Shown piece by piece: positions 1-64,000 of a stretch of DNA of 64,000 bases. The notes beneath the pieces are model-generated. The model was not told where the DNA came from. It searched no databases and saw only the letters and a list, made by a program, of their open reading frames with translations. This DNA comes from Leptospiraceae bacterium (GTDB taxonomy: Bacteria > Spirochaetota > Leptospiria > Turneriellales > Turneriellaceae): positions 124,001-188,000 of the forward strand of contig JANWWS010000014.1 in assembly GCA_025055765.1 (NCBI GenBank), given 5' to 3'. Numbering within the stretch: the first letter of the stretch is position 1; every line of letters starts with the position of its first letter. The position numbers were made by a program, and so were the translations under genes.

Positions 1-753
1 AAACTTCTCCTTATCTTGGTTTTACTACTATTACTACTATTATTATTCCTTGAGCCTCCTACCATGGATCCTGAATTAGCCTTTTGCCCCCCTTCTCAGG
101 AGCATCCCTTGGGCTGCTCTCCCATAGGTGAGGATTTTTTAAGGCTTTTGCTTTCGGCAAGCGGCGGTACGCTTTTTGTGGCTATCTCGGCTCGCATTTT
201 AGCTTTAGGAATTTCTTTTCTGACGACAATACATGCTTTTTTTAACCCACAAAGCAGGGCTTTATACAAGGTTTTAACCCAGGCTTTACTAACTATTCCC
301 TCTCTTTTTCTCGCGGTGCTATTTAAGAGCTTATTAGGTGGGGGGGAGCTAGCTCTAGTCTCGGCAATGGGCTTGGCGGAATGGGCCCTTTCTCATGCGT
401 GGTTGGGAGGGCGGGTAAATGAGCATGAGAAACAAACTTTTGTAGAAGCTGCCTATTCTTTAGGGGCAAGCCGGTATTTTTGTGCAAGAAAACATCTTTT
501 ACCCCATTTAAAAAGAGATGGCCTTGTGCTTTTTTTTGTTTACTTACCGTCGAGCCTACTTACCGCATCGGCTCTCGAATTTTTAGGTTTTACCGTAAAC
601 TCCGAGAGACCTGGTTTGGGCTATCTTGTCTATGCTGGCAAAGACTATATTTTCTACCAACCCCACTTAGCTCTTCTGCCTTCCTTTATGCTTATTGTCC
701 TTGTGTTTGGAGCTCTTTATTTCAAAGACAGGCTTACTAGCGAACTTTCATGA
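1..753 (+). CDS. Oligopeptide/dipeptide ABC transporter permease, DppC/OppC-like (5' end missing)
   Basis: Inner-membrane permease subunit of a peptide-type ABC importer. The reading frame is open to the window edge, so the true start probably lies upstream; the first in-frame TTG is at 16. An N-terminal Leu-rich membrane segment is followed by the DppC-type signature region (EHPLGCSPIGEDFLRLLL), several hydrophobic helices, and the EAA loop (EAAYSLGASRYF, near residue 147) that contacts the ATPase. The final 17 bp overlap the convergent PP2C gene. Fold assignment is firm; substrate cannot be told. The TTA/CTA trinucleotide run at the start is simply Leu codons. Confidence 0.85.
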   Translation, partial: KLLLILVLLLLLLLLFLEPPTMDPELAFCPPSQEHPLGCSPIGEDFLRLLLSASGGTLFVAISARILALGISFLTTIHAFFNPQSRALYKVLTQALLTIPSLFLAVLFKSLLGGGELALVSAMGLAEWALSHAWLGGRVNEHEKQTFVEAAYSLGASRYFCARKHLLPHLKRDGLVLFFVYLPSSLLTASALEFLGFTVNSERPGLGYLVYAGKDYIFYQPHLALLPSFMLIVLVFGALYFKDRLTSELS

Positions 754-2266
754 TCACGAGGGTCATATCGTCGTGTTGCTCCGCACCGGCCGTGTAGTGG
801 TCGATATCTGCCACAATGCGCTCTACTATTTCTTTTGCGTTAAGATGGGCATAGTTTAAGATTTTTTCTCGTAGACGATGAAGGCCAAATGGCTTTTTGT
901 CAACAGTCCAGGCTTCTGTAATGCCATCACTGTAAAGAGCAAGAATGTCACCTTGTTCTAGAGATAAGCGCCCAAGGTGATAAGAAGTAGTGCTATCGAG
1001 GCCAACGGGAAGTCCTTCTAATTTTGTTATAGTACATACTTCTTTTCTTTTTCGATATAAAAAAAGAGGGCCATGACCTGCATTGGTAAAAACAAGTTCT
1101 CGAGTTAAGGGATCGTAAATACAAAAAAGAATAGTAGCAAATTTATCCACATGGGCTTGGGAGCACAATACACGATTAATAGTGGAGACAATTTTATCTG
1201 GTCGGATGTCCTCATATAAACGTAAGTATGTTGTTACCACCGTTTTAATTAACACCATGACAAGCGAAGCGGAGATAGACTTACCCGAGACATCGGATAT
1301 AATAAGAGCAAGTTGTTTTTGCGGTAACTCTTCAAAGTCAAAATAATCCCCGCCAACACCTTTGGCCGCGCGGGTAAAGCCCTTAATTTCGTAAAATGGT
1401 GTTCTCAAAAATATAGAAGGGTTCATCCCCTCTTGAATTTCCTGAGCCTGCCTAATTTGTTCCTGTAAGATAATTTGGCTTTCTCGTTCTTTGCGTGCCT
1501 CTTTTAAGCTTTGGGTCATAAGGTTAAACTGTTTGCCCAAAAGACCAATTTCATGACGGCCTAGATCTGGTAACTGAAGGTCAAGATCACCGCTACCAAC
1601 TTTTTGTACCCCCTCACTTAAAATCTGTATCGGTTTTACCATGTAGTGCGCAATGAGTAAGCTAACTCCGAGTCCTAAAATCCACAAAATAAGGGCAGCG
1701 GTAACCAGTGCCCGTTCATTTTCTTTTCGGGCTTGTCGAATAAAGTCATCGGCAAAGATAAGCTGTAATCCTCCTAAGAGTTCTTTGCCACTGCGAAATG
1801 GATGGTATATAAGCCGGGTAAGACAGTAGTATTGGGCGTCACGGCTCGTCGGGCTTGAGAAGCGCTCGAGGGAATAATCCTTTTCTTGGTCTGCAAATAC
1901 TTGGGAAAGGTATTCTTCTCCTTTGGCTTTGAGAAAATCTGCCATTTGTGGATCTATACCTTCCTCAAAAAAAGAAAAATAACTGACTTTTTCTCTTGAG
2001 ACGAGATGGGCATAGACGAAGCCAGGGACAAAGCTAAGGTTTTTTAAAGTATCGGATAAAGCCAAGTCATTTTGGTCTAAAATGGCACGTGCTAGAAGAA
2101 AAGCGGCACTTTTTGTTTCTCTCTCTGCACTTTTAAGTGAGTTTTCCAGTAAGACTTGGTCTTGTTTTGTACCAACATAGAAGCTAACAAGTACCACCAT
2201 TCCCGTAACTAAAGAAGAGACAAGGAGCAAAAGGCGCCATTTGAGCCCAAAGGGGAACCTTACCAT
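737..2266 (-). CDS. HAMP-domain PP2C/SpoIIE (RsbU-like) serine phosphatase, membrane-bound
   Basis: Predicted signal-transducing Ser/Thr phosphatase. From the ATG at 2266 the protein is 509 aa: helix 1 (about 8-30), an extracytoplasmic sensor of about 155 residues, helix 2 (about 187-208), a HAMP domain, then a C-terminal SpoIIE/PP2C domain from about 285. Metal-binding motifs are present: GGDYFDF, ISDVSGKSISAS, YSDGITEA and HDDMTLVI. A longer frame to 2368 exists but it would add a non-family N-terminus overlapping the upstream hydrolase; the ATG at 2266 overlaps the upstream TGG-TAA end, typical of translational coupling. Such enzymes usually dephosphorylate STAS anti-anti-sigma proteins; none is visible here. 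One of three in the window. Confidence 0.88.
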   Translation of the reverse strand: MVRFPFGLKWRLLLLVSSLVTGMVVLVSFYVGTKQDQVLLENSLKSAERETKSAAFLLARAILDQNDLALSDTLKNLSFVPGFVYAHLVSREKVSYFSFFEEGIDPQMADFLKAKGEEYLSQVFADQEKDYSLERFSSPTSRDAQYYCLTRLIYHPFRSGKELLGGLQLIFADDFIRQARKENERALVTAALILWILGLGVSLLIAHYMVKPIQILSEGVQKVGSGDLDLQLPDLGRHEIGLLGKQFNLMTQSLKEARKERESQIILQEQIRQAQEIQEGMNPSIFLRTPFYEIKGFTRAAKGVGGDYFDFEELPQKQLALIISDVSGKSISASLVMVLIKTVVTTYLRLYEDIRPDKIVSTINRVLCSQAHVDKFATILFCIYDPLTRELVFTNAGHGPLFLYRKRKEVCTITKLEGLPVGLDSTTSYHLGRLSLEQGDILALYSDGITEAWTVDKKPFGLHRLREKILNYAHLNAKEIVERIVADIDHYTAGAEQHDDMTLVIMKVR

Positions 2267-3204
2267 AGGGCAGGGTATTCTGGGGCATAGCGCGAAATAA
2301 AGGATTTCACATGCATAATGTATTTTTCTGGATTTTGATGGACGGAACGCGCGTGAAGGGATGTCCAATCGGTAAGAAAAAGATCCTTCTTGCCCTCGGG
2401 AAGGTTTTCAAAAATTTTTTGGCTGTGATATGCTAGGGTATGATCGTCTTTAGCAGCATGAACCAGCAAGACAGGATCTCTGATATTGGCTGCTTTGTTT
2501 TCCAGATTTACATCCTCGAAGCGAAACTTTCCCAAAAACTCACTAAAAAAACGAGCAATGGGGAAAAAAAGAGTTTTTATTAATTTGCCATGAAGTTTTA
2601 TTGCTCTTTCTTCAATAATTTTCTCCACACTATAGTAGGGGGAATCAGCAATAACAAAGGCATAACCTGAGTTTTCGGCAGCAAAGAGCAGTACCGTGGT
2701 TGCTCCCAAAGACTCACCTAAAAGTCCAATTGATCCTTTGTTTAGTCCTGATTTTTGCTGGAGAATCTCAATTGCCTTAGCTAGGGCATTTTTTTCGTAA
2801 TACCCGTAGGTTACGAAAGCATCACCACTTTCCCCATGGGCACGTGCATCATAGACAAGGATGTGGCAGCGTTGAAAATGGCGTACATAGGGTATAACAC
2901 CCCAACGATTACTTGTAAGACCATGGTGGGCTACGAGACCACAGCGAGATGACTTCCCTGGAAAATACCATCCCCAATGCCAAACACCGTCAGATTGAAA
3001 TTCAATTTCCTCTTTCACACCAAAGCCGATTTCGTGTAAAGGGGGAAGCTTTAGTTTGATTCTCTCTGCCTCAAGGGCGGTTCTCTTGGGGGAAAGAATG
3101 ACTTGGGAAAAGTGGTAGCCTATACCAAGATACAAGAAAATGAGAAGGGAAGCAATTACTGCCACCGTGGTGAGGATTTTCTTGCTTTTTGGGGGAAATG
3201 CCAT
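2260..3204 (-). CDS. Membrane-anchored alpha/beta hydrolase (S9/S33-like)
   Basis: 314-aa alpha/beta-hydrolase with one N-terminal membrane helix (about 10-30). The oxyanion region HHGLTS (about 93) and the YDARAHGESG strand are followed by the nucleophile elbow GESLG with Ser165; Asp near 253 and His284 fit the remaining triad. It resembles YqkD-type hydrolases of unknown substrate. ATG at 3204. It sits between the AgmX-domain gene (39 bp gap) and the PP2C gene (overlapping stop/start), so it is probably co-transcribed with the outer-membrane cluster. The fold is clear, while the substrate (lipid, peptide or ester) is not. Confidence 0.82.
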   Translation of the reverse strand: MAFPPKSKKILTTVAVIASLLIFLYLGIGYHFSQVILSPKRTALEAERIKLKLPPLHEIGFGVKEEIEFQSDGVWHWGWYFPGKSSRCGLVAHHGLTSNRWGVIPYVRHFQRCHILVYDARAHGESGDAFVTYGYYEKNALAKAIEILQQKSGLNKGSIGLLGESLGATTVLLFAAENSGYAFVIADSPYYSVEKIIEERAIKLHGKLIKTLFFPIARFFSEFLGKFRFEDVNLENKAANIRDPVLLVHAAKDDHTLAYHSQKIFENLPEGKKDLFLTDWTSLHARSVHQNPEKYIMHVKSFISRYAPEYPALW

Positions 3205-3243
3205 GCCCCAGCTAACAAAGGAAACTATGCCAGGTCAATCTGT

Positions 3244-3729
3244 TTATTTTTTTTGAGAGGACGTGGTACCTTGGGAGGATTTGTCATCTTTGAAGTGAAA
3301 AACATGCTCCACGTACTTTTTTATTGGGGGCTCGGAAAACTCCCAATCTTTTATTTTTTCTAAAAGGCAGTTTTGAAATGTCTCGTCTGGGATTTCCGAC
3401 CACACAATTTCTGGTGAGCTTACTTTACCAGAAGTGTCAATTTCCCAATCTATCTTTACACGTCCACTTCCTATGGCGGGTTTGTGGGCTAAATAACTTT
3501 GGTAACAATTGTGCAAATCGCTGTATCCCTTCAATATGCGGTTTTTTACCGCACTGCGTACATAAGGATCGCCTTCGCGAGTACCAGGCTTTGATTCGGC
3601 TATATGCATAAAAATTTCTCGCTGGCCTCTTAATTCCCACAAAACAAAAACTATGAGAAATAGGCTCAGAACACTTAAAACAAGGGCCAATAAAACCAGA
3701 GGCTTGAGATTTTGATCTTTCATGAACAT
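3244..3729 (-). CDS. Single-pass AgmX/PglI C-terminal-domain (TonB-like) protein
   Basis: 161 aa: a short cytoplasmic tail, one helix (about 10-31), then a periplasmic domain. The pattern CY...P..GSGRVKIDWEID..GKVS......D..FQNCL...I..W.FSEPP is the AgmX/PglI C-terminal domain, which resembles TonB_C and keeps its two conserved Cys residues (about 75 and 120). Two ATGs (3729, 3723) are equally good. It lies 38 bp downstream of a TonB-dependent receptor, so a TonB-like or receptor-coupling role is attractive, but that is inference from position. The C-terminus is Ser/Lys-rich. No proline-rich spanning region is seen, unlike classical TonB, so the periplasmic reach is short. Confidence 0.72.
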   Translation of the reverse strand: MFMKDQNLKPLVLLALVLSVLSLFLIVFVLWELRGQREIFMHIAESKPGTREGDPYVRSAVKNRILKGYSDLHNCYQSYLAHKPAIGSGRVKIDWEIDTSGKVSSPEIVWSEIPDETFQNCLLEKIKDWEFSEPPIKKYVEHVFHFKDDKSSQGTTSSQKK

Positions 3730-3767
3730 TTAAATCGGCAAGCGATATGCATCTGACAACTCTTTTT

Positions 3768-6215
3768 CTAAAAACGCCATTCTAAACCAAAGTTAGGTAT
3801 GAGAGAAAGCGCTTGCTCATTTCGCTGTACTTTGGGATTTACGCCTGGTTCGTAGGGGCGGTTATAATTCCAGCGCTGTTGGTTAATAGGCACATAGTTA
3901 TATACGTTGATGACTTCAATATACCAACGAAAGGAACCCCAGCTGTAGTTAGTGATTCGGGTATAGCGTAAATCAAGTCTGTGGGCAAAGGGGAAGCGCT
4001 TTGCGTAGGGGTTATCCAAATCATAAATTTGGGAGTAGCGATTAACAGGATTTGGACCACCAGCGCAGGCGAAACCAGGCGTGCATTGTGAGCCAATAAT
4101 TTCTGTGTAAGGAAAACCAGAAAAGAATTCAAAGCGGGCACCTATTTGGTTACCCCTCCAGCGAAAGCCCCCAATAAGCTTAATGGAATGAGGTTGTTCA
4201 AATTCAAAGGGACGCCATTTGCCATTTTCGAGAACCTGAGAACGGCTGTAAGTGTAGGAGGCCCAGCCAAAAAACTGCGCTTCTTGTGTGTCCCATTGGT
4301 CTTTACGTAGAAAAATCTCAATACCCTGAGCTCTACCTCGGCCGGAATTATCATAGATACGGCCATTGTTGGCTGCCCCGTCAAGGGGTCGTGCTAAATC
4401 ATAAAATTCATTGTAAAATCCCTCGATCTTAATGGACAATAGGTCAAAGACTTGCTCTAGAGATAAGCTAGTATGCCTGGCTCGTTCCGGTTTGAGGTAG
4501 TCAGTGACCACGACCTGAGGCTGCTGTACAAAGGGCCTATTAAAAAAGAACTGATTTGTTTGCGGAAAACTATAGTAAAGACCCCCGGCGGCGGCTAAGG
4601 TGGTCTTTGAGGGAAACTCATAAGCCACTAAGCCCCGGGGAGCCGTAGTGGCCGTGCGGGTACGTTCCAAGTAATCGGTACGCACCCCAGGGGTGATCTC
4701 GAGAGAGCCAAAGCGAAAACGGTTCTCCAGGTAGCCAGATATAAGATGGTTTTGACCTTGAAAGTCTAAATTTACTCTTTGAAATAAATTAGGATTGCCA
4801 ATATCAGGCTGGCCCCGGCTGACAAGCCCCGTGCGAAGCGTTTGTGTGTATCCCGAAGCACGGAAATAAAACAAATTATATTCAACAGCAGAACGCAATT
4901 GACCAAAATCGGACCAATTGACGAGGATTTTATCCTTTAGCCCAAAGACATGGGGTTCAATACTGACATCGTAGCTGTTGTCGAGCCCTGGGGGTTTATC
5001 TAAAATGTCAATATAAAAGAGACTGTAATTCAAGGAATTGTAGGCAATGAGTTTGTTTTCCAACTTCGAGGAAGGTCTATAAGTATAATAAATCCCCTGA
5101 CTGTGGGAGGAGATACGATTTTGAAAGCGAAATTCGGAGCCAAGAGGGTCAGCCCCCTCTTCAATTCGTTTTTGTTTTTCTTCAGGAGATAAATTTTCCC
5201 TTATAAAACGAAATGTATCGTAGCTTCCAAAAAAGAGGAGAGTGATCGCGTGTTTACCTTGCTCATCAAAAAACCATTTGCCCTTAAGCTGATAGTCATA
5301 GTATTCCGGTAATTGGAACTCGCGCTGGCCTGTAACTACCCGTAGGATGACGGGCACCACAAGCGACAGATACCCCAGCCTTCCGGAAACAATCCAATAC
5401 CCCGTGTTTTTGCTCTTATTTTCTTGTGTCTCACTAGCTGTTCGGACATCCCCCGTAGCAGAGTGGCCCCATTTGTTCTTTAACAAGAAATTGGAAGAGA
5501 TGAGACCGATATCGATATTACCCCCAAACTCCTCGACATTATCAATGGTGTTAATGTCAATTACTGCGCCATAAGCCAAGCCAAATTGTGCGGGGAAACT
5601 CGAGGAATATAGGTCGATATCTTGGATGAGGTCGTTTGAAATAACAGACTGTAGGCCACCAAAATGTTGGGGGTTTAGGACGGGTATATCGTCGATGAAA
5701 TAACGGTTCCCAATTTCAGGAGCTCCCCTAATAATTAGGGGACCAAAAAAACCACCGCTGCGTATTACGCCAGGTAAGGTAGCCAGTGCCCCGATAGAAT
5801 CACCTAAAGTTGCGGGTGCTTCCTTAATTTGATTGACATCCAGTGTGTTGCGGGAAACCTTCTGGATTTCTTTTGTTGTGCGTACGACAATGGTCTCTCC
5901 CTTAACCGCAGCGATTTCTAGATAGAAATCCTGCTTGAGATTGGTTTTTACCTCAATTTTCCTGGAGATAGGACGTAGGCCAGGAGAGGAAATGTTAAAG
6001 GTATAGGTGCCTGGACCAGGCAGAACCACGGAATAAGCGCCGCTCCCAGCAATCCTTCGGCTGATTTTGGCTTCGGGAATCACCAAGACAGCAAAGCCAA
6101 CAGGCTTTTTGGTATAGTCATCATAAATGACACCTTCGACCGTAAGAGCCTGTGCCCAAAGGTTAAAAAAATAAGCACTAGGTACTAGGAGCAAGAAAAG
6201 GACCCACCTTTTCAT
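3768..6215 (-). CDS. TonB-dependent outer-membrane receptor with carboxypeptidase-regulatory-like N-domain
   Basis: 815 aa. Signal peptide (about 1-22, ending NLWAQA), a CarboxypepD_reg-like beta domain (GVIYDDYTKKPVGFAVLV, about 29-46), a plug domain with LPGVIRSGGFFGPLIIRGAP and DDIPVLNP, then a 22-strand-type barrel ending in Phe, as expected for BAM substrates. A good ribosome site (CAGGAGGGG, 6220-6228) precedes the ATG, and a TTGACA box lies at 6256-6261. Substrate unknown: such receptors take up siderophores, cobalamin, carbohydrates or peptides. It is followed directly by the AgmX/TonB-like gene. The extended N-domain is common in Bacteroidetes-like and other non-proteobacterial receptors. 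Confidence 0.9.
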   Translation of the reverse strand: MKRWVLFLLLVPSAYFFNLWAQALTVEGVIYDDYTKKPVGFAVLVIPEAKISRRIAGSGAYSVVLPGPGTYTFNISSPGLRPISRKIEVKTNLKQDFYLEIAAVKGETIVVRTTKEIQKVSRNTLDVNQIKEAPATLGDSIGALATLPGVIRSGGFFGPLIIRGAPEIGNRYFIDDIPVLNPQHFGGLQSVISNDLIQDIDLYSSSFPAQFGLAYGAVIDINTIDNVEEFGGNIDIGLISSNFLLKNKWGHSATGDVRTASETQENKSKNTGYWIVSGRLGYLSLVVPVILRVVTGQREFQLPEYYDYQLKGKWFFDEQGKHAITLLFFGSYDTFRFIRENLSPEEKQKRIEEGADPLGSEFRFQNRISSHSQGIYYTYRPSSKLENKLIAYNSLNYSLFYIDILDKPPGLDNSYDVSIEPHVFGLKDKILVNWSDFGQLRSAVEYNLFYFRASGYTQTLRTGLVSRGQPDIGNPNLFQRVNLDFQGQNHLISGYLENRFRFGSLEITPGVRTDYLERTRTATTAPRGLVAYEFPSKTTLAAAGGLYYSFPQTNQFFFNRPFVQQPQVVVTDYLKPERARHTSLSLEQVFDLLSIKIEGFYNEFYDLARPLDGAANNGRIYDNSGRGRAQGIEIFLRKDQWDTQEAQFFGWASYTYSRSQVLENGKWRPFEFEQPHSIKLIGGFRWRGNQIGARFEFFSGFPYTEIIGSQCTPGFACAGGPNPVNRYSQIYDLDNPYAKRFPFAHRLDLRYTRITNYSWGSFRWYIEVINVYNYVPINQQRWNYNRPYEPGVNPKVQRNEQALSLIPNFGLEWRF

Positions 6216-6232
6216 ACAACCCCTCCTGTACC

Positions 6233-6261
6233 ATATTGCTAAATCAATGGTTTTTTGTCAA
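6233..6261 (-). promoter_or_regulatory. Candidate sigma70-type promoter for the TonB receptor
   Basis: On the minus strand TTGACA (6261-6256) is followed after 17 nt by CAATAT (6238-6233). The -35 is perfect, the -10 matches three of six. Transcription would start near 6226, leaving a very short leader containing the AGGAGGGG ribosome site. Confidence 0.4.
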
Positions 6262-6278
6262 ATGTTTTTTGGTTTTGT

Positions 6279-7145
6279 CTAATGTTGGGGGATAGAAAGT
6301 GGCTTATCTTCAGGCAAAGTGCCAAAAAGAAACCTTACGTTTTGAGAGCTTTCCTTGCGTTGTTTCTTATAATGGTCCGAGTTAAAGTAGTCTTGTAAAA
6401 GTTGGCTATGTGGTACTAGCATTTCACCAAGACGAAACTCAAATACCTCAAAGGGACCCCCGCCTTTGGAGATTTGTACAAGACCTTTATGGATAAGATT
6501 CGAGAGATGGCGTAAGGGAAGAAAACGTCCTTGGGTACGTAAAGCCTCGAATATCCCCTGGCTTTCGGGGTGAACAAATAAGAATTTGTCAGCAAACAAA
6601 ACCGCATCGTGGAAAAATTCGGGCAGGTTTGCGGCACCATCTAAGTGTATGTCTCGCACTATGTAGTACAAAAATTGTTTCACCTCAGGAAAAAGGCCGA
6701 GGCCGGGGTACTTTTGACCAGGAAAAAGCTTGTCTTTTTTTTGCTCGGCGCGAGGGTTTTGCAATAAAAGCCAATCAATAAAAAGAAGACGTAATTCGCT
6801 AAGATCCACCTCTATATCCCGGGCAAGAAAATTGCCTAGGTGAAGTCGCATAAATAAAAGCTTTTCTCTTGTTTCGTTGTCCTCAATCCAAAGCCTTTGG
6901 TCTTGCGGTTTTGAGGTATCAAAACCTAAGGTGAAATTATAGAAACCTTTGCGCCGAAGTGCAATGGTAATACCTGCCTTCTCGAGAAGTTCGGCTACTT
7001 TGTCCCGGGAAAACAAGCCAAGAAAAGGTCGCTCCGAGGGCAGGATATGGCTTCGCCCTTCCAAAAGTTCTGTATCACTGAGATCAGTTAAATCGATAGA
7101 AAACTCTTCCAGATATTGTTCATCTCTTTGCTTTGCGCTGGCCAT
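6279..7145 (-). CDS. Unrecognised cytoplasmic protein in the outer-membrane cluster
   Basis: 288 aa, no signal peptide and no membrane helix; mixed charged/aromatic sequence. I do not recognise a family. Visible features: an acidic N-terminus, a segment rich in Leu/Phe (LLFMRLHLGNF, about 94), a central KYPGLGLFPEVKQFLYYIVRD stretch compatible with a helical regulatory domain, and a basic C-terminal part (YKKQRKE). Its ATG overlaps the stop of the upstream barrel gene (TAATG), so it is translationally coupled to it. The gene ends 63 bp before the TonB receptor. A cytoplasmic regulator or assembly partner is possible, but nothing in the sequence proves it. Confidence 0.6.
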   Translation of the reverse strand: MASAKQRDEQYLEEFSIDLTDLSDTELLEGRSHILPSERPFLGLFSRDKVAELLEKAGITIALRRKGFYNFTLGFDTSKPQDQRLWIEDNETREKLLFMRLHLGNFLARDIEVDLSELRLLFIDWLLLQNPRAEQKKDKLFPGQKYPGLGLFPEVKQFLYYIVRDIHLDGAANLPEFFHDAVLFADKFLFVHPESQGIFEALRTQGRFLPLRHLSNLIHKGLVQISKGGGPFEVFEFRLGEMLVPHSQLLQDYFNSDHYKKQRKESSQNVRFLFGTLPEDKPLSIPQH

Positions 7146-7963
7146 TATGTACCTATATAGTACTGCACCGCTATGATAATACGCTCTCCTCTTTGGGTTA
7201 GTTGGCTGTAAAAGTTTGTTATAGGGGCCCCCAAAGAGTCGCTACCACGAACAAGTTCGGGAGCACTTTGAGCATTGTACGAAATAAAGTCAAAGCTTAA
7301 GTAAATTTTGTTAATAATAATGGGAAACTGCAACCCTAAAATATAATGTATCCCAAGCATGGGGGCGTAAAGCTCGGCAGCCTGGAAGGGTAATTCACTG
7401 GCTGGCAAGGAAGTGGGCCCAATATGGGCAAAAGCCTGGGGGGCGCTGTGGCTTACTTTAACATAGGAAATTCCATAATAGGGTCCAAGGCCAAAATAAA
7501 ATTGATAATATTCGGCCAGAGCATGACTCAGGGCAAAGCTCACTGGGATAGAAAAAGCCCAACTTTCATAGCGTATCTCGTTGGCATAACCCCCCGCTTC
7601 TAGAAAACCGCTTCTACCGCCCATCTGCAGAGTATGGTCAATGGCAAGGCGGACAAGAAGGGCGTTCCATTGATAGCGAACTTCCCCCCCTACTGTTAGA
7701 CCCCAGGGGAAAGACAGGGTTTTTGTGTTGGCTGCATGCCCCGTTGCTCCTGCTTGTTGGATAAGGTTGTTATGGAATTCCATAGCATACCAGCTTTGTG
7801 CCCTTAACTGATAGCCACTGGGGTCATCGCCGCCGTCTAAGGTGTTGCCACGATAAAGGTTGTTTAACTCAGGGGTATAGCCCAAATAAATCCCCAACTG
7901 GACATTGGATATCCCCCAAAGTGGTAACCAACATATAAAATAGGTGAAAGCTTTTTTTTTCAT
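7145..7963 (-). CDS. Outer-membrane beta-barrel protein (third of three paralogues)
   Basis: 272 aa with a signal peptide (MKKKAFTYFICWLPLWGISN) and alternating aromatic/polar strands with turns rich in Gly, Asn and Pro, typical of an 8-10-strand OmpA/opacity-like barrel. The GLGPYYGISYVKVSH strand and its C-terminal tyrosine-rich strand (IIIAVQYYIGT) mirror the two upstream paralogues. The start overlaps the upstream gene by four bases (ATGA) and the stop overlaps the downstream start by one. Function unknown: adhesin, porin or receptor accessory are all possible. Confidence 0.7.
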   Translation of the reverse strand: MKKKAFTYFICWLPLWGISNVQLGIYLGYTPELNNLYRGNTLDGGDDPSGYQLRAQSWYAMEFHNNLIQQAGATGHAANTKTLSFPWGLTVGGEVRYQWNALLVRLAIDHTLQMGGRSGFLEAGGYANEIRYESWAFSIPVSFALSHALAEYYQFYFGLGPYYGISYVKVSHSAPQAFAHIGPTSLPASELPFQAAELYAPMLGIHYILGLQFPIIINKIYLSFDFISYNAQSAPELVRGSDSLGAPITNFYSQLTQRGERIIIAVQYYIGT

Positions 7964-8820
7964 TTTGTCGATAAAAAGTAGTAGGATATACCAAAAAATA
8001 AGCGCAGTCCGGATAGGTTAATGCGCCCACTGTCTACCACTTGGGGCGCAGGGGCAGCTGGATTTCCTGGCGGGGGGATATCCGAGATAGAAAGGTCGGT
8101 GAGCGGCGCGCTTCTTCCCCAGATTCTTTGAAATCCGGCAATAAGTCCCAATTTTTGCACATCCTCAGGGGAGCCCACGGCTAAGTACTCTGCCATAAGG
8201 GTGTAGTAGGTAGTGAAAGCAAAACCCCGAAAGTCGCTCTGCATGGTGTATTCAAGAAGAGCTGGCTTCGTACTTGTCTGTGTGTACCTGAGGCGGCCAA
8301 AGTAAAGCCCAAGTCCTCCTCCCGCAAAAAGCCGTATCTCTTGCCAAAAGTTTATGAAAAAACCCAGAGTAAGCGGAGCTCCGTAATGGCTTTGTTGAAA
8401 ACTCCCTCGGATAGGGATGTACTCCCCTTGGCCAGCTCCTACAAAATTACCACCGCTAGCTTCCAGTAAAGTGCTGTTTTGGGGGCTTTGCAAGGGATAT
8501 TGACCTATATTGCGTATCCCCGCCGTATAATTTACTCCAAGAGAGAAAAAAAAGCGATCTAAAAAGCTGTAGCGTAACTGCAAATCGCTTGAGATCCCCA
8601 GGGGCTCGCTGAAATTTCGGTTCCGAATACCAGGTGCTGACCGGTTTAATCCCCACAGACCTTCGGGATTGTTTAAAGTGACATAGCCCTGCCCATAATT
8701 TAGATGCGGACCAGTAATAAAAAATATACTTAGATCCGAACGGAAGCCCCACAAGGGTGTGGTCATAAAACTAAGCCCAAGACCAAAAGCATAGGGGATT
8801 TTTTGTTTGAACTTTTGCAT
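7960..8820 (-). CDS. Outer-membrane beta-barrel protein (second of three paralogues)
   Basis: 286 aa; N-terminal signal region (about 1-24, ending TPLWG) then barrel-like strands: LQLRYSFLDRFFFSLGVNY, LFAGGGLGLYFGRLRY, and a terminal strand LRLFFGISYYFLSTK. It begins exactly one base after the upstream gene's stop and overlaps the next gene by four bases, so all three barrels form one transcription unit. No recognisable domain beyond a generic outer-membrane barrel. The GLGLYFGRL strand aligns in position with GLGPYYGISY of its downstream neighbour, which supports common descent. Confidence 0.7.
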   Translation of the reverse strand: MQKFKQKIPYAFGLGLSFMTTPLWGFRSDLSIFFITGPHLNYGQGYVTLNNPEGLWGLNRSAPGIRNRNFSEPLGISSDLQLRYSFLDRFFFSLGVNYTAGIRNIGQYPLQSPQNSTLLEASGGNFVGAGQGEYIPIRGSFQQSHYGAPLTLGFFINFWQEIRLFAGGGLGLYFGRLRYTQTSTKPALLEYTMQSDFRGFAFTTYYTLMAEYLAVGSPEDVQKLGLIAGFQRIWGRSAPLTDLSISDIPPPGNPAAPAPQVVDSGRINLSGLRLFFGISYYFLSTK

Positions 8821-9462
8821 TTAAAAACGAAATCGGTATGAATATCCTAAAAGAAAAAGGTCGTTGTTTAAAGAAAGCTCTCTTTCACGAAAGCTCGCAG
8901 TGCCCAGTAGCTGGGTATGTCCCATACTACGTTGCCATTCCACAAGCAAAGAACCGTTTTCTGTCAAGGCAAATTCGGCTCCTAATAAGAAAAGGGCCCC
9001 CCATGCTTGGTAAAAATAGACGTTTTCCACCAGGTGGTTTTTGACACCTAAGATACCTGCGGTGAAGAGGGGTCCATAACCCGCAAAAAAGCTACTGTAT
9101 TGCGTTAAAGGAAAGTTTAACCCAAACACTATGGGTACACGGATTTGTTCCAAGGAAAAAGAAAAATCGGCATTACTGAATTTGCCTTTACCCCCTATTA
9201 GAGGAATAGCGGCATCGACACCGCTGCGGACAAACAAAAAGGCAAACTGGTATTTTAGCACAACCCCCAAGTGTGCTAAAATTAGAGAGCCTACCGGTGT
9301 TGAGGAGTCTTCAAATGGGGTAAGCTCTGCGGCCTGGGGGGTAATGCCGGTATAAATTCCAAGGGAAAGACCAGTGAGCGTCTCAAAAAGCCCACCTATG
9401 CTCTCCTGCGCAGGGGTTTGGCTTAGCAAAGTCGTCACGAGCAGGGTACCTAAGATCCGCAC
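8821..9462 (-). CDS. Outer-membrane beta-barrel protein (first of three paralogues)
   Basis: 213 aa from a GTG at 9462 (GGAAGG ribosome-site-like sequence seven bases upstream; TTGCCA at 9491-9496 ends 28 nt before it). Signal peptide of about 18 residues (LLVTTLLSQTPAQ), then short barrel strands: LIGGKGKFSNADFSFSLEQI, SSFFAGYGPLFTAGIL, and a terminal FLLGYSYRFRF ending in Phe, the usual BAM recognition end. It is the first gene of the minus-strand envelope cluster and is divergent from the GT87 gene. Function unknown. Confidence 0.7.
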   Translation of the reverse strand: MRILGTLLVTTLLSQTPAQESIGGLFETLTGLSLGIYTGITPQAAELTPFEDSSTPVGSLILAHLGVVLKYQFAFLFVRSGVDAAIPLIGGKGKFSNADFSFSLEQIRVPIVFGLNFPLTQYSSFFAGYGPLFTAGILGVKNHLVENVYFYQAWGALFLLGAEFALTENGSLLVEWQRSMGHTQLLGTASFRERELSLNNDLFLLGYSYRFRF

Positions 9463-9548
9463 AAGCCTTCCGTAGGCCTCAAGGGCAAAGTGGCAAGCCT
9501 TTTTCTAAAATTGACTTGCCCGCTAAAGCCTCTGTAAGGTCCTTAGCT

Positions 9549-10745
9549 GTGCGTGCCAGCCTTATTTACCGCAGGCCGATATGGATTTCCCTAGCGTTTC
9601 TCTTCGCCTTCTTAGCAGCTGTGATTAGCTACTTGCAAAGCCCTCAGGGTGATTATAGCATAGTGGGATATCCACGGTATAACAATTACCTAATCTTCAA
9701 GTCTTCTTTTCTTCACCTGTGGCAACATAGGGATCTTTATCTAGCCTATCCCCAGGAGCATTGGGATTACTTTAAATATACGCCCACCTTTGCGCTTTTT
9801 TTTGGCATCTTTGCTCTTTTTCCTGATTTTTGGGGGCTTCTCTTATGGGATAGCTTAAATTCCTTACTTTATGCCTTGGGACTTTTACTCTTACCCCAAT
9901 ATAGCGAAAAAGAAAAAGGGCTTTTGTTTTATGTTACCTCGGTGGAGCTTTTTATCTCTCTTCAAAATCACCAGTCAAACGCTTTACTAGCCGCACTCTT
10001 TCTCCTTTCCTTTCGTTTTCTCGAAAACAAAAAAGATATGTGGGCTGCCCTCTGTATGGCAGCTTCCTTCTACGTAAAACTATTTGGGATTATTTTTGCT
10101 CTTTTGTTTCTTTTCTATGAAGAAAAAAAGAAAAAAATTCTTTATCTGGCCGGATGGCTCTTGTTTTTGGGGCTTTTACCTCTCGTAGTTATATCCCCAG
10201 CTGAATATGGGGCTCTCTTAGGAAGTTACTATCGACTTTTGCGCCAAGATGCCATAGCTGGGGAGCTTTCTTTTGTCGGATGGCTGGAGAAGGTTTTTGG
10301 ATGCTCTTTTTCCCCGCTGGTTATGGCTTTGGGGGCGGCGGTACTTATTTTCATCTTAGCCCTTATGTTGCGTGGCAAGGCAGGTTTTGGCGAACGCCTA
10401 GCCTTTTTATGCTCTCTTTTACTTTTTTCTGTTCTATTTAACCACAAGGCTGAGTCACCAAGCTATGTTTTGGCGGTTTGCGGTGTTGGATTATGGTTTT
10501 TTAGAGAATCTCGAGTACCCTATGGTGTGAGGCTTTTTCTTCTCTTATTTGTCATTGTTTTCACATCTCTCGGTAGTACAGACCTCTTCCCCGAAGCTAT
10601 CCGTCAAAAGTACCTACGTCCATGGGGAAGCAAGGTGGTGCCGGTCCTACTTGTCTATCTTACCATAGTGGGGGTTCTGCTGGCAAGTGGCTTGAGAAGA
10701 CTCAAAATTCAATTTTACTTGCCAAAAGGCAGGGGAAATCCATAA
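9549..10745 (+). CDS. GT87-family (DUF2029) polytopic membrane glycosyltransferase
   Basis: About 398 aa with around ten hydrophobic helices. The family signature is the extracytoplasmic loop after helix 1 (DYSIVGYPRYNNYLIFKSSF, then the YLAYPQEHWDYFKYTPTFAL segment), where acidic residues serve the polyprenyl-phosphate-sugar reaction. A TTG at 9516 would give 409 aa, but that base lies inside a TTGACT/TTGCCC box; the GTG at 9549 is preferred because it keeps the first helix intact and sits 27 nt after TTGCCC. It likely adds a sugar from a polyprenyl phosphate donor on the periplasmic face. Followed six bases later by YebC. Acceptor unknown. Confidence 0.75.
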   Translation: MRASLIYRRPIWISLAFLFAFLAAVISYLQSPQGDYSIVGYPRYNNYLIFKSSFLHLWQHRDLYLAYPQEHWDYFKYTPTFALFFGIFALFPDFWGLLLWDSLNSLLYALGLLLLPQYSEKEKGLLFYVTSVELFISLQNHQSNALLAALFLLSFRFLENKKDMWAALCMAASFYVKLFGIIFALLFLFYEEKKKKILYLAGWLLFLGLLPLVVISPAEYGALLGSYYRLLRQDAIAGELSFVGWLEKVFGCSFSPLVMALGAAVLIFILALMLRGKAGFGERLAFLCSLLLFSVLFNHKAESPSYVLAVCGVGLWFFRESRVPYGVRLFLLLFVIVFTSLGSTDLFPEAIRQKYLRPWGSKVVPVLLVYLTIVGVLLASGLRRLKIQFYLPKGRGNP

Positions 10746-10746
10746 T
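10719..10746 (+). promoter_or_regulatory. Candidate promoter giving leaderless yebC mRNA
   Basis: TTGCCA (10719-10724), a 16-nt spacer and CATAAT (10741-10746), five of six matches in each box. The -10 ends five bases before the ATG at 10752, so transcription should begin at or next to the start codon. It overlaps the 3' end of the GT87 gene. Confidence 0.5.
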
Positions 10747-10751
10747 AGATT

Positions 10752-11498
10752 ATGGCAGGACATTCCAAGTGGGCTAATATCAAACATCGTAAGGCTGCCA
10801 TGGATGCCAAGAGGGGGGCCATTTTTACGAAGCTAGCAAAGGAAATCTCGGTGGCAGCAAGGCTTGGTGGTCCCAACGAGCATAGCAATCCTCGTCTGAG
10901 GACAGCAATCCTCAAGGCGAAAGCAGCCAATATGCCCAAAGAAAACATCGAGCGGGCCATAAAGAAGGGAGCTGGAGAATTAGAAGGGCAAAATTACGAG
11001 GAGGTTATCTACGAGGGTTATGGGCCAGGTGGGATAGCCATTATGGTGGAAGTCCTTACCGACAAGAAAAGTCGCACCTTACCCGAGCTACGGAATTTAT
11101 TTACAAAAGCGGGTGGCAATATGGGTGAGGCGGGTTCGGTGAGTTATTTGTTTGAATACCGTGGTATTATTGTACTCGAAGGTCCCGTAAAAGAGGAGGA
11201 TCTCCTCGAACTTGTCGATAAAACCGAAGCAGAGGACTTACAGGAAGAAGAGGGATATACCATCTTAAAAGTCTCTAAAGAAAAATTTAGCACAGCTTTA
11301 GCTGAGGCCTTAAAATTTGCCGAAGCAAGGCAGCTTAAAATTGTAGAGTCAGCGCTTAAATACCTGCCCATAAGCCAAATGGAACTCCAGGGAGAAAGCC
11401 TCCAGAAAGCCATAAAACTCATTGAAGCACTGGAAGACCATGATGACGTCCAAAATGTATTTACGAACCTCCATATTCCCGATGCGGTTGTGGCCTAG
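10752..11498 (+). CDS. yebC: YebC/PmpR-family DNA-binding or translation-associated protein
   Basis: 248 aa, the normal length. The hallmark N-terminus (MAGHSKWANIKHRKAAMDAK) and NPRLRTAILKAKAANMPKENIERAIKKG identify the family, with the three-domain fold ending in the EDHDDVQNVFTNLHIPD motif. Members are described as transcriptional regulators and, more recently, as factors that help ribosomes through proline-rich stretches. Two bases separate it from ruvC; yebC-ruvC-ruvA is a very common order. No ribosome site is seen before the ATG, but a promoter with boxes at leaderless spacing is present. Confidence 0.96.
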   Translation: MAGHSKWANIKHRKAAMDAKRGAIFTKLAKEISVAARLGGPNEHSNPRLRTAILKAKAANMPKENIERAIKKGAGELEGQNYEEVIYEGYGPGGIAIMVEVLTDKKSRTLPELRNLFTKAGGNMGEAGSVSYLFEYRGIIVLEGPVKEEDLLELVDKTEAEDLQEEEGYTILKVSKEKFSTALAEALKFAEARQLKIVESALKYLPISQMELQGESLQKAIKLIEALEDHDDVQNVFTNLHIPDAVVA

Positions 11499-11500
11499 TC

Positions 11501-11998
11501 ATGAATTTCTGGGGCATTGACCCGGGCTATGCCCGTTTGGGTTATGGCATTGTGGCCCTCGATGGCCAGCGTTTGGTTTATCGAACCCATGGAGTACTAG
11601 AAACTCCTGCAGCGCAAAACCCCAGCCAACGTCTCCTCTACTTAGAAAAAGAATTAAAGAAGCTTCTGCGGCGTTTTCCACCGAAGGCGTCCCTAATTGA
11701 AGACATTTTTGTGCGTAAGAATATCACAAGCGGTATAAGAGTAGCGGAAGCACGAGGGGTGGTTTTGCTTACCCTAGCGAGAGTGGGCTCTGCCATTTAC
11801 GAGGCAACTCCCACTGCAGTGAAAAAAACTCTGACAGGTGATGGTCAGGCAACCAAAGATGTGGTGCAAAGAATGATCAAGAAATTACTTGCTCTTTCGG
11901 AGATCCCCCAGCCCGATGATGCCGCTGATGCTTTAGCCTGTGCTTTATTGGCTGTGAGTAAATTTGAACAAAGCCTTTTACGGGCTCGTACAGGATGA
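11501..11998 (+). CDS. ruvC: Crossover junction endodeoxyribonuclease RuvC
   Basis: 165 aa, full length. Holliday-junction resolvase of the RNase H fold. Acidic catalytic residues are visible in GIDPGYARLGYG (Asp7), LIEDIFV (Glu, about 67) and the C-terminal PDDAADALACAL (Asp pair, about 138-141). Start ATG at 11501, two bases after yebC; its stop overlaps the ruvA ATG (ATGA). It acts with RuvA and RuvB to resolve recombination intermediates. ruvB is not in the window. Confidence 0.95.
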   Translation: MNFWGIDPGYARLGYGIVALDGQRLVYRTHGVLETPAAQNPSQRLLYLEKELKKLLRRFPPKASLIEDIFVRKNITSGIRVAEARGVVLLTLARVGSAIYEATPTAVKKTLTGDGQATKDVVQRMIKKLLALSEIPQPDDAADALACALLAVSKFEQSLLRARTG

Positions 11999-12594
11999 TT
12001 TATTATCTGAAGGGTGAAATTATCTACTTACGACCCCTGTTTACCATTGTACTTTGTCAGGGGGTGGGTTATGGGGTGCATATCCCGCTTTCTGTATCAG
12101 AAAAGCTGAAAATGGGACAGAAAGCAGAGCTTTACACCCGCATGTTTCATCGGGAAAATGAGCAAAAGCTCTATGGTTTTCTTGAACCGGGGGAAGCTGA
12201 GCTCTTTGAATACCTCTGCTCTCTTTCAGGGGTTGGACCGGCCGTATCTATGCAGCTACTATCGGCCTATTCCGCACAGGAGCTAGTAGACCTTCTCTTG
12301 CATGCTCGGCTTGAGCTAATAAAAAAAATACCAAAAGTTGGCAAAACGCGAGCTCACAAAATTCTTTTTGAATGCCAGCAAAGACCGCAAAAGCTGCAGG
12401 AACTTAAAGAGCTCTTAGGTGATAAAGAAAGCTTTAAAACAGAAGAGCTTTACCAGGCTATAGAGGCACTTCTGCAATTAGGTTATCGAAAGCAGGAAAT
12501 TGAAAAGGCCCATGAGGCAATTAAAAAAACGAGGATATCCTTAAACTCTTTAGGAGTACAAGAGCTTATAAGACTCTTTTTACGCCATTTATGA
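11995..12594 (+). CDS. ruvA: Holliday junction branch-migration protein RuvA
   Basis: 199 aa. N-terminal OB-fold (MIYYLKGEIIYL... GVGYGVHIPLS), helix-hairpin-helix pair in the centre (SLSGVGPAVSMQLLSAY, IKKIPKVGKTRAHKIL), and a C-terminal RuvB-contacting domain (LLQLGYRKQEIEKA). The first hairpin reads LSGVGPAVSMQLLS instead of the usual GVGPKLALAIL type, a modest divergence. Overlaps ruvC by four bases and comF by four bases, so coupled translation is expected. Confidence 0.93.
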   Translation: MIYYLKGEIIYLRPLFTIVLCQGVGYGVHIPLSVSEKLKMGQKAELYTRMFHRENEQKLYGFLEPGEAELFEYLCSLSGVGPAVSMQLLSAYSAQELVDLLLHARLELIKKIPKVGKTRAHKILFECQQRPQKLQELKELLGDKESFKTEELYQAIEALLQLGYRKQEIEKAHEAIKKTRISLNSLGVQELIRLFLRHL

Positions 12595-13289
12595 AAATAC
12601 TTCCCCTCTTTCGCTATTTTTTACCGGAAACTTGCCGCTTTTGTAAAACAAAGGCAGCTTTGTCCCAATCTATCTTTTGCCGTAACTGCTTGGAAAAAAT
12701 AACTTATTTTCCGCAGCAGCCAGAGCGGTTTTGTCAGGTATGTGGTGAAGAAAAAGAAGACGGCTCTTGTAAAAATTGCCAGTTGCGCCAACACTTTTTC
12801 TCGAAAAGCCACTTTCTTTTTTTTTATGAGAATACCGCATTGGCCCTCTTGCAGGAGCTTAAATTTCGTCAAAGTAGAAGGGCTTGGGATTTTGTGTGCC
12901 AGGAGATGAAAACACGCCTCAATTTCCCTGACAATGGGGCATTCCTGCCAATGCCATCGTCTCGAAGGCTTGCCGAAAGTGTAGCTTATTTTATGAGCCA
13001 GCAATACCATGGCTTATTTGTAAACCACGTTTTTCAATTTGAAAAAGAAAGCAGCACCAAGAAGTTGGGGTTAAGGGAAAGATTTTGGCATTTGGAAAAG
13101 ATGAGTCTTACACCACGACCCCTGCCCGTGGCAAACTTTTACTTCTTAGTTGATGATATCTATACAACAGGGGCTACGGTAAATAAAGCAGCAAGAATGA
13201 TACACGAACAAAGAGCAATCCCTATAGAAAAAATATTTGTCTTTACGTTATTTCGGCGAAGGGCTTACCGACGTAGCCCCCTCCGGTAG
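12591..13289 (+). CDS. ComF-family phosphoribosyltransferase-like protein
   Basis: 232 aa. N-terminal double zinc ribbon (CRFCKTK, FCRNC, CQVCGEEKEDGSCKNC), then a phosphoribosyltransferase fold with the PRPP-binding loop FLVDDIYTTGATVNKA (about residue 183). Homologues assist natural DNA uptake/recombination in competent bacteria, though the biochemical role is uncertain. The gene ends inside the 3' end of rsgA (25-bp convergent overlap). The link to recombination genes ruvC/ruvA upstream fits the known role. Confidence 0.88.
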   Translation: MKILPLFRYFLPETCRFCKTKAALSQSIFCRNCLEKITYFPQQPERFCQVCGEEKEDGSCKNCQLRQHFFSKSHFLFFYENTALALLQELKFRQSRRAWDFVCQEMKTRLNFPDNGAFLPMPSSRRLAESVAYFMSQQYHGLFVNHVFQFEKESSTKKLGLRERFWHLEKMSLTPRPLPVANFYFLVDDIYTTGATVNKAARMIHEQRAIPIEKIFVFTLFRRRAYRRSPLR

Positions 13290-14269
13290 TCTCCTTTACG
13301 TGGTTTAAAGCTTTCTTCATGGCTTAGCAAGATATCCACATAGGAATCGTAGCGTAATGGTGAGATCAGCTTTTGGTTCACGGCTTCCCTTACGGCACAG
13401 CCTGGCTCTTCCATATGCAGGCAGTTTTCAAAACGGCAGCTCAGACCATGGAATTCGACAAAGCCATGGCGGATTTCCTCTTTTGAGCGATGCTGCAAGC
13501 CAAACTCGCGCAGGCCAGGAACATCAATAATTTCGGTCTCCTGCCCCAAAGAGTAAAGGATGGCATTTACAGTGGTATGTCTTCCCTTAAATTTTATTTG
13601 TTGTTGATCTACTTTTTGTATTTCCTCTTTGGCGAGCAGATTAAGCAAGGTGCTTTTGCCAACGCCAGACTGGCCAAGAAAAAGGGTACGCCTGCCTAAG
13701 AGAGCTTTTTCCAGTTCCAAGCTAACTTTCTCATGAAAGGACTCTTCCAAGACAGAATATCCTAATGATTGGTAAAGAAAGGCAAGCGCACGGGCCATTT
13801 CTTTATCTCTGGTATTTAGATAGGCAAAAAGGTCTTTCTTGTTAATGGCGATAATTACCGGTATAAAGCTTAGAGTCGCCTCGCAAAGAATACGATCCGC
13901 AAAGCGATGGTTTAAAGGAGGGGTGGAGAAAGATAAGATCAGTAAAATTTGGTCTACGTTGGCGGCCAAAACTTGCCGGCGTTCATGACTTGCCCGACAA
14001 AAGCTATTTTTTCTTGGTAAAATCTCCTCAATTAGGGCAAAATTAGGGGTTATCTGGGCAAGCACCTCATCGCCCACGGCGACAATGTGTTCCCGGCGCT
14101 TTACTTTTGGGAGCGGGAGAGATAAGCGTAGCTTACCAGAAAGCTTGGCTAAGTAAATGGGCCCACATTTGTCATAGAAAACAGGAGAAATCATAGAGGG
14201 GATATTTTCCCAAAATTTTACCCAGTAAAACGCACCAAAACCAGCGCTGACATAGGCCCTATGCAACAT
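13265..14269 (-). CDS. rsgA: Ribosome small-subunit biogenesis GTPase RsgA
   Basis: 334 aa. An OB-fold N-domain is followed by the circularly permuted GTPase order: G4 (NKKDLF, about 182), then G1 (GQSGVGKSTLLNLL), G3 (DVPGLREFG), and a C-terminal zinc finger (CRFENCLHMEEPGC). It matures 30S subunits. It is 13 bp downstream of purQ on the same strand and its 3' end overlaps comF by 25 bp. ATG at 14269. Confidence 0.95.
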   Translation of the reverse strand: MLHRAYVSAGFGAFYWVKFWENIPSMISPVFYDKCGPIYLAKLSGKLRLSLPLPKVKRREHIVAVGDEVLAQITPNFALIEEILPRKNSFCRASHERRQVLAANVDQILLILSFSTPPLNHRFADRILCEATLSFIPVIIAINKKDLFAYLNTRDKEMARALAFLYQSLGYSVLEESFHEKVSLELEKALLGRRTLFLGQSGVGKSTLLNLLAKEEIQKVDQQQIKFKGRHTTVNAILYSLGQETEIIDVPGLREFGLQHRSKEEIRHGFVEFHGLSCRFENCLHMEEPGCAVREAVNQKLISPLRYDSYVDILLSHEESFKPRKGDYRRGLRR

Positions 14270-14281
14270 TCACGTCAAGCT

Positions 14282-14941
14282 TTAAAGTAGCGAGAAAATT
14301 TTTTCAAAAAAATAGCGTCCAAATAAAGGCATATCCTCTCTTTTATCCTTGGTGGGAAAAAGAGCTCTTTCTGGATGAGGCATGAGACCAATTACCCGGC
14401 GGCTTTTGTCGCAAAGGCCTGCAATGTCATGCAGGCTGCCGTTCGGGTTTTCCCTATAGCGAAAAAGTACCTGTCGGTTTTCTTCTATTTCTTGCAAAAT
14501 TTCATATGGGGCTATGTAATTGCCTTCACTATGGGAGATAGGTAGAGAAAAGCCGTTGGGAGCATCTTGAAATTCATTTTCACCTTTGAGGGGAACATCT
14601 TTACATATATGCTTTAAGCTCTTGTTGCGCAGCAAAGCACCAGGTAGTAATTTGCTTTCGGTGAGAATTTGGAAACCATTGCAAATACCCACCACCATCC
14701 TGCCTTTAGCCACAGCTTCTCTTAGGGAACTCATGGACCTTGTGTGAGCTGCCAGGGCTCCGCTGCGTAGGTAATCGCCATATGAAAAGCCACCTGGTAA
14801 GAAATAAATATCGTGCTCGGCAAAAAAGCTTTCTTTGTGCCAAATGTATTGTACTTGGCAGGAAAAAAAACGTACAAGACTTTCCCCTAAATCTCGATCG
14901 CAATTACTGCCCGGAAAGACGAGAACTGCGGCCTTAATCAT
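14282..14941 (-). CDS. purQ: Phosphoribosylformylglycinamidine synthase, glutaminase subunit PurQ
   Basis: 219 aa class I glutamine amidotransferase. The nucleophile elbow VGICNGFQIL (Cys about 87) and the C-terminal GLMPHPERAL (His/Glu) complete the triad; N-terminal VLVFPGSNCDRD is the family start. It supplies ammonia to PurL, which is not in the window. Overlaps purS by eight bases and lies in a purC-purS-purQ run, the usual layout for the three-subunit enzyme of non-gammaproteobacterial type. Confidence 0.96.
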   Translation of the reverse strand: MIKAAVLVFPGSNCDRDLGESLVRFFSCQVQYIWHKESFFAEHDIYFLPGGFSYGDYLRSGALAAHTRSMSSLREAVAKGRMVVGICNGFQILTESKLLPGALLRNKSLKHICKDVPLKGENEFQDAPNGFSLPISHSEGNYIAPYEILQEIEENRQVLFRYRENPNGSLHDIAGLCDKSRRVIGLMPHPERALFPTKDKREDMPLFGRYFFEKIFSLL

Positions 14942-15188
14942 CTTGGCTAACAGTGATGCTGCAATTTTCCATAACAGGATTATGTAAGAGATCCTCAGCT
15001 AATTTTCTTACTTTTTCTTCAGCAGCTTGTAAGTTCTCTGCTTCAAGTAAAATTTCAATATACTTGCCCACACGAACATCCAAAAAACTCTCATCCCCTT
15101 GTTCTCTCAAGGAGAGCAAAATGGCCTGGCCCTGTGGTTCCAAGACAGATTTTTTATAGCGTACCACTACGTTGGCTTTGTAAGGCAT
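14934..15188 (-). CDS. purS: Phosphoribosylformylglycinamidine synthase subunit PurS
   Basis: 84 aa, the standard size. Sequence start ANVVVRYKKSVLEPQGQAI and the C-terminal LLHNPVMENCSITV match PurS, which bridges PurL and PurQ. It overlaps the 3' end of purC by 22 bp and the 5' end of purQ by eight, so the three proteins are translated as a coupled unit. ATG at 15188. Confidence 0.93.
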   Translation of the reverse strand: MPYKANVVVRYKKSVLEPQGQAILLSLREQGDESFLDVRVGKYIEILLEAENLQAAEEKVRKLAEDLLHNPVMENCSITVSQDD

Positions 15189-16096
15189 AGAATGGTTTCC
15201 TCCATGAATTGATATCTTTGGCGGGTTTTTTCTAATATTTCCTCTGGCAAGGGTGGTATTGGGCTTTGCCCTCGCCAGCCCATTTGGATAAGGTAGTCCC
15301 GGATAATCTGCTTGTCAAGAGTTGGGGGAAATTTTTTTTCTTTTAGAGCTTTTTCATAATCTTCGGCAAGGCAGTAGCGCGAGGAATCGGGAGTGAGAAG
15401 CTCATCGATCAGGATGAGTTTTTCGTTATAAAATCCAAACTCAAATTTGGTATCTAAGAGCAAGATGCCCTTTGTCTCTAAAAGTTTACTGGCCAAGTGA
15501 TAGATAGAAAGACTGATATCCCTTAGCTTTTGCGCGAGTTCCTCTCCTATGATTTTCTTCAATTCTGCAAAGCTAATGTTTTCATCATGGCCTTTATTTT
15601 TTTTTATAGCTGGTGAAAAGACCGCATAAGGGAGCTTGGCTCCTGGAGCAAGAGAAGAGGGCATGGGCTCTCCTGCTACTTTTTGATGCTTTTGGTATTC
15701 CTCATACGCCGATCCCATAAGATAGCCTCTCACGACGCATTCTACATCAATACGTTGGCATTTGCGAACGAGGCAGGACCTATCTTCAAGAATATGGCAG
15801 TATTTAGAAAAGGGTTCAGGAAAATTTAGGCAATGGGTTTCGCGAAGGTGGTTTGGTACCACGTCAATAAGAGAAAACCAGTGGTTTGAGATGCGGGTTA
15901 GGATTTTTCCCTTGTCAGTGATGCCCACAGGGAACACCACATCAAAGGCGGAAAGCCTGTCGCTGGCAACCATGAGAAAATGCTTGTCTGACACTTGGTA
16001 AATATCTCGCACTTTGCCTCGATAAATAGGCTCTAAACCAGGCAGCTCTATTTGTGTAAGAGGTGGCACAGGTCGCAATTTACGTTTATAACTCAT
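15167..16096 (-). CDS. purC: Phosphoribosylaminoimidazole-succinocarboxamide synthase PurC
   Basis: 309 aa SAICAR synthetase, the longer form also seen in many bacteria and yeast. Motifs: YRGKVRDIYQV (nucleotide loop), VASDRLSAFDVV, ECVVRGYLMGSAYEEY and LIDELLTPDSSRY. It couples CAIR and aspartate using ATP in purine synthesis. ATG at 16096 overlaps aat by four bases and its end overlaps purS. Confidence 0.96.
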   Translation of the reverse strand: MSYKRKLRPVPPLTQIELPGLEPIYRGKVRDIYQVSDKHFLMVASDRLSAFDVVFPVGITDKGKILTRISNHWFSLIDVVPNHLRETHCLNFPEPFSKYCHILEDRSCLVRKCQRIDVECVVRGYLMGSAYEEYQKHQKVAGEPMPSSLAPGAKLPYAVFSPAIKKNKGHDENISFAELKKIIGEELAQKLRDISLSIYHLASKLLETKGILLLDTKFEFGFYNEKLILIDELLTPDSSRYCLAEDYEKALKEKKFPPTLDKQIIRDYLIQMGWRGQSPIPPLPEEILEKTRQRYQFMEETILCLTKPT

Positions 16097-16869
16097 GGAA
16101 AAGTAAAAATATTTTGCCAGGAGCCATAAATGCCTTTTCTCTGAAATGAAGCTTCTAATAGGCTTACGTATTCGCCTGGGGTAATGGCTATAGCGCCTAA
16201 TGCTTCTTTGTAGCTGGGCCTTTCCATGGTTTGTATATCAAAAAGACAAAACTCTTGCTTTCGTAAGAAGTGGTGTAGGGCAATTAAGGCTATTTTGGAC
16301 ATGTTGCTTTCGAGGTGGAACATGGATTCGGCAAAAAAGGCTGCTCCTAGGCTGACCCCATAGATCCCCGCAACGAGATTTTCTGCACGATAGACCTCAA
16401 TGCTGTGGGCAAAACCTTGTTGGTGTAGGCGGATATAGCCCCTTATTAAAGCTTCACTTATCCAGGTTTTCCCCTTGCGCAATTCGCGGCAATAATGGAT
16501 TACTTTGGGGAAATTATGGTCTGCTACAATAACAAAATCTCTTTTGCGCAGAATTTTGCGCAAGGTCCTTCCAATATGGAGATCTCTATCCAGGGGAAAA
16601 ATAGCTCTGACCTTGGGGAAATACCAGCATATGAGGGGGTCATCTCCCCAGGGGAAGAGTCCTAGGCTATAAGCGGCAATCAGCTCCTCACTGCGGTATG
16701 AGCCACCTTTCGCTACAGGCCAAAAATCAGAGGGAAGTATTTCTGATGGTCTTGGGAAGAGTCTAAGACAGAGATTTCGGCATCCGCCAATAAATTCGAG
16801 GAGGTTTTGCGTTTCTAAAAACTTCTCGTATAAGTCTTCAAAAGATGGTTTCTTTGTATCTTTCTTCAC
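16093..16869 (-). CDS. aat: Leucyl/phenylalanyl-tRNA--protein transferase
   Basis: 258 aa. Attaches Leu or Phe from tRNA to N-terminal Lys/Arg for N-end-rule degradation. Characteristic regions: AYSLGLFPWGDDPLICWYFP, IYGVSLGAAFFAESMFH and FDIQTMERPSYKEALGA. The N-terminal extension of about 45 residues before the core (up to LPSDFWP) is longer than in E. coli. Overlaps the LpxH-like gene by four bases and purC by four, so it belongs to that operon. Confidence 0.92.
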   Translation of the reverse strand: MKKDTKKPSFEDLYEKFLETQNLLEFIGGCRNLCLRLFPRPSEILPSDFWPVAKGGSYRSEELIAAYSLGLFPWGDDPLICWYFPKVRAIFPLDRDLHIGRTLRKILRKRDFVIVADHNFPKVIHYCRELRKGKTWISEALIRGYIRLHQQGFAHSIEVYRAENLVAGIYGVSLGAAFFAESMFHLESNMSKIALIALHHFLRKQEFCLFDIQTMERPSYKEALGAIAITPGEYVSLLEASFQRKGIYGSWQNIFTFP

Positions 16870-17684
16870 CGCGTGGTTGAATTTTTTCTTAATTTGAGTT
16901 TAAATTCTCGTTCGAATATATTTTTCTTTTTGTAGACATAGCCATAAAATATATCTCCATCTTGGATCACAAAGGTTCGGGATTCTACCCAATCACCTGT
17001 GTTAATGACGTAGAGGTCTTCACTTGCAAGAAATTGGTGGGTATGGCCAGAAATCAAGAGCCGGTTTTTTTGCCGTACCCGATTGCTTAGTATAGAGTAA
17101 TATTGGAGCATTTCTTCCCGCGTTTCATTTCTGTCAAAATTAAAATTTTTACGATAGAATTCCTCTGCGGCATGAAAAAAAGAAGGGGAGAGAAGAGCCA
17201 GGGAATAGACAATTTTTACAATAAGGATATTTATGAACCAGAAAATTTTGCCATATTGACCCTGATGACCGTGAGCCACTACTATTTCATTATCTTCATA
17301 GATTTCCATGGTTTCCCAACCTCGATTTTCAAGATAGGTCTCTACCTGAGGGGGGAGGGTTAAGGTATAATTAAAGGAATCATGGTTACCAATAATATAA
17401 ATTTTTTGAGCTCTTCTTATGGCTATTTGATCAAGACGGTCGAAAAGTTTGTTGAAGCGTTTTATGCCCTTGCCGCGCCGTAGTTTTCTTTGAGAGCTCA
17501 AATACCAGTTTTCTAAAATATCTCCCACAAGGAAAATGCGTTCAAAACGAATTTTCTTACGGTGAAAGTAATCGAGAAGGCTAAAGAGCTCCTTGTGATG
17601 ATGTGGTTTGACCTTCTTGTCCAAAAGGTAATGTACATCCGAGATAAAAAGGGACCGATAAACTCTCCCCCTCTTAAGCTTCAC
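16866..17684 (-). CDS. LpxH-like metallophosphoesterase (possible UDP-2,3-diacylglucosamine hydrolase)
   Basis: 272 aa calcineurin-fold phosphoesterase. Metal-site motifs in order: FISDVHYL (about 12), VGDILENW, IGNHDS, VAHGHQG and ISGHTHQF, the DxH-GDxxE-GNHD-GHTH set. UDP-2,3-diacylglucosamine hydrolases of this type carry out the lipid A step after LpxD; other members are DNA-repair or generic phosphodiesterases, so lipid A is an inference supported only by the diderm envelope. GTG start at 17684 with no ribosome site; TTGTCA at 17712-17717 ends 27 nt upstream. First gene of the run to rsgA. Confidence 0.75.
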   Translation of the reverse strand: MKLKRGRVYRSLFISDVHYLLDKKVKPHHHKELFSLLDYFHRKKIRFERIFLVGDILENWYLSSQRKLRRGKGIKRFNKLFDRLDQIAIRRAQKIYIIGNHDSFNYTLTLPPQVETYLENRGWETMEIYEDNEIVVAHGHQGQYGKIFWFINILIVKIVYSLALLSPSFFHAAEEFYRKNFNFDRNETREEMLQYYSILSNRVRQKNRLLISGHTHQFLASEDLYVINTGDWVESRTFVIQDGDIFYGYVYKKKNIFEREFKLKLRKNSTTR

Positions 17685-17718
17685 AATTGCGTTTTTTTCT
17701 CGATATTATTGTGACAAG

Positions 17719-18936
17719 CTATTTCTGTTCTTTTTTCCGATATTGTTTTTGGAGCTGTAAAATTTTACCTTCTAGCTGGGAGAAACGATGTACCACTATT
17801 TCCTTTTCCCGTATGGTTAAATTTACGTCTTTTTGTAAGGCTTCTATTACACTTGGGGGTGCATTGGCAAGACCTGTCATTTTGAGAAGTTCCGTAAGGC
17901 CAAAACTTAGAGGAATGTCTGACTGTAGATGTTGGCGTGTAAAAATTTTTTCTCTTTCTATAAAAAGATGTAAGTACCGGTATATTCTCAAAAGGGGATC
18001 TTCTTCGGTCATAACAGAAATCCTGCGATGGCCAAACCAAATGCGCCGCGCAAGGCTTTCAAAAATCTTGTGGAGTATTTTTTCACCTAAAACATCTAAA
18101 AAACTGGCCGCGCTTAATCGCATTACTTCAGCCTCGCTATAAGCCAGAGCAGAGGCAAGCCTTGTATGCTCTTCTAAAAGAGCCATTTCTCCAAAGATTT
18201 CCCCTGGCCCCAATATGGCTAAGAGTAGCTCCTGGTCAGAAGCAAGCCGACTAATGGAAATTTGGCCTGATTTTATTACATAAAAATAATCATTAGGTTC
18301 ATCTTCAACAAAGAGAATTTCATCTGGCCTCAAGATTATTTTATTTCCTGGCCGCACAGGCAGCTCATATTTTGGATCGAGTTTTTCAAGCATCGCTTGG
18401 GCGCGTGTGCGGTAGACTTCCATTTCCGCTAAATTTCTACCTTTGGCGTAATTGAGGTATCGCTTGAGAGCATATTTGGCCATTTCAACCTTGCCAAGCT
18501 TTAGATAGATGTCTGCATTATAAATCATCTTCTCGGGTTTGCCTTCTAAGGGGTGATGGCCTAGCTTTAAGGACAAACTGTGATCTAAGGAGCGTAGCTC
18601 TCGGGAGTAAGAGCGGAGCATTTTTAAGCAGATTTGCCGATTGTGGCGTAAATAGCGTCCTAAAGCTGCAAGGGGCACACGGATAAGCACACTGTCTTCC
18701 TGGGCAACAACGGTACCTAAAAACTCCGTGCCTGTTAGACCCGAGACAAGACCAAAAGTCTCGCCACTTTCAAAGGTACCTACGGAAAGGTCGTCTAAAA
18801 CATGATCACTGTGAACGGTGAGCTTGCCTTGTTTTACGATAAAAAAATAGCCTGGGTTGCGTGTACCAGCAATAATGACAGTGGCTCCTTTTTTGTAACG
18901 AAACAGGCGGATGTCTAGTGCTGTCGACTGCGACAC
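17719..18936 (-). CDS. Protein with tandem cyclic-nucleotide-binding domains
   Basis: 405 aa, no membrane helix. Two cNMP-binding folds: the first at about 10-115 (FFIVKQGKLTVHS, GETFGLVSGLTG), the second at about 205-305 (FYVIKSGQISISRL, GPGEIFGEMALLEEHTRLASALA, which is a near-canonical phosphate-binding cassette). The C-terminus (about 300-405) has a CRP-like helical region (LSFGLTELLKMTGLANAPP) that could be a winged helix. It may be a cNMP-responsive regulator; the window also encodes a class III cyclase. GTG start at 18936 with GATAAT (18942-18947) five bases upstream. Confidence 0.82.
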   Translation of the reverse strand: MSQSTALDIRLFRYKKGATVIIAGTRNPGYFFIVKQGKLTVHSDHVLDDLSVGTFESGETFGLVSGLTGTEFLGTVVAQEDSVLIRVPLAALGRYLRHNRQICLKMLRSYSRELRSLDHSLSLKLGHHPLEGKPEKMIYNADIYLKLGKVEMAKYALKRYLNYAKGRNLAEMEVYRTRAQAMLEKLDPKYELPVRPGNKIILRPDEILFVEDEPNDYFYVIKSGQISISRLASDQELLLAILGPGEIFGEMALLEEHTRLASALAYSEAEVMRLSAASFLDVLGEKILHKIFESLARRIWFGHRRISVMTEEDPLLRIYRYLHLFIEREKIFTRQHLQSDIPLSFGLTELLKMTGLANAPPSVIEALQKDVNLTIREKEIVVHRFSQLEGKILQLQKQYRKKEQK

Positions 18937-18941
18937 AATTT

Positions 18942-18947
18942 ATTATC
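18942..18947 (-). promoter_or_regulatory. Candidate -10 element for the cNMP-binding gene
   Basis: GATAAT on the minus strand matches TATAAT at five of six and ends five bases before the GTG at 18936, implying a leaderless or near-leaderless message. The -35 is weak (ATCATA region). Confidence 0.35.
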
Positions 18948-19009
18948 GGCAGGGAAAGGGCAGTGTATGATTTTTCTTGCCTTGTGTTGAGGATTATTAA
19001 ACTGCGTGT

Positions 19010-20344
19010 ATGACCTACCGTGCCTATTATCGTAGCCTAGGCAACCCATCCTTGCAATTTTCTTTAGATGAGGTTATTTACCGCTGCCCCGAAACTGGAA
19101 GTCTACTCGAGGTAGTCCACGACCTTGCGGCGTTGCGCCAAAAAAGTGCCAGTGAATGGAAGAAAATTTTTGAAGAAAGGTATCGCTCTGTTAGGTTTCC
19201 TGACAATTCTGGCATTTGGAGTAAAAGAGAATGGGTTTTGCCTGAAATAGAAGAACAAAACATTGTCTCCTTGCAAGAAGGGTATACCCCCTTGTTTCGC
19301 ACTCCAAAACTGTCTAAGCTATTTAACCATGACGAGCTTTATGTTAAACTCTGTGGTATAAGCCATACAGGCTCTTTCAAAGATTTAGGGATGACGGTTC
19401 TTGTAAGCCAAGTAAAACAAATGATCAGCAAGGGCTCTTCTGTGCGAGCGATAGCCTGTGCCTCTACGGGCGACACTTCTGCGGCCCTAGCAGCTTATGC
19501 GGCCCTAGCCGAGATACCCAGTGTTATCTTGTTACCTTATAATAAAATATCTCTAGCTCAACTGATCCAACCCGTAGCCAATGGAGCTCTTGTGCTTGCC
19601 CTCAAAACCGATTTTGATGGTTGTATGGCCCTTGTTCAAGAATTAACTAAGGAAAAATATATTTACCTTGCCAATTCCATGAACAGCTTACGTATTGAAG
19701 GCCAAAAAACTGTGGGAATAGAGGTGGTTCAGCAGTTAGGGTGGCAGATGCCTGATTGGTTTGTTATCCCCGGAGGGAACTTAGGTAATGTTTCGGCTTT
19801 AGGCAAAGGATTACTTATGCTTCGGGATTTGGGGCTTTGTCAAAAGATGCCAAGAATTGCAGTGGCTCAGGCCGAAGCGGCAAATCCCCTCTATTTATCT
19901 TATTTAAAAAATTTTGAGCACTATGAGCCCGTAAAGGCAAAGCCCACCCTTGCCTCTGCTATACGCATAGGCAATCCTGTCTCTATCGAAAAAGCCATCC
20001 GTACCTTAAAAGAATTTCAAGGGGTGGTAGAAGAGGCTTCTGAAGAGGAGCTAAGTGAGGCAGCAGCGAAGGCAGATCTCGCAGGGCTTTTTTGTGATCC
20101 TCACACAGGTGTGGCTTTTGCATCCCTCGAAAAGCTCAAGAAAAAAAATATTATTCAAAAACAGGAAAGCGTGGTGGTTATCTCAACAGCGCATGGCTTA
20201 AAATTTGCTGATTTTAAACTTGCCTATCATGAAAAAACAATTGCCGGTGTGAGTTCTTTACATGCAAATCCACCTAAGGTCATCGAACCAAATCTCGATG
20301 ATATTAGACGCGCCGTCGAGGAGCACATAGCCAAACATGGATGA
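19010..20344 (+). CDS. thrC: Threonine synthase
   Basis: 444 aa PLP-dependent enzyme converting O-phosphohomoserine to threonine. PLP-lysine in TGSFKDLGM (about 125), phosphate/substrate loops SLQEGYTPL, CASTGDTSAALAAYAA and VIPGGNLGNVSA; C-terminal VVISTAHGLKFADFK. ATG at 19010 has no ribosome site but TTGCCT (18977-18982) ends 27 nt before it. Its stop overlaps the downstream PLP-enzyme start region by eight bases, so both are co-transcribed. Confidence 0.93.
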   Translation: MTYRAYYRSLGNPSLQFSLDEVIYRCPETGSLLEVVHDLAALRQKSASEWKKIFEERYRSVRFPDNSGIWSKREWVLPEIEEQNIVSLQEGYTPLFRTPKLSKLFNHDELYVKLCGISHTGSFKDLGMTVLVSQVKQMISKGSSVRAIACASTGDTSAALAAYAALAEIPSVILLPYNKISLAQLIQPVANGALVLALKTDFDGCMALVQELTKEKYIYLANSMNSLRIEGQKTVGIEVVQQLGWQMPDWFVIPGGNLGNVSALGKGLLMLRDLGLCQKMPRIAVAQAEAANPLYLSYLKNFEHYEPVKAKPTLASAIRIGNPVSIEKAIRTLKEFQGVVEEASEEELSEAAAKADLAGLFCDPHTGVAFASLEKLKKKNIIQKQESVVVISTAHGLKFADFKLAYHEKTIAGVSSLHANPPKVIEPNLDDIRRAVEEHIAKHG

Positions 20345-21560
20345 TGAAAGCCGCCAGCGTTTTTTTAAAAATAAAAGACAAGAAGGTGAGGGCCTGGGTT
20401 TTTCCACAGAATGTGTCCACGGGGGTGAAGAAGAAAGTCGTGAACACGCTAGTGTGGAATACCCCATCTATCAAACAGCTACGTATTATTTTGATAATAC
20501 CCAAGATCTTTGGGACTATTATCACAAGAAGAGTTCTCGGCTTAGTGAGTATGGTCGCTATGGAAATCCTACCATTAAGGTACTTGAAAAAAAACTCGCC
20601 CTCCTTGAGGGAGCAGAGGAAGCACTTGTCTTTCCCAGTGGCATGGCTGCCTTTACGACAGCGCTCTTGTTTGTCTGTCAAACAGGAGACCACATAATTT
20701 TGACAAACGATGGCTACCGAGGGATACACAAATTTTGCGATAAATACCTAGCCCGCTTTGGTATTACGCATGAGTATGTCCCCTTTGAGCTTGGTGAGAT
20801 AGAGAAAAAAATAAAACCTACTACTCGCCTACTTTTTAGTGAATTTCCTTCGAACCCTAGACTAAGAGTCTTGCCTTTAAGAGAAGTAGCGATGCTTTGT
20901 CGCCAAAAACAGGTATTTTTCTTCTTAGATGCGACTTTCGCCACACCTTACAATTGCTCACCTCTAAAGTATGGGGTGGATCTTGTGTTGCATTCTTTAA
21001 CGAAATACCTGGGGGGACATAACGACCTTCTTGGGGGGGCATTGCTCGGAAAAAAAGAATTATTAGAGCAATTGCGGCTATTTCAAGGTCTTTTAGGTTC
21101 TATTCTTGAACCACACACGGCCTATTTGCTCTTGCGCAGCCTCAAGAGTTTTGCCCTACGTATGAAAACCATTAACGAGTCGGCTGAGAAAATAGCGATA
21201 TTTTTAGCAAATCACCCCAAGATTGAGCGAGTTTGGTATCCCCGACTTCCCAGTCATCCCGATTATCTCGTAGCCAAAGAATACCTCAAGGGTGGAGGAG
21301 GTATCGTAAGCTTTGAAGTTAAAGGCTCTCTCGATGAGGCAACTCGTCTTGTGGACAACCTCTATATCCCCCGTATCGCTGCTTCCTTGGGTGGAACGGA
21401 AAGTCTAGTCCATGTGGTAACAGCCATGAGTTACCATGACCTGAGTCCAGAACAAAGAAAAGCAATGGGTGTGGCTGACAATATGGTGCGCCTTGCGGTG
21501 GGGCTTGAAGATAGCGAAGATCTCATAAGGGATCTAAGCCAAGCTCTCGAAAAAGTTTAG
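20337..21560 (+). CDS. Cys/Met-metabolism PLP enzyme (cystathionine gamma-synthase/lyase type)
   Basis: 407 aa fold-type I PLP enzyme. Visible: EYPIYQTATYYF, SEYGRYGNPTIKVLEKKLALLEG-type start (about 60), PLP-lysine in HSLTKYLGGHNDLLGG (about 222), GLLGSILEPHTAYLLLRSLK and the C-terminal SLGGTESLVHV. The family holds MetB, MetC, MetZ and MGL-type enzymes; sequence alone does not choose between them. Pairing with thrC suggests use of homoserine esters, e.g. transsulfuration or sulfhydrylation. It abuts the convergent gene at 21561 with no spacer. Confidence 0.85.
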   Translation: MDDESRQRFFKNKRQEGEGLGFSTECVHGGEEESREHASVEYPIYQTATYYFDNTQDLWDYYHKKSSRLSEYGRYGNPTIKVLEKKLALLEGAEEALVFPSGMAAFTTALLFVCQTGDHIILTNDGYRGIHKFCDKYLARFGITHEYVPFELGEIEKKIKPTTRLLFSEFPSNPRLRVLPLREVAMLCRQKQVFFFLDATFATPYNCSPLKYGVDLVLHSLTKYLGGHNDLLGGALLGKKELLEQLRLFQGLLGSILEPHTAYLLLRSLKSFALRMKTINESAEKIAIFLANHPKIERVWYPRLPSHPDYLVAKEYLKGGGGIVSFEVKGSLDEATRLVDNLYIPRIAASLGGTESLVHVVTAMSYHDLSPEQRKAMGVADNMVRLAVGLEDSEDLIRDLSQALEKV

Positions 21561-21944
21561 TTATTTTCTTGGACGTGTGGGAGTGATGTAGTCGTCTCCC
21601 AGGTGGGGTGGTCTACGGTAGGCTTCTTTTTCTACAGGGGTGCTTTTGGGGTTTTTCTCTTCCTCTTTCTTCTTTTTGGGATTTACTTCCCCGTAAAGCC
21701 AGCACTTTAAAGCAAAGATAAAACCCATGTGGATTTTTTGGAGACCCTTCTCGTGCCCAGCCTGACGGTAGTAACCATAAGCTCGCAGGGGCTCGTGTTT
21801 TTCAAAGTAAAAATAGTCTCCTACGCGAATAAGCCCATCTCGGTAATTAGTTGCTTTAAAAATTTTGGCAGCTGTTTCTATATCCCCTTTGTTAAAGAGA
21901 AGATTTCCTTGCCGAATGAGTTGCGCTCTTTTTTGCGGGTCCAT
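21561..21944 (-). CDS. Small conserved-looking protein of unknown function (TPR-like helices)
   Basis: 127 aa from the ATG at 21944, which follows the upstream Lrp-type gene's stop by one base (TAG-T-ATG). The N-terminal two-thirds resembles helical repeats: RAQLIRQGNLLFNKGDIETA, YRDGLIRVGDYFYFEKHEPL, AYGYYRQAGHEKGLQ, which pattern like tetratricopeptide helices; the last 45 residues are Lys/Glu/Pro-rich and likely disordered (KKKKEEEKNPKS). No membrane helix or signal peptide. Co-transcription with the regulator suggests a connected role, but none can be assigned. Confidence 0.65.
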   Translation of the reverse strand: MDPQKRAQLIRQGNLLFNKGDIETAAKIFKATNYRDGLIRVGDYFYFEKHEPLRAYGYYRQAGHEKGLQKIHMGFIFALKCWLYGEVNPKKKKEEEKNPKSTPVEKEAYRRPPHLGDDYITPTRPRK

Positions 21945-21945
21945 A

Positions 21946-22449
21946 CTAGATAACAATTGGCAGACGGTGTGTCTTTGTGGAGCTGCCTAGGATGTCACCT
22001 CCTTGTTTGTAACGCTTCAAGAGAAAGTTCGTGCGCGTATGCTCAACCCCTTCCAGCGTGGCTAACTTATTAGCTACCAAAAAAGCAACATCCTTTAAAG
22101 AAGGTCCTTGCACTTCTACGAGAAGATCAAAAGAGCCCGAAACTAAAAGGCATGTTTTTACTTCATTTAAGGCCGAAATTTTTTCGGCCACTTCATCATA
22201 ACCAGTACCGCTTTTGGGGGTAACTGTGACTTGAATGAGAGCTACCACTTCTGGGCTTTCGATTTTTTCCCAATTGACCACGGCTTTGTATTTAACTATA
22301 ATACCTTCTTTTTCTAATTTTTCTTTAAGCTCCCCTACTGCCACTTCCGAGATACCTAGCCGTCGAGATAGTTCCTCATTAGAGATTTGGCTATTCTCTT
22401 CTAGAGCAAACAAGAGCTCCAGTTCTTCTTTAGATAAGACTTTAAGCAT
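21946..22449 (-). CDS. Lrp/AsnC-family transcriptional regulator
   Basis: 167 aa from the ATG at 22449 (a TTG at 22485 also opens the frame, but that codon is the start of a TTGACA box). N-terminal winged HTH (ELLFALEENSQISNEELSRRLGISEVAVGELKEKLEKEGIIVKY pattern) and C-terminal RAM/effector domain (AEKISALNEVKTCLLVSGSFDLLVEV). Such regulators sense amino acids; the target is unknown. Divergent from hldA, with back-to-back TTGACA boxes forming an inverted repeat at 22480-22505. Confidence 0.88.
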   Translation of the reverse strand: MLKVLSKEELELLFALEENSQISNEELSRRLGISEVAVGELKEKLEKEGIIVKYKAVVNWEKIESPEVVALIQVTVTPKSGTGYDEVAEKISALNEVKTCLLVSGSFDLLVEVQGPSLKDVAFLVANKLATLEGVEHTRTNFLLKRYKQGGDILGSSTKTHRLPIVI

Positions 22450-22479
22450 TGCGTAAGAAAAAATGTGAGCTTTGTGTGT

Positions 22480-22505
22480 TGTCAATTAAAATCGGCTAAT
22501 TGACA
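22480..22505. promoter_or_regulatory. Divergent TTGACA boxes forming a 9-bp inverted repeat
   Basis: TGTCAATTA (22480-22488) and TAATTGACA (22497-22505) are perfect inverted arms with an 8-nt spacer. Read outwards each arm is a TTGACA -35 box: minus-strand box ends 30 nt before the Lrp-type ATG, plus-strand box ends 27 nt before the hldA ATG (22533). Could also be an autoregulatory operator; not tested. Confidence 0.45.
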
Positions 22506-22532
22506 TGTTGTTTGAGAGCTCTTGTTTGGTGT

Positions 22533-23534
22533 ATGGACATATCTCGTAAGAGGCTTCGTGACATTTTATTTAAGCTTAAAGATCAAGCCATTTTAGTAAT
22601 AGGTGATTTAATGTGGGATGAATACATTCGCGGTGACTCATATAGGATATCTCCCGAAGCACCTGTTCCAGTGGTTTTGGTCCAGAAAGAGGAGATGGTC
22701 CCGGGAGGGGCAACCAATGTATTGCGTAATTTATTATCTTTAAAATGTCAAGCTGGTATAGGGGGGGTGGTAGGTGAGGATTTAGCAGGACAAAAGATGG
22801 AGGAGGCTCTCCAGGAATTAGGTGCTCGTGACAAACTTCTTATTAAAGCAAAAGACCGTCCAACTATTCTAAAGACGAGGATTATAGCAAGAAACCAGCA
22901 AATGCTGCGGGTAGATCGTGAGCTTGTAAAACCTTTGCCCCTTGATCTTGAACAGAGGTTTATTTCCTTGGTGGTAAATGCTTTAAGTAATTACCAGGCC
23001 CTTATCTTGAGCGATTATGACAAAGGCGTTCTTTCTGTGCGAGTCATCCAGGAACTTTTAGCTAAGGCAAAAGAAAAAGGAATTTTTGTGGCTGTGGATC
23101 CCCAGGTTAGACATTTCCGCTATTATGCTGGTTCCCATGTTATGACACCAAATGAAAAAGAGGCTGCCGAAGGGATTGGGGCAGCTATTCCCCAAAGTGA
23201 CGAAGAGACCATTGCTATAGGTCAAAGAATCTTACAAGAACTTCAATTAGATCATCTCATCATCACGCGCTCCCACAAGGGCATGGCGCTTTTTGTACCC
23301 GGGGAAGAAGCCATACTTGTGCCTACGGTAGCACGTGAGGTTTATGATGTAACAGGAGCCGGAGATACGGTGATTGCCGTCTATACAGCGGCTCTTTTAG
23401 CAGGGGCTTCGCGGATGGAGGCGGTGGTGCTAGCCAATGCGGCAGCAGGTATTGTGGTGGGTAAACTTGGAACAGCCACCACCACGGTTGAGGAAATTTC
23501 TGAATATTTGGAATTTATGCCTCTCGTGGACTAG
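22533..23534 (+). CDS. hldA: PfkB-family kinase, D-glycero-beta-D-manno-heptose-7-phosphate kinase type
   Basis: 333 aa from ATG 22533 (an upstream TTG would lie inside the TTGACA box). Ribokinase-fold sequence with ILVIGDLMWDEYIRGDSYRISPEAPVPVV, PGGATNVLRN, DYDKGVLS and the catalytic VYDVTGAGDTVIAV (Asp base). The N-terminus matches HldE-N/HldA (RfaE domain I), making ADP-heptose precursors for LPS core. It lacks the C-terminal cytidylyltransferase domain of bifunctional HldE, so that step would be elsewhere. BamA follows by 83 bp. Confidence 0.85.
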   Translation: MDISRKRLRDILFKLKDQAILVIGDLMWDEYIRGDSYRISPEAPVPVVLVQKEEMVPGGATNVLRNLLSLKCQAGIGGVVGEDLAGQKMEEALQELGARDKLLIKAKDRPTILKTRIIARNQQMLRVDRELVKPLPLDLEQRFISLVVNALSNYQALILSDYDKGVLSVRVIQELLAKAKEKGIFVAVDPQVRHFRYYAGSHVMTPNEKEAAEGIGAAIPQSDEETIAIGQRILQELQLDHLIITRSHKGMALFVPGEEAILVPTVAREVYDVTGAGDTVIAVYTAALLAGASRMEAVVLANAAAGIVVGKLGTATTTVEEISEYLEFMPLVD

Positions 23535-23617
23535 TGGGAGCTGAGGCTTGACGGTTTGATTTCTTTTTTAGAAAAGTCAGTATGGCAAGGAGACAGGTGC
23601 GGGGGTCAGCCTAAATC

Positions 23618-26299
23618 ATGGGCCGGCACTCACGTCTTGCCAGTGCCATTATACTCATTGTAATCGGGCAAGCATATCTATTTTGGCAGGATAAACTTTA
23701 CTCAGACCCTGAGAAATTTTACGGGAAAAAAATAACCGACATAAAGGTGGAAGGGAATATTCATGTCAGCGATAAAGAAATTGGGGATATGGTGCAAATG
23801 CGTCGGGGAATGATCCTGACGCCCGCGCTAGTTAACGGAGATCTGCGTAGCCTCTTTGCAAGTGGTTCCTTCTCCTATGCTAAGATAGAAGCCCGGGAAT
23901 ATGAGGGGGGAGTCGCCTTGCGCATTGTGTTAGAAGAGAGACCTAAGGTTAATGACATCCGGTTTTTAGGAGTTTCAGAGTTAAATGAACAGGAACTGAG
24001 AGATGCTATTACCTTAAAGGAAGATGAAGTGTACACAGAACAAAAAGTAGGAGAATCCGTAAACCGCATCATAGCCAAATACCGTGAAAAAGGTCTTTTT
24101 AATGCCATAGTCAAGGTTCGTAAAGTCAATGAAAACAAAAAACAAAATACCCTAGATGTGATTTTTGCTATTGATGAGGGTGAGGATATAAAAATCTCTA
24201 AAATTAATATATTAGGTGTTAAGCAATTAGATCCTGAAGAAATCATGTCAGTACTTGAACTGGAAGAGGAGGGTTTTTTTGCTGATGGTACTTTTAAAGA
24301 AGATTTGTTTGAAAGAGATAAAGAAGCTATTGTGGAATTTTATAAATCTCGTGGCTTTCTAGATGCAGAACTTGAGGAAGCACATTGGGACATCCGCTGG
24401 AAAAATCCCCGCACTCAGGAAGAGCGGGTTATTGTTATTACCTATCGTGTCTATGAGGGGGAACAATATTTCTATAATGGTTATGATTTAGAGTGGGATG
24501 AAAAGTTTCTCAACCCCTATACCAAAAAGCCCCTTTTTACAAAAGAACAGATCATGGAATTTTTTGAATTCACCCCAGGCGATGTTGGGGAGTATTTTGA
24601 CTATGCTAAGTTTACACGTGATCGAGGTATTATTAACTACCTTTATTCCCAGCAAGGTTACGTCTTTGCCCGTGTTATTCCTGAGCGTACCATCATCCCT
24701 CTCACCGAAGAGGCCATTGCCGAGAAAAAGAATACAGAAATCCAGCGCCGATACGAGGCTCAGGGACGGGACTATTTTAATTTAAGAAAACTTGAGGAGA
24801 TTCTAAAGAAAAAGCCTGAGCTTAGGGGAAAAAAATTTGTACACAACAAATTTGTAATTGCGGAAGGCGATAAAGGGTACATTGAATTTATCATAATTAA
24901 AGGCAACAAGAAGACAAAAGACAAGGTCATCCGCCGCGAACTTTTAATTAAAGAAGGCGAGCTTTTCAATGCGGAGCTTGTGCAGCGATCTCGGGAACTA
25001 GTCTTTAATTTGGGCTATTTTAAAGAGGTCAATGTTGATGCGAGGCCAGGCTCCCAAGAGGGCAAGATGAATTTAATAATTGAGGTAGAGGAGCAGCCTA
25101 CAGGAACCATAAGCCTAGGAGGGGGTTATGGTACGCAAACAGGCTTTTCCATTTTTACAGAAGTGTCAGAAAATAATTTAAATGGCACAGGTCAGCGTCT
25201 CTCGGGGCGAGTGGAATTTGGTCCCCTACGAACAGCTATCGAAGCCTCATGGACTGAGCCCTGGATTTTTGACACACCTTGGTCTCTCACTTTAAGTGGC
25301 TTTTATACCTATCGGCAGATACCTGCTCCGTCTATTGCCATTGCTAGTGATAACGAACAATCGACCTATGATCGAGATTCCGTAGGCTTTACTATTGGAG
25401 TGGGGCATCGTTTTTGGGTAAACTGGGGCCATTACCATCGCTTTAGCCCTGTATTTTCCATTGCGACAAATCCCAGTGCCTTGGTTGATGATTCTGTCTA
25501 TCTCTTAATTAACCAGGGATGGCAGATCCGCAATATGCTCACCAATGGCATCTGGTATGATAACCGGGATAATATTTTCAATACCACTACAGGTATGCGT
25601 TTTGATTTTTCTGTAGACATTGTTGGTAGCGTTATTGGAGGGACCGATCATTACAATCGCTATAATCCGATGTTTTCATACTATTGGTGGCTTTTTGACT
25701 ACACATTTTTTAATTTAATTAGAAAAAATGTCTTACGGCGTTGGCGAGTGGTATTTGAACATCGCATCTCGCTTGCCTTTACCCAACTAACAAGACCTCT
25801 TTATACTAGACAGGATCGCACAGAAAATCCCTATGTTGAGGTAGAAGACAGGCTTTACTTGGGTGGCTATGAATCTCTGCGAGGATGGACTCTTTTTGAT
25901 ATCTATTATCCTACGAGCTGGCGTCAGGGAGGTAGCCATCGGTTACTATACGGTACCGAACTACGTATACCGGTAGAACCCTCTTTATTTTGGTTGGTTT
26001 TGTTTTGGGAGGCAGGGGCCCTCTACCATGTCTATGACGAATTTGTGCTTGATCCGGAAAATACCCCCGAAGCCACGAAGGCTATCTATCGCTCAACAGA
26101 ACTCAATCGACGCAACCTAAGCATGGATTATTTTCGCTATAGTTGGGGTTTTGGTTTCCGCCTGCAGATTCCTATTTTGCCGCTGAGGATTTACCTTGCC
26201 AAGCGACTTTTGTGGGATAACGATAGGCGATGGTTTCGGGAGCATCCTTTTCAGGAGGGATTTGAATTTGTCTTTGGCATTGGGGACAGGCGCTTTTAA
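23618..26299 (+). CDS. bamA: Outer-membrane protein assembly factor BamA (Omp85)
   Basis: 893 aa. N-terminal signal/anchor (about 1-25), followed by several POTRA domains (first: KITDIKVEGNIHVSDKEIG; another: VIRRELLIKEGELFNAELVQRSRE at about 440) and a C-terminal barrel with the conserved GQRLSGRVEFGP, YLGGYESLRGW (RGW-type motif, VxGF/IRGF equivalent) and a terminal Phe. It inserts outer-membrane barrels. A long POTRA linker (about 230-430) makes it larger than E. coli BamA. It overlaps nothing; serB starts two bases after its stop. Confidence 0.93.
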   Translation: MGRHSRLASAIILIVIGQAYLFWQDKLYSDPEKFYGKKITDIKVEGNIHVSDKEIGDMVQMRRGMILTPALVNGDLRSLFASGSFSYAKIEAREYEGGVALRIVLEERPKVNDIRFLGVSELNEQELRDAITLKEDEVYTEQKVGESVNRIIAKYREKGLFNAIVKVRKVNENKKQNTLDVIFAIDEGEDIKISKINILGVKQLDPEEIMSVLELEEEGFFADGTFKEDLFERDKEAIVEFYKSRGFLDAELEEAHWDIRWKNPRTQEERVIVITYRVYEGEQYFYNGYDLEWDEKFLNPYTKKPLFTKEQIMEFFEFTPGDVGEYFDYAKFTRDRGIINYLYSQQGYVFARVIPERTIIPLTEEAIAEKKNTEIQRRYEAQGRDYFNLRKLEEILKKKPELRGKKFVHNKFVIAEGDKGYIEFIIIKGNKKTKDKVIRRELLIKEGELFNAELVQRSRELVFNLGYFKEVNVDARPGSQEGKMNLIIEVEEQPTGTISLGGGYGTQTGFSIFTEVSENNLNGTGQRLSGRVEFGPLRTAIEASWTEPWIFDTPWSLTLSGFYTYRQIPAPSIAIASDNEQSTYDRDSVGFTIGVGHRFWVNWGHYHRFSPVFSIATNPSALVDDSVYLLINQGWQIRNMLTNGIWYDNRDNIFNTTTGMRFDFSVDIVGSVIGGTDHYNRYNPMFSYYWWLFDYTFFNLIRKNVLRRWRVVFEHRISLAFTQLTRPLYTRQDRTENPYVEVEDRLYLGGYESLRGWTLFDIYYPTSWRQGGSHRLLYGTELRIPVEPSLFWLVLFWEAGALYHVYDEFVLDPENTPEATKAIYRSTELNRRNLSMDYFRYSWGFGFRLQIPILPLRIYLAKRLLWDNDRRWFREHPFQEGFEFVFGIGDRRF

Positions 26300-26300
26300 T

Positions 26301-27482
26301 ATGGAAGAGATATTATTGCAAATTCAAGGTCAAGATAAGAGCGGCCTTTTTGCTCAACTTTGTGGTATGTTGCAGGAACATAAGGTAGATCTTTTGGATA
26401 TACAGCAAATAACGACTTTGGGTAGACTAAGTCTTGTTTTGTTAGTTCAGGTCCCCTCACAAGAGGCATTTGCCCTGGTGAGAAAGTTAAAAACTTTTTG
26501 TGTAAGTCATAGGCTCTCACTCGACTTCGAGCTAGTAAGTGAAAGACCAAGTTACCAGGAACTCTATGTACTTACTCTTTTGGGTAAGAAACTTACTCTT
26601 GAGGCTCTCTTTCATCTCTCAAAGAGGCTTGCTCAAGAACAAGTCAACATTGAACGAATGCATTTTTTAAGTAAAAAAAACCTCGAGTGTCTTGAAATTT
26701 TACTTCGCCCATTAAAATCAAAGGAAAATGCGCAGGAGAAACTAAAGGAAATCATATTTGCTGAAGCCTTTGCCCAAGAGTTCGACTGTGCTTTACAGCG
26801 TGAAGATTTGTTTCGCCGATCAAAACGCTTGATTGTGATGGATATGGATAGCACTCTTATTGAGCAGGAGGTCATAGATGAAATGGCTCTTTACGCAGGG
26901 GTTCATCCTGAGGTTGTTAAAATTACCGAAAAAGCTATGCGAGGTGAAATTCCCTTTGAGGAAGCCCTGCAGCAGAGGGTTTCTTTGTTAAAGGATCTTC
27001 AAGAAAGAGATTTGCATGAAGTTCTAAAAAAAATTCGGTTAACTGAAGGTGCGGAAAGGCTACTAGCCATCCTCAAAAAAATGGGTTTTAAAACGGCCAT
27101 AGTCTCTGGGGGATTTAATTTTTTTGTAAATTACTTTAAGGAAAAGCTTGGTTTTGATTATGCTTTTGCAAATGAGCTCGAAATAGAAAATGGCAAGCTT
27201 ACAGGTAGACTTAAGGGTGAAATCATCACACGTAAGAAAAAAGCTGAAATATTGCGCTACTTAGCCGCAAAGGAGAAAATTTCTCTTGAGCAAACCATAG
27301 CTGTGGGGGATGGTGCCAATGACTTAGATATGCTTCAAGCAGCTGGTTTGGGTGTAGCCTTTCGTGCCAAGCCAATTGTGCGCCAAAGTTCCTCTGCCTT
27401 TATAGAGCAGGCAGGGCTTGATGTAATTTTATATTTGCTAGGCATTTCGGAGGAAGAGGCGCAAAGACTAGATGACTGCTAG
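26301..27482 (+). CDS. serB: Phosphoserine phosphatase SerB with two ACT domains
   Basis: 393 aa from ATG 26301, two bases after the BamA stop (the frame opens earlier at 26196 inside bamA, rejected). Two N-terminal ACT-like regulatory domains (about 1-160) and a HAD phosphatase core with DMDSTLIEQEV (nucleophile Asp about 176), SGGFNFFV, K-motif and VGDGANDLDMLQAAGLGVAFRAKP. It produces serine from phosphoserine. Its 3' end overlaps the convergent glycosyltransferase by four bases. Co-occurrence with bamA appears to be only genomic proximity. Confidence 0.94.
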   Translation: MEEILLQIQGQDKSGLFAQLCGMLQEHKVDLLDIQQITTLGRLSLVLLVQVPSQEAFALVRKLKTFCVSHRLSLDFELVSERPSYQELYVLTLLGKKLTLEALFHLSKRLAQEQVNIERMHFLSKKNLECLEILLRPLKSKENAQEKLKEIIFAEAFAQEFDCALQREDLFRRSKRLIVMDMDSTLIEQEVIDEMALYAGVHPEVVKITEKAMRGEIPFEEALQQRVSLLKDLQERDLHEVLKKIRLTEGAERLLAILKKMGFKTAIVSGGFNFFVNYFKEKLGFDYAFANELEIENGKLTGRLKGEIITRKKKAEILRYLAAKEKISLEQTIAVGDGANDLDMLQAAGLGVAFRAKPIVRQSSSAFIEQAGLDVILYLLGISEEEAQRLDDC

Positions 27483-28573
27483 AAACGCAAATAGCTTGAG
27501 GCAAGTGGTGTCTTTTTACTTAAAAGATTGGCGAGTTCGCTGCGAAAGCGGGTTCTACTTAAAAAAGAAAATTTACGTCCTATTTTTTCATGATCAAAAG
27601 AATGTTCTAGGCAGAGAAAAACGGCACCCATAAGGGCATCTACTGTGGCCTCTTCAAAAATAATACCATCTTCGCCTGATTTAATGTACTCGGCGACAGT
27701 GGATTTGCGGTGGCATAGGACAGGCCTGCCCATACGTAGACCTTCAAATGGCAAATGGCAATGGTGGTTCTCATCGGTGGCGATGACAGCAATGGCATTC
27801 GAGATATAGTTGGCTCTCTCTATGTCATTACAATTTGTGGTAACTAAAATGTTTTTTTCTATTTGAGAGGTGACTTGGTCGGGATTTCCCGCTCCACATA
27901 TGATGAGTTTTTCTTTTAAGTAATTGAAAGTGTTAAACAAAAGCTCTGCATTAAAGCCAGGCATAAAAACAGTTTCAGCAACAAAATACTCCCGAAAGCC
28001 AGGTCGTGGATAAAAAGCACTTCCTGATACAGGGGGGGCAAGGACTTCGGCTTTTATACCATATATCTTTTGCAAAATGTGTTGCATACGCTCGCTATGC
28101 GTCAGAGCAAGATCGATGCCTCTGGCAAATTCTATATCTAACTCTCTTTCTTGTGCTAATTCCTCGGCCCGGCTAAACGAATAGATTTCATCATCTGTAA
28201 AGTTCCACAAACCCGGGAAGGGGTTAGACAAAAAAGCAATATGGAAAGGTCCTTTCCCTAATTCCTGTTGCAGGTTTTTCTTTATCCACCTCATGGGGCC
28301 GGGGGAGGTAGTAATTATGACATCGTAGCGCTCAAAAGGGAATTTGCTAAGCTCTTTTAGGATCTTGGGACTTTGATGGCGATAGTGGAGATCTTCTTCT
28401 AACGTAGCTTTAGCTTCATAAATGGGCAATTCTTTTAGCCGTGAGCTTAATGCCCCCTCGTGATAATGGAGGGTAAGTATATCCACTTCTGGGATAATCT
28501 TTGCAAATTCTTCTAGAATTAAAAAATCAAAATTATGGTGGTAAATGAAATCATGTGCGATAGCTACTTTCAT
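27479..28573 (-). CDS. GT4-like glycosyltransferase
   Basis: 364 aa from ATG 28573 (the frame opens at a TTG nine bases upstream). Two Rossmann-like halves: MKVAIAHDFIYHHNFDF and a donor-side half with IICGAGNPDQV, CNDIERANYISNAIAVIATDEN and FEGLRMGRPVLCHRKSTVAEYIKSGEDGIIFEE, the E-x7-E pattern of GT4 enzymes (Glu about 285 and 309). Acts in envelope polysaccharide or glycolipid synthesis; donor and acceptor unknown. Its 5' end overlaps murD by 23 bases. Confidence 0.8.
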   Translation of the reverse strand: MKVAIAHDFIYHHNFDFLILEEFAKIIPEVDILTLHYHEGALSSRLKELPIYEAKATLEEDLHYRHQSPKILKELSKFPFERYDVIITTSPGPMRWIKKNLQQELGKGPFHIAFLSNPFPGLWNFTDDEIYSFSRAEELAQERELDIEFARGIDLALTHSERMQHILQKIYGIKAEVLAPPVSGSAFYPRPGFREYFVAETVFMPGFNAELLFNTFNYLKEKLIICGAGNPDQVTSQIEKNILVTTNCNDIERANYISNAIAVIATDENHHCHLPFEGLRMGRPVLCHRKSTVAEYIKSGEDGIIFEEATVDALMGAVFLCLEHSFDHEKIGRKFSFLSRTRFRSELANLLSKKTPLASSYLRF

Positions 28574-29966
28574 ATTCGGCAACTAATTGTTTAAATAAAT
28601 TTCCCCGCTCTTCATAGTTGGCAAACTGATCCCAAGAGGCCATAGCAGGGGAGAGTAGGTAGGTTATTTTTTCTTGTTGCTTTTCTTTTTGGCAAGCTGT
28701 GGCAAGCCAAAATGCATTTGAGAGATCTGGTGCAAGATAAAAAGAAATTCCCCTTTCTTGGAAAATTTTAGCTAAATTGTTTTTTTCTTCACCATAAAGA
28801 AAGCAGATGATATCTCTGTGTAAAAGATAATCGGCAAGTACTTGATAGTTCTCCCCTTTACTACGTCCGCCAAGAAAAAGAAAGACTGGATCTGAAACAT
28901 TGGCAAGGGCATTTAGGGTTGCCTGTGTGGTAGTTGCCTTACTATCATTAATATAGATATTTCCTGAGCGAGAGGGCAGAATCTCAAATCGATGTGCAAG
29001 AGGTATAAATTCTTTTAACGCCTGTCTTAATTTCTCGCTGCCTATGGGGCCGAGCACATTGTGCAAAGCCTCTAAAGCAAACAAAATATTTAATTTGTTA
29101 TGTCTTCCCCGTAGCCTAAGCTCGGATTCATGGCAAATAGGGCTATGCGAGGTTTTGGAATAAAGCCAGGCCTCGAGCCAAGAAAAGTTGCGCGATTCTA
29201 AATGATCAGGATCAATTTCTATTATTTTTTTGTCACCTTGTGGATGAAGGAGAGGATGTCTTTCCTTAAGGTAGCTTTCCCGCTCGGGCATGAGGTTTTG
29301 GTTTACAATAAAAATACCTTTTTCCTCAAGGGCATGATAAATGTTCCATTTCGCTAGGCAATAGTCAGCCATGCTGGCATAACGGTCAAGATGGTTGGGG
29401 GAAATATTTAAATAGAGTGCCTGCTTTAGAGAAAGACCCTGGCATTTCTCAAGCATGAAACTGGAAAGCTCTGCTACGAGATAGCGAACCTCCTCATATT
29501 TCTCTATTTCATTTAAAATGGCACTAAAGGGAAGACCAAAGTTAGCACAGGCAAGGGATTTGACTGAAAAAAAATTCAACAGGTGTGCTAAAAGAGCTGT
29601 CGTGGTTGATTTGCCGTCGGTACCAGTGATGCCAATAAGGGAAAAGCGTTGTTGCACCGTAGGGGCTGTGAATTCTAGCTCGGAGACGACAGGAATTTTT
29701 TTTTCTTGAGCCTCTCTAAAAATAGGTAAAGACAAAGGGACTCCCGGAGAGAGAGTGAGCCAGTCAGGGCTTAGTTTTGCTAAGTTTAGCTGCTCTTCCA
29801 ATACAACAAAGAAGGAATTATTTTGTAATAAATCGGGGGGGTAAGGTGCTCTCTCATTTTGGTCGTAAGCCAGCACCTCGTAGCCCAATGACAAAAGTAG
29901 CCTACTAAAGGCCTGACCTGTTTTGCCCTTGGCGCCTACGAAAAGTACCCGTTGGCCAAGCTCCAT
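28551..29966 (-). CDS. murD: UDP-N-acetylmuramoyl-L-alanine--D-glutamate ligase
   Basis: 471 aa Mur ligase. Central P-loop IGITGTDGKSTTTALLAHLL (about 112-131, GTDGKST), substrate region NISPNHLDRYASMADYCLAKWNI, and C-terminal lobe INDSKATTTQATLNAL (KATTTQA) with VFLFLGGRSKGENYQ. It adds D-Glu in the cytoplasmic steps of peptidoglycan synthesis. Start ATG at 29966, 18 bp after the cyclase gene's stop codon position; its tail overlaps the glycosyltransferase start. Confidence 0.95.
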   Translation of the reverse strand: MELGQRVLFVGAKGKTGQAFSRLLLSLGYEVLAYDQNERAPYPPDLLQNNSFFVVLEEQLNLAKLSPDWLTLSPGVPLSLPIFREAQEKKIPVVSELEFTAPTVQQRFSLIGITGTDGKSTTTALLAHLLNFFSVKSLACANFGLPFSAILNEIEKYEEVRYLVAELSSFMLEKCQGLSLKQALYLNISPNHLDRYASMADYCLAKWNIYHALEEKGIFIVNQNLMPERESYLKERHPLLHPQGDKKIIEIDPDHLESRNFSWLEAWLYSKTSHSPICHESELRLRGRHNKLNILFALEALHNVLGPIGSEKLRQALKEFIPLAHRFEILPSRSGNIYINDSKATTTQATLNALANVSDPVFLFLGGRSKGENYQVLADYLLHRDIICFLYGEEKNNLAKIFQERGISFYLAPDLSNAFWLATACQKEKQQEKITYLLSPAMASWDQFANYEERGNLFKQLVAEYESSYRT

Positions 29967-29984
29967 AGAGATGGGAGAGAATTC

Positions 29985-31817
29985 TTACACAGGTCGTAAA
30001 GCAGAATTCACTTTTAGTTTGTAAAGTGGCCGGCCAGGAAAGAGAACAGAGTTAAAAATTTCGCATGGTACATTTCTTTTTTCTTTTAATGCTTCTAAGA
30101 ATTCATGAGAAAATACAATTTCGTTAGCCGCAGCCAGACTCTGTAGCTTTGCAGCTGTATTTACGGTTTTGCCAAAGTAATCGAGTCCCGTGTTTAAATT
30201 CACAGCTAGACAATCTCCATAGTGAATTCCCACACGCAGCCTAATGTCGGGCACTATGTTTTGCGAAAATATCTCTTGGATATGGACAGCTGCATCGTAG
30301 GCATATTCGGGTAAGCAGAAGGTAGCCATGACTGCATCACCTATGGTTTTTACTATGGCACCATGGAAAGAGCGCACTACCTCGTAAATCTTAATAAAAT
30401 GCTGGCGTACTCGAAGAAAGGCCTCTGCATCGCCTCTTTTATCGTAAAATTTGGTTGATCCAACAATATCGCTAAAGAGGATAGCTTGCTGTCCCACTTC
30501 TAACTTTAATCCTGAGGCAATGGCAGCAGATGGGAAGATATCCCGAAAGAGTTGATAGCTGAGAAGATCTCCCACATGGAGAGCGTCTTCCGTATCGGGG
30601 ATGCGCTCCACAATGAAAGTGGTCTCCTGTTGCCAAGGGTTTACTACTGTTATTTCTAAATCTTTGGCTCTTACCTGGCTATGGGAGATTTCGCCGTCAA
30701 AGAAAAGATCCGCACTTCCTTCATCCGAGATAAAGAATCTCTTGCGGTTTTTGGTGCCCCGAAAGTAAAGAAGGTATTCTCCTCGGGGAAGCAGGCTTTT
30801 TATCTTTAGAGTTTCATATCCTTTAAGATGTCTTTGAATTACAATATGCCTTTTCTGGGCAGGCTCTGCTGCGCAATAAAATCGCTTGGCGACTGCCCGC
30901 ACAGCAGGATTTAAATGAAAGACAACCTCAAGAGTGTCGGGTTTTGTGGATTCAAAATCTATCCCACATACATCGCAGCGAGCGTTTTCCGGTATATCCC
31001 CTAAACTAGCTATTTCTTGACGCACCCCTTTGCAATGGGGACAGGTGACGTCATAGCTTAGAGTAAAGAGACCACTTTTCGTTGCCAGTAATGCGGCGTG
31101 CAAGAGTTCATATAGATCTCGCCCCAATTTTTGGGCGAGAGGGCGTAAGCGAATGCGGTAGAGCTCATCTTCGCTTGCTTCTTGGATGTAGCTTTCAAAA
31201 AACTGCAGTATATCTCGTTTAGCTCCTAGTTTTTCTGTTTGCTGCAAAAGATTTTGCAAGAGAGAGAGGTTCACTTTTATTTCGGGGAGGCTTGCTCTGT
31301 AGAGGAGCCTTTGTTTGTCTGTAAAATCATAACCTTGGCGAATAACCTCCACTAGTTTATGTAAGGTAATGGCGTATTTTTGGCGCATGATTCGTTGCGC
31401 CAGTACGAGAAGGATTTTGCCTAAAAAGTGGCGTGGTATCCAGCCAAAGTAAACGATAAGCTTTGTGCCATCTTTTTCCTTTTCCAAAATATAGCGCGCT
31501 CTTACGTAGCTGGCAAAGCCTCGATCATAGATTCTCGCGTTGTTTAAACCCTTCAGGTACTCCCACTCCCAGCTTACCTCTTGCCAGGAAAGCAAGAATA
31601 GAGCTGTTTTGCTTTTTCCCCAAAGTTTTCCCGCCTCTTCTCGGTAGTGCATTTCGTTTAGTCCCAAGAGTCGGTTGAAGCTGGAGGTGTCAATGATGTG
31701 GGGCCAGAGTGTCTCTGGGCTTATAGGTAGAAAAAAATCCCACAGCCACTCCACCTTTGGTTCACGGGCATACTCCTGAGGCCAAGGGTATAGCTTAAGA
31801 AAGTGGTCGAGGTCCAT
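29985..31817 (-). CDS. Class III adenylate/guanylate cyclase with SRPBCC/DUF5939-like and zinc-ribbon modules
   Basis: 610 aa. N-terminal region (about 1-180) resembles an SRPBCC/DUF5939 sensor; a C2-C2 zinc ribbon (CPHCKGVRQ ... CDVCG, about 255-285); a linker; and a class III catalytic domain (about 420-600) with metal Asps in FSDIVGST and TIGDAVM, adenine-side Lys/Asp (AIVKTIG, LDYFGKTVN) and the N-x3-K of VNTAAKLQS where Arg is usual. The Arg-to-Lys change affects the transition-state residue. Follows MlaD by 51 bp, so cAMP synthesis sits in a lipid-transport/cell-wall operon. Confidence 0.85.
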   Translation of the reverse strand: MDLDHFLKLYPWPQEYAREPKVEWLWDFFLPISPETLWPHIIDTSSFNRLLGLNEMHYREEAGKLWGKSKTALFLLSWQEVSWEWEYLKGLNNARIYDRGFASYVRARYILEKEKDGTKLIVYFGWIPRHFLGKILLVLAQRIMRQKYAITLHKLVEVIRQGYDFTDKQRLLYRASLPEIKVNLSLLQNLLQQTEKLGAKRDILQFFESYIQEASEDELYRIRLRPLAQKLGRDLYELLHAALLATKSGLFTLSYDVTCPHCKGVRQEIASLGDIPENARCDVCGIDFESTKPDTLEVVFHLNPAVRAVAKRFYCAAEPAQKRHIVIQRHLKGYETLKIKSLLPRGEYLLYFRGTKNRKRFFISDEGSADLFFDGEISHSQVRAKDLEITVVNPWQQETTFIVERIPDTEDALHVGDLLSYQLFRDIFPSAAIASGLKLEVGQQAILFSDIVGSTKFYDKRGDAEAFLRVRQHFIKIYEVVRSFHGAIVKTIGDAVMATFCLPEYAYDAAVHIQEIFSQNIVPDIRLRVGIHYGDCLAVNLNTGLDYFGKTVNTAAKLQSLAAANEIVFSHEFLEALKEKRNVPCEIFNSVLFPGRPLYKLKVNSALRPV

Positions 31818-31868
31818 TTTTTGTGAAGATATACTTCTTGTCTGAGAATGGCTAATTTCAAATTACTC

Positions 31869-32768
31869 TTAGTTTTTGCATGGTTCCTTGTAGATGAGCA
31901 CCCAGGGTTCTTCCCTGATACAGCGGATAAATGCACGAGCGTGGTTAATAGCCTCCCCTGTGTTTTTCTGTAATTCACGCCCTTTAACGAGTTTACCAAG
32001 CGATCCTTGGCCAGCTAAAAAGATAGCTCGAATTGACCCTAGAGTTTGCATAATTTGTGTGAGATTTTCCATTACGAGACGGCTATCTTCCCGTGACTTT
32101 TTTGTTAATTCATCGTAGTCAGCGGCAATTTTGCCAAGTTCGCTTAAGAGGAGTTGAAGCTTGTGGGAAATAGAATCCACAGAAACCCGTCCTTGCTCTA
32201 TCAGAAAGCGCATGTCTTCTTCATTTTCCAAAATAATTTGTTTTATCATGGATCTAAGTTGTCTTGCCTGATTAGCAATATCGTCAAGTACTTGGGATGC
32301 TTCACCTTCACGAAACCATGCAGAGAAGCTAAGCATCATTTTTTCCATAGAAGGGGGGTCTATGCCATACCAGGTATCCCCCTCATCGAGAAAGGTGTCG
32401 CCAGGCCTTGCCTCAGGAATAAAGATATTGATATACTTTTCACCTAAAAGATCGCGGCTAAACACTGATATTTGGGTTTCCTTGCGTTTGGGCAAGCGAT
32501 GGCGTAAAATGTCATAAAGGTAGAGCTGCACATAGGTTTGCAGATCTTTCTGGTATATATCTTCTACAAAACCCACGGGCAATCCTCCCGCAGCTAAAAC
32601 AGGTGCCCCTTTATTTAAGTTGTTGAGAAAGCTAAAGGTAACTCGAATACGAAAGCCTGATTTTTTGAGCTTTAGATCGGCGGCAAAGGCGATAAGGAAG
32701 CCTGTTAAAAAGGCAAGCAAAACAACTATAAGTCCAGCATAAATCGCTTTTCTGCGTGTACTTATCAT
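31869..32768 (-). CDS. MlaD-like MCE-domain lipid transport protein (second copy)
   Basis: 299 aa: N-terminal membrane anchor (about 10-33) and one MCE domain (about 38-120: FRIRVTFSFLNNLNKGAPVLAAGGLPVGFVEDI), then a long helical coiled region. Paralogue of the preceding gene; both share the NNL..GAPV.AGG motif and a C-terminal NHARAFIRCIREEPW/NARDLFRLLREKPW end. It begins immediately at the stop codon of the upstream copy. Periplasmic hexamer-type phospholipid binding in the Mla system is the known family role. Confidence 0.88.
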   Translation of the reverse strand: MISTRRKAIYAGLIVVLLAFLTGFLIAFAADLKLKKSGFRIRVTFSFLNNLNKGAPVLAAGGLPVGFVEDIYQKDLQTYVQLYLYDILRHRLPKRKETQISVFSRDLLGEKYINIFIPEARPGDTFLDEGDTWYGIDPPSMEKMMLSFSAWFREGEASQVLDDIANQARQLRSMIKQIILENEEDMRFLIEQGRVSVDSISHKLQLLLSELGKIAADYDELTKKSREDSRLVMENLTQIMQTLGSIRAIFLAGQGSLGKLVKGRELQKNTGEAINHARAFIRCIREEPWVLIYKEPCKN

Positions 32769-33656
32769 TTAGTTTTCTTTGTACATAATTAGCCATGGTT
32801 TTTCTCTCAGTAGCCGAAATAAATCCCGGGCATTGGCTACTGCCTCATTCGCATTGGAGTACAATTCCTCATCTTGAATAAACTTACCAATAGAACCTCT
32901 GCCCGAATTAATACGCTGGGTAATCAGGTTTAAATCTCGCGAGATACGGGACATATTTTCTAGCATAATTTGGATGTCTTGTTTATTCTTGGATGAAATT
33001 TCAGAAAAATTGCGTGAGAGGATGTTTAGTTTTTGCATGAGAGTATCTAGCTGTTGGGAGAGAGAGATAAACGACTCACGGGCTTGTCTAATTGTCATGC
33101 GGATATCGGCTCGGTTTTCACTGGCAATGCCGTTTAAGTTTGAGACAAATTTTTGGGTCTCTTTCATGATCTCGGCTAAAACCTGTCCTCCGTTTTTGCC
33201 ATCAAACCAGCTTGAAAAAGCCATGAGCATCTGGTCAATGGAAGGAGGGTCAATCCCTTTGGCAATATCACCATCACGATAGACCTCTTCGCCTGGTTTG
33301 GCGCTTTCAAAGCTAATATTTACATATTTTTGTCCCATCATACCTGTGGTATAGATGGCAAAGATAGTACTTTCTTTTTTAGGAATTTTATCTCTATATT
33401 CCCCATCTATAAGTAAGCGCACATAGGTTTTTAAATCTTTTTGAAAGATTTTCTCCACATAGCCAATGTTAATCCCACCGGCTATGCGCACTGGTGCGCC
33501 CTCGGCTAAGTTATTTAAAAAGCCAAACTCCACATCAATGCGAAACCCCTTAGCGCCAAATTGAAAGCGGCCAAGAATAGCAAGCATGGCAAGAAATAGT
33601 CCCACACCAATTACTACCATAGCGCCAACGGCTACTGACATTTTAGGGTTATGCAT
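32769..33656 (-). CDS. MlaD-like MCE-domain lipid transport protein (first copy)
   Basis: 295 aa with a single N-terminal helix (about 8-27) and one MCE domain (FRIDVEFGFLNNLAEGAPVRIAGGINIGYVEKI), then long helices (about 150-260) that may form the periplasmic tunnel or coiled coil. Nine bases downstream of mlaF. Having two single-MCE proteins, rather than one, could allow hetero-hexamers or two different periplasmic partners. No MlaB/MlaC is seen nearby. Confidence 0.88.
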   Translation of the reverse strand: MHNPKMSVAVGAMVVIGVGLFLAMLAILGRFQFGAKGFRIDVEFGFLNNLAEGAPVRIAGGINIGYVEKIFQKDLKTYVRLLIDGEYRDKIPKKESTIFAIYTTGMMGQKYVNISFESAKPGEEVYRDGDIAKGIDPPSIDQMLMAFSSWFDGKNGGQVLAEIMKETQKFVSNLNGIASENRADIRMTIRQARESFISLSQQLDTLMQKLNILSRNFSEISSKNKQDIQIMLENMSRISRDLNLITQRINSGRGSIGKFIQDEELYSNANEAVANARDLFRLLREKPWLIMYKEN

Positions 33657-33664
33657 ATCTCCTC

Positions 33665-34426
33665 CTACAAGATAGACATAGGTCCCTCGGCTCTGCCTTC
33701 CACAAACTGACGTACAAGAGGGTCTTCGCTCTCGCGCAGTTCTTGTGGGGTGCCTATTTTAATGAAATTTCCATTATAAAGTAAAGCAACTCGATGGGCC
33801 GTGCGAAAGACGGATTTCATGTCATGAGAAATAACGACTGAGGTTACCTTAAGCTCTCGGTTTAATTTTAAGATTAGGTCATCTACCGCTGCTGCTAAGA
33901 TAGGGTCAACGCCTGTTGTGGGTTCGTCATATAGTACAATTTCAGGTCCAAAGGCAATGGCGCGGGCAAGGCCGACTCTCTTTTGCATCCCACCAGAAAG
34001 GTCGGCAGGATTTAAATGCTCCACTTGAGAGAGACCAACCATAGCCAGCTTTTCTTTAACTTGGCGCGCTATTTCCTCTTCAGATAGATTATAGAACCGA
34101 CGCAAGGCAAAGGCTACATTCTCATAAACACTCATCGAGTCAAAAAGAGCTGCCATTTGAAAGAGTACCCCCATTTTGCGCCGAACCCGGTAAAGCTCTT
34201 TTTCTTTTAAAGCGAAGATATCTTCCCCATCGATATAAATGGTTCCACTGTCAGGACGCATGAGGGCAGAGATATGTTTTAATAGAACCGATTTGCCGGT
34301 CCCTGATTTACCAATGACATAAAAAATCTCACCCTCGTAAATATCTAGATTTACCCCCTTTAAAACTTGTTTGGGGCCAAAAGACTTACTCAGGTTACGT
34401 ATGGAGATTTTTACTTTTCTTTCCAC
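33665..34426 (-). CDS. mlaF: MlaF-like ABC transporter ATPase
   Basis: 253 aa from GTG 34426, one base into the mlaE stop (TAGTG); the frame continues upstream to 34564 inside mlaE, but that part is not family sequence. Walker A GKSGTGKSVLLKH, signature LSGGMQKRVGLARA, Walker B VLYDEPTTGVDP. Energises phospholipid movement between inner and outer membranes with MlaE and MlaD. Confidence 0.94.
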   Translation of the reverse strand: MERKVKISIRNLSKSFGPKQVLKGVNLDIYEGEIFYVIGKSGTGKSVLLKHISALMRPDSGTIYIDGEDIFALKEKELYRVRRKMGVLFQMAALFDSMSVYENVAFALRRFYNLSEEEIARQVKEKLAMVGLSQVEHLNPADLSGGMQKRVGLARAIAFGPEIVLYDEPTTGVDPILAAAVDDLILKLNRELKVTSVVISHDMKSVFRTAHRVALLYNGNFIKIGTPQELRESEDPLVRQFVEGRAEGPMSIL

Positions 34427-35226
34427 TAGAGTCCAAATAGTTGAAAGACATATGTAATAAAATAATCCGATATAATAATCATCATAAAAGAAAAAACTAC
34501 TGCCTGAATTGTAGCCTGCCCCACTCCCTCTGCTCCTCCTTTTGCCCGAAAACCCGTAAAACAAGCAATTAGGGCAATCTCGGCTCCGAAAAAAAAAGTC
34601 TTGGCAACACCTGAGATGAGATCCCTCACTTTTAGGAGTTGCCGGGCACTGTCAAAGTACATGTTTAAGGGAATGTCAAGGCTAATGTAAGATATTACGG
34701 CACCCCCCCAAATGCCCACCACGATGGCCATGACCGTGATAAGGGGCAAACTAAGTACCGATGCTAAAAAGCGTGGTACGGAAAGATAGTGGATGGGATT
34801 GGTAGCCAAGGTTGTTAGGGCATCGATTTGCTCCGTTACTTTCATTGTGCCAACCTCGGCTGCAATAGAAGAGCCAACCCGCCCCGCAAGCAAAACAGCC
34901 GTAAGTACAGGGGCAAGCTCGCGCATCATAGCCAGGGAAATGCCTCCGCCCATAAAGGCAGAGATGCCCTGGATGATTTTTTCCATGGGTCCTCCAAGCT
35001 GCAATGCCATGACCATCCCTACAAAAAAAGAAGAGACTACCCCCACGGGGATAGATTTGACACCAATTTCCCCCATTTGGCGCATGAGATTTCGAAAATC
35101 AAAGGGGCGGGCAAAGATATAGCGAATTGTGGCTGCCGTAAAGAGGCTAAAGGCCCCGATAACTTCCAATAAATCCAAAACACTGTTACCTATTTTTTGC
35201 AGCAATAAATGGACCCCAGCCTTCAT
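34426..35226 (-). CDS. mlaE: MlaE-like ABC transporter permease
   Basis: 266 aa with five or six hydrophobic helices and the MlaE family region: LRQMGEIGVKSIPVGVVSSFFVGMVMALQ-type start and RELAPVLTAVLLAGRVGSSIAAEVGTMKVTEQIDAL. The stop codon is shared with the GTG start of mlaF. Starts five bases after the HNH-like gene's stop, so the lipid system is translated from the same message as that gene. Confidence 0.93.
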   Translation of the reverse strand: MKAGVHLLLQKIGNSVLDLLEVIGAFSLFTAATIRYIFARPFDFRNLMRQMGEIGVKSIPVGVVSSFFVGMVMALQLGGPMEKIIQGISAFMGGGISLAMMRELAPVLTAVLLAGRVGSSIAAEVGTMKVTEQIDALTTLATNPIHYLSVPRFLASVLSLPLITVMAIVVGIWGGAVISYISLDIPLNMYFDSARQLLKVRDLISGVAKTFFFGAEIALIACFTGFRAKGGAEGVGQATIQAVVFSFMMIIISDYFITYVFQLFGL

Positions 35227-35230
35227 GCCA

Positions 35231-35611
35231 TCATTGCGAGGGCTTATTTAGCTGCCAGTGATGGGGATTTACACATTGCTTGTTGCCACAGAGATTTACG
35301 AGCCTGCTTTTTTCCGCTAAGTCTTCGCAAAATAGCTCGTATGCAAAACGATGACTTTTTACTACTTTGTTCTGCCTTAACCAAAACTGGGGATAGCCAT
35401 CGCGAGTAAAGCTTCCCTCCCATTGCCAGCAGGATGGGGTTTTCTTTACATAAGACAGAAAGCGAAGAACGGTTTTCTCATCATAGGGGCTCGGGTTGCG
35501 TAAACCTTCAAGCCTCGGTAACTCTGCCTTAAGTTCTAGCGATCTTGTGGATTTTCGCGATTCCCCCTCTCTCTTTTTTTTGTTTCTTTTGTTTTTCTTC
35601 GCCACTCCCAC
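35231..35611 (-). CDS. Small HNH-fold protein with an altered active site
   Basis: 126 aa from GTG 35611 (a second GTG at 35605; the frame also opens at TTG 35650, which is not favoured). A Lys/Arg-rich tail (KKNKRNKKKR) precedes an HNH-fold: CWQWEG...DGYPQFW, SHRFAYELF and VNLCGNKQCVNPHHW. In related HNH proteins the motif is L-H-x-C-D-N-P-x-C-V-N-P-x-H; here the general-base His is Asn and Asp is Gly, while Cys/Cys/His metal ligands remain. So it is likely catalytically dead or altered and may bind nucleic acid. It is first in the mla operon. Confidence 0.6.
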   Translation of the reverse strand: MGVAKKNKRNKKKREGESRKSTRSLELKAELPRLEGLRNPSPYDEKTVLRFLSYVKKTPSCWQWEGSFTRDGYPQFWLRQNKVVKSHRFAYELFCEDLAEKSRLVNLCGNKQCVNPHHWQLNKPSQ

Positions 35612-35615
35612 TCTA

Positions 35616-35644
35616 ATCGTAAGGGATGGAAAGCATATTTTCAA
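35616..35644 (-). promoter_or_regulatory. Candidate promoter of the HNH-mla operon
   Basis: TTGAAA (35644-35639), 17-nt spacer, TACGAT (35621-35616) on the minus strand, four or five matches per box. The -10 ends four bases before the GTG at 35611, so the message would begin at the start codon. Confidence 0.4.
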
Positions 35645-35816
35645 GGTCAAGCTTAATTTTTTTTACGTTGCGGCTTTGTAGTAAAATAATTCAACCTTTG
35701 CCTTCAAGACGAAAGCTATTCGAAAAGCTAAAAGAGGCAGCACCTGAGCTTTGTGTTTGGGGATTTTGTTGGGTTTTTATAGAAGTTGTCGATTTTGATA
35801 CATATAAAAAAAAGAG

Positions 35817-35845
35817 TAGACTTGATAGGGGTATCTTCGTATACT
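35817..35845 (+). promoter_or_regulatory. Candidate promoter of the cytochrome-lipoprotein/DUF1501 operon
   Basis: TAGACT (35817-35822), exactly 17 nt, TATACT (35840-35845). The predicted transcription start falls at or next to the GTG at 35852, matching the leaderless spacing seen elsewhere. Confidence 0.4.
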
Positions 35846-35851
35846 AATTTA

Positions 35852-38344
35852 GTGCTGCTCATTTGGCTTTTTCTAATACTCGTGTTATATGGGTGTAGCG
35901 AGCACCGTCCGGTAAAGCCGGTTTCAGAAGAAGTATGTCCTGAAGCCGATATTGATTTCTTTAAAAGGCGGGTTTGGGGGCCCATCCTTCAGTATAAGGG
36001 CTGCCACGGCTGTCATAACGAAACGGGTGTGGCTAAGTCTTTTGGGGTGCGTTGGCATCTAACGCAAAACAATGCCGATGCAGACTTCGAAACAATGAAG
36101 GCTGTGGCTGTGCGCAAAGCGGGTGAGATTTCTCTTTTGCGGCGAAAGGTCATTAATGACCCGGCCACCCCTCATAAGGGGGGAAATCTCTTTCCTGATA
36201 TAGGACCCTATGGAAAGGATGTAGCGCTTCTTGAAATCTTAGATGAATTTATCGCTCGCTCTGAGAATCCCACGCCTGCCTGCAACAAGGCGGGGATAAA
36301 CTATGACATTCTTTATGGCGTACAAGAATATGACTATGCCCAAACTTTGCGCAAGGCCCGTATTGCACTTACAGGGAAAATCCCCACGCCCTTTGAAGAA
36401 ACCCTCGTCATGGAAAAGGGAAGCCAGGGTCTTGACGAGGCTTTAGACCATATCATGCGAGATGATGATTTTTATGAGAGGCTGCGAGAAATCTGGAATG
36501 ACATCCTCCATACAGATATGTATTATATGGACCCTCTCATTGGAAATTACATGCAGGCATACAGAGTCTTAGACGAGCGGCTTTATCCTGACCGGGATTG
36601 GTTTGAGACGTTTCCTGCTCACGGCTATCCTGTTTCCGTTACCAGTGACCCAGCTAAAATGGCAGCACTGCGGCAAGAGCTTCGCCAGCTCACCAATAAA
36701 GCCATTGCGCGTGAGCCAATAGAACTCATTGTCTATGTTGTACGAAACAATCGCCCGTTTACCGAAATTGTCACCGCAAACTATTTCATGGTGAATGCTT
36801 ATTCGGCCCGAGCTTATGGAATAAACCAGCCTGGTGTACCTATCTTCACCGACAGCAGTTTTATTGCAGACCACCCCTATGACAGGTTTGTTCCAGCTAA
36901 GCTCTATCAGCGTGAGGTTAGCTTAAGTGGATGGATGCTCAACACAGAAACCGTAGATCCGACAAGGGTGGTGGAGGTGCCCTTGGCGGGGATCCTCACT
37001 TCTCCCCTATGGCTTGCACGATATCCCACGGCCGAGGGTAACGCAAATCGCCATCGCTCAAGGATGGTTTTTGAGTTTTTTCTAGACCTCAACTTATTGA
37101 CTCTCGCTCAGCAGTTAGAGGCTTTTGGTGATGCCGATCCAAACCCCACGCTTAATGATCCCAATTGCGCTGTCTGCCATACCATTATGGATCCTGTAGC
37201 AGGTCTTTTTAAAAACTATAGGCGTGGCAATTACTACATCAAGGACAGCTGGTACCACGATCCAGCTTGGCTAAGGTTTAGCCCCAATACAAGAATGCGC
37301 CCACCCGGTTATTCCGTAGAGGAGCCCTTGCCCGCCGCGTATGATCAAAAACCCCTCGTTTGGTTGGGGAATCGCATAGCAAAAGACTCACGCTTTGCCC
37401 TTTCTGTAACGAAGCATATGTTTAAAGCCCTCACGGGTCGCAGTGTACTTAAAAGACCTTCCGAAAATGACAGACCTCCTGGCAAAACCGACAGTGAGTG
37501 GCAGCAAATTTACCGTGAGCTAGAGCAGGCCTATCTTCTCCAAGAAAAGGACATCCGGCGTTTTCAAGAAGCCTTTGAGCGTAGTAATTTTAACTTGAAG
37601 ACTCTCATCAAAGAAATCATTAAATCGCCTTATTTTAGAGCACGCAACGCCAAGCAAGTTGAAGAATACCGCCTACGCCATGTGGGGGTAGCACGACTTT
37701 TAACCCCCGAGCAACTCAATAGCAAAATCGAATCTGTCACAGGAATTCGCTGGGCTAATCCCTGGTCAAACATACCTTATCTTTTGAGAGATTATTACTT
37801 TCTCTACGGGGGCATTGACTCGATTAACACGACAGTGCGTACCCAAATCCCCAATGGGCTCATGAGCAATATACAGCTGCGTATGGCCTTCGAAATAGCC
37901 TGCCAGGCGGTAGTAAGGGATTTTTCCCACATCAACCATAGTGACCGGAAGCTCTTACCCCTTGTGGAGCCAACCTATGCACCAGAGGTCAATGGCATAA
38001 GCTCGCCGACAGCGATTGAGAAAATAAAACAAAATATTCGCTATTTACATCGACAAATTTTGGGGGAATATTTGTCGCAACAGGATCCCGAAATCGAGCG
38101 TACCTACCAACTTTTTTATCTGACCTTTAAGGAAGGTCAAAATAAGAAGGGTACTCCTCAAGATTGGGATACGGGTAACCCCGCCACAAGAGCACCGCTG
38201 CGCTGTACTTTTAGCGGAACAGATGCTCAGGGAAACCCCATACCTGGTCGTCGGCCTGTTACGAGCGATCCCAATTATGTCATACGCGCATGGCAGGCAA
38301 CGGTGGCCTATCTTCTCACGGATGCGAGGTTTGTCTATGAATAG
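35852..38344 (+). CDS. Exported lipoprotein with two CXXCH haem motifs (DUF1592/DUF1588-like)
   Basis: 830 aa from GTG 35852 (a TTG at 35786 would add 22 residues). A hydrophobic stretch ends in LYGC, a plausible lipobox. Two haem-c motifs: CHGCH (about 55) and CAVCH within NCAVCHTIMDP (about 445), the latter matching DUF1588. RPFTEIVTANYFMVN and ILTSPLWLARYPTAEGN match the DUF1592/1588 style seen in Planctomycetes and myxobacterial-type proteins. Partner DUF1501 protein follows with overlap. Function unsettled: haem-linked extracellular or periplasmic redox/polymer metabolism is often guessed. The promoter, not a ribosome site, decides the start. Confidence 0.7.
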   Translation: MLLIWLFLILVLYGCSEHRPVKPVSEEVCPEADIDFFKRRVWGPILQYKGCHGCHNETGVAKSFGVRWHLTQNNADADFETMKAVAVRKAGEISLLRRKVINDPATPHKGGNLFPDIGPYGKDVALLEILDEFIARSENPTPACNKAGINYDILYGVQEYDYAQTLRKARIALTGKIPTPFEETLVMEKGSQGLDEALDHIMRDDDFYERLREIWNDILHTDMYYMDPLIGNYMQAYRVLDERLYPDRDWFETFPAHGYPVSVTSDPAKMAALRQELRQLTNKAIAREPIELIVYVVRNNRPFTEIVTANYFMVNAYSARAYGINQPGVPIFTDSSFIADHPYDRFVPAKLYQREVSLSGWMLNTETVDPTRVVEVPLAGILTSPLWLARYPTAEGNANRHRSRMVFEFFLDLNLLTLAQQLEAFGDADPNPTLNDPNCAVCHTIMDPVAGLFKNYRRGNYYIKDSWYHDPAWLRFSPNTRMRPPGYSVEEPLPAAYDQKPLVWLGNRIAKDSRFALSVTKHMFKALTGRSVLKRPSENDRPPGKTDSEWQQIYRELEQAYLLQEKDIRRFQEAFERSNFNLKTLIKEIIKSPYFRARNAKQVEEYRLRHVGVARLLTPEQLNSKIESVTGIRWANPWSNIPYLLRDYYFLYGGIDSINTTVRTQIPNGLMSNIQLRMAFEIACQAVVRDFSHINHSDRKLLPLVEPTYAPEVNGISSPTAIEKIKQNIRYLHRQILGEYLSQQDPEIERTYQLFYLTFKEGQNKKGTPQDWDTGNPATRAPLRCTFSGTDAQGNPIPGRRPVTSDPNYVIRAWQATVAYLLTDARFVYE

Positions 38345-39722
38345 TTTGCATATCTGGGTAAAAGACAAGGAAATCTCGCGCAAAGAATTTCTTAAAATCT
38401 TGACTCTCGCGGGTCTGGGCATTTCTCTGCCTTTCCCTTTAGCCAAAAGGGCACATGCAAGTCCTCCCCCCAATGCATCCAATCCTCAGCCTTTTTGGGT
38501 AATCATTCATGCAGGAGGGGGATGGGACCCCACAAGCATCTGTGATCCTAAAGGGGGACTTGTGAACCACTTTCCGGGTGGGGTAAATGTAAATGGCTTT
38601 TCGTTAGCTCCCCCCCCAGGTGGTTGGATCGGTACGAATGTGGGATTGGACCATATCTTGTTTCAGTCTTATCCCAATTATATCAGGGTTATCAATGGCA
38701 TAGATACCACAACAAACAACCACGACACAGGTCCAATTTACGTGTGGAGCGGCAAAATATCGCAAGGACATCCTACCTTTGGGGCTCTTATCGCAGCGAT
38801 ATATGGCGCAAGCCGCCCACTTGCCTTTATTAACTATGGGGGTTATTCCTATACAGCGGGTGTCATGGGTACCACCCAAATCAATAGCTTAGCTCAAATT
38901 AGAGCCTTGGCTGAGCCCAATGTTATATCCGGCAATGACCGCTATTTTACACCAGAAACTCTAAACCGTATTAATCAATTTCGTGCGCAAAGAGTGGCGC
39001 GCCTTATTAATGAACAAAAGCTGCCCAGCATAAAGGAGGCCTTAACTGCTCTGCAACAAGCCCAAATCAATGCCAGCCAGCTTGATCAATTCATAGCTCA
39101 TGCCGATTATCTAACGAGCCGAGTAACGGTGGGTAATCCCAATTATAATGCGGCTTTTGCCCAAGCCTATAATAATACGGGTAACCTCTATGGTCCCCTG
39201 CCTCGTCAATTTGCCATAGCTTTTGCCGCATATAATGCCGGACTTTGTGCCAGTGCCAATTTGTCCATAGGGGGTTTTGATACTCACGACAACCATGACA
39301 ACACGCAGATGCCGGCAGTAAACCGAATTATGCGCTCTGTCAAATTTATGCTGGATGAGGCCATGGCTGCCTATGGTAACCTTAACAAGATCATGATTGC
39401 CGTGGGGTCGGATTTTGGCCGAACGAACCGCTACAATGGTGCCAATGGGAAAGACCACTGGCCGATCACGAGTATGATTTTTGCGGGAGGTCTTTTATCC
39501 ACACGCAGTGGTGTAACCGGGGGCACAGACAGCGATCATAAGCCAAACCCGGCGATGTCCCCTGTGCCAGGTCGCATTATTAAACCCTCTCATGTGCACT
39601 GGTCCCTAAGGCGTCTTGCAGGCATAGAAAATGCGGTGATTCCGGCACTTGGTCTTACGGTAAAGCAGGCTTTCCCTACCGTGAGTGACAGTGAGGGTAT
39701 GCCTATGTTTGGTGACGTTTAA
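38337..39722 (+). CDS. DUF1501-family exported protein (alkaline-phosphatase-superfamily-like)
   Basis: 461 aa from ATG 38337 (GAGG ribosome site eight bases upstream), overlapping the cytochrome gene by eight bases. Tat-like leader with an RK pair (SRKEFLKILTLAGLG) and hydrophobic helix, cleavage near RAHASP. DUF1501 signatures: GGWDPTSI near the start, GGFDTHDNHD and VGSDFGRT...GKDHWP metal-site-like motifs. DUF1501 proteins pair with DUF1549/1553- or DUF1592/1588-type cytochrome proteins; together they form a frequent but biochemically uncharacterised exported module. Confidence 0.82.
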   Translation: MNSLHIWVKDKEISRKEFLKILTLAGLGISLPFPLAKRAHASPPPNASNPQPFWVIIHAGGGWDPTSICDPKGGLVNHFPGGVNVNGFSLAPPPGGWIGTNVGLDHILFQSYPNYIRVINGIDTTTNNHDTGPIYVWSGKISQGHPTFGALIAAIYGASRPLAFINYGGYSYTAGVMGTTQINSLAQIRALAEPNVISGNDRYFTPETLNRINQFRAQRVARLINEQKLPSIKEALTALQQAQINASQLDQFIAHADYLTSRVTVGNPNYNAAFAQAYNNTGNLYGPLPRQFAIAFAAYNAGLCASANLSIGGFDTHDNHDNTQMPAVNRIMRSVKFMLDEAMAAYGNLNKIMIAVGSDFGRTNRYNGANGKDHWPITSMIFAGGLLSTRSGVTGGTDSDHKPNPAMSPVPGRIIKPSHVHWSLRRLAGIENAVIPALGLTVKQAFPTVSDSEGMPMFGDV

Positions 39723-39731
39723 CTCGCCACT

Positions 39732-39759
39732 TTATAGACAGAACATGTTGTTTCTATAA
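39732..39759. repeat. Inverted repeat after the DUF1501 gene
   Basis: TTATAGA (39732-39738) and TCTATAA (39753-39759), 7-bp arms around a 14-nt centre that itself contains ACATGT. No T-tract follows, so a terminator role is only possible; a protein-binding site is equally likely, as it lies just before the consensus promoter at 39765. Confidence 0.3.
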
Positions 39760-39764
39760 GATTC

Positions 39765-39793
39765 TTGACATACTTTAGATAAGCGTGTATACT
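39765..39793 (+). promoter_or_regulatory. Near-consensus sigma70-type promoter
   Basis: TTGACA (39765-39770), 17-nt spacer, TATACT (39788-39793). Eleven of twelve bases match consensus, the best promoter in the window. It drives the KRFE coiled-coil gene just downstream, with an expected start near 39800. Confidence 0.65.
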
Positions 39794-39880
39794 GCCTAGG
39801 TGAAGTGATTTTTTTCCTTTTTCCTTGTTCCGAGCTTTTTCCTATGGGCACGGCCAGCCACGGATGCAGATATTGCCCAT

Positions 39881-40170
39881 GTGCTGCCTGAGATGGACAA
39901 GCGCTTTGAGCTTGTGGAAAAGCGCTTTGAACAAATTGACAGGCGTTTTGAAGAAATCGATAAGCGCTTTGAATTTATTCAGGCTATTTTAGTGGCGTAC
40001 TTTTGGCCGTTCTAGGCTCTCCCTTTTTGGTGGAGTATATGGCGTGTCGTCGGGAAACGAAGGCACTTGAGGCTTATGATTTAAGCCAGCGCATACTAAT
40101 GGCACTTCGCGAGGCTAAAGAGAAAAACCCTGTTCTTGAGAAAGCCCTAAAGCATGTGGGATTATTGTAG
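39881..40170 (+). pseudogene. Frameshifted gene for a KRFE-heptad coiled-coil membrane protein
   Basis: Two frames together give one plausible protein. Frame 1 (ATG 39893 to TAG 40013) encodes MDKRFELVEKRFEQIDRRFE, continuing as heptads of KRFExxx, then IQAILVAYFWPF and stop. Frame 2 (from 39994 to TAG 40168) continues GVLLAVLGSPFLVEYMACRR and a charged helix ending HVGLL. Restoring one G at 39992-39996 (GTGGGCGTA) joins them through a membrane helix. A second single-base shift near 39846-39848 (ATGG-GCA) would connect an upstream ATG and ARPATDADIAHVLPE. Either a decayed gene or sequencing errors. KRFE-repeat proteins are otherwise of unknown function. Confidence 0.6.
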
Positions 40171-40177
40171 GGGAAAA

Positions 40178-40191
40178 ATGGCACGTGCCAT
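40178..40191. repeat. 14-bp perfect palindrome
   Basis: ATGGCACGTGCCAT, self-complementary without spacer, in the gap between the KRFE gene and the PP2C gene. It could be an operator. No second copy was noticed in the window. Confidence 0.3.
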
Positions 40192-40249
40192 ATTCTTCTC
40201 ACCCACGGTTCTCTTTGAAAAAGTGAGTTCGCCTTGCCTGGGAAAATCC

Positions 40250-40277
40250 TTGACATAAGGCTCCTCGAGCTTATCCT
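40250..40277 (+). promoter_or_regulatory. Candidate promoter of the second PP2C gene
   Basis: TTGACA (40250-40255), 16-nt spacer, TATCCT (40272-40277). The -10 ends eight bases before the TTG at 40286, consistent with a leaderless message. Confidence 0.4.
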
Positions 40278-40285
40278 GTACTAAT

Positions 40286-41614
40286 TTGTCGCTTTCGCTA
40301 CGTGAGATACAGGATAAGCAGCTGCAACTTGCCGTCCCTCTTGTTGGTGGCCTTATTATTTTTGCGCTGCTTTTCTTTATTCTAGCTGATTTAGGTTTTC
40401 CAAGTGCCCCCCACCATGAGCTATTTAAATTTCGCATGCAAATGGCAGCCCTCTTTGCTCTTTTGGTGTTATTTTCGCTTACCCGCTGGGGAAAAAAACC
40501 GGCGTCTCTTCGTTTATTGGCGATTCTCTTGCCTGTGCTATGTGGTTTTTCAGTTTCGTGGCTTACCCACCTAACCGGAGGCTCCCAAAGTCCCTACTGG
40601 ACCATGATTATGTTGACTTACTTTGGCGGTACATTGATTTTACGCCTTAATGTGTGGGAGGCGGCCGCAAGTTATCTCGTCGTGTTTGGTGTCCATCTTT
40701 GGGTGATTTTAATGATAGGTCGTGAAAGCTATGCGACCCCTTATTTTTTTACAAGCTTTTTTGGCATTGCCTTAGCTCTTGTGGTGAGTCTTACCGGTAA
40801 TTGGTATATCACACGCCTCGAATATAAAAGACATCTTGCCCAACAACAAGAGGAGCGCAAGAAAGAAGAGCTACAGAAGCAATTAACGATGGCGGGCGAG
40901 CTTCAGCAATCTCTCTTGCCCGAGCCCATTTATGACCCACGGGTAGAGGTAAGCTACCTCTACCACCCCTGTGCTGCAGTAGGGGGTGATCTCATCGACT
41001 GTCGGTTCCTAAAAACAGACAGTCTGGGTCTTTTTATTTGTGATGTCTCAGGCCATGGGGTGGCGGCAGCTCTTCTGGCTTCGATGGTTAAGGTTAGCCT
41101 ACAACAGTGGTCTCGGTATGCAGACAGCCCCTCGCGTTTTCTAAATTATTTGCAGCACGAGATGGGCCATATACTGCAAAAAAATTTTCTTACGGCTATG
41201 AGTATCCATGTGGATCTAATTTCAGGTAAAGCTCTTCTGGCCTCAGCAGGGCACCTACCTGCTATTGTACATTCTTCCTCGGGTGATCTGCGGCAAATCA
41301 ACTCTCGGGGAACGATGGTCTGCTCTGTTTTCCCCACCAATTGCGTGGATTATGATTTTGAGTTGAGCGCAGGTGATACCTTATTTCTTTACACGGACGG
41401 GATTGTCGAGCTGCGCAACCGAGAAGGAGAAATGTTTGACGAAGAGCGTTTTTTTTCTTTTTTGCAAAAAGAAGCCCAGAAACTTAGCGAGTTTAAGATT
41501 AGGCTTTTGGGTGAGCTACAGAAATTTTGGGGTCGAAGTGATGAAGATTTCCCTGACGATATCTCGCTTTTAGCTTTTCGCTTTAAGCCAAGGGAATTTT
41601 GGGTGCACCCATGA
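40286..41614 (+). CDS. Polytopic membrane PP2C/SpoIIE (RsbU-like) phosphatase
   Basis: 442 aa from TTG 40286, no ribosome site; start accepted because the promoter boxes end immediately before it and helix 1 follows. Six hydrophobic helices (about 15-175, no HAMP), a coiled linker, then a SpoIIE PP2C domain (about 210-440) with AVGGDLIDC, FICDVSGHGVAAALL, YTDGIVELRN and PDDISLLAF. The membrane part resembles integral sensor domains such as MASE-type, but I cannot name it. Predicted to dephosphorylate a STAS-type partner not seen here. Confidence 0.82.
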   Translation: MSLSLREIQDKQLQLAVPLVGGLIIFALLFFILADLGFPSAPHHELFKFRMQMAALFALLVLFSLTRWGKKPASLRLLAILLPVLCGFSVSWLTHLTGGSQSPYWTMIMLTYFGGTLILRLNVWEAAASYLVVFGVHLWVILMIGRESYATPYFFTSFFGIALALVVSLTGNWYITRLEYKRHLAQQQEERKKEELQKQLTMAGELQQSLLPEPIYDPRVEVSYLYHPCAAVGGDLIDCRFLKTDSLGLFICDVSGHGVAAALLASMVKVSLQQWSRYADSPSRFLNYLQHEMGHILQKNFLTAMSIHVDLISGKALLASAGHLPAIVHSSSGDLRQINSRGTMVCSVFPTNCVDYDFELSAGDTLFLYTDGIVELRNREGEMFDEERFFSFLQKEAQKLSEFKIRLLGELQKFWGRSDEDFPDDISLLAFRFKPREFWVHP

Positions 41615-41783
41615 GGTTGATATCATACGGAAAGCTAGCCCAACTTTATAAATGCCTGTAGAGGGATATGTTCTGATTTTAAGGACACTATAGGAGTTAC
41701 TTCTTGTTGACAAGACTATGGGATTTTGGATAACCCAAAAGTATTAAGAGTTCGATAATTAAGGGGATAAAGAGAGTTTAGCG
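41615..41783 (+). other. Gap with a candidate distal promoter
   Basis: 169 bp between the PP2C gene and the chemotaxis-receptor gene. TTGACA at 41707-41712 and GATAAC at 41729-41734 (16-nt spacer) could be a promoter, leaving a leader of about 45 nt with AAAGAGAG before the GTG at 41784. Nothing else is recognised. Confidence 0.3.
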
Positions 41784-43650
41784 GTGAAGCTATTAGGGGC
41801 CAAGCAATTTTTAAGGCGACAGGTCTTAGTGGTTGCCCTTGTGATGTATCCTATAGCGCTTGGGGTTGCTTTTTTCTTAGTATAAGGCAGAGATAACTAC
41901 CCTAAGAAATTTGGCTTCCGAAAAAGCAAAATCCTTCCAAAAGGAAATACAGAACAATCTCATTTTAGCTTATGAATTTGCACGCTATTTGGCAAATTCT
42001 TTAGCTCTCCGAGAAAGACCGAGTCGAGACATGGTAATAGAGCAGTACAAAACCTTACTTGAAAAGCATCCCCTGTTTTTGGGTCTTTATACCGTTTGGG
42101 AGCCCAACGTATACGATGGCAAGGATCGTCTTTTCCGCAAGGCGGCAGGCCATGATGCCACAGGACGCTTTGTCATTTATGTCGTACGCCAAAAAGGTAA
42201 GATTATCCTAGAACCTCTCTTGGACTATGACAAGCCGGGGATAGGTGACTATTACCTAAAGCCCAAAGAAACCCTAAAACCTTTTATCTCAGAGCCCTAT
42301 GAATACCCTATTGAGGGGAAAAACGTTACACTTATGTCCTTTGTAGAACCAATCATCATGGAAAAAAAATTCTTGGGCATAGCTGGTGTCGATATTGCTG
42401 TAGAAGCCCTCGATCAAAAACTGAAAGAGCAGAAACCATTTGGCGAGGGAAGTTTTGTTCGCCTGGTAAGTCCTCGTGGCGTGATCATAGCCTCAGGTCA
42501 TCCTGAAGAAAAACCAGGCGCTAAGCTTTCTCAAGAAGAAGCCGACATGCTAGGTTTGGGTAATGCGCTATCCCAAAACGACTTTCAAGAAACACAGAAG
42601 CACTATCTTTATCTCTCCTCTCTGCGCGTTAGCGACGAGGTAAGCTGGTTTATAATGGTATTTCTGCCAAAGAAGGTCATTTCTTCCCAAGCCATGTTTA
42701 TTTTCACATCCATAGCGCTGGGGGCTGGTTTTTGCCTAGTTTTTATTTATTTTTGGTTTCATAGCCATATTAAGCGCCATATCTTTAAGCCGATGGCTTG
42801 GGCAGAAAACCTCCTTGTGGATCTTTCGGAGGGAAAGCTTAAAGAAGGAAAACTTTTCGTGAAGACGAAATCAAGGGAGATAGCCCGTGTGCTGCAGTCT
42901 TCCCAGAGTCTTATGGCGAAATTGCGCGAGGTGATCACGGAAACAGACACGACGGTGCAAGAAGTGAAGCTCGCGGCGCAAAGACTTGCTGAGGAATCGG
43001 TACAGATGGGACAGCGAGGTCAGGAACTAGCAAAGTCCGTGGATTTTTTGCAAGATTTTTTAGGGCAGGTATTGAAGGAATTTGAATTTCTAGGAAGCGA
43101 ACTTCAAAACATAGCCATGAAATCCCAACAAGTGGAGAACACATTGTCTCATTCCACAAACATCATGGAGAGTACGCTGAAACTCACCAAAGACATTATT
43201 GAAAAAATCTCGGTGATAGAAGAAATCTCAGAGCAAACCCAGTTACTCGCGCTTAATGCTAATATTGAAGCAGCTAGAGCCGGGGAGGCGGGTCGTGGCT
43301 TTGCCGTTGTTGCTCATGAGGTGGGTAAATTAGCAGAGCTAAGTCAAAAATCCGCTCAAGAGATGAGCGAAGAGACTAGAAAAACGATACCCCTCATGGA
43401 AAGACTTGCCGAGGTGTTTTTAGAGCTTGTAGCGCAAATCCAAGCAACCCTAAGCTCTCTTGGTGAGTTAGACAAGCGCTCTCGTGGGCTTTGGGACAAA
43501 ACCCAAGATACAGCAAGACTTATGGAACGCCTTTCTCTGATTGCTAAACAAAACTCAGCCACTAGTGAGGAGATATCCAAGAGTTCCTTGGAGCTACATT
43601 CCAGAATGGACAGCTTACAGGAGAAATTTCGCTTTTTTAAATTGGATTAA
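41784..43650 (+). pseudogene. Methyl-accepting chemotaxis-type protein with dCache sensor; N-terminal helix separated by a frameshift
   Basis: The continuous frame (TTG 41911 to 43650, 579 aa) has a dCache-like sensor, one membrane helix (about 258-281), a HAMP-like stretch and a methyl-accepting signalling hairpin ([20 protein letters not shown], about 443-462). It lacks its first membrane helix. That helix is encoded just upstream in another frame: GTG 41784 (AAAGAG site) starts MKLLGAKQFLRR and [18 protein letters not shown], then TAA at 41883. The shift must lie within 41879-41884, where frame B has TAG just before. Removing one base restores [15 protein letters not shown]. So a single indel, decayed gene or sequencing error. 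Confidence 0.65.
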
Positions 43651-43690
43651 AAGCTTTTAGATTAGATACTGTTCTTAAGATACGAGATTT

Positions 43691-46477
43691 TTAAAAAGCA
43701 GGTCGGATAGCGCGTAAAAAAATATCATAGCTCTCGCTCTTTAAGCGGAAAAGATAACTATAGCGCACTCCTAAATCTACCTCAAAGACATTGAGTTTAA
43801 AGGGAACAAAATCCATCGTGAGCTCCCCACCTGCCGACTCATAGATGTCTTTCTCGTTTAAATACGCCCTGTCATAGAAAAAATTCCATTTAAAGCGGCG
43901 CACAAACAAAAGGTGAAGCACATTTAAATCAGGATAAAAAAGAGGAAAAATGTAGTTTAGGGAAAGTATACTCACCGAAGGAGCCAAGAGGGCGGCATAG
44001 CCACGGGCAAAGCGGCTGGCAGCGGGAAAATAGACATTTTTTTGTTCGTCGTGAGATCCTTCGAGCGATATGCCGTGGTTGGTAAAGATACCGGGTAGAT
44101 AAATAGTAAGAGATGTGGCTCGCTGCTCATAAAGGGAGGAGGCAACGTCCTTGCGCAAAAGTCCTCGAAGTTCAGCTCCCCAGCGGGGTTGTATTTCCCG
44201 CCGGGCCATCCTTCTCTTAAGAGCACAACTTAGCTCGAGGGAAAGGGGATAAACTCTTGTGTTTTTAAAATAATCTTTGGTACCAAAATCATGTGGCAAA
44301 ATATTAAAAAGTTGTCTTTGCTCAATTTGGCCTAAAATTTCTAATTGGCTTAAATAATGGCCAAAAAGATAGCGAAAAGGAAGCTTGGATATAAACCCCC
44401 AGCTTTGCTCCTGCCATCGATAGAATTTCTGTGTATTGTCTTCCACAAAGCGCAAAGCGCGGTTACCATAGCCGCCAGAAAGGGTGAGTTGTGGCCACAG
44501 TGCAGAATAGTTGAGAGCAAGTTCACCAAAATGGGTCCTTTCGTTTTGGTTATAGGTATAAGTAGCTGACCAGCCGACATCATGGAGAGGGCTATCGGAA
44601 CGTACCATAAATTTTAAATCGCGGTTATTCACATCGGCCATGGGAGCCCACGAGTGGACGTTTACGAGGGAACGCCAGGGGGAGTAGTTTTTCTCCGATA
44701 GCTGGCGATAGCTGCTCTTAAGCTTAAGATTAGCAAAATCTTTTTCTGCAAAGTCAGCTAGGCCATCTTCTCTATTGATGACCTTTTCGAGAGGGGTAGG
44801 AGAGAGCTTATGTAAAATAACTTCTCCCACTCCATGGCCATAGGGAGTGTAATAATTAAAAGCAAGTTTTTCCGTGCTCGCGTTTAAACTTGGTCGAAAG
44901 GCTCCTAAGGGATGGCTTATAACTTGGTAGATTTTTTTGGTGCTGCGGTTTATTTTATAAATACCCTCAAGGCCATCATAATTAGCGGAGAAGTAAACAT
45001 CGCGTTCATCCCCATGAGGGTCAGCTATTGGGTAAGAGGAGGCGGCCACAAGCTCTTTTTTTTGCAAATCAATTAAACTAAATTGCCACAAGGCTCGGCC
45101 ATCCCGGTTTATGACAATATAATCTAAAAAATAACTTTTGCGGGAAAAGCGTTGCATCTGAATCTGGCTTTGAGAGTGTTCGATCTCAGCAAAAAGCCTC
45201 TGAGAGCTTATTTCAAATATTTGGATTTTTTGTGTTCGCTCTCGTGTGGTAACGAGCGCAGCGACATACTTTTCGTCGTCAGATACAGTAAGCCTTGTGA
45301 TTTCTCCATCCTGCAAAAAGGGGTATTTATTTCGAAAATTTGCATAAGCGGTGGACAATTGTCCAAAGCGAGGGTGATACCGGTATTCGGCGTACAAGAC
45401 CTCACCCTGGGGGGTTATAAAGACAAAGTCGTCATAGAGAATGCCAGGTCTTGCCAGGATTGTTGGTTCTCTTTCCGAAGAGAACTGCAGGACTTCTGAG
45501 AGATGGTCATAACCAGAGCGTACACAATAAAGTTTGTCATAGGCATCGTACTGAGGATGGTCACAATCGGTTAAAAAATGAGTGGGTTCAAAGATAACAG
45601 AAAAAGAGGTGGGCTTTAGGTTTTCTTGTTGGCGCCGCCACAAGTCTCGATAGTAAGAAAAGGCCTCTTGGTAAAATTCATCTATATCTTTGCCTGTGAC
45701 GTAAGAAAGGCCGCCACTAAAACGCCAGGGATGAGGGAATTGGCTTGTATAGCGGATAACCTCCCGAATAGCTTTGTCTCCGTATTTTGTCTTTAAGTAA
45801 CGCATTAAGAGATAGCCTAATTCATAGTGGTCTGGATAGTGGTAATCGTAGGAGCGCAGAAAAAATTGGCTATAGCTAGGTTCATAATTGGCTAGTAGTA
45901 ACGCACGTGTTTGTCGGCCAAAGCGTGGGTTCCGGCCACGCCCACCTCTCGTTAAGAGAGTCTCATAAACGACAGCGTCTCCTTCAAAATACCAGCTTGG
46001 CAGGCTAAAAAGGGATAGGGCCCCCAGACCCTGATCACCTGCCAGGATATACCCAAGGCGGTAAAAGGATTGGCGTATGGCGCCATATTGAACCATATGG
46101 CGGGCTTCATGGAGGGCTAAGAGCTCCAGCCACTCAGAACCACTTAGGCTAAATTCACTTGTTGGAAAAAGATAAAAATAGGATCGCCAAGGAGCAAGGG
46201 ACACAAAGCCATTACCAACGGCGGCCGTATGGTTTAAGACAACAGGGATCTTTGGGAAATCCGAGCTATAACTATCACGTAGGGCCTCATGGTAGTTTTC
46301 CAAGAGATTAAGCGAATATTCGGCGAAGGAGCGAAAACCTTCAGGAAAAATCAACAAATAATGTTCCCCTTCTAAAACTTTCCAAGAATAACCAGGTGGG
46401 AACTGCTCTTGGCCAAGGGTTGGATAAAGCTGAGCATAGACAGAGCCAAGACTAAGGGTCAAGAGAAAATAACGCAT
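43691..46477 (-). CDS. Exported gluzincin peptidase/TolB-like/outer-membrane protein
   Basis: 928 aa from ATG 46477 (a frame to 46597 exists but its N-terminus is unlike a signal; TTGACA at 46508-46513 ends 30 nt before the ATG). Signal peptide of about 16 residues. The N-terminal peptidase part has LALHEARHMVQY (HExxH, about 135) and downstream FEGDAVVYE as the third zinc ligand (gluzincin style). A middle TolB-like propeller region (about 330-620) and a C-terminal surface-antigen-like barrel (about 640-928, ending PAF) follow. Similar proteins occur in Bacteroidetes and some spirochaetes. Function unknown; anchors a peptidase to the outer membrane. Confidence 0.75.
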   Translation of the reverse strand: MRYFLLTLSLGSVYAQLYPTLGQEQFPPGYSWKVLEGEHYLLIFPEGFRSFAEYSLNLLENYHEALRDSYSSDFPKIPVVLNHTAAVGNGFVSLAPWRSYFYLFPTSEFSLSGSEWLELLALHEARHMVQYGAIRQSFYRLGYILAGDQGLGALSLFSLPSWYFEGDAVVYETLLTRGGRGRNPRFGRQTRALLLANYEPSYSQFFLRSYDYHYPDHYELGYLLMRYLKTKYGDKAIREVIRYTSQFPHPWRFSGGLSYVTGKDIDEFYQEAFSYYRDLWRRQQENLKPTSFSVIFEPTHFLTDCDHPQYDAYDKLYCVRSGYDHLSEVLQFSSEREPTILARPGILYDDFVFITPQGEVLYAEYRYHPRFGQLSTAYANFRNKYPFLQDGEITRLTVSDDEKYVAALVTTRERTQKIQIFEISSQRLFAEIEHSQSQIQMQRFSRKSYFLDYIVINRDGRALWQFSLIDLQKKELVAASSYPIADPHGDERDVYFSANYDGLEGIYKINRSTKKIYQVISHPLGAFRPSLNASTEKLAFNYYTPYGHGVGEVILHKLSPTPLEKVINREDGLADFAEKDFANLKLKSSYRQLSEKNYSPWRSLVNVHSWAPMADVNNRDLKFMVRSDSPLHDVGWSATYTYNQNERTHFGELALNYSALWPQLTLSGGYGNRALRFVEDNTQKFYRWQEQSWGFISKLPFRYLFGHYLSQLEILGQIEQRQLFNILPHDFGTKDYFKNTRVYPLSLELSCALKRRMARREIQPRWGAELRGLLRKDVASSLYEQRATSLTIYLPGIFTNHGISLEGSHDEQKNVYFPAASRFARGYAALLAPSVSILSLNYIFPLFYPDLNVLHLLFVRRFKWNFFYDRAYLNEKDIYESAGGELTMDFVPFKLNVFEVDLGVRYSYLFRLKSESYDIFLRAIRPAF

Positions 46478-46629
46478 AATTCGCCGAAAAGCGAAATATA
46501 CCCCTCTTGTCAACTTCAAGAAAAGTTGCCAAAGGCTATTTGTGTCAAAGAAGCTTGACACTTTCACGGAAAAAAGAAAGCCTCCCTGTACCGCCATAGG
46601 TTAGACCCACAATTTAGGGAGGCATGAAA

Positions 46630-47733
46630 ATGTACCGTATCACTATAAAAAGTTCAATATTCCTGCTTGCGGGAGCATGGGTATCGCTTGGAGCTATCAA
46701 ATTGCCCGAGCAGGCAGCCTCAGCAGATGCTTTAGCGCAAGAAGCAGAAGTAAAGGTCAACAAAGCCATTGAGGCAACCCAAGAAAAATCACCACCGCCA
46801 GCTGTGCAGCAAAAACCACAGGAAAAAGAAACAGCCCCGGCAGCTAGAAATGTCGCTACGACAACTCCTGCAGAAAAACCGTCAGAAAACTTAAGCCCAC
46901 TTCTTTATAATGATGGCAAGATGAATTACGCAACTTCGGCAACTAAATTTCAGCTAACGGCTGCGGATAATCTTTCCAATGTGGATTTTATCGAATATCG
47001 CATTGATGATTCGCCCTTCATGCGCTACAAGGAGCCATTCTCTATTGAGCAAGAAGGCCAAAGGCGTATTGTCTTTCGCGCCGTTGATCGCGCAGGAAAT
47101 CGCGAAGCAGATAACTCCTTTGTGGTAACAATTGATAACACACCACCCCAGGTAAACGCAACACTAAATGGTCCCTTCTATGTAAAGGATGGCATTACCT
47201 ATGTATCGACATCTACCAAAGTCGATCTTTTTGCTACGGATAAGTATAGTGGGGTGAAAAAGATTGAATATGCCTTAAATGATGGCAATTTTGTAGAAGG
47301 AAATAGTGTGGTACTAGAAAACCCGGGACGCCAAACGATACGCTACAGGGCGATTGATAACCTAAACAATGTATCTCCTGAGCATCTAGTAGCCAATATA
47401 CAGCTCACGGTGGATAAAGAACCTCCGGTAGTTCTCATTAAAACTAGCCGCAGACCCGTGGAGCACGAGGGAAAGAAATACCTTCTCAGGGACACCATCT
47501 ATACCGTGGAGGCTATGGATGATGGCGCAGGTGTGGATAAAGTACTTTACCGCCTCGATGGGGAGGGAGAGTTTCAGCTATACAATGCACCCATCCAGTT
47601 TTCTACAGAGGGGCCTCACAGCATAGAAGCCAAAGCTGTTGACCGGGTTGGCAATGAGTCCCAAATTGTGCGGCTGGATATCATAACGGATGATGAGCCA
47701 CCAACGAGTGCCCTAAAGGTAGTTGAGCCATAA
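46630..47733 (+). CDS. OmpL47-type repeat-domain exported protein
   Basis: 367 aa from ATG 46630, chosen because GGGAGG (46617-46622) is ideally spaced for it; the ATG at 46624 would be two bases after it. N-terminal signal (about 1-24), a Pro/Gln/Ala-rich linker (about 30-90) and three Ig-like repeats of about 90-100 residues (I.EYRID..PF...GQRRIVFRAVDRAGN, IEYALND, VLYRLDG... AVDRVGN). The pattern matches the OmpL47 surface-protein domain known from Leptospira, suggesting cell-surface or periplasmic display. Followed by a terminator shared with the convergent TPR gene. Confidence 0.75.
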   Translation: MYRITIKSSIFLLAGAWVSLGAIKLPEQAASADALAQEAEVKVNKAIEATQEKSPPPAVQQKPQEKETAPAARNVATTTPAEKPSENLSPLLYNDGKMNYATSATKFQLTAADNLSNVDFIEYRIDDSPFMRYKEPFSIEQEGQRRIVFRAVDRAGNREADNSFVVTIDNTPPQVNATLNGPFYVKDGITYVSTSTKVDLFATDKYSGVKKIEYALNDGNFVEGNSVVLENPGRQTIRYRAIDNLNNVSPEHLVANIQLTVDKEPPVVLIKTSRRPVEHEGKKYLLRDTIYTVEAMDDGAGVDKVLYRLDGEGEFQLYNAPIQFSTEGPHSIEAKAVDRVGNESQIVRLDIITDDEPPTSALKVVEP

Positions 47734-47735
47734 TA

Positions 47736-47766
47736 GGTGCTGGCTAGGCCGGCACCCGGCTTTTTT
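47736..47766 (+). terminator. Rho-independent terminator of the OmpL47-type gene
   Basis: GCCGG-CAC-CCGGC hairpin (about 47748-47760) followed by TTTTTT (47761-47766), preceded by a larger imperfect stem GGTGCTGGC/GCCGGCACC (47736-47756). It starts three bases after the stop. Confidence 0.75.
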
Positions 47767-49132
47767 CGTAATTTTCCCAGCGTTGCTGGATTTGCTGAAG
47801 AGCTTTTTGCTCAAAGAAGAGAGCTTCGTTGTGCAAAACGGCGGGGTGATGGGGATAGAGCTCTTTTAACTGGAAAAAAAGCTCTTCTGCTTCTTGAATC
47901 TTGCCAAGCTTGAATTTGTAGATGGCGGCATCGTGTAAGACATAAAAATTTTGGCTGTAGTGGGGCAGAAGTTCTTCCATCATCTCAAGAGCCTCTTTGT
48001 ATGCTCCTGAGAAATAAAAATTACGTGCTTTGAGCAACAAGAGCTTTAATTCTTTTGGTGTGACTTTATCCCGAGGGAAAAATTCGTTAGCTTCTCGATG
48101 AAAATGGCTTTCGCTGGCCAAAATAAAAGCAGCACGGCGCAAGCGGGGAGGCATCGCAGAAAGCCATTTTTTCCAGTTTTCTAAATCTTCTGCCTCAGCA
48201 TAGATTTTTTCGCGTAAAGGCTTTTGCTTTTCTACTAGGCAAAAGGCCAAAAGCTTAGCTAGGGGGCTGTGGCGCACAAGTTCTGCTAACAAATGGTGTA
48301 ACTCTTCTTCGTCTTTTGGCAATTTGACATGGGGACTGATTTGCCCTTCAAGCCAGAGTTGAGGTTCATGTACCTTGCCACTTTTTAAAAATTGCTTGAA
48401 AAGAAGTTCTGCTTGCTGTTTTAGTTTTTCTTCTTTAACTAATTGGTAAAATAGCATTAAGGTGGCTTTTTTTAAAATTTTTTCTTGGAACTCCGGTTCT
48501 ATTGGTATAAGATCCTCAACCACAATCCGGCGATAGAGAGATCGGTTTATTTTCGCATCTCCTTCTAGATAACGAAAGCAAAACAAAAGTCTTTTGGAAA
48601 TAGCTAATTCTTCTTCACCGGGAGGTGGAGCTTTGCGCTCGAAGAGATCTTGATATAGGTATTGTAGGAGCTTTCGTTGCCCGGAGGGTATTTTTTGGTA
48701 AGTAAGTGTTTTATACAAAAAGGGGCGGATATCCTCACCTCGAGTAGCTTCGTAGTAAAAAACCAAGAAGAGCGCAAGCTTAGCTTCGCGATAGCCACCT
48801 TGCCAATACAAAAGAATTTTTTCAATTTGCGTGTTTTTTTCCCGTAGTGGGTATAAGCGAACCATTTTTTCATTTTCCGAGTAAAAATAGGGTACATATT
48901 TTTGCAACGCTAATGTGATACTTGCATCATGAAGCGATGATAAATCATCTGCCACAGGGCTTTGTGGGGGCTTAAGTTCCCATTTTATCTTAATCAACTT
49001 GGGAGTCTCTTGTGATTTCGAGGTGGTTAAGGGAGGCTGTGTCTTTTTCTTTCTAAATAGACGGGAAAAAAAAATAGCCAACACAGTCGTTAGGAAAATC
49101 TCATTTATAGGAGGGCATTGCCACAGCCACAT
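47744..49132 (-). CDS. Hydrophobic-N-terminus protein with C-terminal tetratricopeptide repeats
   Basis: 462 aa. N-terminal membrane-like segment (about 9-26, LTTVLAIFFSRLF followed by RKKK), a helix-rich central part and two clear TPR-like repeats at the C-terminus (YFSGAYKEALEMMEELLPHY, about 378; KFKLGKIQEAEELFFQLKEL, about 415). The start is uncertain: ATG 49132 (AAGAGA upstream) or GTG 49084. Not a family I can name; probably a membrane-attached scaffold. Divergent from rpsP. Confidence 0.7.
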   Translation of the reverse strand: MWLWQCPPINEIFLTTVLAIFFSRLFRKKKTQPPLTTSKSQETPKLIKIKWELKPPQSPVADDLSSLHDASITLALQKYVPYFYSENEKMVRLYPLREKNTQIEKILLYWQGGYREAKLALFLVFYYEATRGEDIRPFLYKTLTYQKIPSGQRKLLQYLYQDLFERKAPPPGEEELAISKRLLFCFRYLEGDAKINRSLYRRIVVEDLIPIEPEFQEKILKKATLMLFYQLVKEEKLKQQAELLFKQFLKSGKVHEPQLWLEGQISPHVKLPKDEEELHHLLAELVRHSPLAKLLAFCLVEKQKPLREKIYAEAEDLENWKKWLSAMPPRLRRAAFILASESHFHREANEFFPRDKVTPKELKLLLLKARNFYFSGAYKEALEMMEELLPHYSQNFYVLHDAAIYKFKLGKIQEAEELFFQLKELYPHHPAVLHNEALFFEQKALQQIQQRWENYEKSRVPA

Positions 49133-49160
49133 AGTCTCTTATCGGCATAGTGTAGATTTC

Positions 49161-49175
49161 TTGACAGTGTGTCAA
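49161..49175. promoter_or_regulatory. TTGACA dyad between the TPR gene and rpsP
   Basis: TTGACA (49161-49166), three bases, TGTCAA (49170-49175): a perfect inverted repeat in the divergent spacer. Each arm is a -35-like box for one direction, though the -10 partners are weak. An operator role is possible. Confidence 0.35.
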
Positions 49176-49220
49176 ATCTTGCAAATCTTGACGGGATGCT
49201 TTATAGAGAAGGAGAGTTAT

Positions 49221-49556
49221 GTGCAGGTAAAATTAAGGCTGCAGCGATTTGGTAATAAAAAAAGGCCTTATTACCGCATAGTAGCTGCGGGCAGTGAAAA
49301 ACGACGTGATGGCCAGTTCTTAGATATCTTAGGGATCTATCATCCGCTTGCGAAAGAACACGAAGAGAGTTATCGCATAAATCGAGAAAAAGTGGAAATG
49401 TGGCTTAACCGCGGGGCTAAACCTACAGAAACCGTGCGCTCTCTTTTAAGTAAAGCAGGAATCTGGCAGCAATATCAGGAGGAAAAAGAACGGATTAAAA
49501 GGGAAAAAAAGCTAAGAGAAAAAAGTAAAGAAAAAAACAAGGTGGAACAGGGGTAG
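49221..49556 (+). CDS. rpsP: 30S ribosomal protein S16
   Basis: 111 aa from GTG 49221, set by the strong GAAGGAGA ribosome site (49208-49215); the frame opening upstream is spurious. Core sequence VKLRLQRFGNKKRPYYRIV and RDGQFLDILGIYHPL are diagnostic. The C-terminus carries a Lys/Glu-rich tail of about 25 residues (KREKKLREKSKEK), longer than in most S16. First gene of rpsP-khpA-rimM-trmD; khpA starts immediately after its stop. Confidence 0.95.
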   Translation: MQVKLRLQRFGNKKRPYYRIVAAGSEKRRDGQFLDILGIYHPLAKEHEESYRINREKVEMWLNRGAKPTETVRSLLSKAGIWQQYQEEKERIKREKKLREKSKEKNKVEQG

Positions 49557-49841
49557 ATGGCTATGGCAAAATCCGACCCCGTGGGGCTTGTCGAATATGT
49601 AACAAAGTCCCTTGTAAAACACCCTAGCGAAGTTAAGGTAAACCCCGTGAAAGGACCCACCTCACTTGTCATAGAATTACGTTGCCATCCGGAAGATTTA
49701 GGTATTGTTATTGGCAAAGGCGGGCGCATTGCCAAGGCCTTACGCATTTTATTAAACGCCGTTGGTAATAAAAAAGTAACTTTAGAAAACGGTCGAGTGG
49801 AGCGATATAGCAAGATAGTTTTGGAAATTATAGATGAATGA
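49557..49841 (+). CDS. khpA: KH-domain RNA-binding protein KhpA/YlqC
   Basis: 94 aa, single KH domain with the GKGG loop (VIGKGGRIAKALR, about 61). Known partner of KhpB/EloR in some Gram-positives; found between rpsP and rimM in many genomes. Starts directly after rpsP and overlaps rimM by four bases, consistent with translational coupling. A second Met three codons in (MAMAKS) is an alternative start. Confidence 0.92.
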   Translation: MAMAKSDPVGLVEYVTKSLVKHPSEVKVNPVKGPTSLVIELRCHPEDLGIVIGKGGRIAKALRILLNAVGNKKVTLENGRVERYSKIVLEIIDE

Positions 49842-50395
49842 ATCAGAAAAATATTTTGCAGCTTGGCAAAATCCAGCGTCCACGGGGATTAAAGGGGGAG
49901 CTAAGAGTTATTACCACCGGCGAACTTTTATACCACAGAATACCGCAAAAAGTCAGTCTCTATCGTGCCATGGGGCATGCCTATGGCTTTCTTGAGGAGC
50001 CTATAAAAGAAAGGGAGATTTGGCTAACCTCTATTCGGCGAGAGGGGCCTGCCTTACATATTGTCACCTTAGACGGTATTACTACTCGTGAAGCAGCCGA
50101 AGAGCTGCGTGGGCTTTATTTTGGTATAAGTCTAGAGACAGCCATGAAACGCTATGGGGGTGGGGATCCCCCCTATCTTTTTGAATACATCTATGCGAAG
50201 GTACGCGATGTGGTAGAAGAAAATCTCTTTGGTGAGGTAATCCGGGTCTATGACCGAGGAGTGGATTTTCTTTTAGAGGCTGATTTAGGTGGCAAACGAG
50301 TCCTCATACCAGGCAAGAGTCCCTATGTTCGCCGCTTTGAAAATGGTGTTCTAGAATGCGAACATTTGCGCGAGCTCTTTGCCGAAGAAGAATGA
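49838..50395 (+). CDS. rimM: Ribosome maturation factor RimM
   Basis: 185 aa. N-terminal RimM barrel (QLGKIQRPRGLKGELRV), EELRGLYFGI linking part, C-terminal PRC-barrel (VRDVVEENLFGEVIRVYDRG, LIPGKSPYVRR). Helps 16S rRNA maturation and S19 assembly. Overlaps khpA by four bases and its stop overlaps the trmD start (ATGA), the normal layout. Confidence 0.94.
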   Translation: MNQKNILQLGKIQRPRGLKGELRVITTGELLYHRIPQKVSLYRAMGHAYGFLEEPIKEREIWLTSIRREGPALHIVTLDGITTREAAEELRGLYFGISLETAMKRYGGGDPPYLFEYIYAKVRDVVEENLFGEVIRVYDRGVDFLLEADLGGKRVLIPGKSPYVRRFENGVLECEHLRELFAEEE

Positions 50396-51078
50396 GAATT
50401 GCTATAGTTACTCTCTTCCCCGAGTTTTTTAACTCACCTTTCTCGACCTCCCTTCTTGGCAAAGCCATGGAAAAGAAAATTATTGAAGTGGAATTTTACC
50501 CCTTGCGCCGATACGCCATTAACCGACATGGGAAGGTGGATGATGCGCCATATGGTGGGGGAGAGGGAATGGTGCTGAGGCCAGAGCCCATACATCGAGC
50601 TCTACTAGACATAAAGGCAAAGTATGAAACCTATGTTATTTTGCTCTCTCCTCGAGGCTATTTGTTCCACCAAAGGCATGCCGAGAGGTTAGCGAAAAAA
50701 GCTCACCTGACCTTAATTTGTGGCCACTATGAGGGGGTCGATGAACGTGTGGCGGAGCATCTTGTGGATGAGTCTCTGTGTATTGGAGACTATGTACTTT
50801 CAGGAGGTGAAAGTGCTGCCTTGGTGGTTATCGATGCCCTGGCTCGCTTGCAGCCAGGTTATTTAGGAAATCCTCAATCTTTAAGGGAAGAGTCTTTTTC
50901 CCGAGAAGGCTATCTAGAATATCCCCAGTATACAAGGCCTGCCGAGTACCAAGGCTGGAAGGTACCAGAGGTTTTGCTTTCGGGTAACCACGCCCAAATC
51001 GCACGCTTCCGTCAAGAAGAGGCTATAAAAGCATGGAAAAAGTATCGCTTAGAGGCGAAGGAAAAGTCTTTTGAGTGA
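50392..51078 (+). CDS. trmD: tRNA (guanine-N1)-methyltransferase TrmD
   Basis: 228 aa from ATG 50392 (four-base overlap with rimM); earlier in-frame codons belong to rimM's frame. SPOUT trefoil-knot motifs: LICGHYEGVDERV, IGDYVLSGGESAALVVIDA, EYPQYTRPAEYQG and LSGNHAQIARFR. Makes m1G37 in tRNAs. In most bacteria rplS follows; here a convergent gene begins inside the trmD 3' end (30-bp overlap) and rplS is absent. Confidence 0.96.
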   Translation: MRIAIVTLFPEFFNSPFSTSLLGKAMEKKIIEVEFYPLRRYAINRHGKVDDAPYGGGEGMVLRPEPIHRALLDIKAKYETYVILLSPRGYLFHQRHAERLAKKAHLTLICGHYEGVDERVAEHLVDESLCIGDYVLSGGESAALVVIDALARLQPGYLGNPQSLREESFSREGYLEYPQYTRPAEYQGWKVPEVLLSGNHAQIARFRQEEAIKAWKKYRLEAKEKSFE

Positions 51079-51543
51079 GTTTAAAACAAGGGAGGAATAG
51101 CTTAAATAAAGGAAAGTAAGCAAAAGAAAGCGGCCAAGAGAAAAATCACGGTAAAAGATCACATTTGCCGTATAATGAAAAAATAATAAAATTCCAGCAA
51201 TGGCCACTAAGGCAAAGAGGGTTTTATTTTGCATGAAAAGCGATTTTTTTCCCTCAAAGAGCGAAATCACTACGCTAAGAAAATCAAGTTCTTGGGCAAG
51301 AAGTAGAAAGCCCGTTAGGGCCGAAAAATAGAGGAGAAAAAAATAAAAGGGGCGGCCTTGGGAGAAAAAATTCCATAGGTAAGACAAGAAGGCGGGGATA
51401 AGTACTGAGACCACGAGTGCACTTGCGTAGCTAAAGTTAGCCCCTACCTGGGAACGTAGCCGAGGGTCGAGAGCTAAAGCCACAAAAAGGGCTGCTACCA
51501 CAAGAAAAGCAAGCAACTTTTTCGAAGTCCCCAATAGATGCAC
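51049..51543 (-). CDS. Small polytopic membrane protein, family not recognised
   Basis: 164 aa from GTG 51543 (AGAGAAG four bases upstream). The frame extends to 51606 but the added segment lies inside the terminator hairpin, so it is rejected. Five hydrophobic helices are visible (LLAFLVVAALFVALAL, ALVVSVLIPAFLSYLW, FYFFLLYFSALTGFLLL, LFALVAIAGILLFFHY, FLLLTFLYLSYSSLVL), no charged motif or catalytic residues. Not recognised as a known transporter. The 3' end overlaps trmD by 30 bp. Confidence 0.6.
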   Translation of the reverse strand: MHLLGTSKKLLAFLVVAALFVALALDPRLRSQVGANFSYASALVVSVLIPAFLSYLWNFFSQGRPFYFFLLYFSALTGFLLLAQELDFLSVVISLFEGKKSLFMQNKTLFALVAIAGILLFFHYTANVIFYRDFSLGRFLLLTFLYLSYSSLVLNSLKRLFLRL

Positions 51544-51556
51544 GACTTCTCTTGCT

Positions 51557-51578
51557 AGTTGACAACGGTCTGTCAACT
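51557..51578. promoter_or_regulatory. AGTTGACA inverted repeat upstream of the membrane protein gene
   Basis: AGTTGACA (51557-51564), six bases, TGTCAACT (51571-51578), perfect 8-bp arms, between the terminator and the GTG at 51543. Resembles the dyad at 49161 and the one at 22480. Confidence 0.35.
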
Positions 51579-51580
51579 TT

Positions 51581-51602
51581 AAGCCCCCCGAAGGGGGGCT
51601 TT
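51581..51602 (-). terminator. GC-rich hairpin terminator of the barrel gene
   Basis: AAGCCCCCC, GAA, GGGGGGCTT: a 9-bp stem (on the minus strand the loop reads TTC within a CUUCGG-like context), 12 bases after the stop of the barrel gene at 51614. No long U-tract, so efficiency is uncertain; it may work in both directions. Confidence 0.6.
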
Positions 51603-51613
51603 CCAATTACTTA

Positions 51614-52903
51614 TTAGAAGATGTAATCAGCGCCAAAACTTAAATTGCCGGCATTAGCGGTGTTTGCGGGAGTAGCATTAAAGTGAACTCGTAAACTCTT
51701 GCCAACAAGATAGCTAAGACCTACGCCGAAGATGTCGCCAGTGCCGTAAATAGCTTGAGAGGTCTTCGCCGTCTGAGTAGTCGTTGTTCCCCCCGCTGTA
51801 ACCGTAGTTTTTTTTATCTCGGCACTGTCAACGAGAACTAGCTTTGGGTACCAGCCGGCGTTTAGGAGTAGAGCGGGTGTGATGTTGATCTGAAAGATGA
51901 GGGGCAGCGCGATATTTAGCATCAAACCAGTCAAAGTACTTTCACTTTTGCCTGGGCCTGCCGTGACTTTTATGGTTGTCTTTTCCGAGACGTAGGCAAG
52001 GGCAATTTCCTCATTGGCCAGAAAACGGCTGTTGTCGGTGATAGGCAAGACCTGGGTGAGGTAAAAAGCTAAGTCCTCAAGACCCAAGAGGCTTTTTTCA
52101 CTCTGAGCTATCTTGGTGCTTGCGGAGATATGCTCTGCCTTTCCTGAGACAGTTTGGAAGGCAGCCCGCCAGCCTGCCAGAAGCTTGTTCGTGGTTAAGG
52201 GAAGACGACCAACAGTGCGCAGCCGAAAGCCAGCTAAGCCTATATCGGCCGTATCTGGGTTTCCCCCACTCGTATTGAGATTGCGGCTACCCCCAGTTAC
52301 GGTTTCTTTATCTCCACCCTCTTGGCGGTATTCAACTCCTACGGACCAGAAAAAGTCAAAGCGCTCGCTTCCCTGGCCTAGATTCAAACCAAAAGCATTT
52401 TCTGTTTTAGAGAGATCCTTCGTTGTGCTTTTCACTCCCGCCGTAGTGGTCTCCGTTTCTGTGTTCCCGTTGTTTTTTAGTCTTGCAAAAAGATTTATCC
52501 CAAAACCACCAAAAAGGGAGCCCACTTGCAGGTAAGTGTCTGTTTTATATTCCGTGAGCTTGATCTTAGTCTGGGTAGATGTGTCCTCCATTTCTGTGGT
52601 CTCTGTTCCCTCATTGTTGAATTGGACAGCCCAATATAGAGGTAGAGCCCCCAAAGAGGTGCGTGAGGCTAGGTTAAACTTTCCCTCATTGCCATTGGGG
52701 TCAGCGGAATAAAAGGCTGTTATGACATCTGACTTTGCCCCACTAAAAAAGACAGGTCTTACCGCAAAGTCCCACTGGTCTAGCAGATAATCATATTTTA
52801 CCCCCGCCTGGTTAGGCAAACTGCGATTGAGGTAATCTAGATAAGCGTACCCCCCCTGTGCAAAACACAGTGAAAGTACTGCAATAAAGTATATTTTCTT
52901 CAT
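51614..52903 (-). CDS. Outer-membrane beta-barrel protein
   Basis: 429 aa with signal peptide MKKIYFIAVLSLCFAQGGYA and a Thr/Ser/Gly-rich barrel of many short strands, ending NLSFGADYIF (terminal Phe). A textbook AAGGAGG site (52908-52914) precedes the ATG. Strand turns are rich in TTTQTAKTSQ-type loops. Not related in sequence, as far as I can see, to the three barrels at 7-9 kb. Function unknown. Confidence 0.72.
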   Translation of the reverse strand: MKKIYFIAVLSLCFAQGGYAYLDYLNRSLPNQAGVKYDYLLDQWDFAVRPVFFSGAKSDVITAFYSADPNGNEGKFNLASRTSLGALPLYWAVQFNNEGTETTEMEDTSTQTKIKLTEYKTDTYLQVGSLFGGFGINLFARLKNNGNTETETTTAGVKSTTKDLSKTENAFGLNLGQGSERFDFFWSVGVEYRQEGGDKETVTGGSRNLNTSGGNPDTADIGLAGFRLRTVGRLPLTTNKLLAGWRAAFQTVSGKAEHISASTKIAQSEKSLLGLEDLAFYLTQVLPITDNSRFLANEEIALAYVSEKTTIKVTAGPGKSESTLTGLMLNIALPLIFQINITPALLLNAGWYPKLVLVDSAEIKKTTVTAGGTTTTQTAKTSQAIYGTGDIFGVGLSYLVGKSLRVHFNATPANTANAGNLSFGADYIF

Positions 52904-52968
52904 TTTTCCTCCTTAAAAATAGTTCTTTAAGTCGAAGTTTTTTTGATGGCTGGAAAGTCAAATCATAT

Positions 52969-53040
52969 TGCCCCAGGCAGGAATCGAACCTGCATCACCG
53001 GCTTCGGAGACCGGTACTCTATCCATTGAGCTACCGGGGC
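52969..53040 (-). tRNA. tRNA-Arg (anticodon CCG)
   Basis: 72 nt cloverleaf on the minus strand: acceptor GCCCCGG/CTGGGGC, D-arm GCTC...GAGT, anticodon stem CCGGT/GCCGG with loop CTCCGAA (anticodon CCG, decoding CGG), T-arm GCAGG-TTCGATT-CCTGC, discriminator A. The 3' CCA is not encoded; the next bases are ATA. It is 55 bp upstream of the barrel gene and 75 bp before pta. Confidence 0.93.
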
Positions 53041-53115
53041 TTTTGGGAAAATCTAGAGCGGCGACACCCACCGGCAATTCGAAAATGTTTTGGCAAAGCA
53101 AAAGCTCTATAAAGC

Positions 53116-55218
53116 ATGCCACATAGCTTTGGCAAGATGTCCAAATCTCTTTACATAACAGCCGTCGAGTCGCAGAGTGGGAAATCAGCCGTAAGCTTAG
53201 GGATTTTGTCACATTTAATAAAAACAAACCCTAATCTCGCTTTTTTTCGACCAGTAATATCAAATTCTTTCATGGCACAAGATAACGATATTGAGCTTAT
53301 GCGCCAACACTTTCAGTTAAAGCACTCTTATGAGGAAGCATTTGCTTTAACACTTTCGGAGGCAAGGCAGCTTTTTAGCGAGAAAAGGACCGACCTTGTA
53401 TTGGAGAAGGTTATGGAAAAATTTCGCTATTTACAAAAGCACTACGACTTCGTACTTTGTGAGGGTTCCGATCTCGAAAGTGCTACAACTGCTTTTGAAT
53501 TTGATATTAATTTACTCTTCGCAGAAAATCTGGGTACCCCCCTTTTGTATGTATACAACACCTATGGCAAAGATATAGCAAAAATTAAATCTTCCCTGGA
53601 ATTTGCACTCTTAGAAGCCCAAGTCAAAAAAATACCAGTGACTGCCATTGCCTTAAACCGGCTCTTGCCCGAAAGAGAAAAAGAAGTAATGCAAAACCTA
53701 CAAAAATCAGAACTATTCAAAGATGTTATGTTGTTTGCTCTTAGCGAAAGTGAGTTTTTAAGCCATCCTACTCTGCGAGAGGTGAAAACGGCACTTGAAG
53801 CAGAAGTACTTTTAGGGCATGACAATCTAGGTCGACTATCTTGTGGCTATACCATGGCGGCCATGCAGGTAGACCATTTTCTGCAAGTGGTAAAAGCACA
53901 CCACATTGTCATTACGCCTTGTGATAGGATGGACATCCTTTTGGCCTGTATGCTCACGGCAAATTGGGGTGCCACTCCTCTTTCAGGTCTTGTGCTCACA
54001 GATGGCGGAATGATCAGCAAACCCATTATGGAACTTTTTCAAAAAAGCCATTTTTCAATCCCTATTTTACATACAAAACTAAGTACTTATGAAGTTTCCA
54101 AGAAACTTATCATGCTACATCCTCGTATCACTCCCGATAGCCATGAGAAAATTTCGCTAGCCCTGTCCCTTTTTGAAAAAGCAGTGCAAAACCTACCTCT
54201 AGGGGAGAAAATCCGGGTTGCCAAAAGTGATAAAATTACCCCGAAAATGTTTGAGTTTTTCCTCATCGAAAAGGCCCGATCTTTGCAAAAACATATTGTT
54301 TTGCCAGAAGGCGAAGATGAGCGTATTTTACAGGCGGCGCGTATCTTAACAGAGAGAGGGGTTGTTAAAATTACGCTTCTGGGTAAAGAAGAGATTGTGC
54401 GCGAAAAAATAGCAAGACTTGGGCTTGATTTAAAAGTGGAGCTTATTGATCCTGAAAAATCTCCATGGAGGAATGATTTTGCTCGTGAATACTACGAGTT
54501 GCGCAAACACAAAGGGATTTCACCACAGATGGCAGATGAACTCATGACAAATGTAAATTACTTTGGTACTATGTTAGTGCACCGCGGTTTGGCCGACGGC
54601 ATGGTTTCCGGGGCTATACATACAACTGCGGAAACTATCCGACCTGCCCTGCAGATTATTAAAACAAGGCCAGGTATTTCCCGAGTCTCTAGCGTTTTTT
54701 TTATGTGTCTTCAAGACAGAGTTCTTGTTTACGGAGATTGTGCTATAAATCCTAATCCGAGTGCAGAGGAACTGGCAGAGATTGCTATAGCCTCAGCAAA
54801 GACAGCAAAGGCCTTTGGCATAGAACCGCGTGTGGCCATGCTATCCTACTCTAGCGGTAGCTCCGGAGAAGGGGAAGAAGTGGAAAAAGTACGCAAAGCA
54901 ACTGAGCTCGTAAGGCAAAAAGAGCCAGAATTGCCAGTTGAGGGACCTATACAGTATGACGCAGCTATGGATCCCGAGGTAGCTAAAGTGAAAATGCCAG
55001 GAAGCACAGTAGCGGGGCATGCTACGGTTTTTATATTTCCCGACCTAAATACAGGGAATAACACTTATAAGGCCGTACAGCGCACGGCAGGGGCTATAGC
55101 AGTAGGCCCCGTGTTGCAGGGACTAAGAAAACCAGTAAACGATCTTAGCCGTGGCTGCACTGTCGCTGATATCGTAAGTACAGTTGCGATTACCGCTATT
55201 CAAGCGGGGAGTATTTAA
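53116..55218 (+). CDS. pta: Phosphate acetyltransferase, long form
   Basis: 700 aa three-domain enzyme: N-terminal BioD-like P-loop domain (YITAVESQSGKSAVSLG, about 12-30), DRTGG domain (about 215-330), C-terminal PTA_PTB catalytic domain from about 380 (LPEGEDERIL, HRGLADGMVSGA, GPIQYDAAMDPEVAKVKMPGS). Interconverts acetyl-CoA and acetyl-phosphate. Alternative start ATG 53137 gives 693 aa; both lack a clear ribosome site. The stop overlaps mutY by four bases. No ackA neighbour. Confidence 0.94.
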   Translation: MPHSFGKMSKSLYITAVESQSGKSAVSLGILSHLIKTNPNLAFFRPVISNSFMAQDNDIELMRQHFQLKHSYEEAFALTLSEARQLFSEKRTDLVLEKVMEKFRYLQKHYDFVLCEGSDLESATTAFEFDINLLFAENLGTPLLYVYNTYGKDIAKIKSSLEFALLEAQVKKIPVTAIALNRLLPEREKEVMQNLQKSELFKDVMLFALSESEFLSHPTLREVKTALEAEVLLGHDNLGRLSCGYTMAAMQVDHFLQVVKAHHIVITPCDRMDILLACMLTANWGATPLSGLVLTDGGMISKPIMELFQKSHFSIPILHTKLSTYEVSKKLIMLHPRITPDSHEKISLALSLFEKAVQNLPLGEKIRVAKSDKITPKMFEFFLIEKARSLQKHIVLPEGEDERILQAARILTERGVVKITLLGKEEIVREKIARLGLDLKVELIDPEKSPWRNDFAREYYELRKHKGISPQMADELMTNVNYFGTMLVHRGLADGMVSGAIHTTAETIRPALQIIKTRPGISRVSSVFFMCLQDRVLVYGDCAINPNPSAEELAEIAIASAKTAKAFGIEPRVAMLSYSSGSSGEGEEVEKVRKATELVRQKEPELPVEGPIQYDAAMDPEVAKVKMPGSTVAGHATVFIFPDLNTGNNTYKAVQRTAGAIAVGPVLQGLRKPVNDLSRGCTVADIVSTVAITAIQAGSI

Positions 55219-56252
55219 AGTCTTGCCTCATGAACTAATTTACGCATGAGGGAGCTTGTAAGGTAATATGACAAATTATCTTTTGAAATCCATATAAATT
55301 CTTTTGGTAAATTTGTAGTAAGAGTATGAGAATAATAGAAAGAGGCATATATGTTATAATGCATAATACTGTGTCGGATATAGGGTAGTTGGGGTTTTTT
55401 AGAAAAAGCCAAGAGGTTTTTTGGAAAACTATATTCCTCCTTCTTTTGCTCTTGATAGACTACAAACGAAGGCAGGATGTAGAGATGGCGCAAAAGACTT
55501 AAAGTGTCATTTTTCTGGACGAGGACAAAATTGTCTTTTAAGACAAGCAAGGCGTACCAAAAGATTTTTTCGCGCAGGCGTGCCTTTTTTCTCTTTGGTA
55601 AATGGTGCGTCTCAGCCGAAAGATAGGCTTGGCAAAGACTACTTAAGAAGCATATGTTACATTGGGGATTTACCGTACAGATCTTTTGTCCAAATTCCAT
55701 AAAAGCTTCGTTAATCACCCCCGGGGAAATTGGGTAATTAAAAATCTCTGTCTCAACTTTCCTAACCTCTAAAAGAAAAGCGCGCGATGAAATTTCATGG
55801 CGAATACCCAAAAGACGCGAGAGGACCCTCTTGATATTTCCATCAAGAGCTAAAATTTTCTCAGAAAAGCAAAGGGAAGCAATCATAGCGGCAGTGTAGG
55901 GACCAATGCCAGGGATCAAGAGCAGATCTTCATAACGGCTGGGAAATTGTCCGTTGTATTTCTCTAGAAGCATATGTGCTGCTTCTCGTAATTGTCGACC
56001 TCTACGGTAGTAACCAAGTCCTGCCCACAGCGACAGTATGTCTTGTTCATGGGCCGAGGCAAGGCTTTTTACATCTGGGTAATGTTGCAAAAATTTCTTT
56101 AAAATAGGATAGGCGTTTGCTAAACGGGTCTGCTGGAGAGCAAGTTCACTCACAAAGACAAGGTAAGGGTCACGGTTTTCTCGGAAAAAGTAGGTTTCTT
56201 TGTTCTGGGAAAACCAGTCACAAATGGCTTGGGTAATCTTACGTATTTCCAT
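55215..56252 (-). CDS. mutY: A/G-specific adenine glycosylase MutY
   Basis: 345 aa. Helix-hairpin-helix LIPGIGPYTAAMIAS and catalytic DGNIKRVLSR (Asp about 141); Glu in SELALQQT. Iron-sulfur ligands at CTVNPQCNICFLSSLC read C-x5-C-x2-C-x5-C; the usual spacing is C-x6-C-x2-C-x5-C, so one residue is missing. The C-terminal NUDIX-like domain (about 225-345) recognises 8-oxoG. ATG 56252 is preceded by TATACC on the minus strand, a weak -10. Confidence 0.9.
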   Translation of the reverse strand: MEIRKITQAICDWFSQNKETYFFRENRDPYLVFVSELALQQTRLANAYPILKKFLQHYPDVKSLASAHEQDILSLWAGLGYYRRGRQLREAAHMLLEKYNGQFPSRYEDLLLIPGIGPYTAAMIASLCFSEKILALDGNIKRVLSRLLGIRHEISSRAFLLEVRKVETEIFNYPISPGVINEAFMEFGQKICTVNPQCNICFLSSLCQAYLSAETHHLPKRKKARLREKIFWYALLVLKDNFVLVQKNDTLSLLRHLYILPSFVVYQEQKKEEYSFPKNLLAFSKKPQLPYIRHSIMHYNIYASFYYSHTLTTNLPKEFIWISKDNLSYYLTSSLMRKLVHEARL

Positions 56253-56496
56253 AGAAAGGTATAGGAAGGCTCTTGGTATTCTCTCTCGTGTATTTGCATC
56301 TATTCTTTCAAGTTTATTTTATAGAGGCACGCCGCTAGTACATAAACTTAAGAGCAACTCTCTCGGCCACGGCATATTGGCGCATGCGTAGTGTGCTTGC
56401 GAGCCGATTTTTTGAGCATGGCTTGAGCCTTTTTGCGAGGCCTTTAAAGTTTGCCCCACCACACGAAGACTCTTTTTACGAAAAACTTTTCTTGTT

Positions 56497-56673
56497 ATGG
56501 AAAATCTTGGCGTTTTTTGTGGAGATCTAGAAGAAATCCTTCCTTTGAAAATCCTCACTTCTTTTTCCTACATGGTACCATGGGGAGGACAGCTTGAGCT
56601 CATCGGATGTGTTTGTTGGCTTGGTTTATTCTTAAAGAGAGTCGAGGAAGTACTTGTAAATGCAAAAGATTAA
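56497..56673 (+). pseudogene. Small ORF/gene remnant, plus strand
   Basis: 58 codons, hydrophobic C-terminal helix (LELIGCVCWLGLFLKRVEEV). Overlaps the 56384-56530 frame; together they could be one frameshifted gene. No match recognised, low confidence. Confidence 0.3.
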
Positions 56674-56971
56674 GACGATACACATCGAGAGGATTTTTTT
56701 GAAAAACTAAATGTGGTAAAAATTCTAAGTTGATTTTCACCATTTTCTCGTCAGTATCAATACCTCTTAGAAGACTTACGCTGCTTTTTGGGCTGTCGAT
56801 TAGCCATGGTGGTTTGGGCCAAAAGAGCTGCCTTATGAAATGGAAGAGATCGGCATGTACTAACTTTTTCAAGGCTAAATTTTACCGCAAAGCCTATGGC
56901 TACTTTTCAAAGTGGGTTAGGAGAACATCGCTATGCCCAAAGTCACTTGTGCCAAAGCCTATGCTCCTACG

Positions 56972-57121
56972 CTAAGGGATATCACTTACCCCAAAGTCTA
57001 GTGATATGATTTCTCTTTCAAGGCGCAATATTTTTTGTGCTTTGCCGAAAGTAGTGGCAATCTCTAAAGTTCTTTTTTCTTCTTGCGTGATAAAAAGGAG
57101 TGGCTTCAAGAAAAGCGCCAT
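56972..57121 (-). pseudogene. Small ORF/gene remnant, minus strand
   Basis: 49 codons, MALFLKPLLFITQEEKRTLE then a charged helix and an LDFGVSDIP end; frame continues upstream to a TAA without a better start. The 90-aa frame at 56600-56872 lies downstream. Could be a remnant of one gene of the aroB-run strand. Confidence 0.3.
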
Positions 57122-57168
57122 TTTTCGAGCACGATAAGCAAGTTTTTCTGTGTAGGCTTATATGTTTA

Positions 57169-57187
57169 TTTGGGGACGTTCCCCAAA
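57169..57187. terminator. Hairpin downstream of the aro operon
   Basis: TTTGGGGA, CGT, TCCCCAAA: perfect 8-bp arms 14 bases after the last gene of the minus-strand operon (stop at 57201). No U-tract, so termination is plausible but unproven. Confidence 0.45.
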
Positions 57188-57200
57188 ATCAATGACATAG

Positions 57201-58499
57201 TTAGCTGTTTTTTTCAAGAGGGTAGAGATCAGCAGCCTCGTCAAGGAGTTTTGATAACTCTTGCTCTAGGAAGTTTTTCAATTCTTTTTGGTGTATAGCG
57301 AGAAGGGACATGCGCAAAGCGGTTTTTTTTATCTCATAGTTGTCTTTGTTTTCAAACACGGCTAGAAGTTGGCCATATAAACTTTGCGCCATTGTTGGTG
57401 CAAGCCCCTTGGACAAGGCCTGGTGCAAGATTTGCGAAAGCCTTTGGGAAACATGTACATAAGCGGAAATTTCTTCTTTCATTTTTGCCATTACTTGACT
57501 GTCAAGACCAGTTTTGGCGATGAGATTCATATATTCGTGAGGCCAATATATTTCCTCTCCGCGGCGCTGTCTTTGAACTAGGTTGTTTATATGTAAAATC
57601 AGTTTGCCCTTAATATTTAGTCCGGCAAACCATTTTTGATAACCAGCCTGATCTTGGCTTTGCGTAAACTTTTTTACACGTTGGGTTATTTCGATGTATT
57701 CCCGTAAGCTTATTTGCACGGGTAGCCTGGGTCCTTCTACGACTTCTTCTGCGACTTCGACCATCTGCTCTTGCCAGCGCAAGGCTTGGCTTTTCTGGAA
57801 CTCAGAGCCTAGAGTTTGTAAAAGACGTTCGCCAGGTAAGCTAGAGCTTGATGTGGGTAAATTACCTTCTTCTACAGCAGTCTCATGGGACAACTCTGGC
57901 TCCATGATTTGGGGTTTTAGAGATAATTCCTTTGCCAAAGAAAACTCCTGCCCCAAAAGCATAAGGAGTCTTTCTCCCGGAAGTTGTGGTTTTTCGTAAA
58001 TGGTTTGTGTCTCTTGTATTTGACTTAGTTGTGGCTCCGCATCTTGTTGGTTTGGGGGGGGCCACACCAAGGGTTTAGCTGATAGAAAAAGATCTTGGTA
58101 CTTAAGTAAAAAATCCATAGAAGGGGTATGGTAGGGGTTTTCCAATATAGCCTTAATGCGAGGTAACTCCTGAGTAAGCATTTGTTGTTGGGTTTTTTCT
58201 AGTTGGCTAAGGAAATATTGGCCAATGTAGGTTGCAAAACGTGCGCTATTGGGTTCCCCTATGAGTTGGGCTATGTTTTCTAAATTTTCAAGATAGGCAT
58301 CGGGATGAGAAAGTTTTTTTTGGGCAAAGTCTTGAAAGGCAATTAGTCTTTTTTGAATATCGGTGGGATCTCTTTTTAGCCCATTTTGTAGGTAATGGGA
58401 TAAGAGCCTCTTCATGGTAAGAAAGTAAGAGCGTTCTACGCCTTTTTCCGAAAGGCCATAGCTACCATCACTTCTTCGTACAAAAAGGAGCTCACTCAT
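57201..58499 (-). CDS. Unrecognised soluble protein with repeated LPGERLL segments
   Basis: 432 aa from ATG 58499, whose first bases overlap the aroQ stop by eight (the frame to 58613 is rejected). Start MSELLFVRRSDGSYGLSEKG. No signal or membrane helix. Two internal repeats: LPGERLLMLLGQEFSLAK (about 175) and LPGERLLQTLGSEFQKSQ (about 225), separated by an acidic stretch; the C-terminal half is helical and Gln-rich. Probably a cytoplasmic or structural protein specific to this lineage; function unknown. Last gene of the aroB-aroQ-this run. Confidence 0.68.
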   Translation of the reverse strand: MSELLFVRRSDGSYGLSEKGVERSYFLTMKRLLSHYLQNGLKRDPTDIQKRLIAFQDFAQKKLSHPDAYLENLENIAQLIGEPNSARFATYIGQYFLSQLEKTQQQMLTQELPRIKAILENPYHTPSMDFLLKYQDLFLSAKPLVWPPPNQQDAEPQLSQIQETQTIYEKPQLPGERLLMLLGQEFSLAKELSLKPQIMEPELSHETAVEEGNLPTSSSSLPGERLLQTLGSEFQKSQALRWQEQMVEVAEEVVEGPRLPVQISLREYIEITQRVKKFTQSQDQAGYQKWFAGLNIKGKLILHINNLVQRQRRGEEIYWPHEYMNLIAKTGLDSQVMAKMKEEISAYVHVSQRLSQILHQALSKGLAPTMAQSLYGQLLAVFENKDNYEIKKTALRMSLLAIHQKELKNFLEQELSKLLDEAADLYPLEKNS

Positions 58500-58923
58500 G
58501 CTGATGCAAAAAATACAAGAGGGCGAGGCGATAGGAATCAAAGCCAAAACCAACAATAACACCCCTCGCAATGTCAGAAAGATAGGAAGTATGTCGAAAG
58601 CTTTCTCTGGCAAAGATATTACTTATATGCACTTCAATAAACTCTGCTTCCACGGCCAGGAGGGCATCGCGTAGGGCAATACTTGTGTGGGTAAATGCCC
58701 CGGCGTTGAGGATTACCTTTGATTTGGGTTTAAGATCTTGGATATAGCCCACAAGCTCGGCTTCACTATTTGACTGAAAAAAAGCAAGCGGGGTGTCTCC
58801 GGCGGTTTTTTTGAGCATTTGTGTTAGGTCCTCAAGGGTTCCCTTTCCATAAATACGATTTTCGCGACGACCCAGCATGTTGAGATTGGGTCCATTAATA
58901 ATATGTATGGTTTCGCTGCTCAT
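58492..58923 (-). CDS. aroQ: Type II 3-dehydroquinate dehydratase
   Basis: 143 aa dodecameric type II enzyme. IINGPNLNMLGRRE with catalytic Tyr in RIYG (about 23), Arg in the FARESFRH motif, and ILNAGAFTHTSIALRDAL plus VEVHISNI-type stretches. Converts 3-dehydroquinate to 3-dehydroshikimate. ATG overlaps aroB by four bases. Confidence 0.95.
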   Translation of the reverse strand: MSSETIHIINGPNLNMLGRRENRIYGKGTLEDLTQMLKKTAGDTPLAFFQSNSEAELVGYIQDLKPKSKVILNAGAFTHTSIALRDALLAVEAEFIEVHISNIFARESFRHTSYLSDIARGVIVGFGFDSYRLALLYFLHQHE

Positions 58924-60011
58924 CGGAATTTACGAAACTCCTCAAGTGCTTGGGCTATGTCTTTTTCTGGTACAGGTTGGGGGAGCTCACATTGGCCGAG
59001 CTTGCGCAAGAGTATCATGCGGATATTTTGACCTATGTTCTTTTTATCAGTACGCATAAGGCGGATTAGCTCTGTTACAGTGGGCTTCTTGCGCGGCAAA
59101 TAGGATAGGTTGCGTGGTAAGGTAAAATCCCCTAATAGTTCGTAAAATTCTTGAAACTGGCTTTCGGGAAGCAACCCTAATTTCGCAGACAAAAAGGCCG
59201 CAAAGCCCATGCCAATACTCACACATTCCCCATGGGTTAAATGGGAAAAGCCTAAATAGCTCTCCAAAGCATGCCCGAGGGTGTGCCCAAAATTTAATTT
59301 TGCTCGTTCTCCACTTGTCTCCCGTTCGTCTTTTTCCACAATACTGGCTTTAATTTTCACACTGCGATACGCTAACTCCTGTAAGACGTTTTCATCCCAG
59401 GCCATAATTTTGTCTTTATTTTGCTTGAGGAAGTTTAAGAAATCCTCGTCAGCAATAACCGCCGATTTTATGGCCTCGGCAAGACCACTGCGTCGCTCGG
59501 CTAGGGGTAAAGTGCGCAAGAAAGATGTGTGCATTAGTACCAGTTTGGGCTGCCAAAAAGCACCCAGCAAATTTTTTGTTCCGTGAAAGTTAATGGCTGT
59601 CTTTCCGCCTACAGAGGAATCTACCATGGCTAGAAGGGTAGTAGGAATCTGGACATAGTCAATCCCCCGCATGTATATCGAGGCACAAAAGCCTACGAGA
59701 TCTCCTACTGTACCCCCGCCAAGAGCCAGGAGAGTGGAACTGCGGTCACATCCTCTTTTGGCAAGCTTTTCTACTAACTGCTCCAAAACCCGTAGAGTCT
59801 TTATCGCTTCTCCATGGGGCAAGGTGATGTATTGGTTTTTTTTAAAAAAAGGTCGAAGCGTCTTCCCATACAAAGAATCAATGCGTTGGTCTGTTATCAG
59901 GAAAACCGGTTTTTGCAAAAGAAGATCTTTTAAAGTAGTAGAAAAACCCTCCCAGTGCACAAACCACTTGATGGGATAATGGCCTGTTGGGGTTTGTACC
60001 ATAAGCTCCAT
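58920..60011 (-). CDS. aroB: 3-dehydroquinate synthase
   Basis: 363 aa. NAD-binding ALGGGTVGDLVGFCASIYMRG, substrate region TTLLAMVDSSVGGKTAINF, metal ligands in SAVIADE and NFGHTLGHALE, H in THGECV. Second step of the shikimate pathway, consecutive with aroQ. ATG at 60011; a TTGTAG ends 27 nt upstream but there is no good ribosome site. Confidence 0.96.
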   Translation of the reverse strand: MELMVQTPTGHYPIKWFVHWEGFSTTLKDLLLQKPVFLITDQRIDSLYGKTLRPFFKKNQYITLPHGEAIKTLRVLEQLVEKLAKRGCDRSSTLLALGGGTVGDLVGFCASIYMRGIDYVQIPTTLLAMVDSSVGGKTAINFHGTKNLLGAFWQPKLVLMHTSFLRTLPLAERRSGLAEAIKSAVIADEDFLNFLKQNKDKIMAWDENVLQELAYRSVKIKASIVEKDERETSGERAKLNFGHTLGHALESYLGFSHLTHGECVSIGMGFAAFLSAKLGLLPESQFQEFYELLGDFTLPRNLSYLPRKKPTVTELIRLMRTDKKNIGQNIRMILLRKLGQCELPQPVPEKDIAQALEEFRKFR

Positions 60012-60070
60012 AGAGCAAGCTTGCTAGCATAGATGCTCCTACAACTAAGTTTGTCTTGTAAAACTTTTTT

Positions 60071-61090
60071 ATGACAAAGCCAGAAACTACCATTATAATT
60101 TTGGCCGCTGCCTTTTTTATGTCCTGCACAACTCGTCTGGTGCGAACAGCGCCCCCCACCACCTTGCGGCAGGTAAGGGAAAAAATTCTTATGGAAAATC
60201 AGGCAAGGTTACCACGAGGCTATGTTTTTACCCACCCTGAGGAGCAGAGTTTTTTTGAAGAGGATTTTCACCTAGACCTCTTTGCCCGCCGTTTTGAAGC
60301 TGGAGAAATTGTCTATGGTGAAATTTTGCCCATAAATTGTAGCCGACCTAAAATTGAGATGCAAGGGCAGAATATAGAACTGGCTATCTTGGATGATCGC
60401 TATCGCTTTTTTACGGCCATCCATCCAGACTACGAAAAGGAAATTCTCCCCTTAAATATATCTTGTAAGAATAAATACGTGCTCGAGCTTTTTCTCAAAA
60501 AGAAAATATGGCCTGAAAGTCGCTCAACGCTTGACCTGGGTAGCCACTCTAATGTGGCTACCTATCAAAAAGAAGAAATCCAAAGATGGATTGAGGAGTC
60601 AAAAAAGCTTAAAAACAAAGCCTTTGCGGCAAAAGATCAGGTCTACCTCAACCACAAGCTCTATCATCCGCGCAGCGAACACCATATTACCTCAGCCTTT
60701 TGGATGAAACGCTATTATGAACGCTATTATATGAAAGATGGTCAAAAAGTGATGCTGAAGCCCTCCGTTTCTGTGCACCGAGGGATAGACCTACGCGGTC
60801 TCGTGGGGGAGCCTGTATATGCCATGGCTGACGGTAGAGTAGTTTTGGCCGCATCGCTTTATTATGAGGGAAATTTCGTCTTACTCTCTCATGGGCATGG
60901 AATCTTTACAGGCTATATGCACCTAAGCGAAATCCTAGTCAAGGAGGGGGAAATCGTTCGTGCCGGTACACTTATTGGTCGCTGCGGCAACACGGGCATG
61001 GTCACGGCAAGCCACCTCCACGTCATGCTCGTGGTGCGCTCTATCCCCGCAGATCCCTTGGGCCTGCTACACCTGCCAATACGTCCCTAA
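60071..61090 (+). CDS. M23 (LytM) metallopeptidase lipoprotein
   Basis: 339 aa. Signal with lipobox-like FFMSC (Cys about 18), a central region of about 190 residues, and a LytM-type M23 domain: HRGIDLRG (first His and Asp), SHGHGIFTGYMHL and ASHLHVML (HxH). Peptidoglycan endopeptidase or, if ligands are imperfect, an activator of amidases; the zinc set HxxxD...HxH appears complete. Divergent from aroB. Stop is 37 bp before the DUF2062 gene. Confidence 0.88.
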   Translation: MTKPETTIIILAAAFFMSCTTRLVRTAPPTTLRQVREKILMENQARLPRGYVFTHPEEQSFFEEDFHLDLFARRFEAGEIVYGEILPINCSRPKIEMQGQNIELAILDDRYRFFTAIHPDYEKEILPLNISCKNKYVLELFLKKKIWPESRSTLDLGSHSNVATYQKEEIQRWIEESKKLKNKAFAAKDQVYLNHKLYHPRSEHHITSAFWMKRYYERYYMKDGQKVMLKPSVSVHRGIDLRGLVGEPVYAMADGRVVLAASLYYEGNFVLLSHGHGIFTGYMHLSEILVKEGEIVRAGTLIGRCGNTGMVTASHLHVMLVVRSIPADPLGLLHLPIRP

Positions 61091-61127
61091 ATGCTTGACT
61101 TGTGAGAACCATTCGCTAGAGCAAACC

Positions 61128-61634
61128 ATGAAACTCTCTACCGAAAATAGCCAAATTAGGCGCAAATCCAATGCCTCTGCCATCTATCTCCATATTCCTT
61201 ATCTCAACTACATCTTCTTTCTTTTTCAAATGCGGGGAGCCTATAACACCGTAAAAAACTATTATCTATTCAATAAAAAACTGCCCAGTCTAATCACTCT
61301 GGTGGTGCTGGGAATCAAATTTAGTTTTTTCGGAGCCCTGGGTTCGGCACTAATGTACTACCTCCTCCTCGCCATAGGCGTAAATCCATTTGGTAAGGTT
61401 GCCGCCTTTTACATTAATTTGCTCGGGGCTAGGATGGGTTTTCTTGGTCCGGAAACAGCCAGAACTTTGTTTGTAGAACCGGCAACACTTCTTTATTTTG
61501 CTAATTTTTCCTGGCCTTCCGTTACGGTGAGCGCCATGACCATTGGTTGGACCTACCTTCTCTTTGGCCAGCTAGGCGCCTGGCTTGCTTACTACAATTT
61601 AAAAGCAGATCTCAAGAGGAGCCAAATTATTTAA
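61128..61634 (+). CDS. DUF2062-like membrane protein
   Basis: 168 aa from ATG 61128 (earlier in-frame codons overlap the peptidase gene). Two or three hydrophobic segments (LGIKFSFFGALGSALMYYLLLA and FANFSWPSVTVSAMTIGWTY) with PFGKVAAFYINLLGARMGFLGP between. Resembles DUF2062 proteins, which are small inner-membrane proteins of unknown role. TTGACT (61095-61100) ends 27 nt before the ATG. The RibD-C gene begins two bases after its stop. Confidence 0.65.
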   Translation: MKLSTENSQIRRKSNASAIYLHIPYLNYIFFLFQMRGAYNTVKNYYLFNKKLPSLITLVVLGIKFSFFGALGSALMYYLLLAIGVNPFGKVAAFYINLLGARMGFLGPETARTLFVEPATLLYFANFSWPSVTVSAMTIGWTYLLFGQLGAWLAYYNLKADLKRSQII

Positions 61635-61636
61635 TT

Positions 61637-62290
61637 TTGTCAAAGATTTACGTAACTATTAACATGATTATGACGCTGGACGGCCACATAGCAGATGCAA
61701 AAGGCCGCTGCCAGTGGGGAAGCAGTGAGGATCGCCGACGCATGGATATCCTGCGTTCGAGGGCCGATGCTGTCCTCGTAACTCGTGCCACCATAGAAAA
61801 AGACAACCCCTTACTCGTTGACCGCAGAAATCTTTATAAAAACAGACAACCAAAACCAGTTATTGTCATAAAAGATACAACAAAGTCATTAAAGCTCGAC
61901 TGCCATGTCTTTCATAAACCACACCCACCAGGCATTGTTGCCTCGCCGAGCAATGAGGAAAACCTTTATCTCCCACCCGGATGGGAAAGAGTTTGCTACC
62001 AAAATATGACAGATCTTGCAAAAAAATTAGCGGAAAAAAAACTCTACAAACTTCTCGTGGAGGGAGGACCAACACTTAATAGTCTTTTTCTAAAAGAAGA
62101 TTTGGTGAACGAAATTAGACTTACCCTCTCGCCCCTTGTCTTTGCCCAAAAAAACCCAAGGGGTTTATTTGAGCCCATAGAAAACCTCCCCCCTAAGCGT
62201 TTCTTCTTAAAAAGCGCCGAGCGTCGAAAAGATGAACTGTTCCTACGCTACCTCAAGAGAGCTCGAAATGGCAAGCCACCACTGGGCTAA
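61637..62290 (+). CDS. RibD C-terminal-type reductase (stand-alone)
   Basis: 217 aa from TTG 61637 (ATG 61664 is the alternative). DHFR-like RibD-C fold: VTINMIMTLDGHIA, GSSEDRRRMDILRSRADAVLV, and LLVEGGPTLNSLFL near the C-terminus. The deaminase half of RibD is absent. Would reduce the ribosyl chain of a pyrimidine in riboflavin-type synthesis; no other rib gene is in the window. Its 3' end overlaps the convergent nucleosidase by 48 bp, the largest overlap here. Confidence 0.8.
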   Translation: MSKIYVTINMIMTLDGHIADAKGRCQWGSSEDRRRMDILRSRADAVLVTRATIEKDNPLLVDRRNLYKNRQPKPVIVIKDTTKSLKLDCHVFHKPHPPGIVASPSNEENLYLPPGWERVCYQNMTDLAKKLAEKKLYKLLVEGGPTLNSLFLKEDLVNEIRLTLSPLVFAQKNPRGLFEPIENLPPKRFFLKSAERRKDELFLRYLKRARNGKPPLG

Positions 62291-62884
62291 AAGCTCCCCT
62301 GCCTTGATGTGGTTTTTTTCCCACTGCTTTCGAGCGTGGGGACCTAGCTCATTGGTAACAGATAGTAAAGCATAAAAAGGAATCCCTCTCTGAGAGCAAA
62401 AAGCTGCCAAACCCAAAGCTTCTAAGTTTTCTACAAAGAATACCCCATGGGGGGGAAGAACAAAAGCATCTTTTTGGGTACTTATGCCAAAGCTTGAGTA
62501 AACAAAATATTCATCTCGGCAAAACCTATCGAGAGGAGAAAAGCCATCTGTCCGATAATGGGAGGGGATATGTTCCAAAAGAACTTCGTGTCGATAGGGG
62601 GGGAGGGTAAACTGACAACACAAAAAGGGCTGTCCCGGCAGGATTTCCATAGTTGCTGTACTTGACAGAAGCCCTCCTGTTCCTAGGAGAACTACCGCTT
62701 GCGGTTTTTGCTCTGCCATAACCTCCTGCAAACGAAAAAGAGAATTAAATAAGCCTACCCCAACTTCCTCAAGGGGATAGGGGAAATCCATTGGTAACTC
62801 AAAACGCTTAGCACAGCACAAAAGAACACTTTGAGCCATTAGAGTTACAAGGCCTCGGCCAGCCCACGCATAGTCAATTAACAT
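62243..62884 (-). CDS. MTAN/futalosine hydrolase-type nucleosidase
   Basis: 213 aa PNP/UDP family. Gly loop VVLLGTGGLLSS (about 65), and VENLEALGLAAFCSQRG...FYALLSVTNELG, the ENxE-like substrate-binding strand (usual ME-motif). Could be 5'-methylthioadenosine/SAH nucleosidase or MqnB of the futalosine menaquinone pathway; the motif spacing does not settle it. ATG 62884. Overlaps the RibD-C gene. Confidence 0.75.
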   Translation of the reverse strand: MLIDYAWAGRGLVTLMAQSVLLCCAKRFELPMDFPYPLEEVGVGLFNSLFRLQEVMAEQKPQAVVLLGTGGLLSSTATMEILPGQPFLCCQFTLPPYRHEVLLEHIPSHYRTDGFSPLDRFCRDEYFVYSSFGISTQKDAFVLPPHGVFFVENLEALGLAAFCSQRGIPFYALLSVTNELGPHARKQWEKNHIKAGELLAQWWLAISSSLEVA

Positions 62885-62995
62885 CTCACAAGTAAAGCTT
62901 TTATCTAGTATCTCAGCTGCACCTTGGGTTTATCTAGATTGCGTGCAAAAAGAATTTACTGCTAAGAAGAGTACCAACATTTTAAGCCCGGCTCT

Positions 62996-64000
62996 ATGCG
63001 GGTTCGCACTAGGCTCATCATATCCTTAACCCTCATTCTCTGCCTGGCTATTATTCCCCTCTCTCTTTACCTAATACATAAATTTGAGGATGCCATTCTT
63101 GCAAGAGCGGTTGAAAAAGGACTGGCTGAGTCAAGCTTTCTGGCTCGTTCTGTTTTAAATCTCCTTTTAACTAATGGCGGCAATTTGGCTGCCACCCGTG
63201 TTGATGGCAAGGAGATTCTAAAAATCTTTGAGGGCCGGCAAAAAGAGGAACTGAGCTTTATTTTAGCGGTTTTTTTGTCTCGTGAAAAGAGCCAAGACCG
63301 CTTTATCTTGGTGAAGTGGCCTGGTCAAAACGAGCCTTTTTTCTACGACCCTTTGCCCACAGAGGGATTTTATCAAGGTCCCTGCCGGCAAAACCAGGAA
63401 GAAACTTGCCTTGTTTTCACTGCTACAGCAGGTATATCCTTAGATTCGCCAAGTGTACTGGCTATCCTTGAGTTTTCCCAGGCCACTATTTTAAAACCTG
63501 TACAGCAACTAAAACAATCCCTCTTATACTCGATGCTAGTTGCTTTGCTTGCGGTTATGGTGGTGGGTATTTTTTTAAATCTACAAATGATGAAACCCTT
63601 GCGCGAGCTCGAAAAAGCTACCCAAGAACTGGCTGGTGGCAATCTTAACTACGAAATAAAAACAAACCGCAAGGATGAATTTGGCAAGCTTGCTCAAAGC
63701 TTCAATAGCATGCGCCAAGCTCTCCAAGATTACATTGCCAAATTGGACGAGAAATACAAAGAACTTTCGGCTGCTCAAAGCATCCAGCAGGCTCTCTTGC
63801 CCGTCGAGCTGCCACAAATTGAAGGCTATGCTATAGCGGCCCGCTACGCTCCTATGGATCAGGTAGGGGGAGATATTTATGATGTTATGTCAACACCTCA
63901 TGGCTTTGCGGTTCTTGTCATTGACGTGAGCGGTCACGGTGTCCCAGCGGCTTTAATCACCGGCATGGCCAAGATGGTTTTTGTTTCAAGGCCGGAACTA
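62996..64000 (+). CDS. HAMP-domain PP2C/SpoIIE phosphatase (3' end outside window)
   Basis: 335 codons present; the stop lies beyond the window. ATG 62996: helix 1 (about 7-25), an extracytoplasmic sensor of about 150 residues, helix 2 (about 180-200), HAMP (KPLRELEKATQELAGGNL), coiled linker, then the start of a SpoIIE domain (QVGGDIYDV, VIDVSGHGVPAALI). Same architecture as the 737-2266 protein. No ribosome site; a TTTACT lies at 62955. Third such phosphatase in the window. Confidence 0.87.
   Translation, partial: MRVRTRLIISLTLILCLAIIPLSLYLIHKFEDAILARAVEKGLAESSFLARSVLNLLLTNGGNLAATRVDGKEILKIFEGRQKEELSFILAVFLSREKSQDRFILVKWPGQNEPFFYDPLPTEGFYQGPCRQNQEETCLVFTATAGISLDSPSVLAILEFSQATILKPVQQLKQSLLYSMLVALLAVMVVGIFLNLQMMKPLRELEKATQELAGGNLNYEIKTNRKDEFGKLAQSFNSMRQALQDYIAKLDEKYKELSAAQSIQQALLPVELPQIEGYAIAARYAPMDQVGGDIYDVMSTPHGFAVLVIDVSGHGVPAALITGMAKMVFVSRPEL

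Follow-up and report, generated by a model that had tools for sequence, protein, structure and literature searches.

What might a gene pair that joins two haem motifs to a DUF1501 protein do in a spirochaete? An earlier note on the window (the whole 64,000-nt stretch of DNA analysed; all coordinates are positions in it on the forward strand) had described a lipoprotein of 830 aa containing two CXXCH motifs and an overlapping DUF1501 protein carrying GGFDTHDNHD and GKDHWP, and had suggested that the two could be an exported haem-linked degradative or electron-transfer system in a probable spirochaete. Both proteins were located as described, a spirochaete host is supported, and the sequences argue for probable export and electron transfer. 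The reading put forward here, held at somewhat less than even confidence, is that the two proteins are a haem/metalloenzyme pair of the cell envelope in which electron transfer may be coupled to carbohydrate processing, the substrate and chemistry being conjectural. The genes, their motifs, the pairing in 5/5 copies, the maturation and export genes of the host and the domain fusions in Vibrionaceae are all computed directly.

A lipoprotein with two haem motifs

The lipoprotein gene (35852..38344) runs from a GTG at 35852 to a TAG at 38342-38344, with TTG codons at 35786 and 35822 as possible alternative starts. Its lipobox, L-Y-G-C (35885..35896), ends in Cys15, which is invariant in the 3/3 spirochaete copies. 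The first haem c motif, CHGCH (residues 51-55; 36002..36016), lies in an N-terminal part with weak likeness to cytochrome c553 (E 0.03-0.06). Both cysteines and the histidine of the second, CAVCH (residues 439-443; 37166..37180), are invariant in all five aligned copies (3 spirochaete, 2 Vibrionaceae). Among the 49 gene models chosen in the window only the lipoprotein contains CXXCH, and 20,000 shuffles of its sequence yielded one such motif in 27 cases and two in none. The earlier note had asked for c-type cytochrome maturation genes, the absence of any Ccm/Ccs system counting against its reading; the host genome encodes CcmE, CcmF and a CcmC-like protein (the last known by Pfam Cytochrom_C_asm only), and because usable haem attachment genes are present, this objection falls away. 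ResB was not found in the host genome. With two CXXCH motifs and a lipobox, in a host carrying these Ccm genes, the lipoprotein has by sequence the features of a c-type cytochrome.

Four stretches resemble planctomycete-type domains, in the order PSCyt2-PSD4-PSCyt3-PSD2, none scoring above its curated Pfam cut-off: PSCyt2/DUF1549-like (residues 158-221; 36323..36514; E 8.9e-5; PF07583, 23.0 bits against a cut-off of 29.8), PSD4/DUF1592-like (residues 265-324; 36644..36823; E 1.1e-4; PF07631, 23.1 against 23.3), PSCyt3/DUF1588-like, which holds the second haem motif (residues 380-456; 36989..37219; E 4e-4; PF07627, 21.1 against 27), and PSD2/DUF1585-like (residues 566-595; 37547..37636; E 0.006; PF07624, 16.7 against 25.8). 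We describe the core as X132/PSD4-like. No X183 cytochrome domain was found in the N-terminal part, where the sole match was cytochrome c553 (E 0.061), and the Pfam search recognised no carbohydrate-binding domain. Phycobilisome linkers, the best PDB profile matches of the lipoprotein (E 0.0045) and sub-threshold in Pfam too, were put down to chance or to a helical motif in common.

A DUF1501 partner with putative metal-site motifs

The DUF1501 gene (38337..39722) overlaps the lipoprotein gene by 8 nt and encodes 461 aa from an ATG, matching Pfam DUF1501 (PF07394) with E 9.1e-18 and 65 bits against a curated cut-off of 27. Its N-terminus, SRKEFLK...AHA, is a twin-arginine-like signal; the twin-arginine position reads RK in the three spirochaete copies and RR in the two Vibrionaceae copies, and TatC is present in the host. 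The stretch GGGWDPTSICDPKG (38514..38555) contains GGWDxTSxCDPKG, common to the five members of the subfamily, at a position where 14 ordinary spirochaete DUF1501 rows have the consensus GGMSHVDTLDPK. Two further motifs are probable metal sites. GGFDTHDNHD (39270..39299) corresponds to the family's GGxDxH, invariant in 12 rows chosen without regard to the motif and also in a 20-row set of which 11 rows had been picked by a script demanding GG[WF]D[TSA]H. GKDHWP (39447..39464) corresponds to GxDH, whose D and H are invariant in both sets and whose G is invariant in the 20-row set and nearly so in the 12-row set.

In profile searches against the PDB, sulfatases made up 2/4 and 6/10 of the DUF1501 matches (best E 0.027), with no single match significant, weakly suggesting a distant relationship to sulfatases and alkaline phosphatases. 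Structure prediction adds a faint hint for DUF1501 and was left unused for the lipoprotein, because the AlphaFold2 models from three-row alignments were poor (pLDDT 36.7 for DUF1501 and 41.0 for the lipoprotein) and no fold match of either reached E <1. The five best DUF1501 matches (E 1.1-1.6), among the 50 listed of 118, comprised periplasmic domains of YejM at ranks 1, 2 and 4 and entry 5i5d, which we take to be the same protein, at ranks 3 and 5. PDB searches with either single sequence gave nothing useful, and NCBIfam matched neither protein. A defence or phage module was also considered and rejected, PADLOC and PHROG searches having no match for either protein.

These weak but repeated sulfatase and alkaline-phosphatase-superfamily matches, together with the conserved Asp/His motifs, are what a chiefly hydrolytic pair would predict, in which DUF1501 would hydrolyse the sulfate or phosphate esters of a glycan or lipid while the lipoprotein would serve as a scaffold, its CXXCH motifs being structural or metal-binding and not haem sites. 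In some Verrucomicrobia genomes, moreover, sulfatase genes are reported to lie often in the vicinity of PSCyt genes (PMC5615132). We regard such a pair as improbable: the second CXXCH is invariant in 5/5 copies despite a core identity of only ~32-34% to the Vibrionaceae copies, the host has kept its Ccm genes, and additional cytochrome c domains score above cut-off in the Vibrionaceae copies.

Expression signals, selection and distribution

The earlier note had also credited the pair with promoter-like boxes of its own and no ribosome site. The boxes, TAGACT-17-TATACT (35817..35845), do match the consensus at 9/12 positions and end 6 nt before the GTG, so that a transcript from them, if they are used, would be nearly leaderless; as evidence, a single such site is weak, because 5.2 kb scanned on both strands held 17 of them against 7.4 +/- 2.8 in shuffles. 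A ribosome site is indeed lacking at the lipoprotein start, but GAGG precedes the DUF1501 start, and a missing site is ordinary here, with a Shine-Dalgarno-like match in only 10/49 gene models of the window. The nearest relative, by contrast, carries GAGGGGG upstream of its ATG.

The pair occurs in 3/13 genomes of the host family (that of the window and two others, G125 and G156) and in none of the 379 other spirochaetes searched. It is thus no housekeeping gene inherited vertically by all related genomes, the outcome that the earlier note had named as telling against it, and the patchy distribution fits the lateral transfer that it had considered; we think it probable that the pair was acquired laterally in the host family. 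Composition is a weak sign of transfer at most: the two genes have 48.1 and 48.3% GC against a gene mean of 44.4 +/- 2.3%, and neither is an outlier in codon usage. A pattern-based scan of genome contigs confirmed 2/85 candidate stretches, both of them family members already known; two scans of viral contigs confirmed 0/218 and 0/44 candidates, and phage records searched with DUF1501 gave no match.

Could the pair be a recently acquired or decaying passenger without present function? Its patchiness, the three different gene neighbourhoods in the three genomes, and the HNH endonuclease gene and broken small gene that flank the window copy, one on either side, would suit that explanation. Both frames are nevertheless intact with their motifs kept, and comparison with the nearest relative, G125 (77-80% protein identity; dN 0.20 and 0.17, with dS beyond computing and taken as saturated), points to purifying selection on both genes, which largely refutes a passenger and leaves it very improbable.

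Relatives in Vibrionaceae and the case for a carbohydrate

Outside the phylum, the closest relatives that the searches recovered are neighbouring gene pairs on large replicons of Photobacterium sp. DA100 and Vibrio maritimus BH16; for planctomycete, myxobacterial and Cellvibrio chromosomes the search consisted of one pattern-based contig scan. The lipoprotein core shares 31% identity with the Photobacterium protein over query residues 168-711 (E 3e-53) and matches that of Vibrio maritimus with E 3e-45; DUF1501 matches the two copies with E 8e-35 and 6e-32. Like the spirochaete pair, both have a homologous core with the second haem motif, the same gene order and an adjoining DUF1501 with GGWDxTSxCDPKG. 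We know of no function for either pair.

The Vibrionaceae proteins differ from that of the spirochaete in size (2,288 or 2,327 aa, the core forming the C-terminal third) and in their additional parts: lectin-like, carbohydrate-binding (Vibrio), sub-threshold sugar-dehydrogenase-like and X183 cytochrome parts, and a CBM35-like insert, whereas the spirochaete form is a lipoprotein with merely a short cytochrome-like N-terminus. Above cut-off, Laminin_G_3 and Cytochrome_CBB3 were found in both proteins and CBM96 and GbpA_2 in Vibrio only; GSDH and CBM35-like domains in both, and PA14 in Photobacterium, fell below it. The cytochrome directly N-terminal of the two cores matches 8q1v (E 1.2e-6 and 1.1e-7) and 7b21 (E 2.4e-5 and 4.8e-4), the latter being CjX183 of Cellvibrio Cbp2D (PMC8981238). 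A plasmid search with the Photobacterium core returned 11 records, namely Photobacterium itself, Vibrio maritimus and nine confined to residues 405-655, five of these nine falling under genes named carbohydrate-binding, CBM35 or glycoside hydrolase.

These fusions bear on the most serious competing explanation, which we consider possible though unlikely: the lipoprotein would serve as a general electron carrier of the periplasm or as a redox protein tied to stress, DUF1501 would be its assembly or maturation partner, and there would be no carbohydrate role in this host. By eye, no carbohydrate gene adjoins the pair in the window, where its neighbours are Mla-type transporter genes (also recognised by eye), a SpoIIE phosphatase and a chemotaxis receptor, or in G156. 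The host's haem-copper oxidase (COX1) and several other cytochromes c could use a carrier, and a Rhodopirellula PSD1/PSC2 gene is reported as linked to a stress-induced sigma factor (PMC2754498). Against a plain carrier stand the fusion of the core to lectin-like Laminin_G_3 in both Vibrionaceae copies and to CBM96 and GbpA_2 in Vibrio, the impaired growth on insoluble cellulose reported upon deletion of cbp2D or cbp2E (PMC12542752), and the DUF1501 neighbour in 5/5 copies, which a carrier leaves unexplained. Separately, the divergent neighbour of the pair in G125 resembles glgC.

On the envelope pair that we favour, the two genes would form an exported pair, probably in one operon. The lipid-anchored lipoprotein would carry two covalent c-type haems, one in its small N-terminal cytochrome-like part and the other in a helical core of X132/DUF1592-DUF1588 type, and DUF1501, probably exported by the Tat route, would supply the Asp/His motifs of a putative metalloenzyme. 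Their most likely task would be to act on a carbohydrate at the envelope; the haems would relay electrons either onward to the cytochrome c pool and terminal oxidase or, in the opposite direction, from that pool to the substrate. A role as electron donor to an LPMO was rejected, the AA10 family having no match in the host genome in a search whose control was positive in only 1/14 genomes.

Comparison with known systems

Because the Vibrionaceae cores are fused to an X183-type cytochrome, as in Cbp2D, the core probably corresponds to the uncharacterised X132/DUF1592 domain of Cbp2D-type redox proteins, a likeness of domain layout: in the Vibrionaceae homologues it follows X183 and has its own CXXCH. 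Cbp2D of Cellvibrio japonicus is described as X183 plus X132 with one CXXCH each, and CjX183 as donating electrons to an LPMO (PMC8981238); isolated Teredinibacter X183 domains reportedly made no such donation (PMC10916295), and a secreted Cellvibrio CBM2 protein carries a DUF1592 annotation (PMC6004670). Like the spirochaete lipoprotein, Cbp2D and TERTU_2913/TERTU_3803 of Teredinibacter turnerae combine a cytochrome with a C-terminal domain that has its own CXXCH; they differ in DUF1587 and, in Cbp2D and TERTU_3803, in carbohydrate-binding domains, none of which was recognised in the lipoprotein, and the portions of their descriptions available to us mention no DUF1501 neighbour. A bolder proposal, to which we give little credence, is that the haem core and DUF1501 make up a novel oxidative enzyme of two parts that processes carbohydrate independently of an LPMO. 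The spirochaete pair would be its minimal form, and the cellulose-cutting activity proposed for Cbp2D-type proteins, so far unexplained, would owe its missing half to a DUF1501-like partner.

The earlier note's view of such pairs as typical of Planctomycetes and myxobacteria proved too loose, the planctomycete domains being sub-threshold, the nearest relatives found being Vibrionaceae, and the partners of DUF1501 being of three kinds. With planctomycete and Verrucomicrobia PSCyt2-PSD1 and PSCyt3-PSD4 proteins the lipoprotein shares the PSCyt2, PSD4, PSCyt3 and PSD2 matches, all under cut-off, and a haem motif in the PSCyt3-like part, but differs in its lipid anchor and in an additional N-terminal haem motif outside the matches. 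Ten spirochaete DUF1501 genes examined had three kinds of partner and one partner without assignment; nothing relevant matched the partner L030. The DUF1800-DUF1501 and DUF1549/DUF1553-DUF1501 pairs, also present in the host's class, resemble the window pair in their adjoining genes and signal-like DUF1501 N-terminus and differ in partner family, the window type of DUF1501 forming a separate clade. Profile comparison (hhalign) related the C-terminal core to the PSD1/DUF1553 partner (E 4.3e-5, probability 69%; 17% with a three-row profile) and detected no relation to the DUF1800-like partner, so a common origin is supported by sequence between this core and the DUF1549/DUF1553 partner only. Joint movement of DUF1800-DUF1501 pairs and genes for bacterial chitin synthase has been reported (PMC5122149), and DUF1501 and planctomycete-type cytochrome proteins have been described as without known function (PMC4452313; PMC5615132).

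We see the pair as a rare variant within a bacterial family that is little understood. Its locus presents, in compact two-gene form, a core that carries lectin-like, carbohydrate-binding and Cbp2D-type cytochrome parts in the Vibrionaceae proteins. If the link holds, the planctomycete-type PSCyt/PSD and DUF1501 proteins and the X132 redox proteins of cellulose degraders, two puzzles so far studied apart, would belong to one testable system.

The lipoprotein-DUF1501 gene pair

Both genes claimed in the earlier note were recovered as open reading frames, an 830-aa lipoprotein gene (GTG at 35852 to 38344, with TTG 35822 and TTG 35786 as possible earlier starts) and, overlapping it by 8 nt, a DUF1501 gene (ATG at 38337 to 39722; Pfam E 9.1e-18) whose product contains the two motifs quoted there, GGFDTHDNHD and GKDHWP. 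The lipoprotein carries the lipobox LYGC, and CXXCH once at residues 51-55 and again at 439-443; two such motifs arose in none of 20,000 shuffles of its sequence, and it is the sole CXXCH carrier among 49 chosen gene models of the window. Selection on both genes appears to be purifying, and the pair is thus hardly a passenger. Below threshold, residues 551-618 of the lipoprotein (37502-37705) resemble the domains of phycobilisome linkers (Pfam E 0.012; PDB profile E 0.0045).

The operon had also been described as having promoter-like boxes and no ribosome site. A box pair does precede GTG 35852, although the two strands of 5.2 kb contain 17 promoter-like sites, this pair included, where 7.4 are expected, and it carries little weight. 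The second part of the claim fails for DUF1501, one of only 10 of the 49 gene models with a Shine-Dalgarno (SD)-like site. This scarcity, with some start codons uncertain, suggests that genes of this genome may often be translated without an SD site or from leaderless transcripts.

Directly upstream of the pair lies a phage-type HNH endonuclease gene of 139 aa (35231-35650, minus strand; PHROG 3593, E 2e-19; no match in Pfam), and directly downstream of DUF1501 a broken small gene (about 39890-40170, plus strand), the repeated KRFExIDxRFE-like coiled-coil units of which are split between frames. Other neighbours include Mla-type transporter genes, recognised by eye, as well as SpoIIE and chemotaxis genes.

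Distribution in spirochaetes and DUF1501 partners

Of 392 genomes searched in the phylum, the host genome (2.5 Mb, 99.4% complete) among them, 3 contain a relative of the lipoprotein, whether searched by sequence or with a profile of five rows; absence from incomplete genomes is weak evidence, and two of the three carriers are themselves <90% complete. The carriers represent three different genera of one family (3 of its 13 genomes searched), and DUF1501 lies directly downstream of the lipoprotein in all three. The gene neighbourhoods differ: by eye, a glgC-like gene adjoins the pair in the relative G125, and acyl-CoA dehydrogenase-like and lumazine-synthase-like genes adjoin it in the relative G156. 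DUF1501 in general is commoner, with matches in 35 of the 392 genomes at E 1e-3, 30 of them above the cut-off.

Neighbours were examined for ten DUF1501 genes, those of the window and of 9 of 10 selected loci, the tenth (L036) being without an intact DUF1501. The partner was the helical core with the second haem motif in three cases, DUF1549+DUF1553 in three, a DUF1800-like lipoprotein in three (one above the Pfam cut-off, one just below, one by 61% identity to the first only) and a neighbour without relevant match in one. The C-terminal part of the core aligned with the DUF1553 partner (profile E 4.3e-5, probability 69%; 17% with a smaller profile), and profile comparison found no link between the core and the DUF1800-like partner. 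The pair is an intact, rare variant of a kind of system already known, though not characterised. The DUF1800-like lipoproteins accompany divergent DUF1501 proteins in three other genomes of the host's class (loci L027, L028 and L029), a separate clade with the same kind of system.

Relatives on Vibrionaceae plasmids

Among 72,556 plasmid records, the lipoprotein matched two, from Photobacterium sp. DA100 (E 3e-53) and Vibrio maritimus (E 3e-45); DUF1501 matched 19, with at least 80% of its length covered only in these two, where both genes adjoin in the same order as in the window. The core forms the end of the Vibrionaceae proteins (2,288 and 2,327 aa), in which Laminin_G_3 and Cytochrome_CBB3 (both) and CBM96 and GbpA_2 (Vibrio) score above the cut-off and GSDH, CBM35-like and PA14 matches below it. 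When 19 DUF1501 proteins were placed in a maximum-likelihood tree, the copies from the three spirochaetes grouped with both Vibrionaceae copies in one set (100/99), separate from 14 other spirochaete proteins. With long branches (L030, whose partner has no relevant match, and its neighbours were flagged by the tool), a midpoint root and only two plasmid records outside the phylum, this topology is compatible with lateral transfer and names no donor; the pair was probably acquired laterally. On the V. maritimus plasmid, the annotation places a tatABC set (L040:2901-4391) some 2.7 kb upstream of the genes for the giant cytochrome protein and DUF1501; none was recognised by eye beside the Photobacterium pair among the listed ORFs >130 aa.

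Haem attachment and proposed function

The host has cytochrome c maturation genes, which the earlier note proposed looking for: Pfam identifies CcmE and CcmF, and a CcmC-like protein was recognised from a Cytochrom_C_asm match together with its length. ResB was not found in the genome. Since TatC, COX1 and six Cytochrom_C matches above the cut-off (two apparently in one frame) also occur, the host is probably able to attach haem and pass electrons on. An AA10 lytic polysaccharide monooxygenase (LPMO) was not found in the host genome by a search that, as a control, gave a match in only 1 of 14 genomes, and an AA10-linked role is accordingly unlikely. The CcmE at L005:833-1240 has the C-terminal motif CASKY, apparently the CxxxY form of the haem ligand that occurs in some maturation systems of Desulfovibrio type, here in a spirochaete.

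Sulfatases made up 2 of 4 and 6 of 10 PDB profile matches of DUF1501 (best E 0.027), and YejM headed its fold search, on a poor model; these weak signals hint at kinship with sulfatases and phosphatases. As the best reading, and with slightly less than even confidence, we propose that at the envelope the haem lipoprotein and a DUF1501 metalloenzyme would process carbohydrate, coupled to electron transfer. Against this reading, no carbohydrate genes lie near the pair within the window, no carbohydrate-binding domain was recognised in the window lipoprotein, its Pfam domains are sub-threshold and the X183 cytochrome domain of the redox proteins described below is not detectable in it.

Comparison with cellulose redox proteins

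In the Vibrionaceae proteins, the cytochrome directly before the core has matches to two domains of solved structure, 8q1v and 7b21, the latter being CjX183 of the Cellvibrio redox protein Cbp2D (PMC8981238). Cbp2D comprises CBM2, X158 (YceI-like), FN3, X183, DUF1587 and X132, which has its own CXXCH and, according to these papers, no characterised homologue; growth on insoluble cellulose is poor in cbp2D and cbp2E mutants, and direct cutting activity beyond LPMO electron supply has been proposed for such proteins (PMC8981238, PMC10916295, PMC12542752). Elsewhere, a secreted Cellvibrio CBM2 protein is annotated DUF1592 (PMC6004670 Table 1), PSCyt genes have sulfatases nearby and some encode carbohydrate-binding modules (PMC5615132), and DUF1800-DUF1501 pairs were transferred together with bacterial chitin synthase genes (PMC5122149). 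No function of DUF1501 is stated in the titles or abstract openings returned by the literature search. From these six sources we infer that the core is probably X132/DUF1592-like. The pair may connect two groups of haem proteins that have been studied apart, and it offers a compact form for testing.
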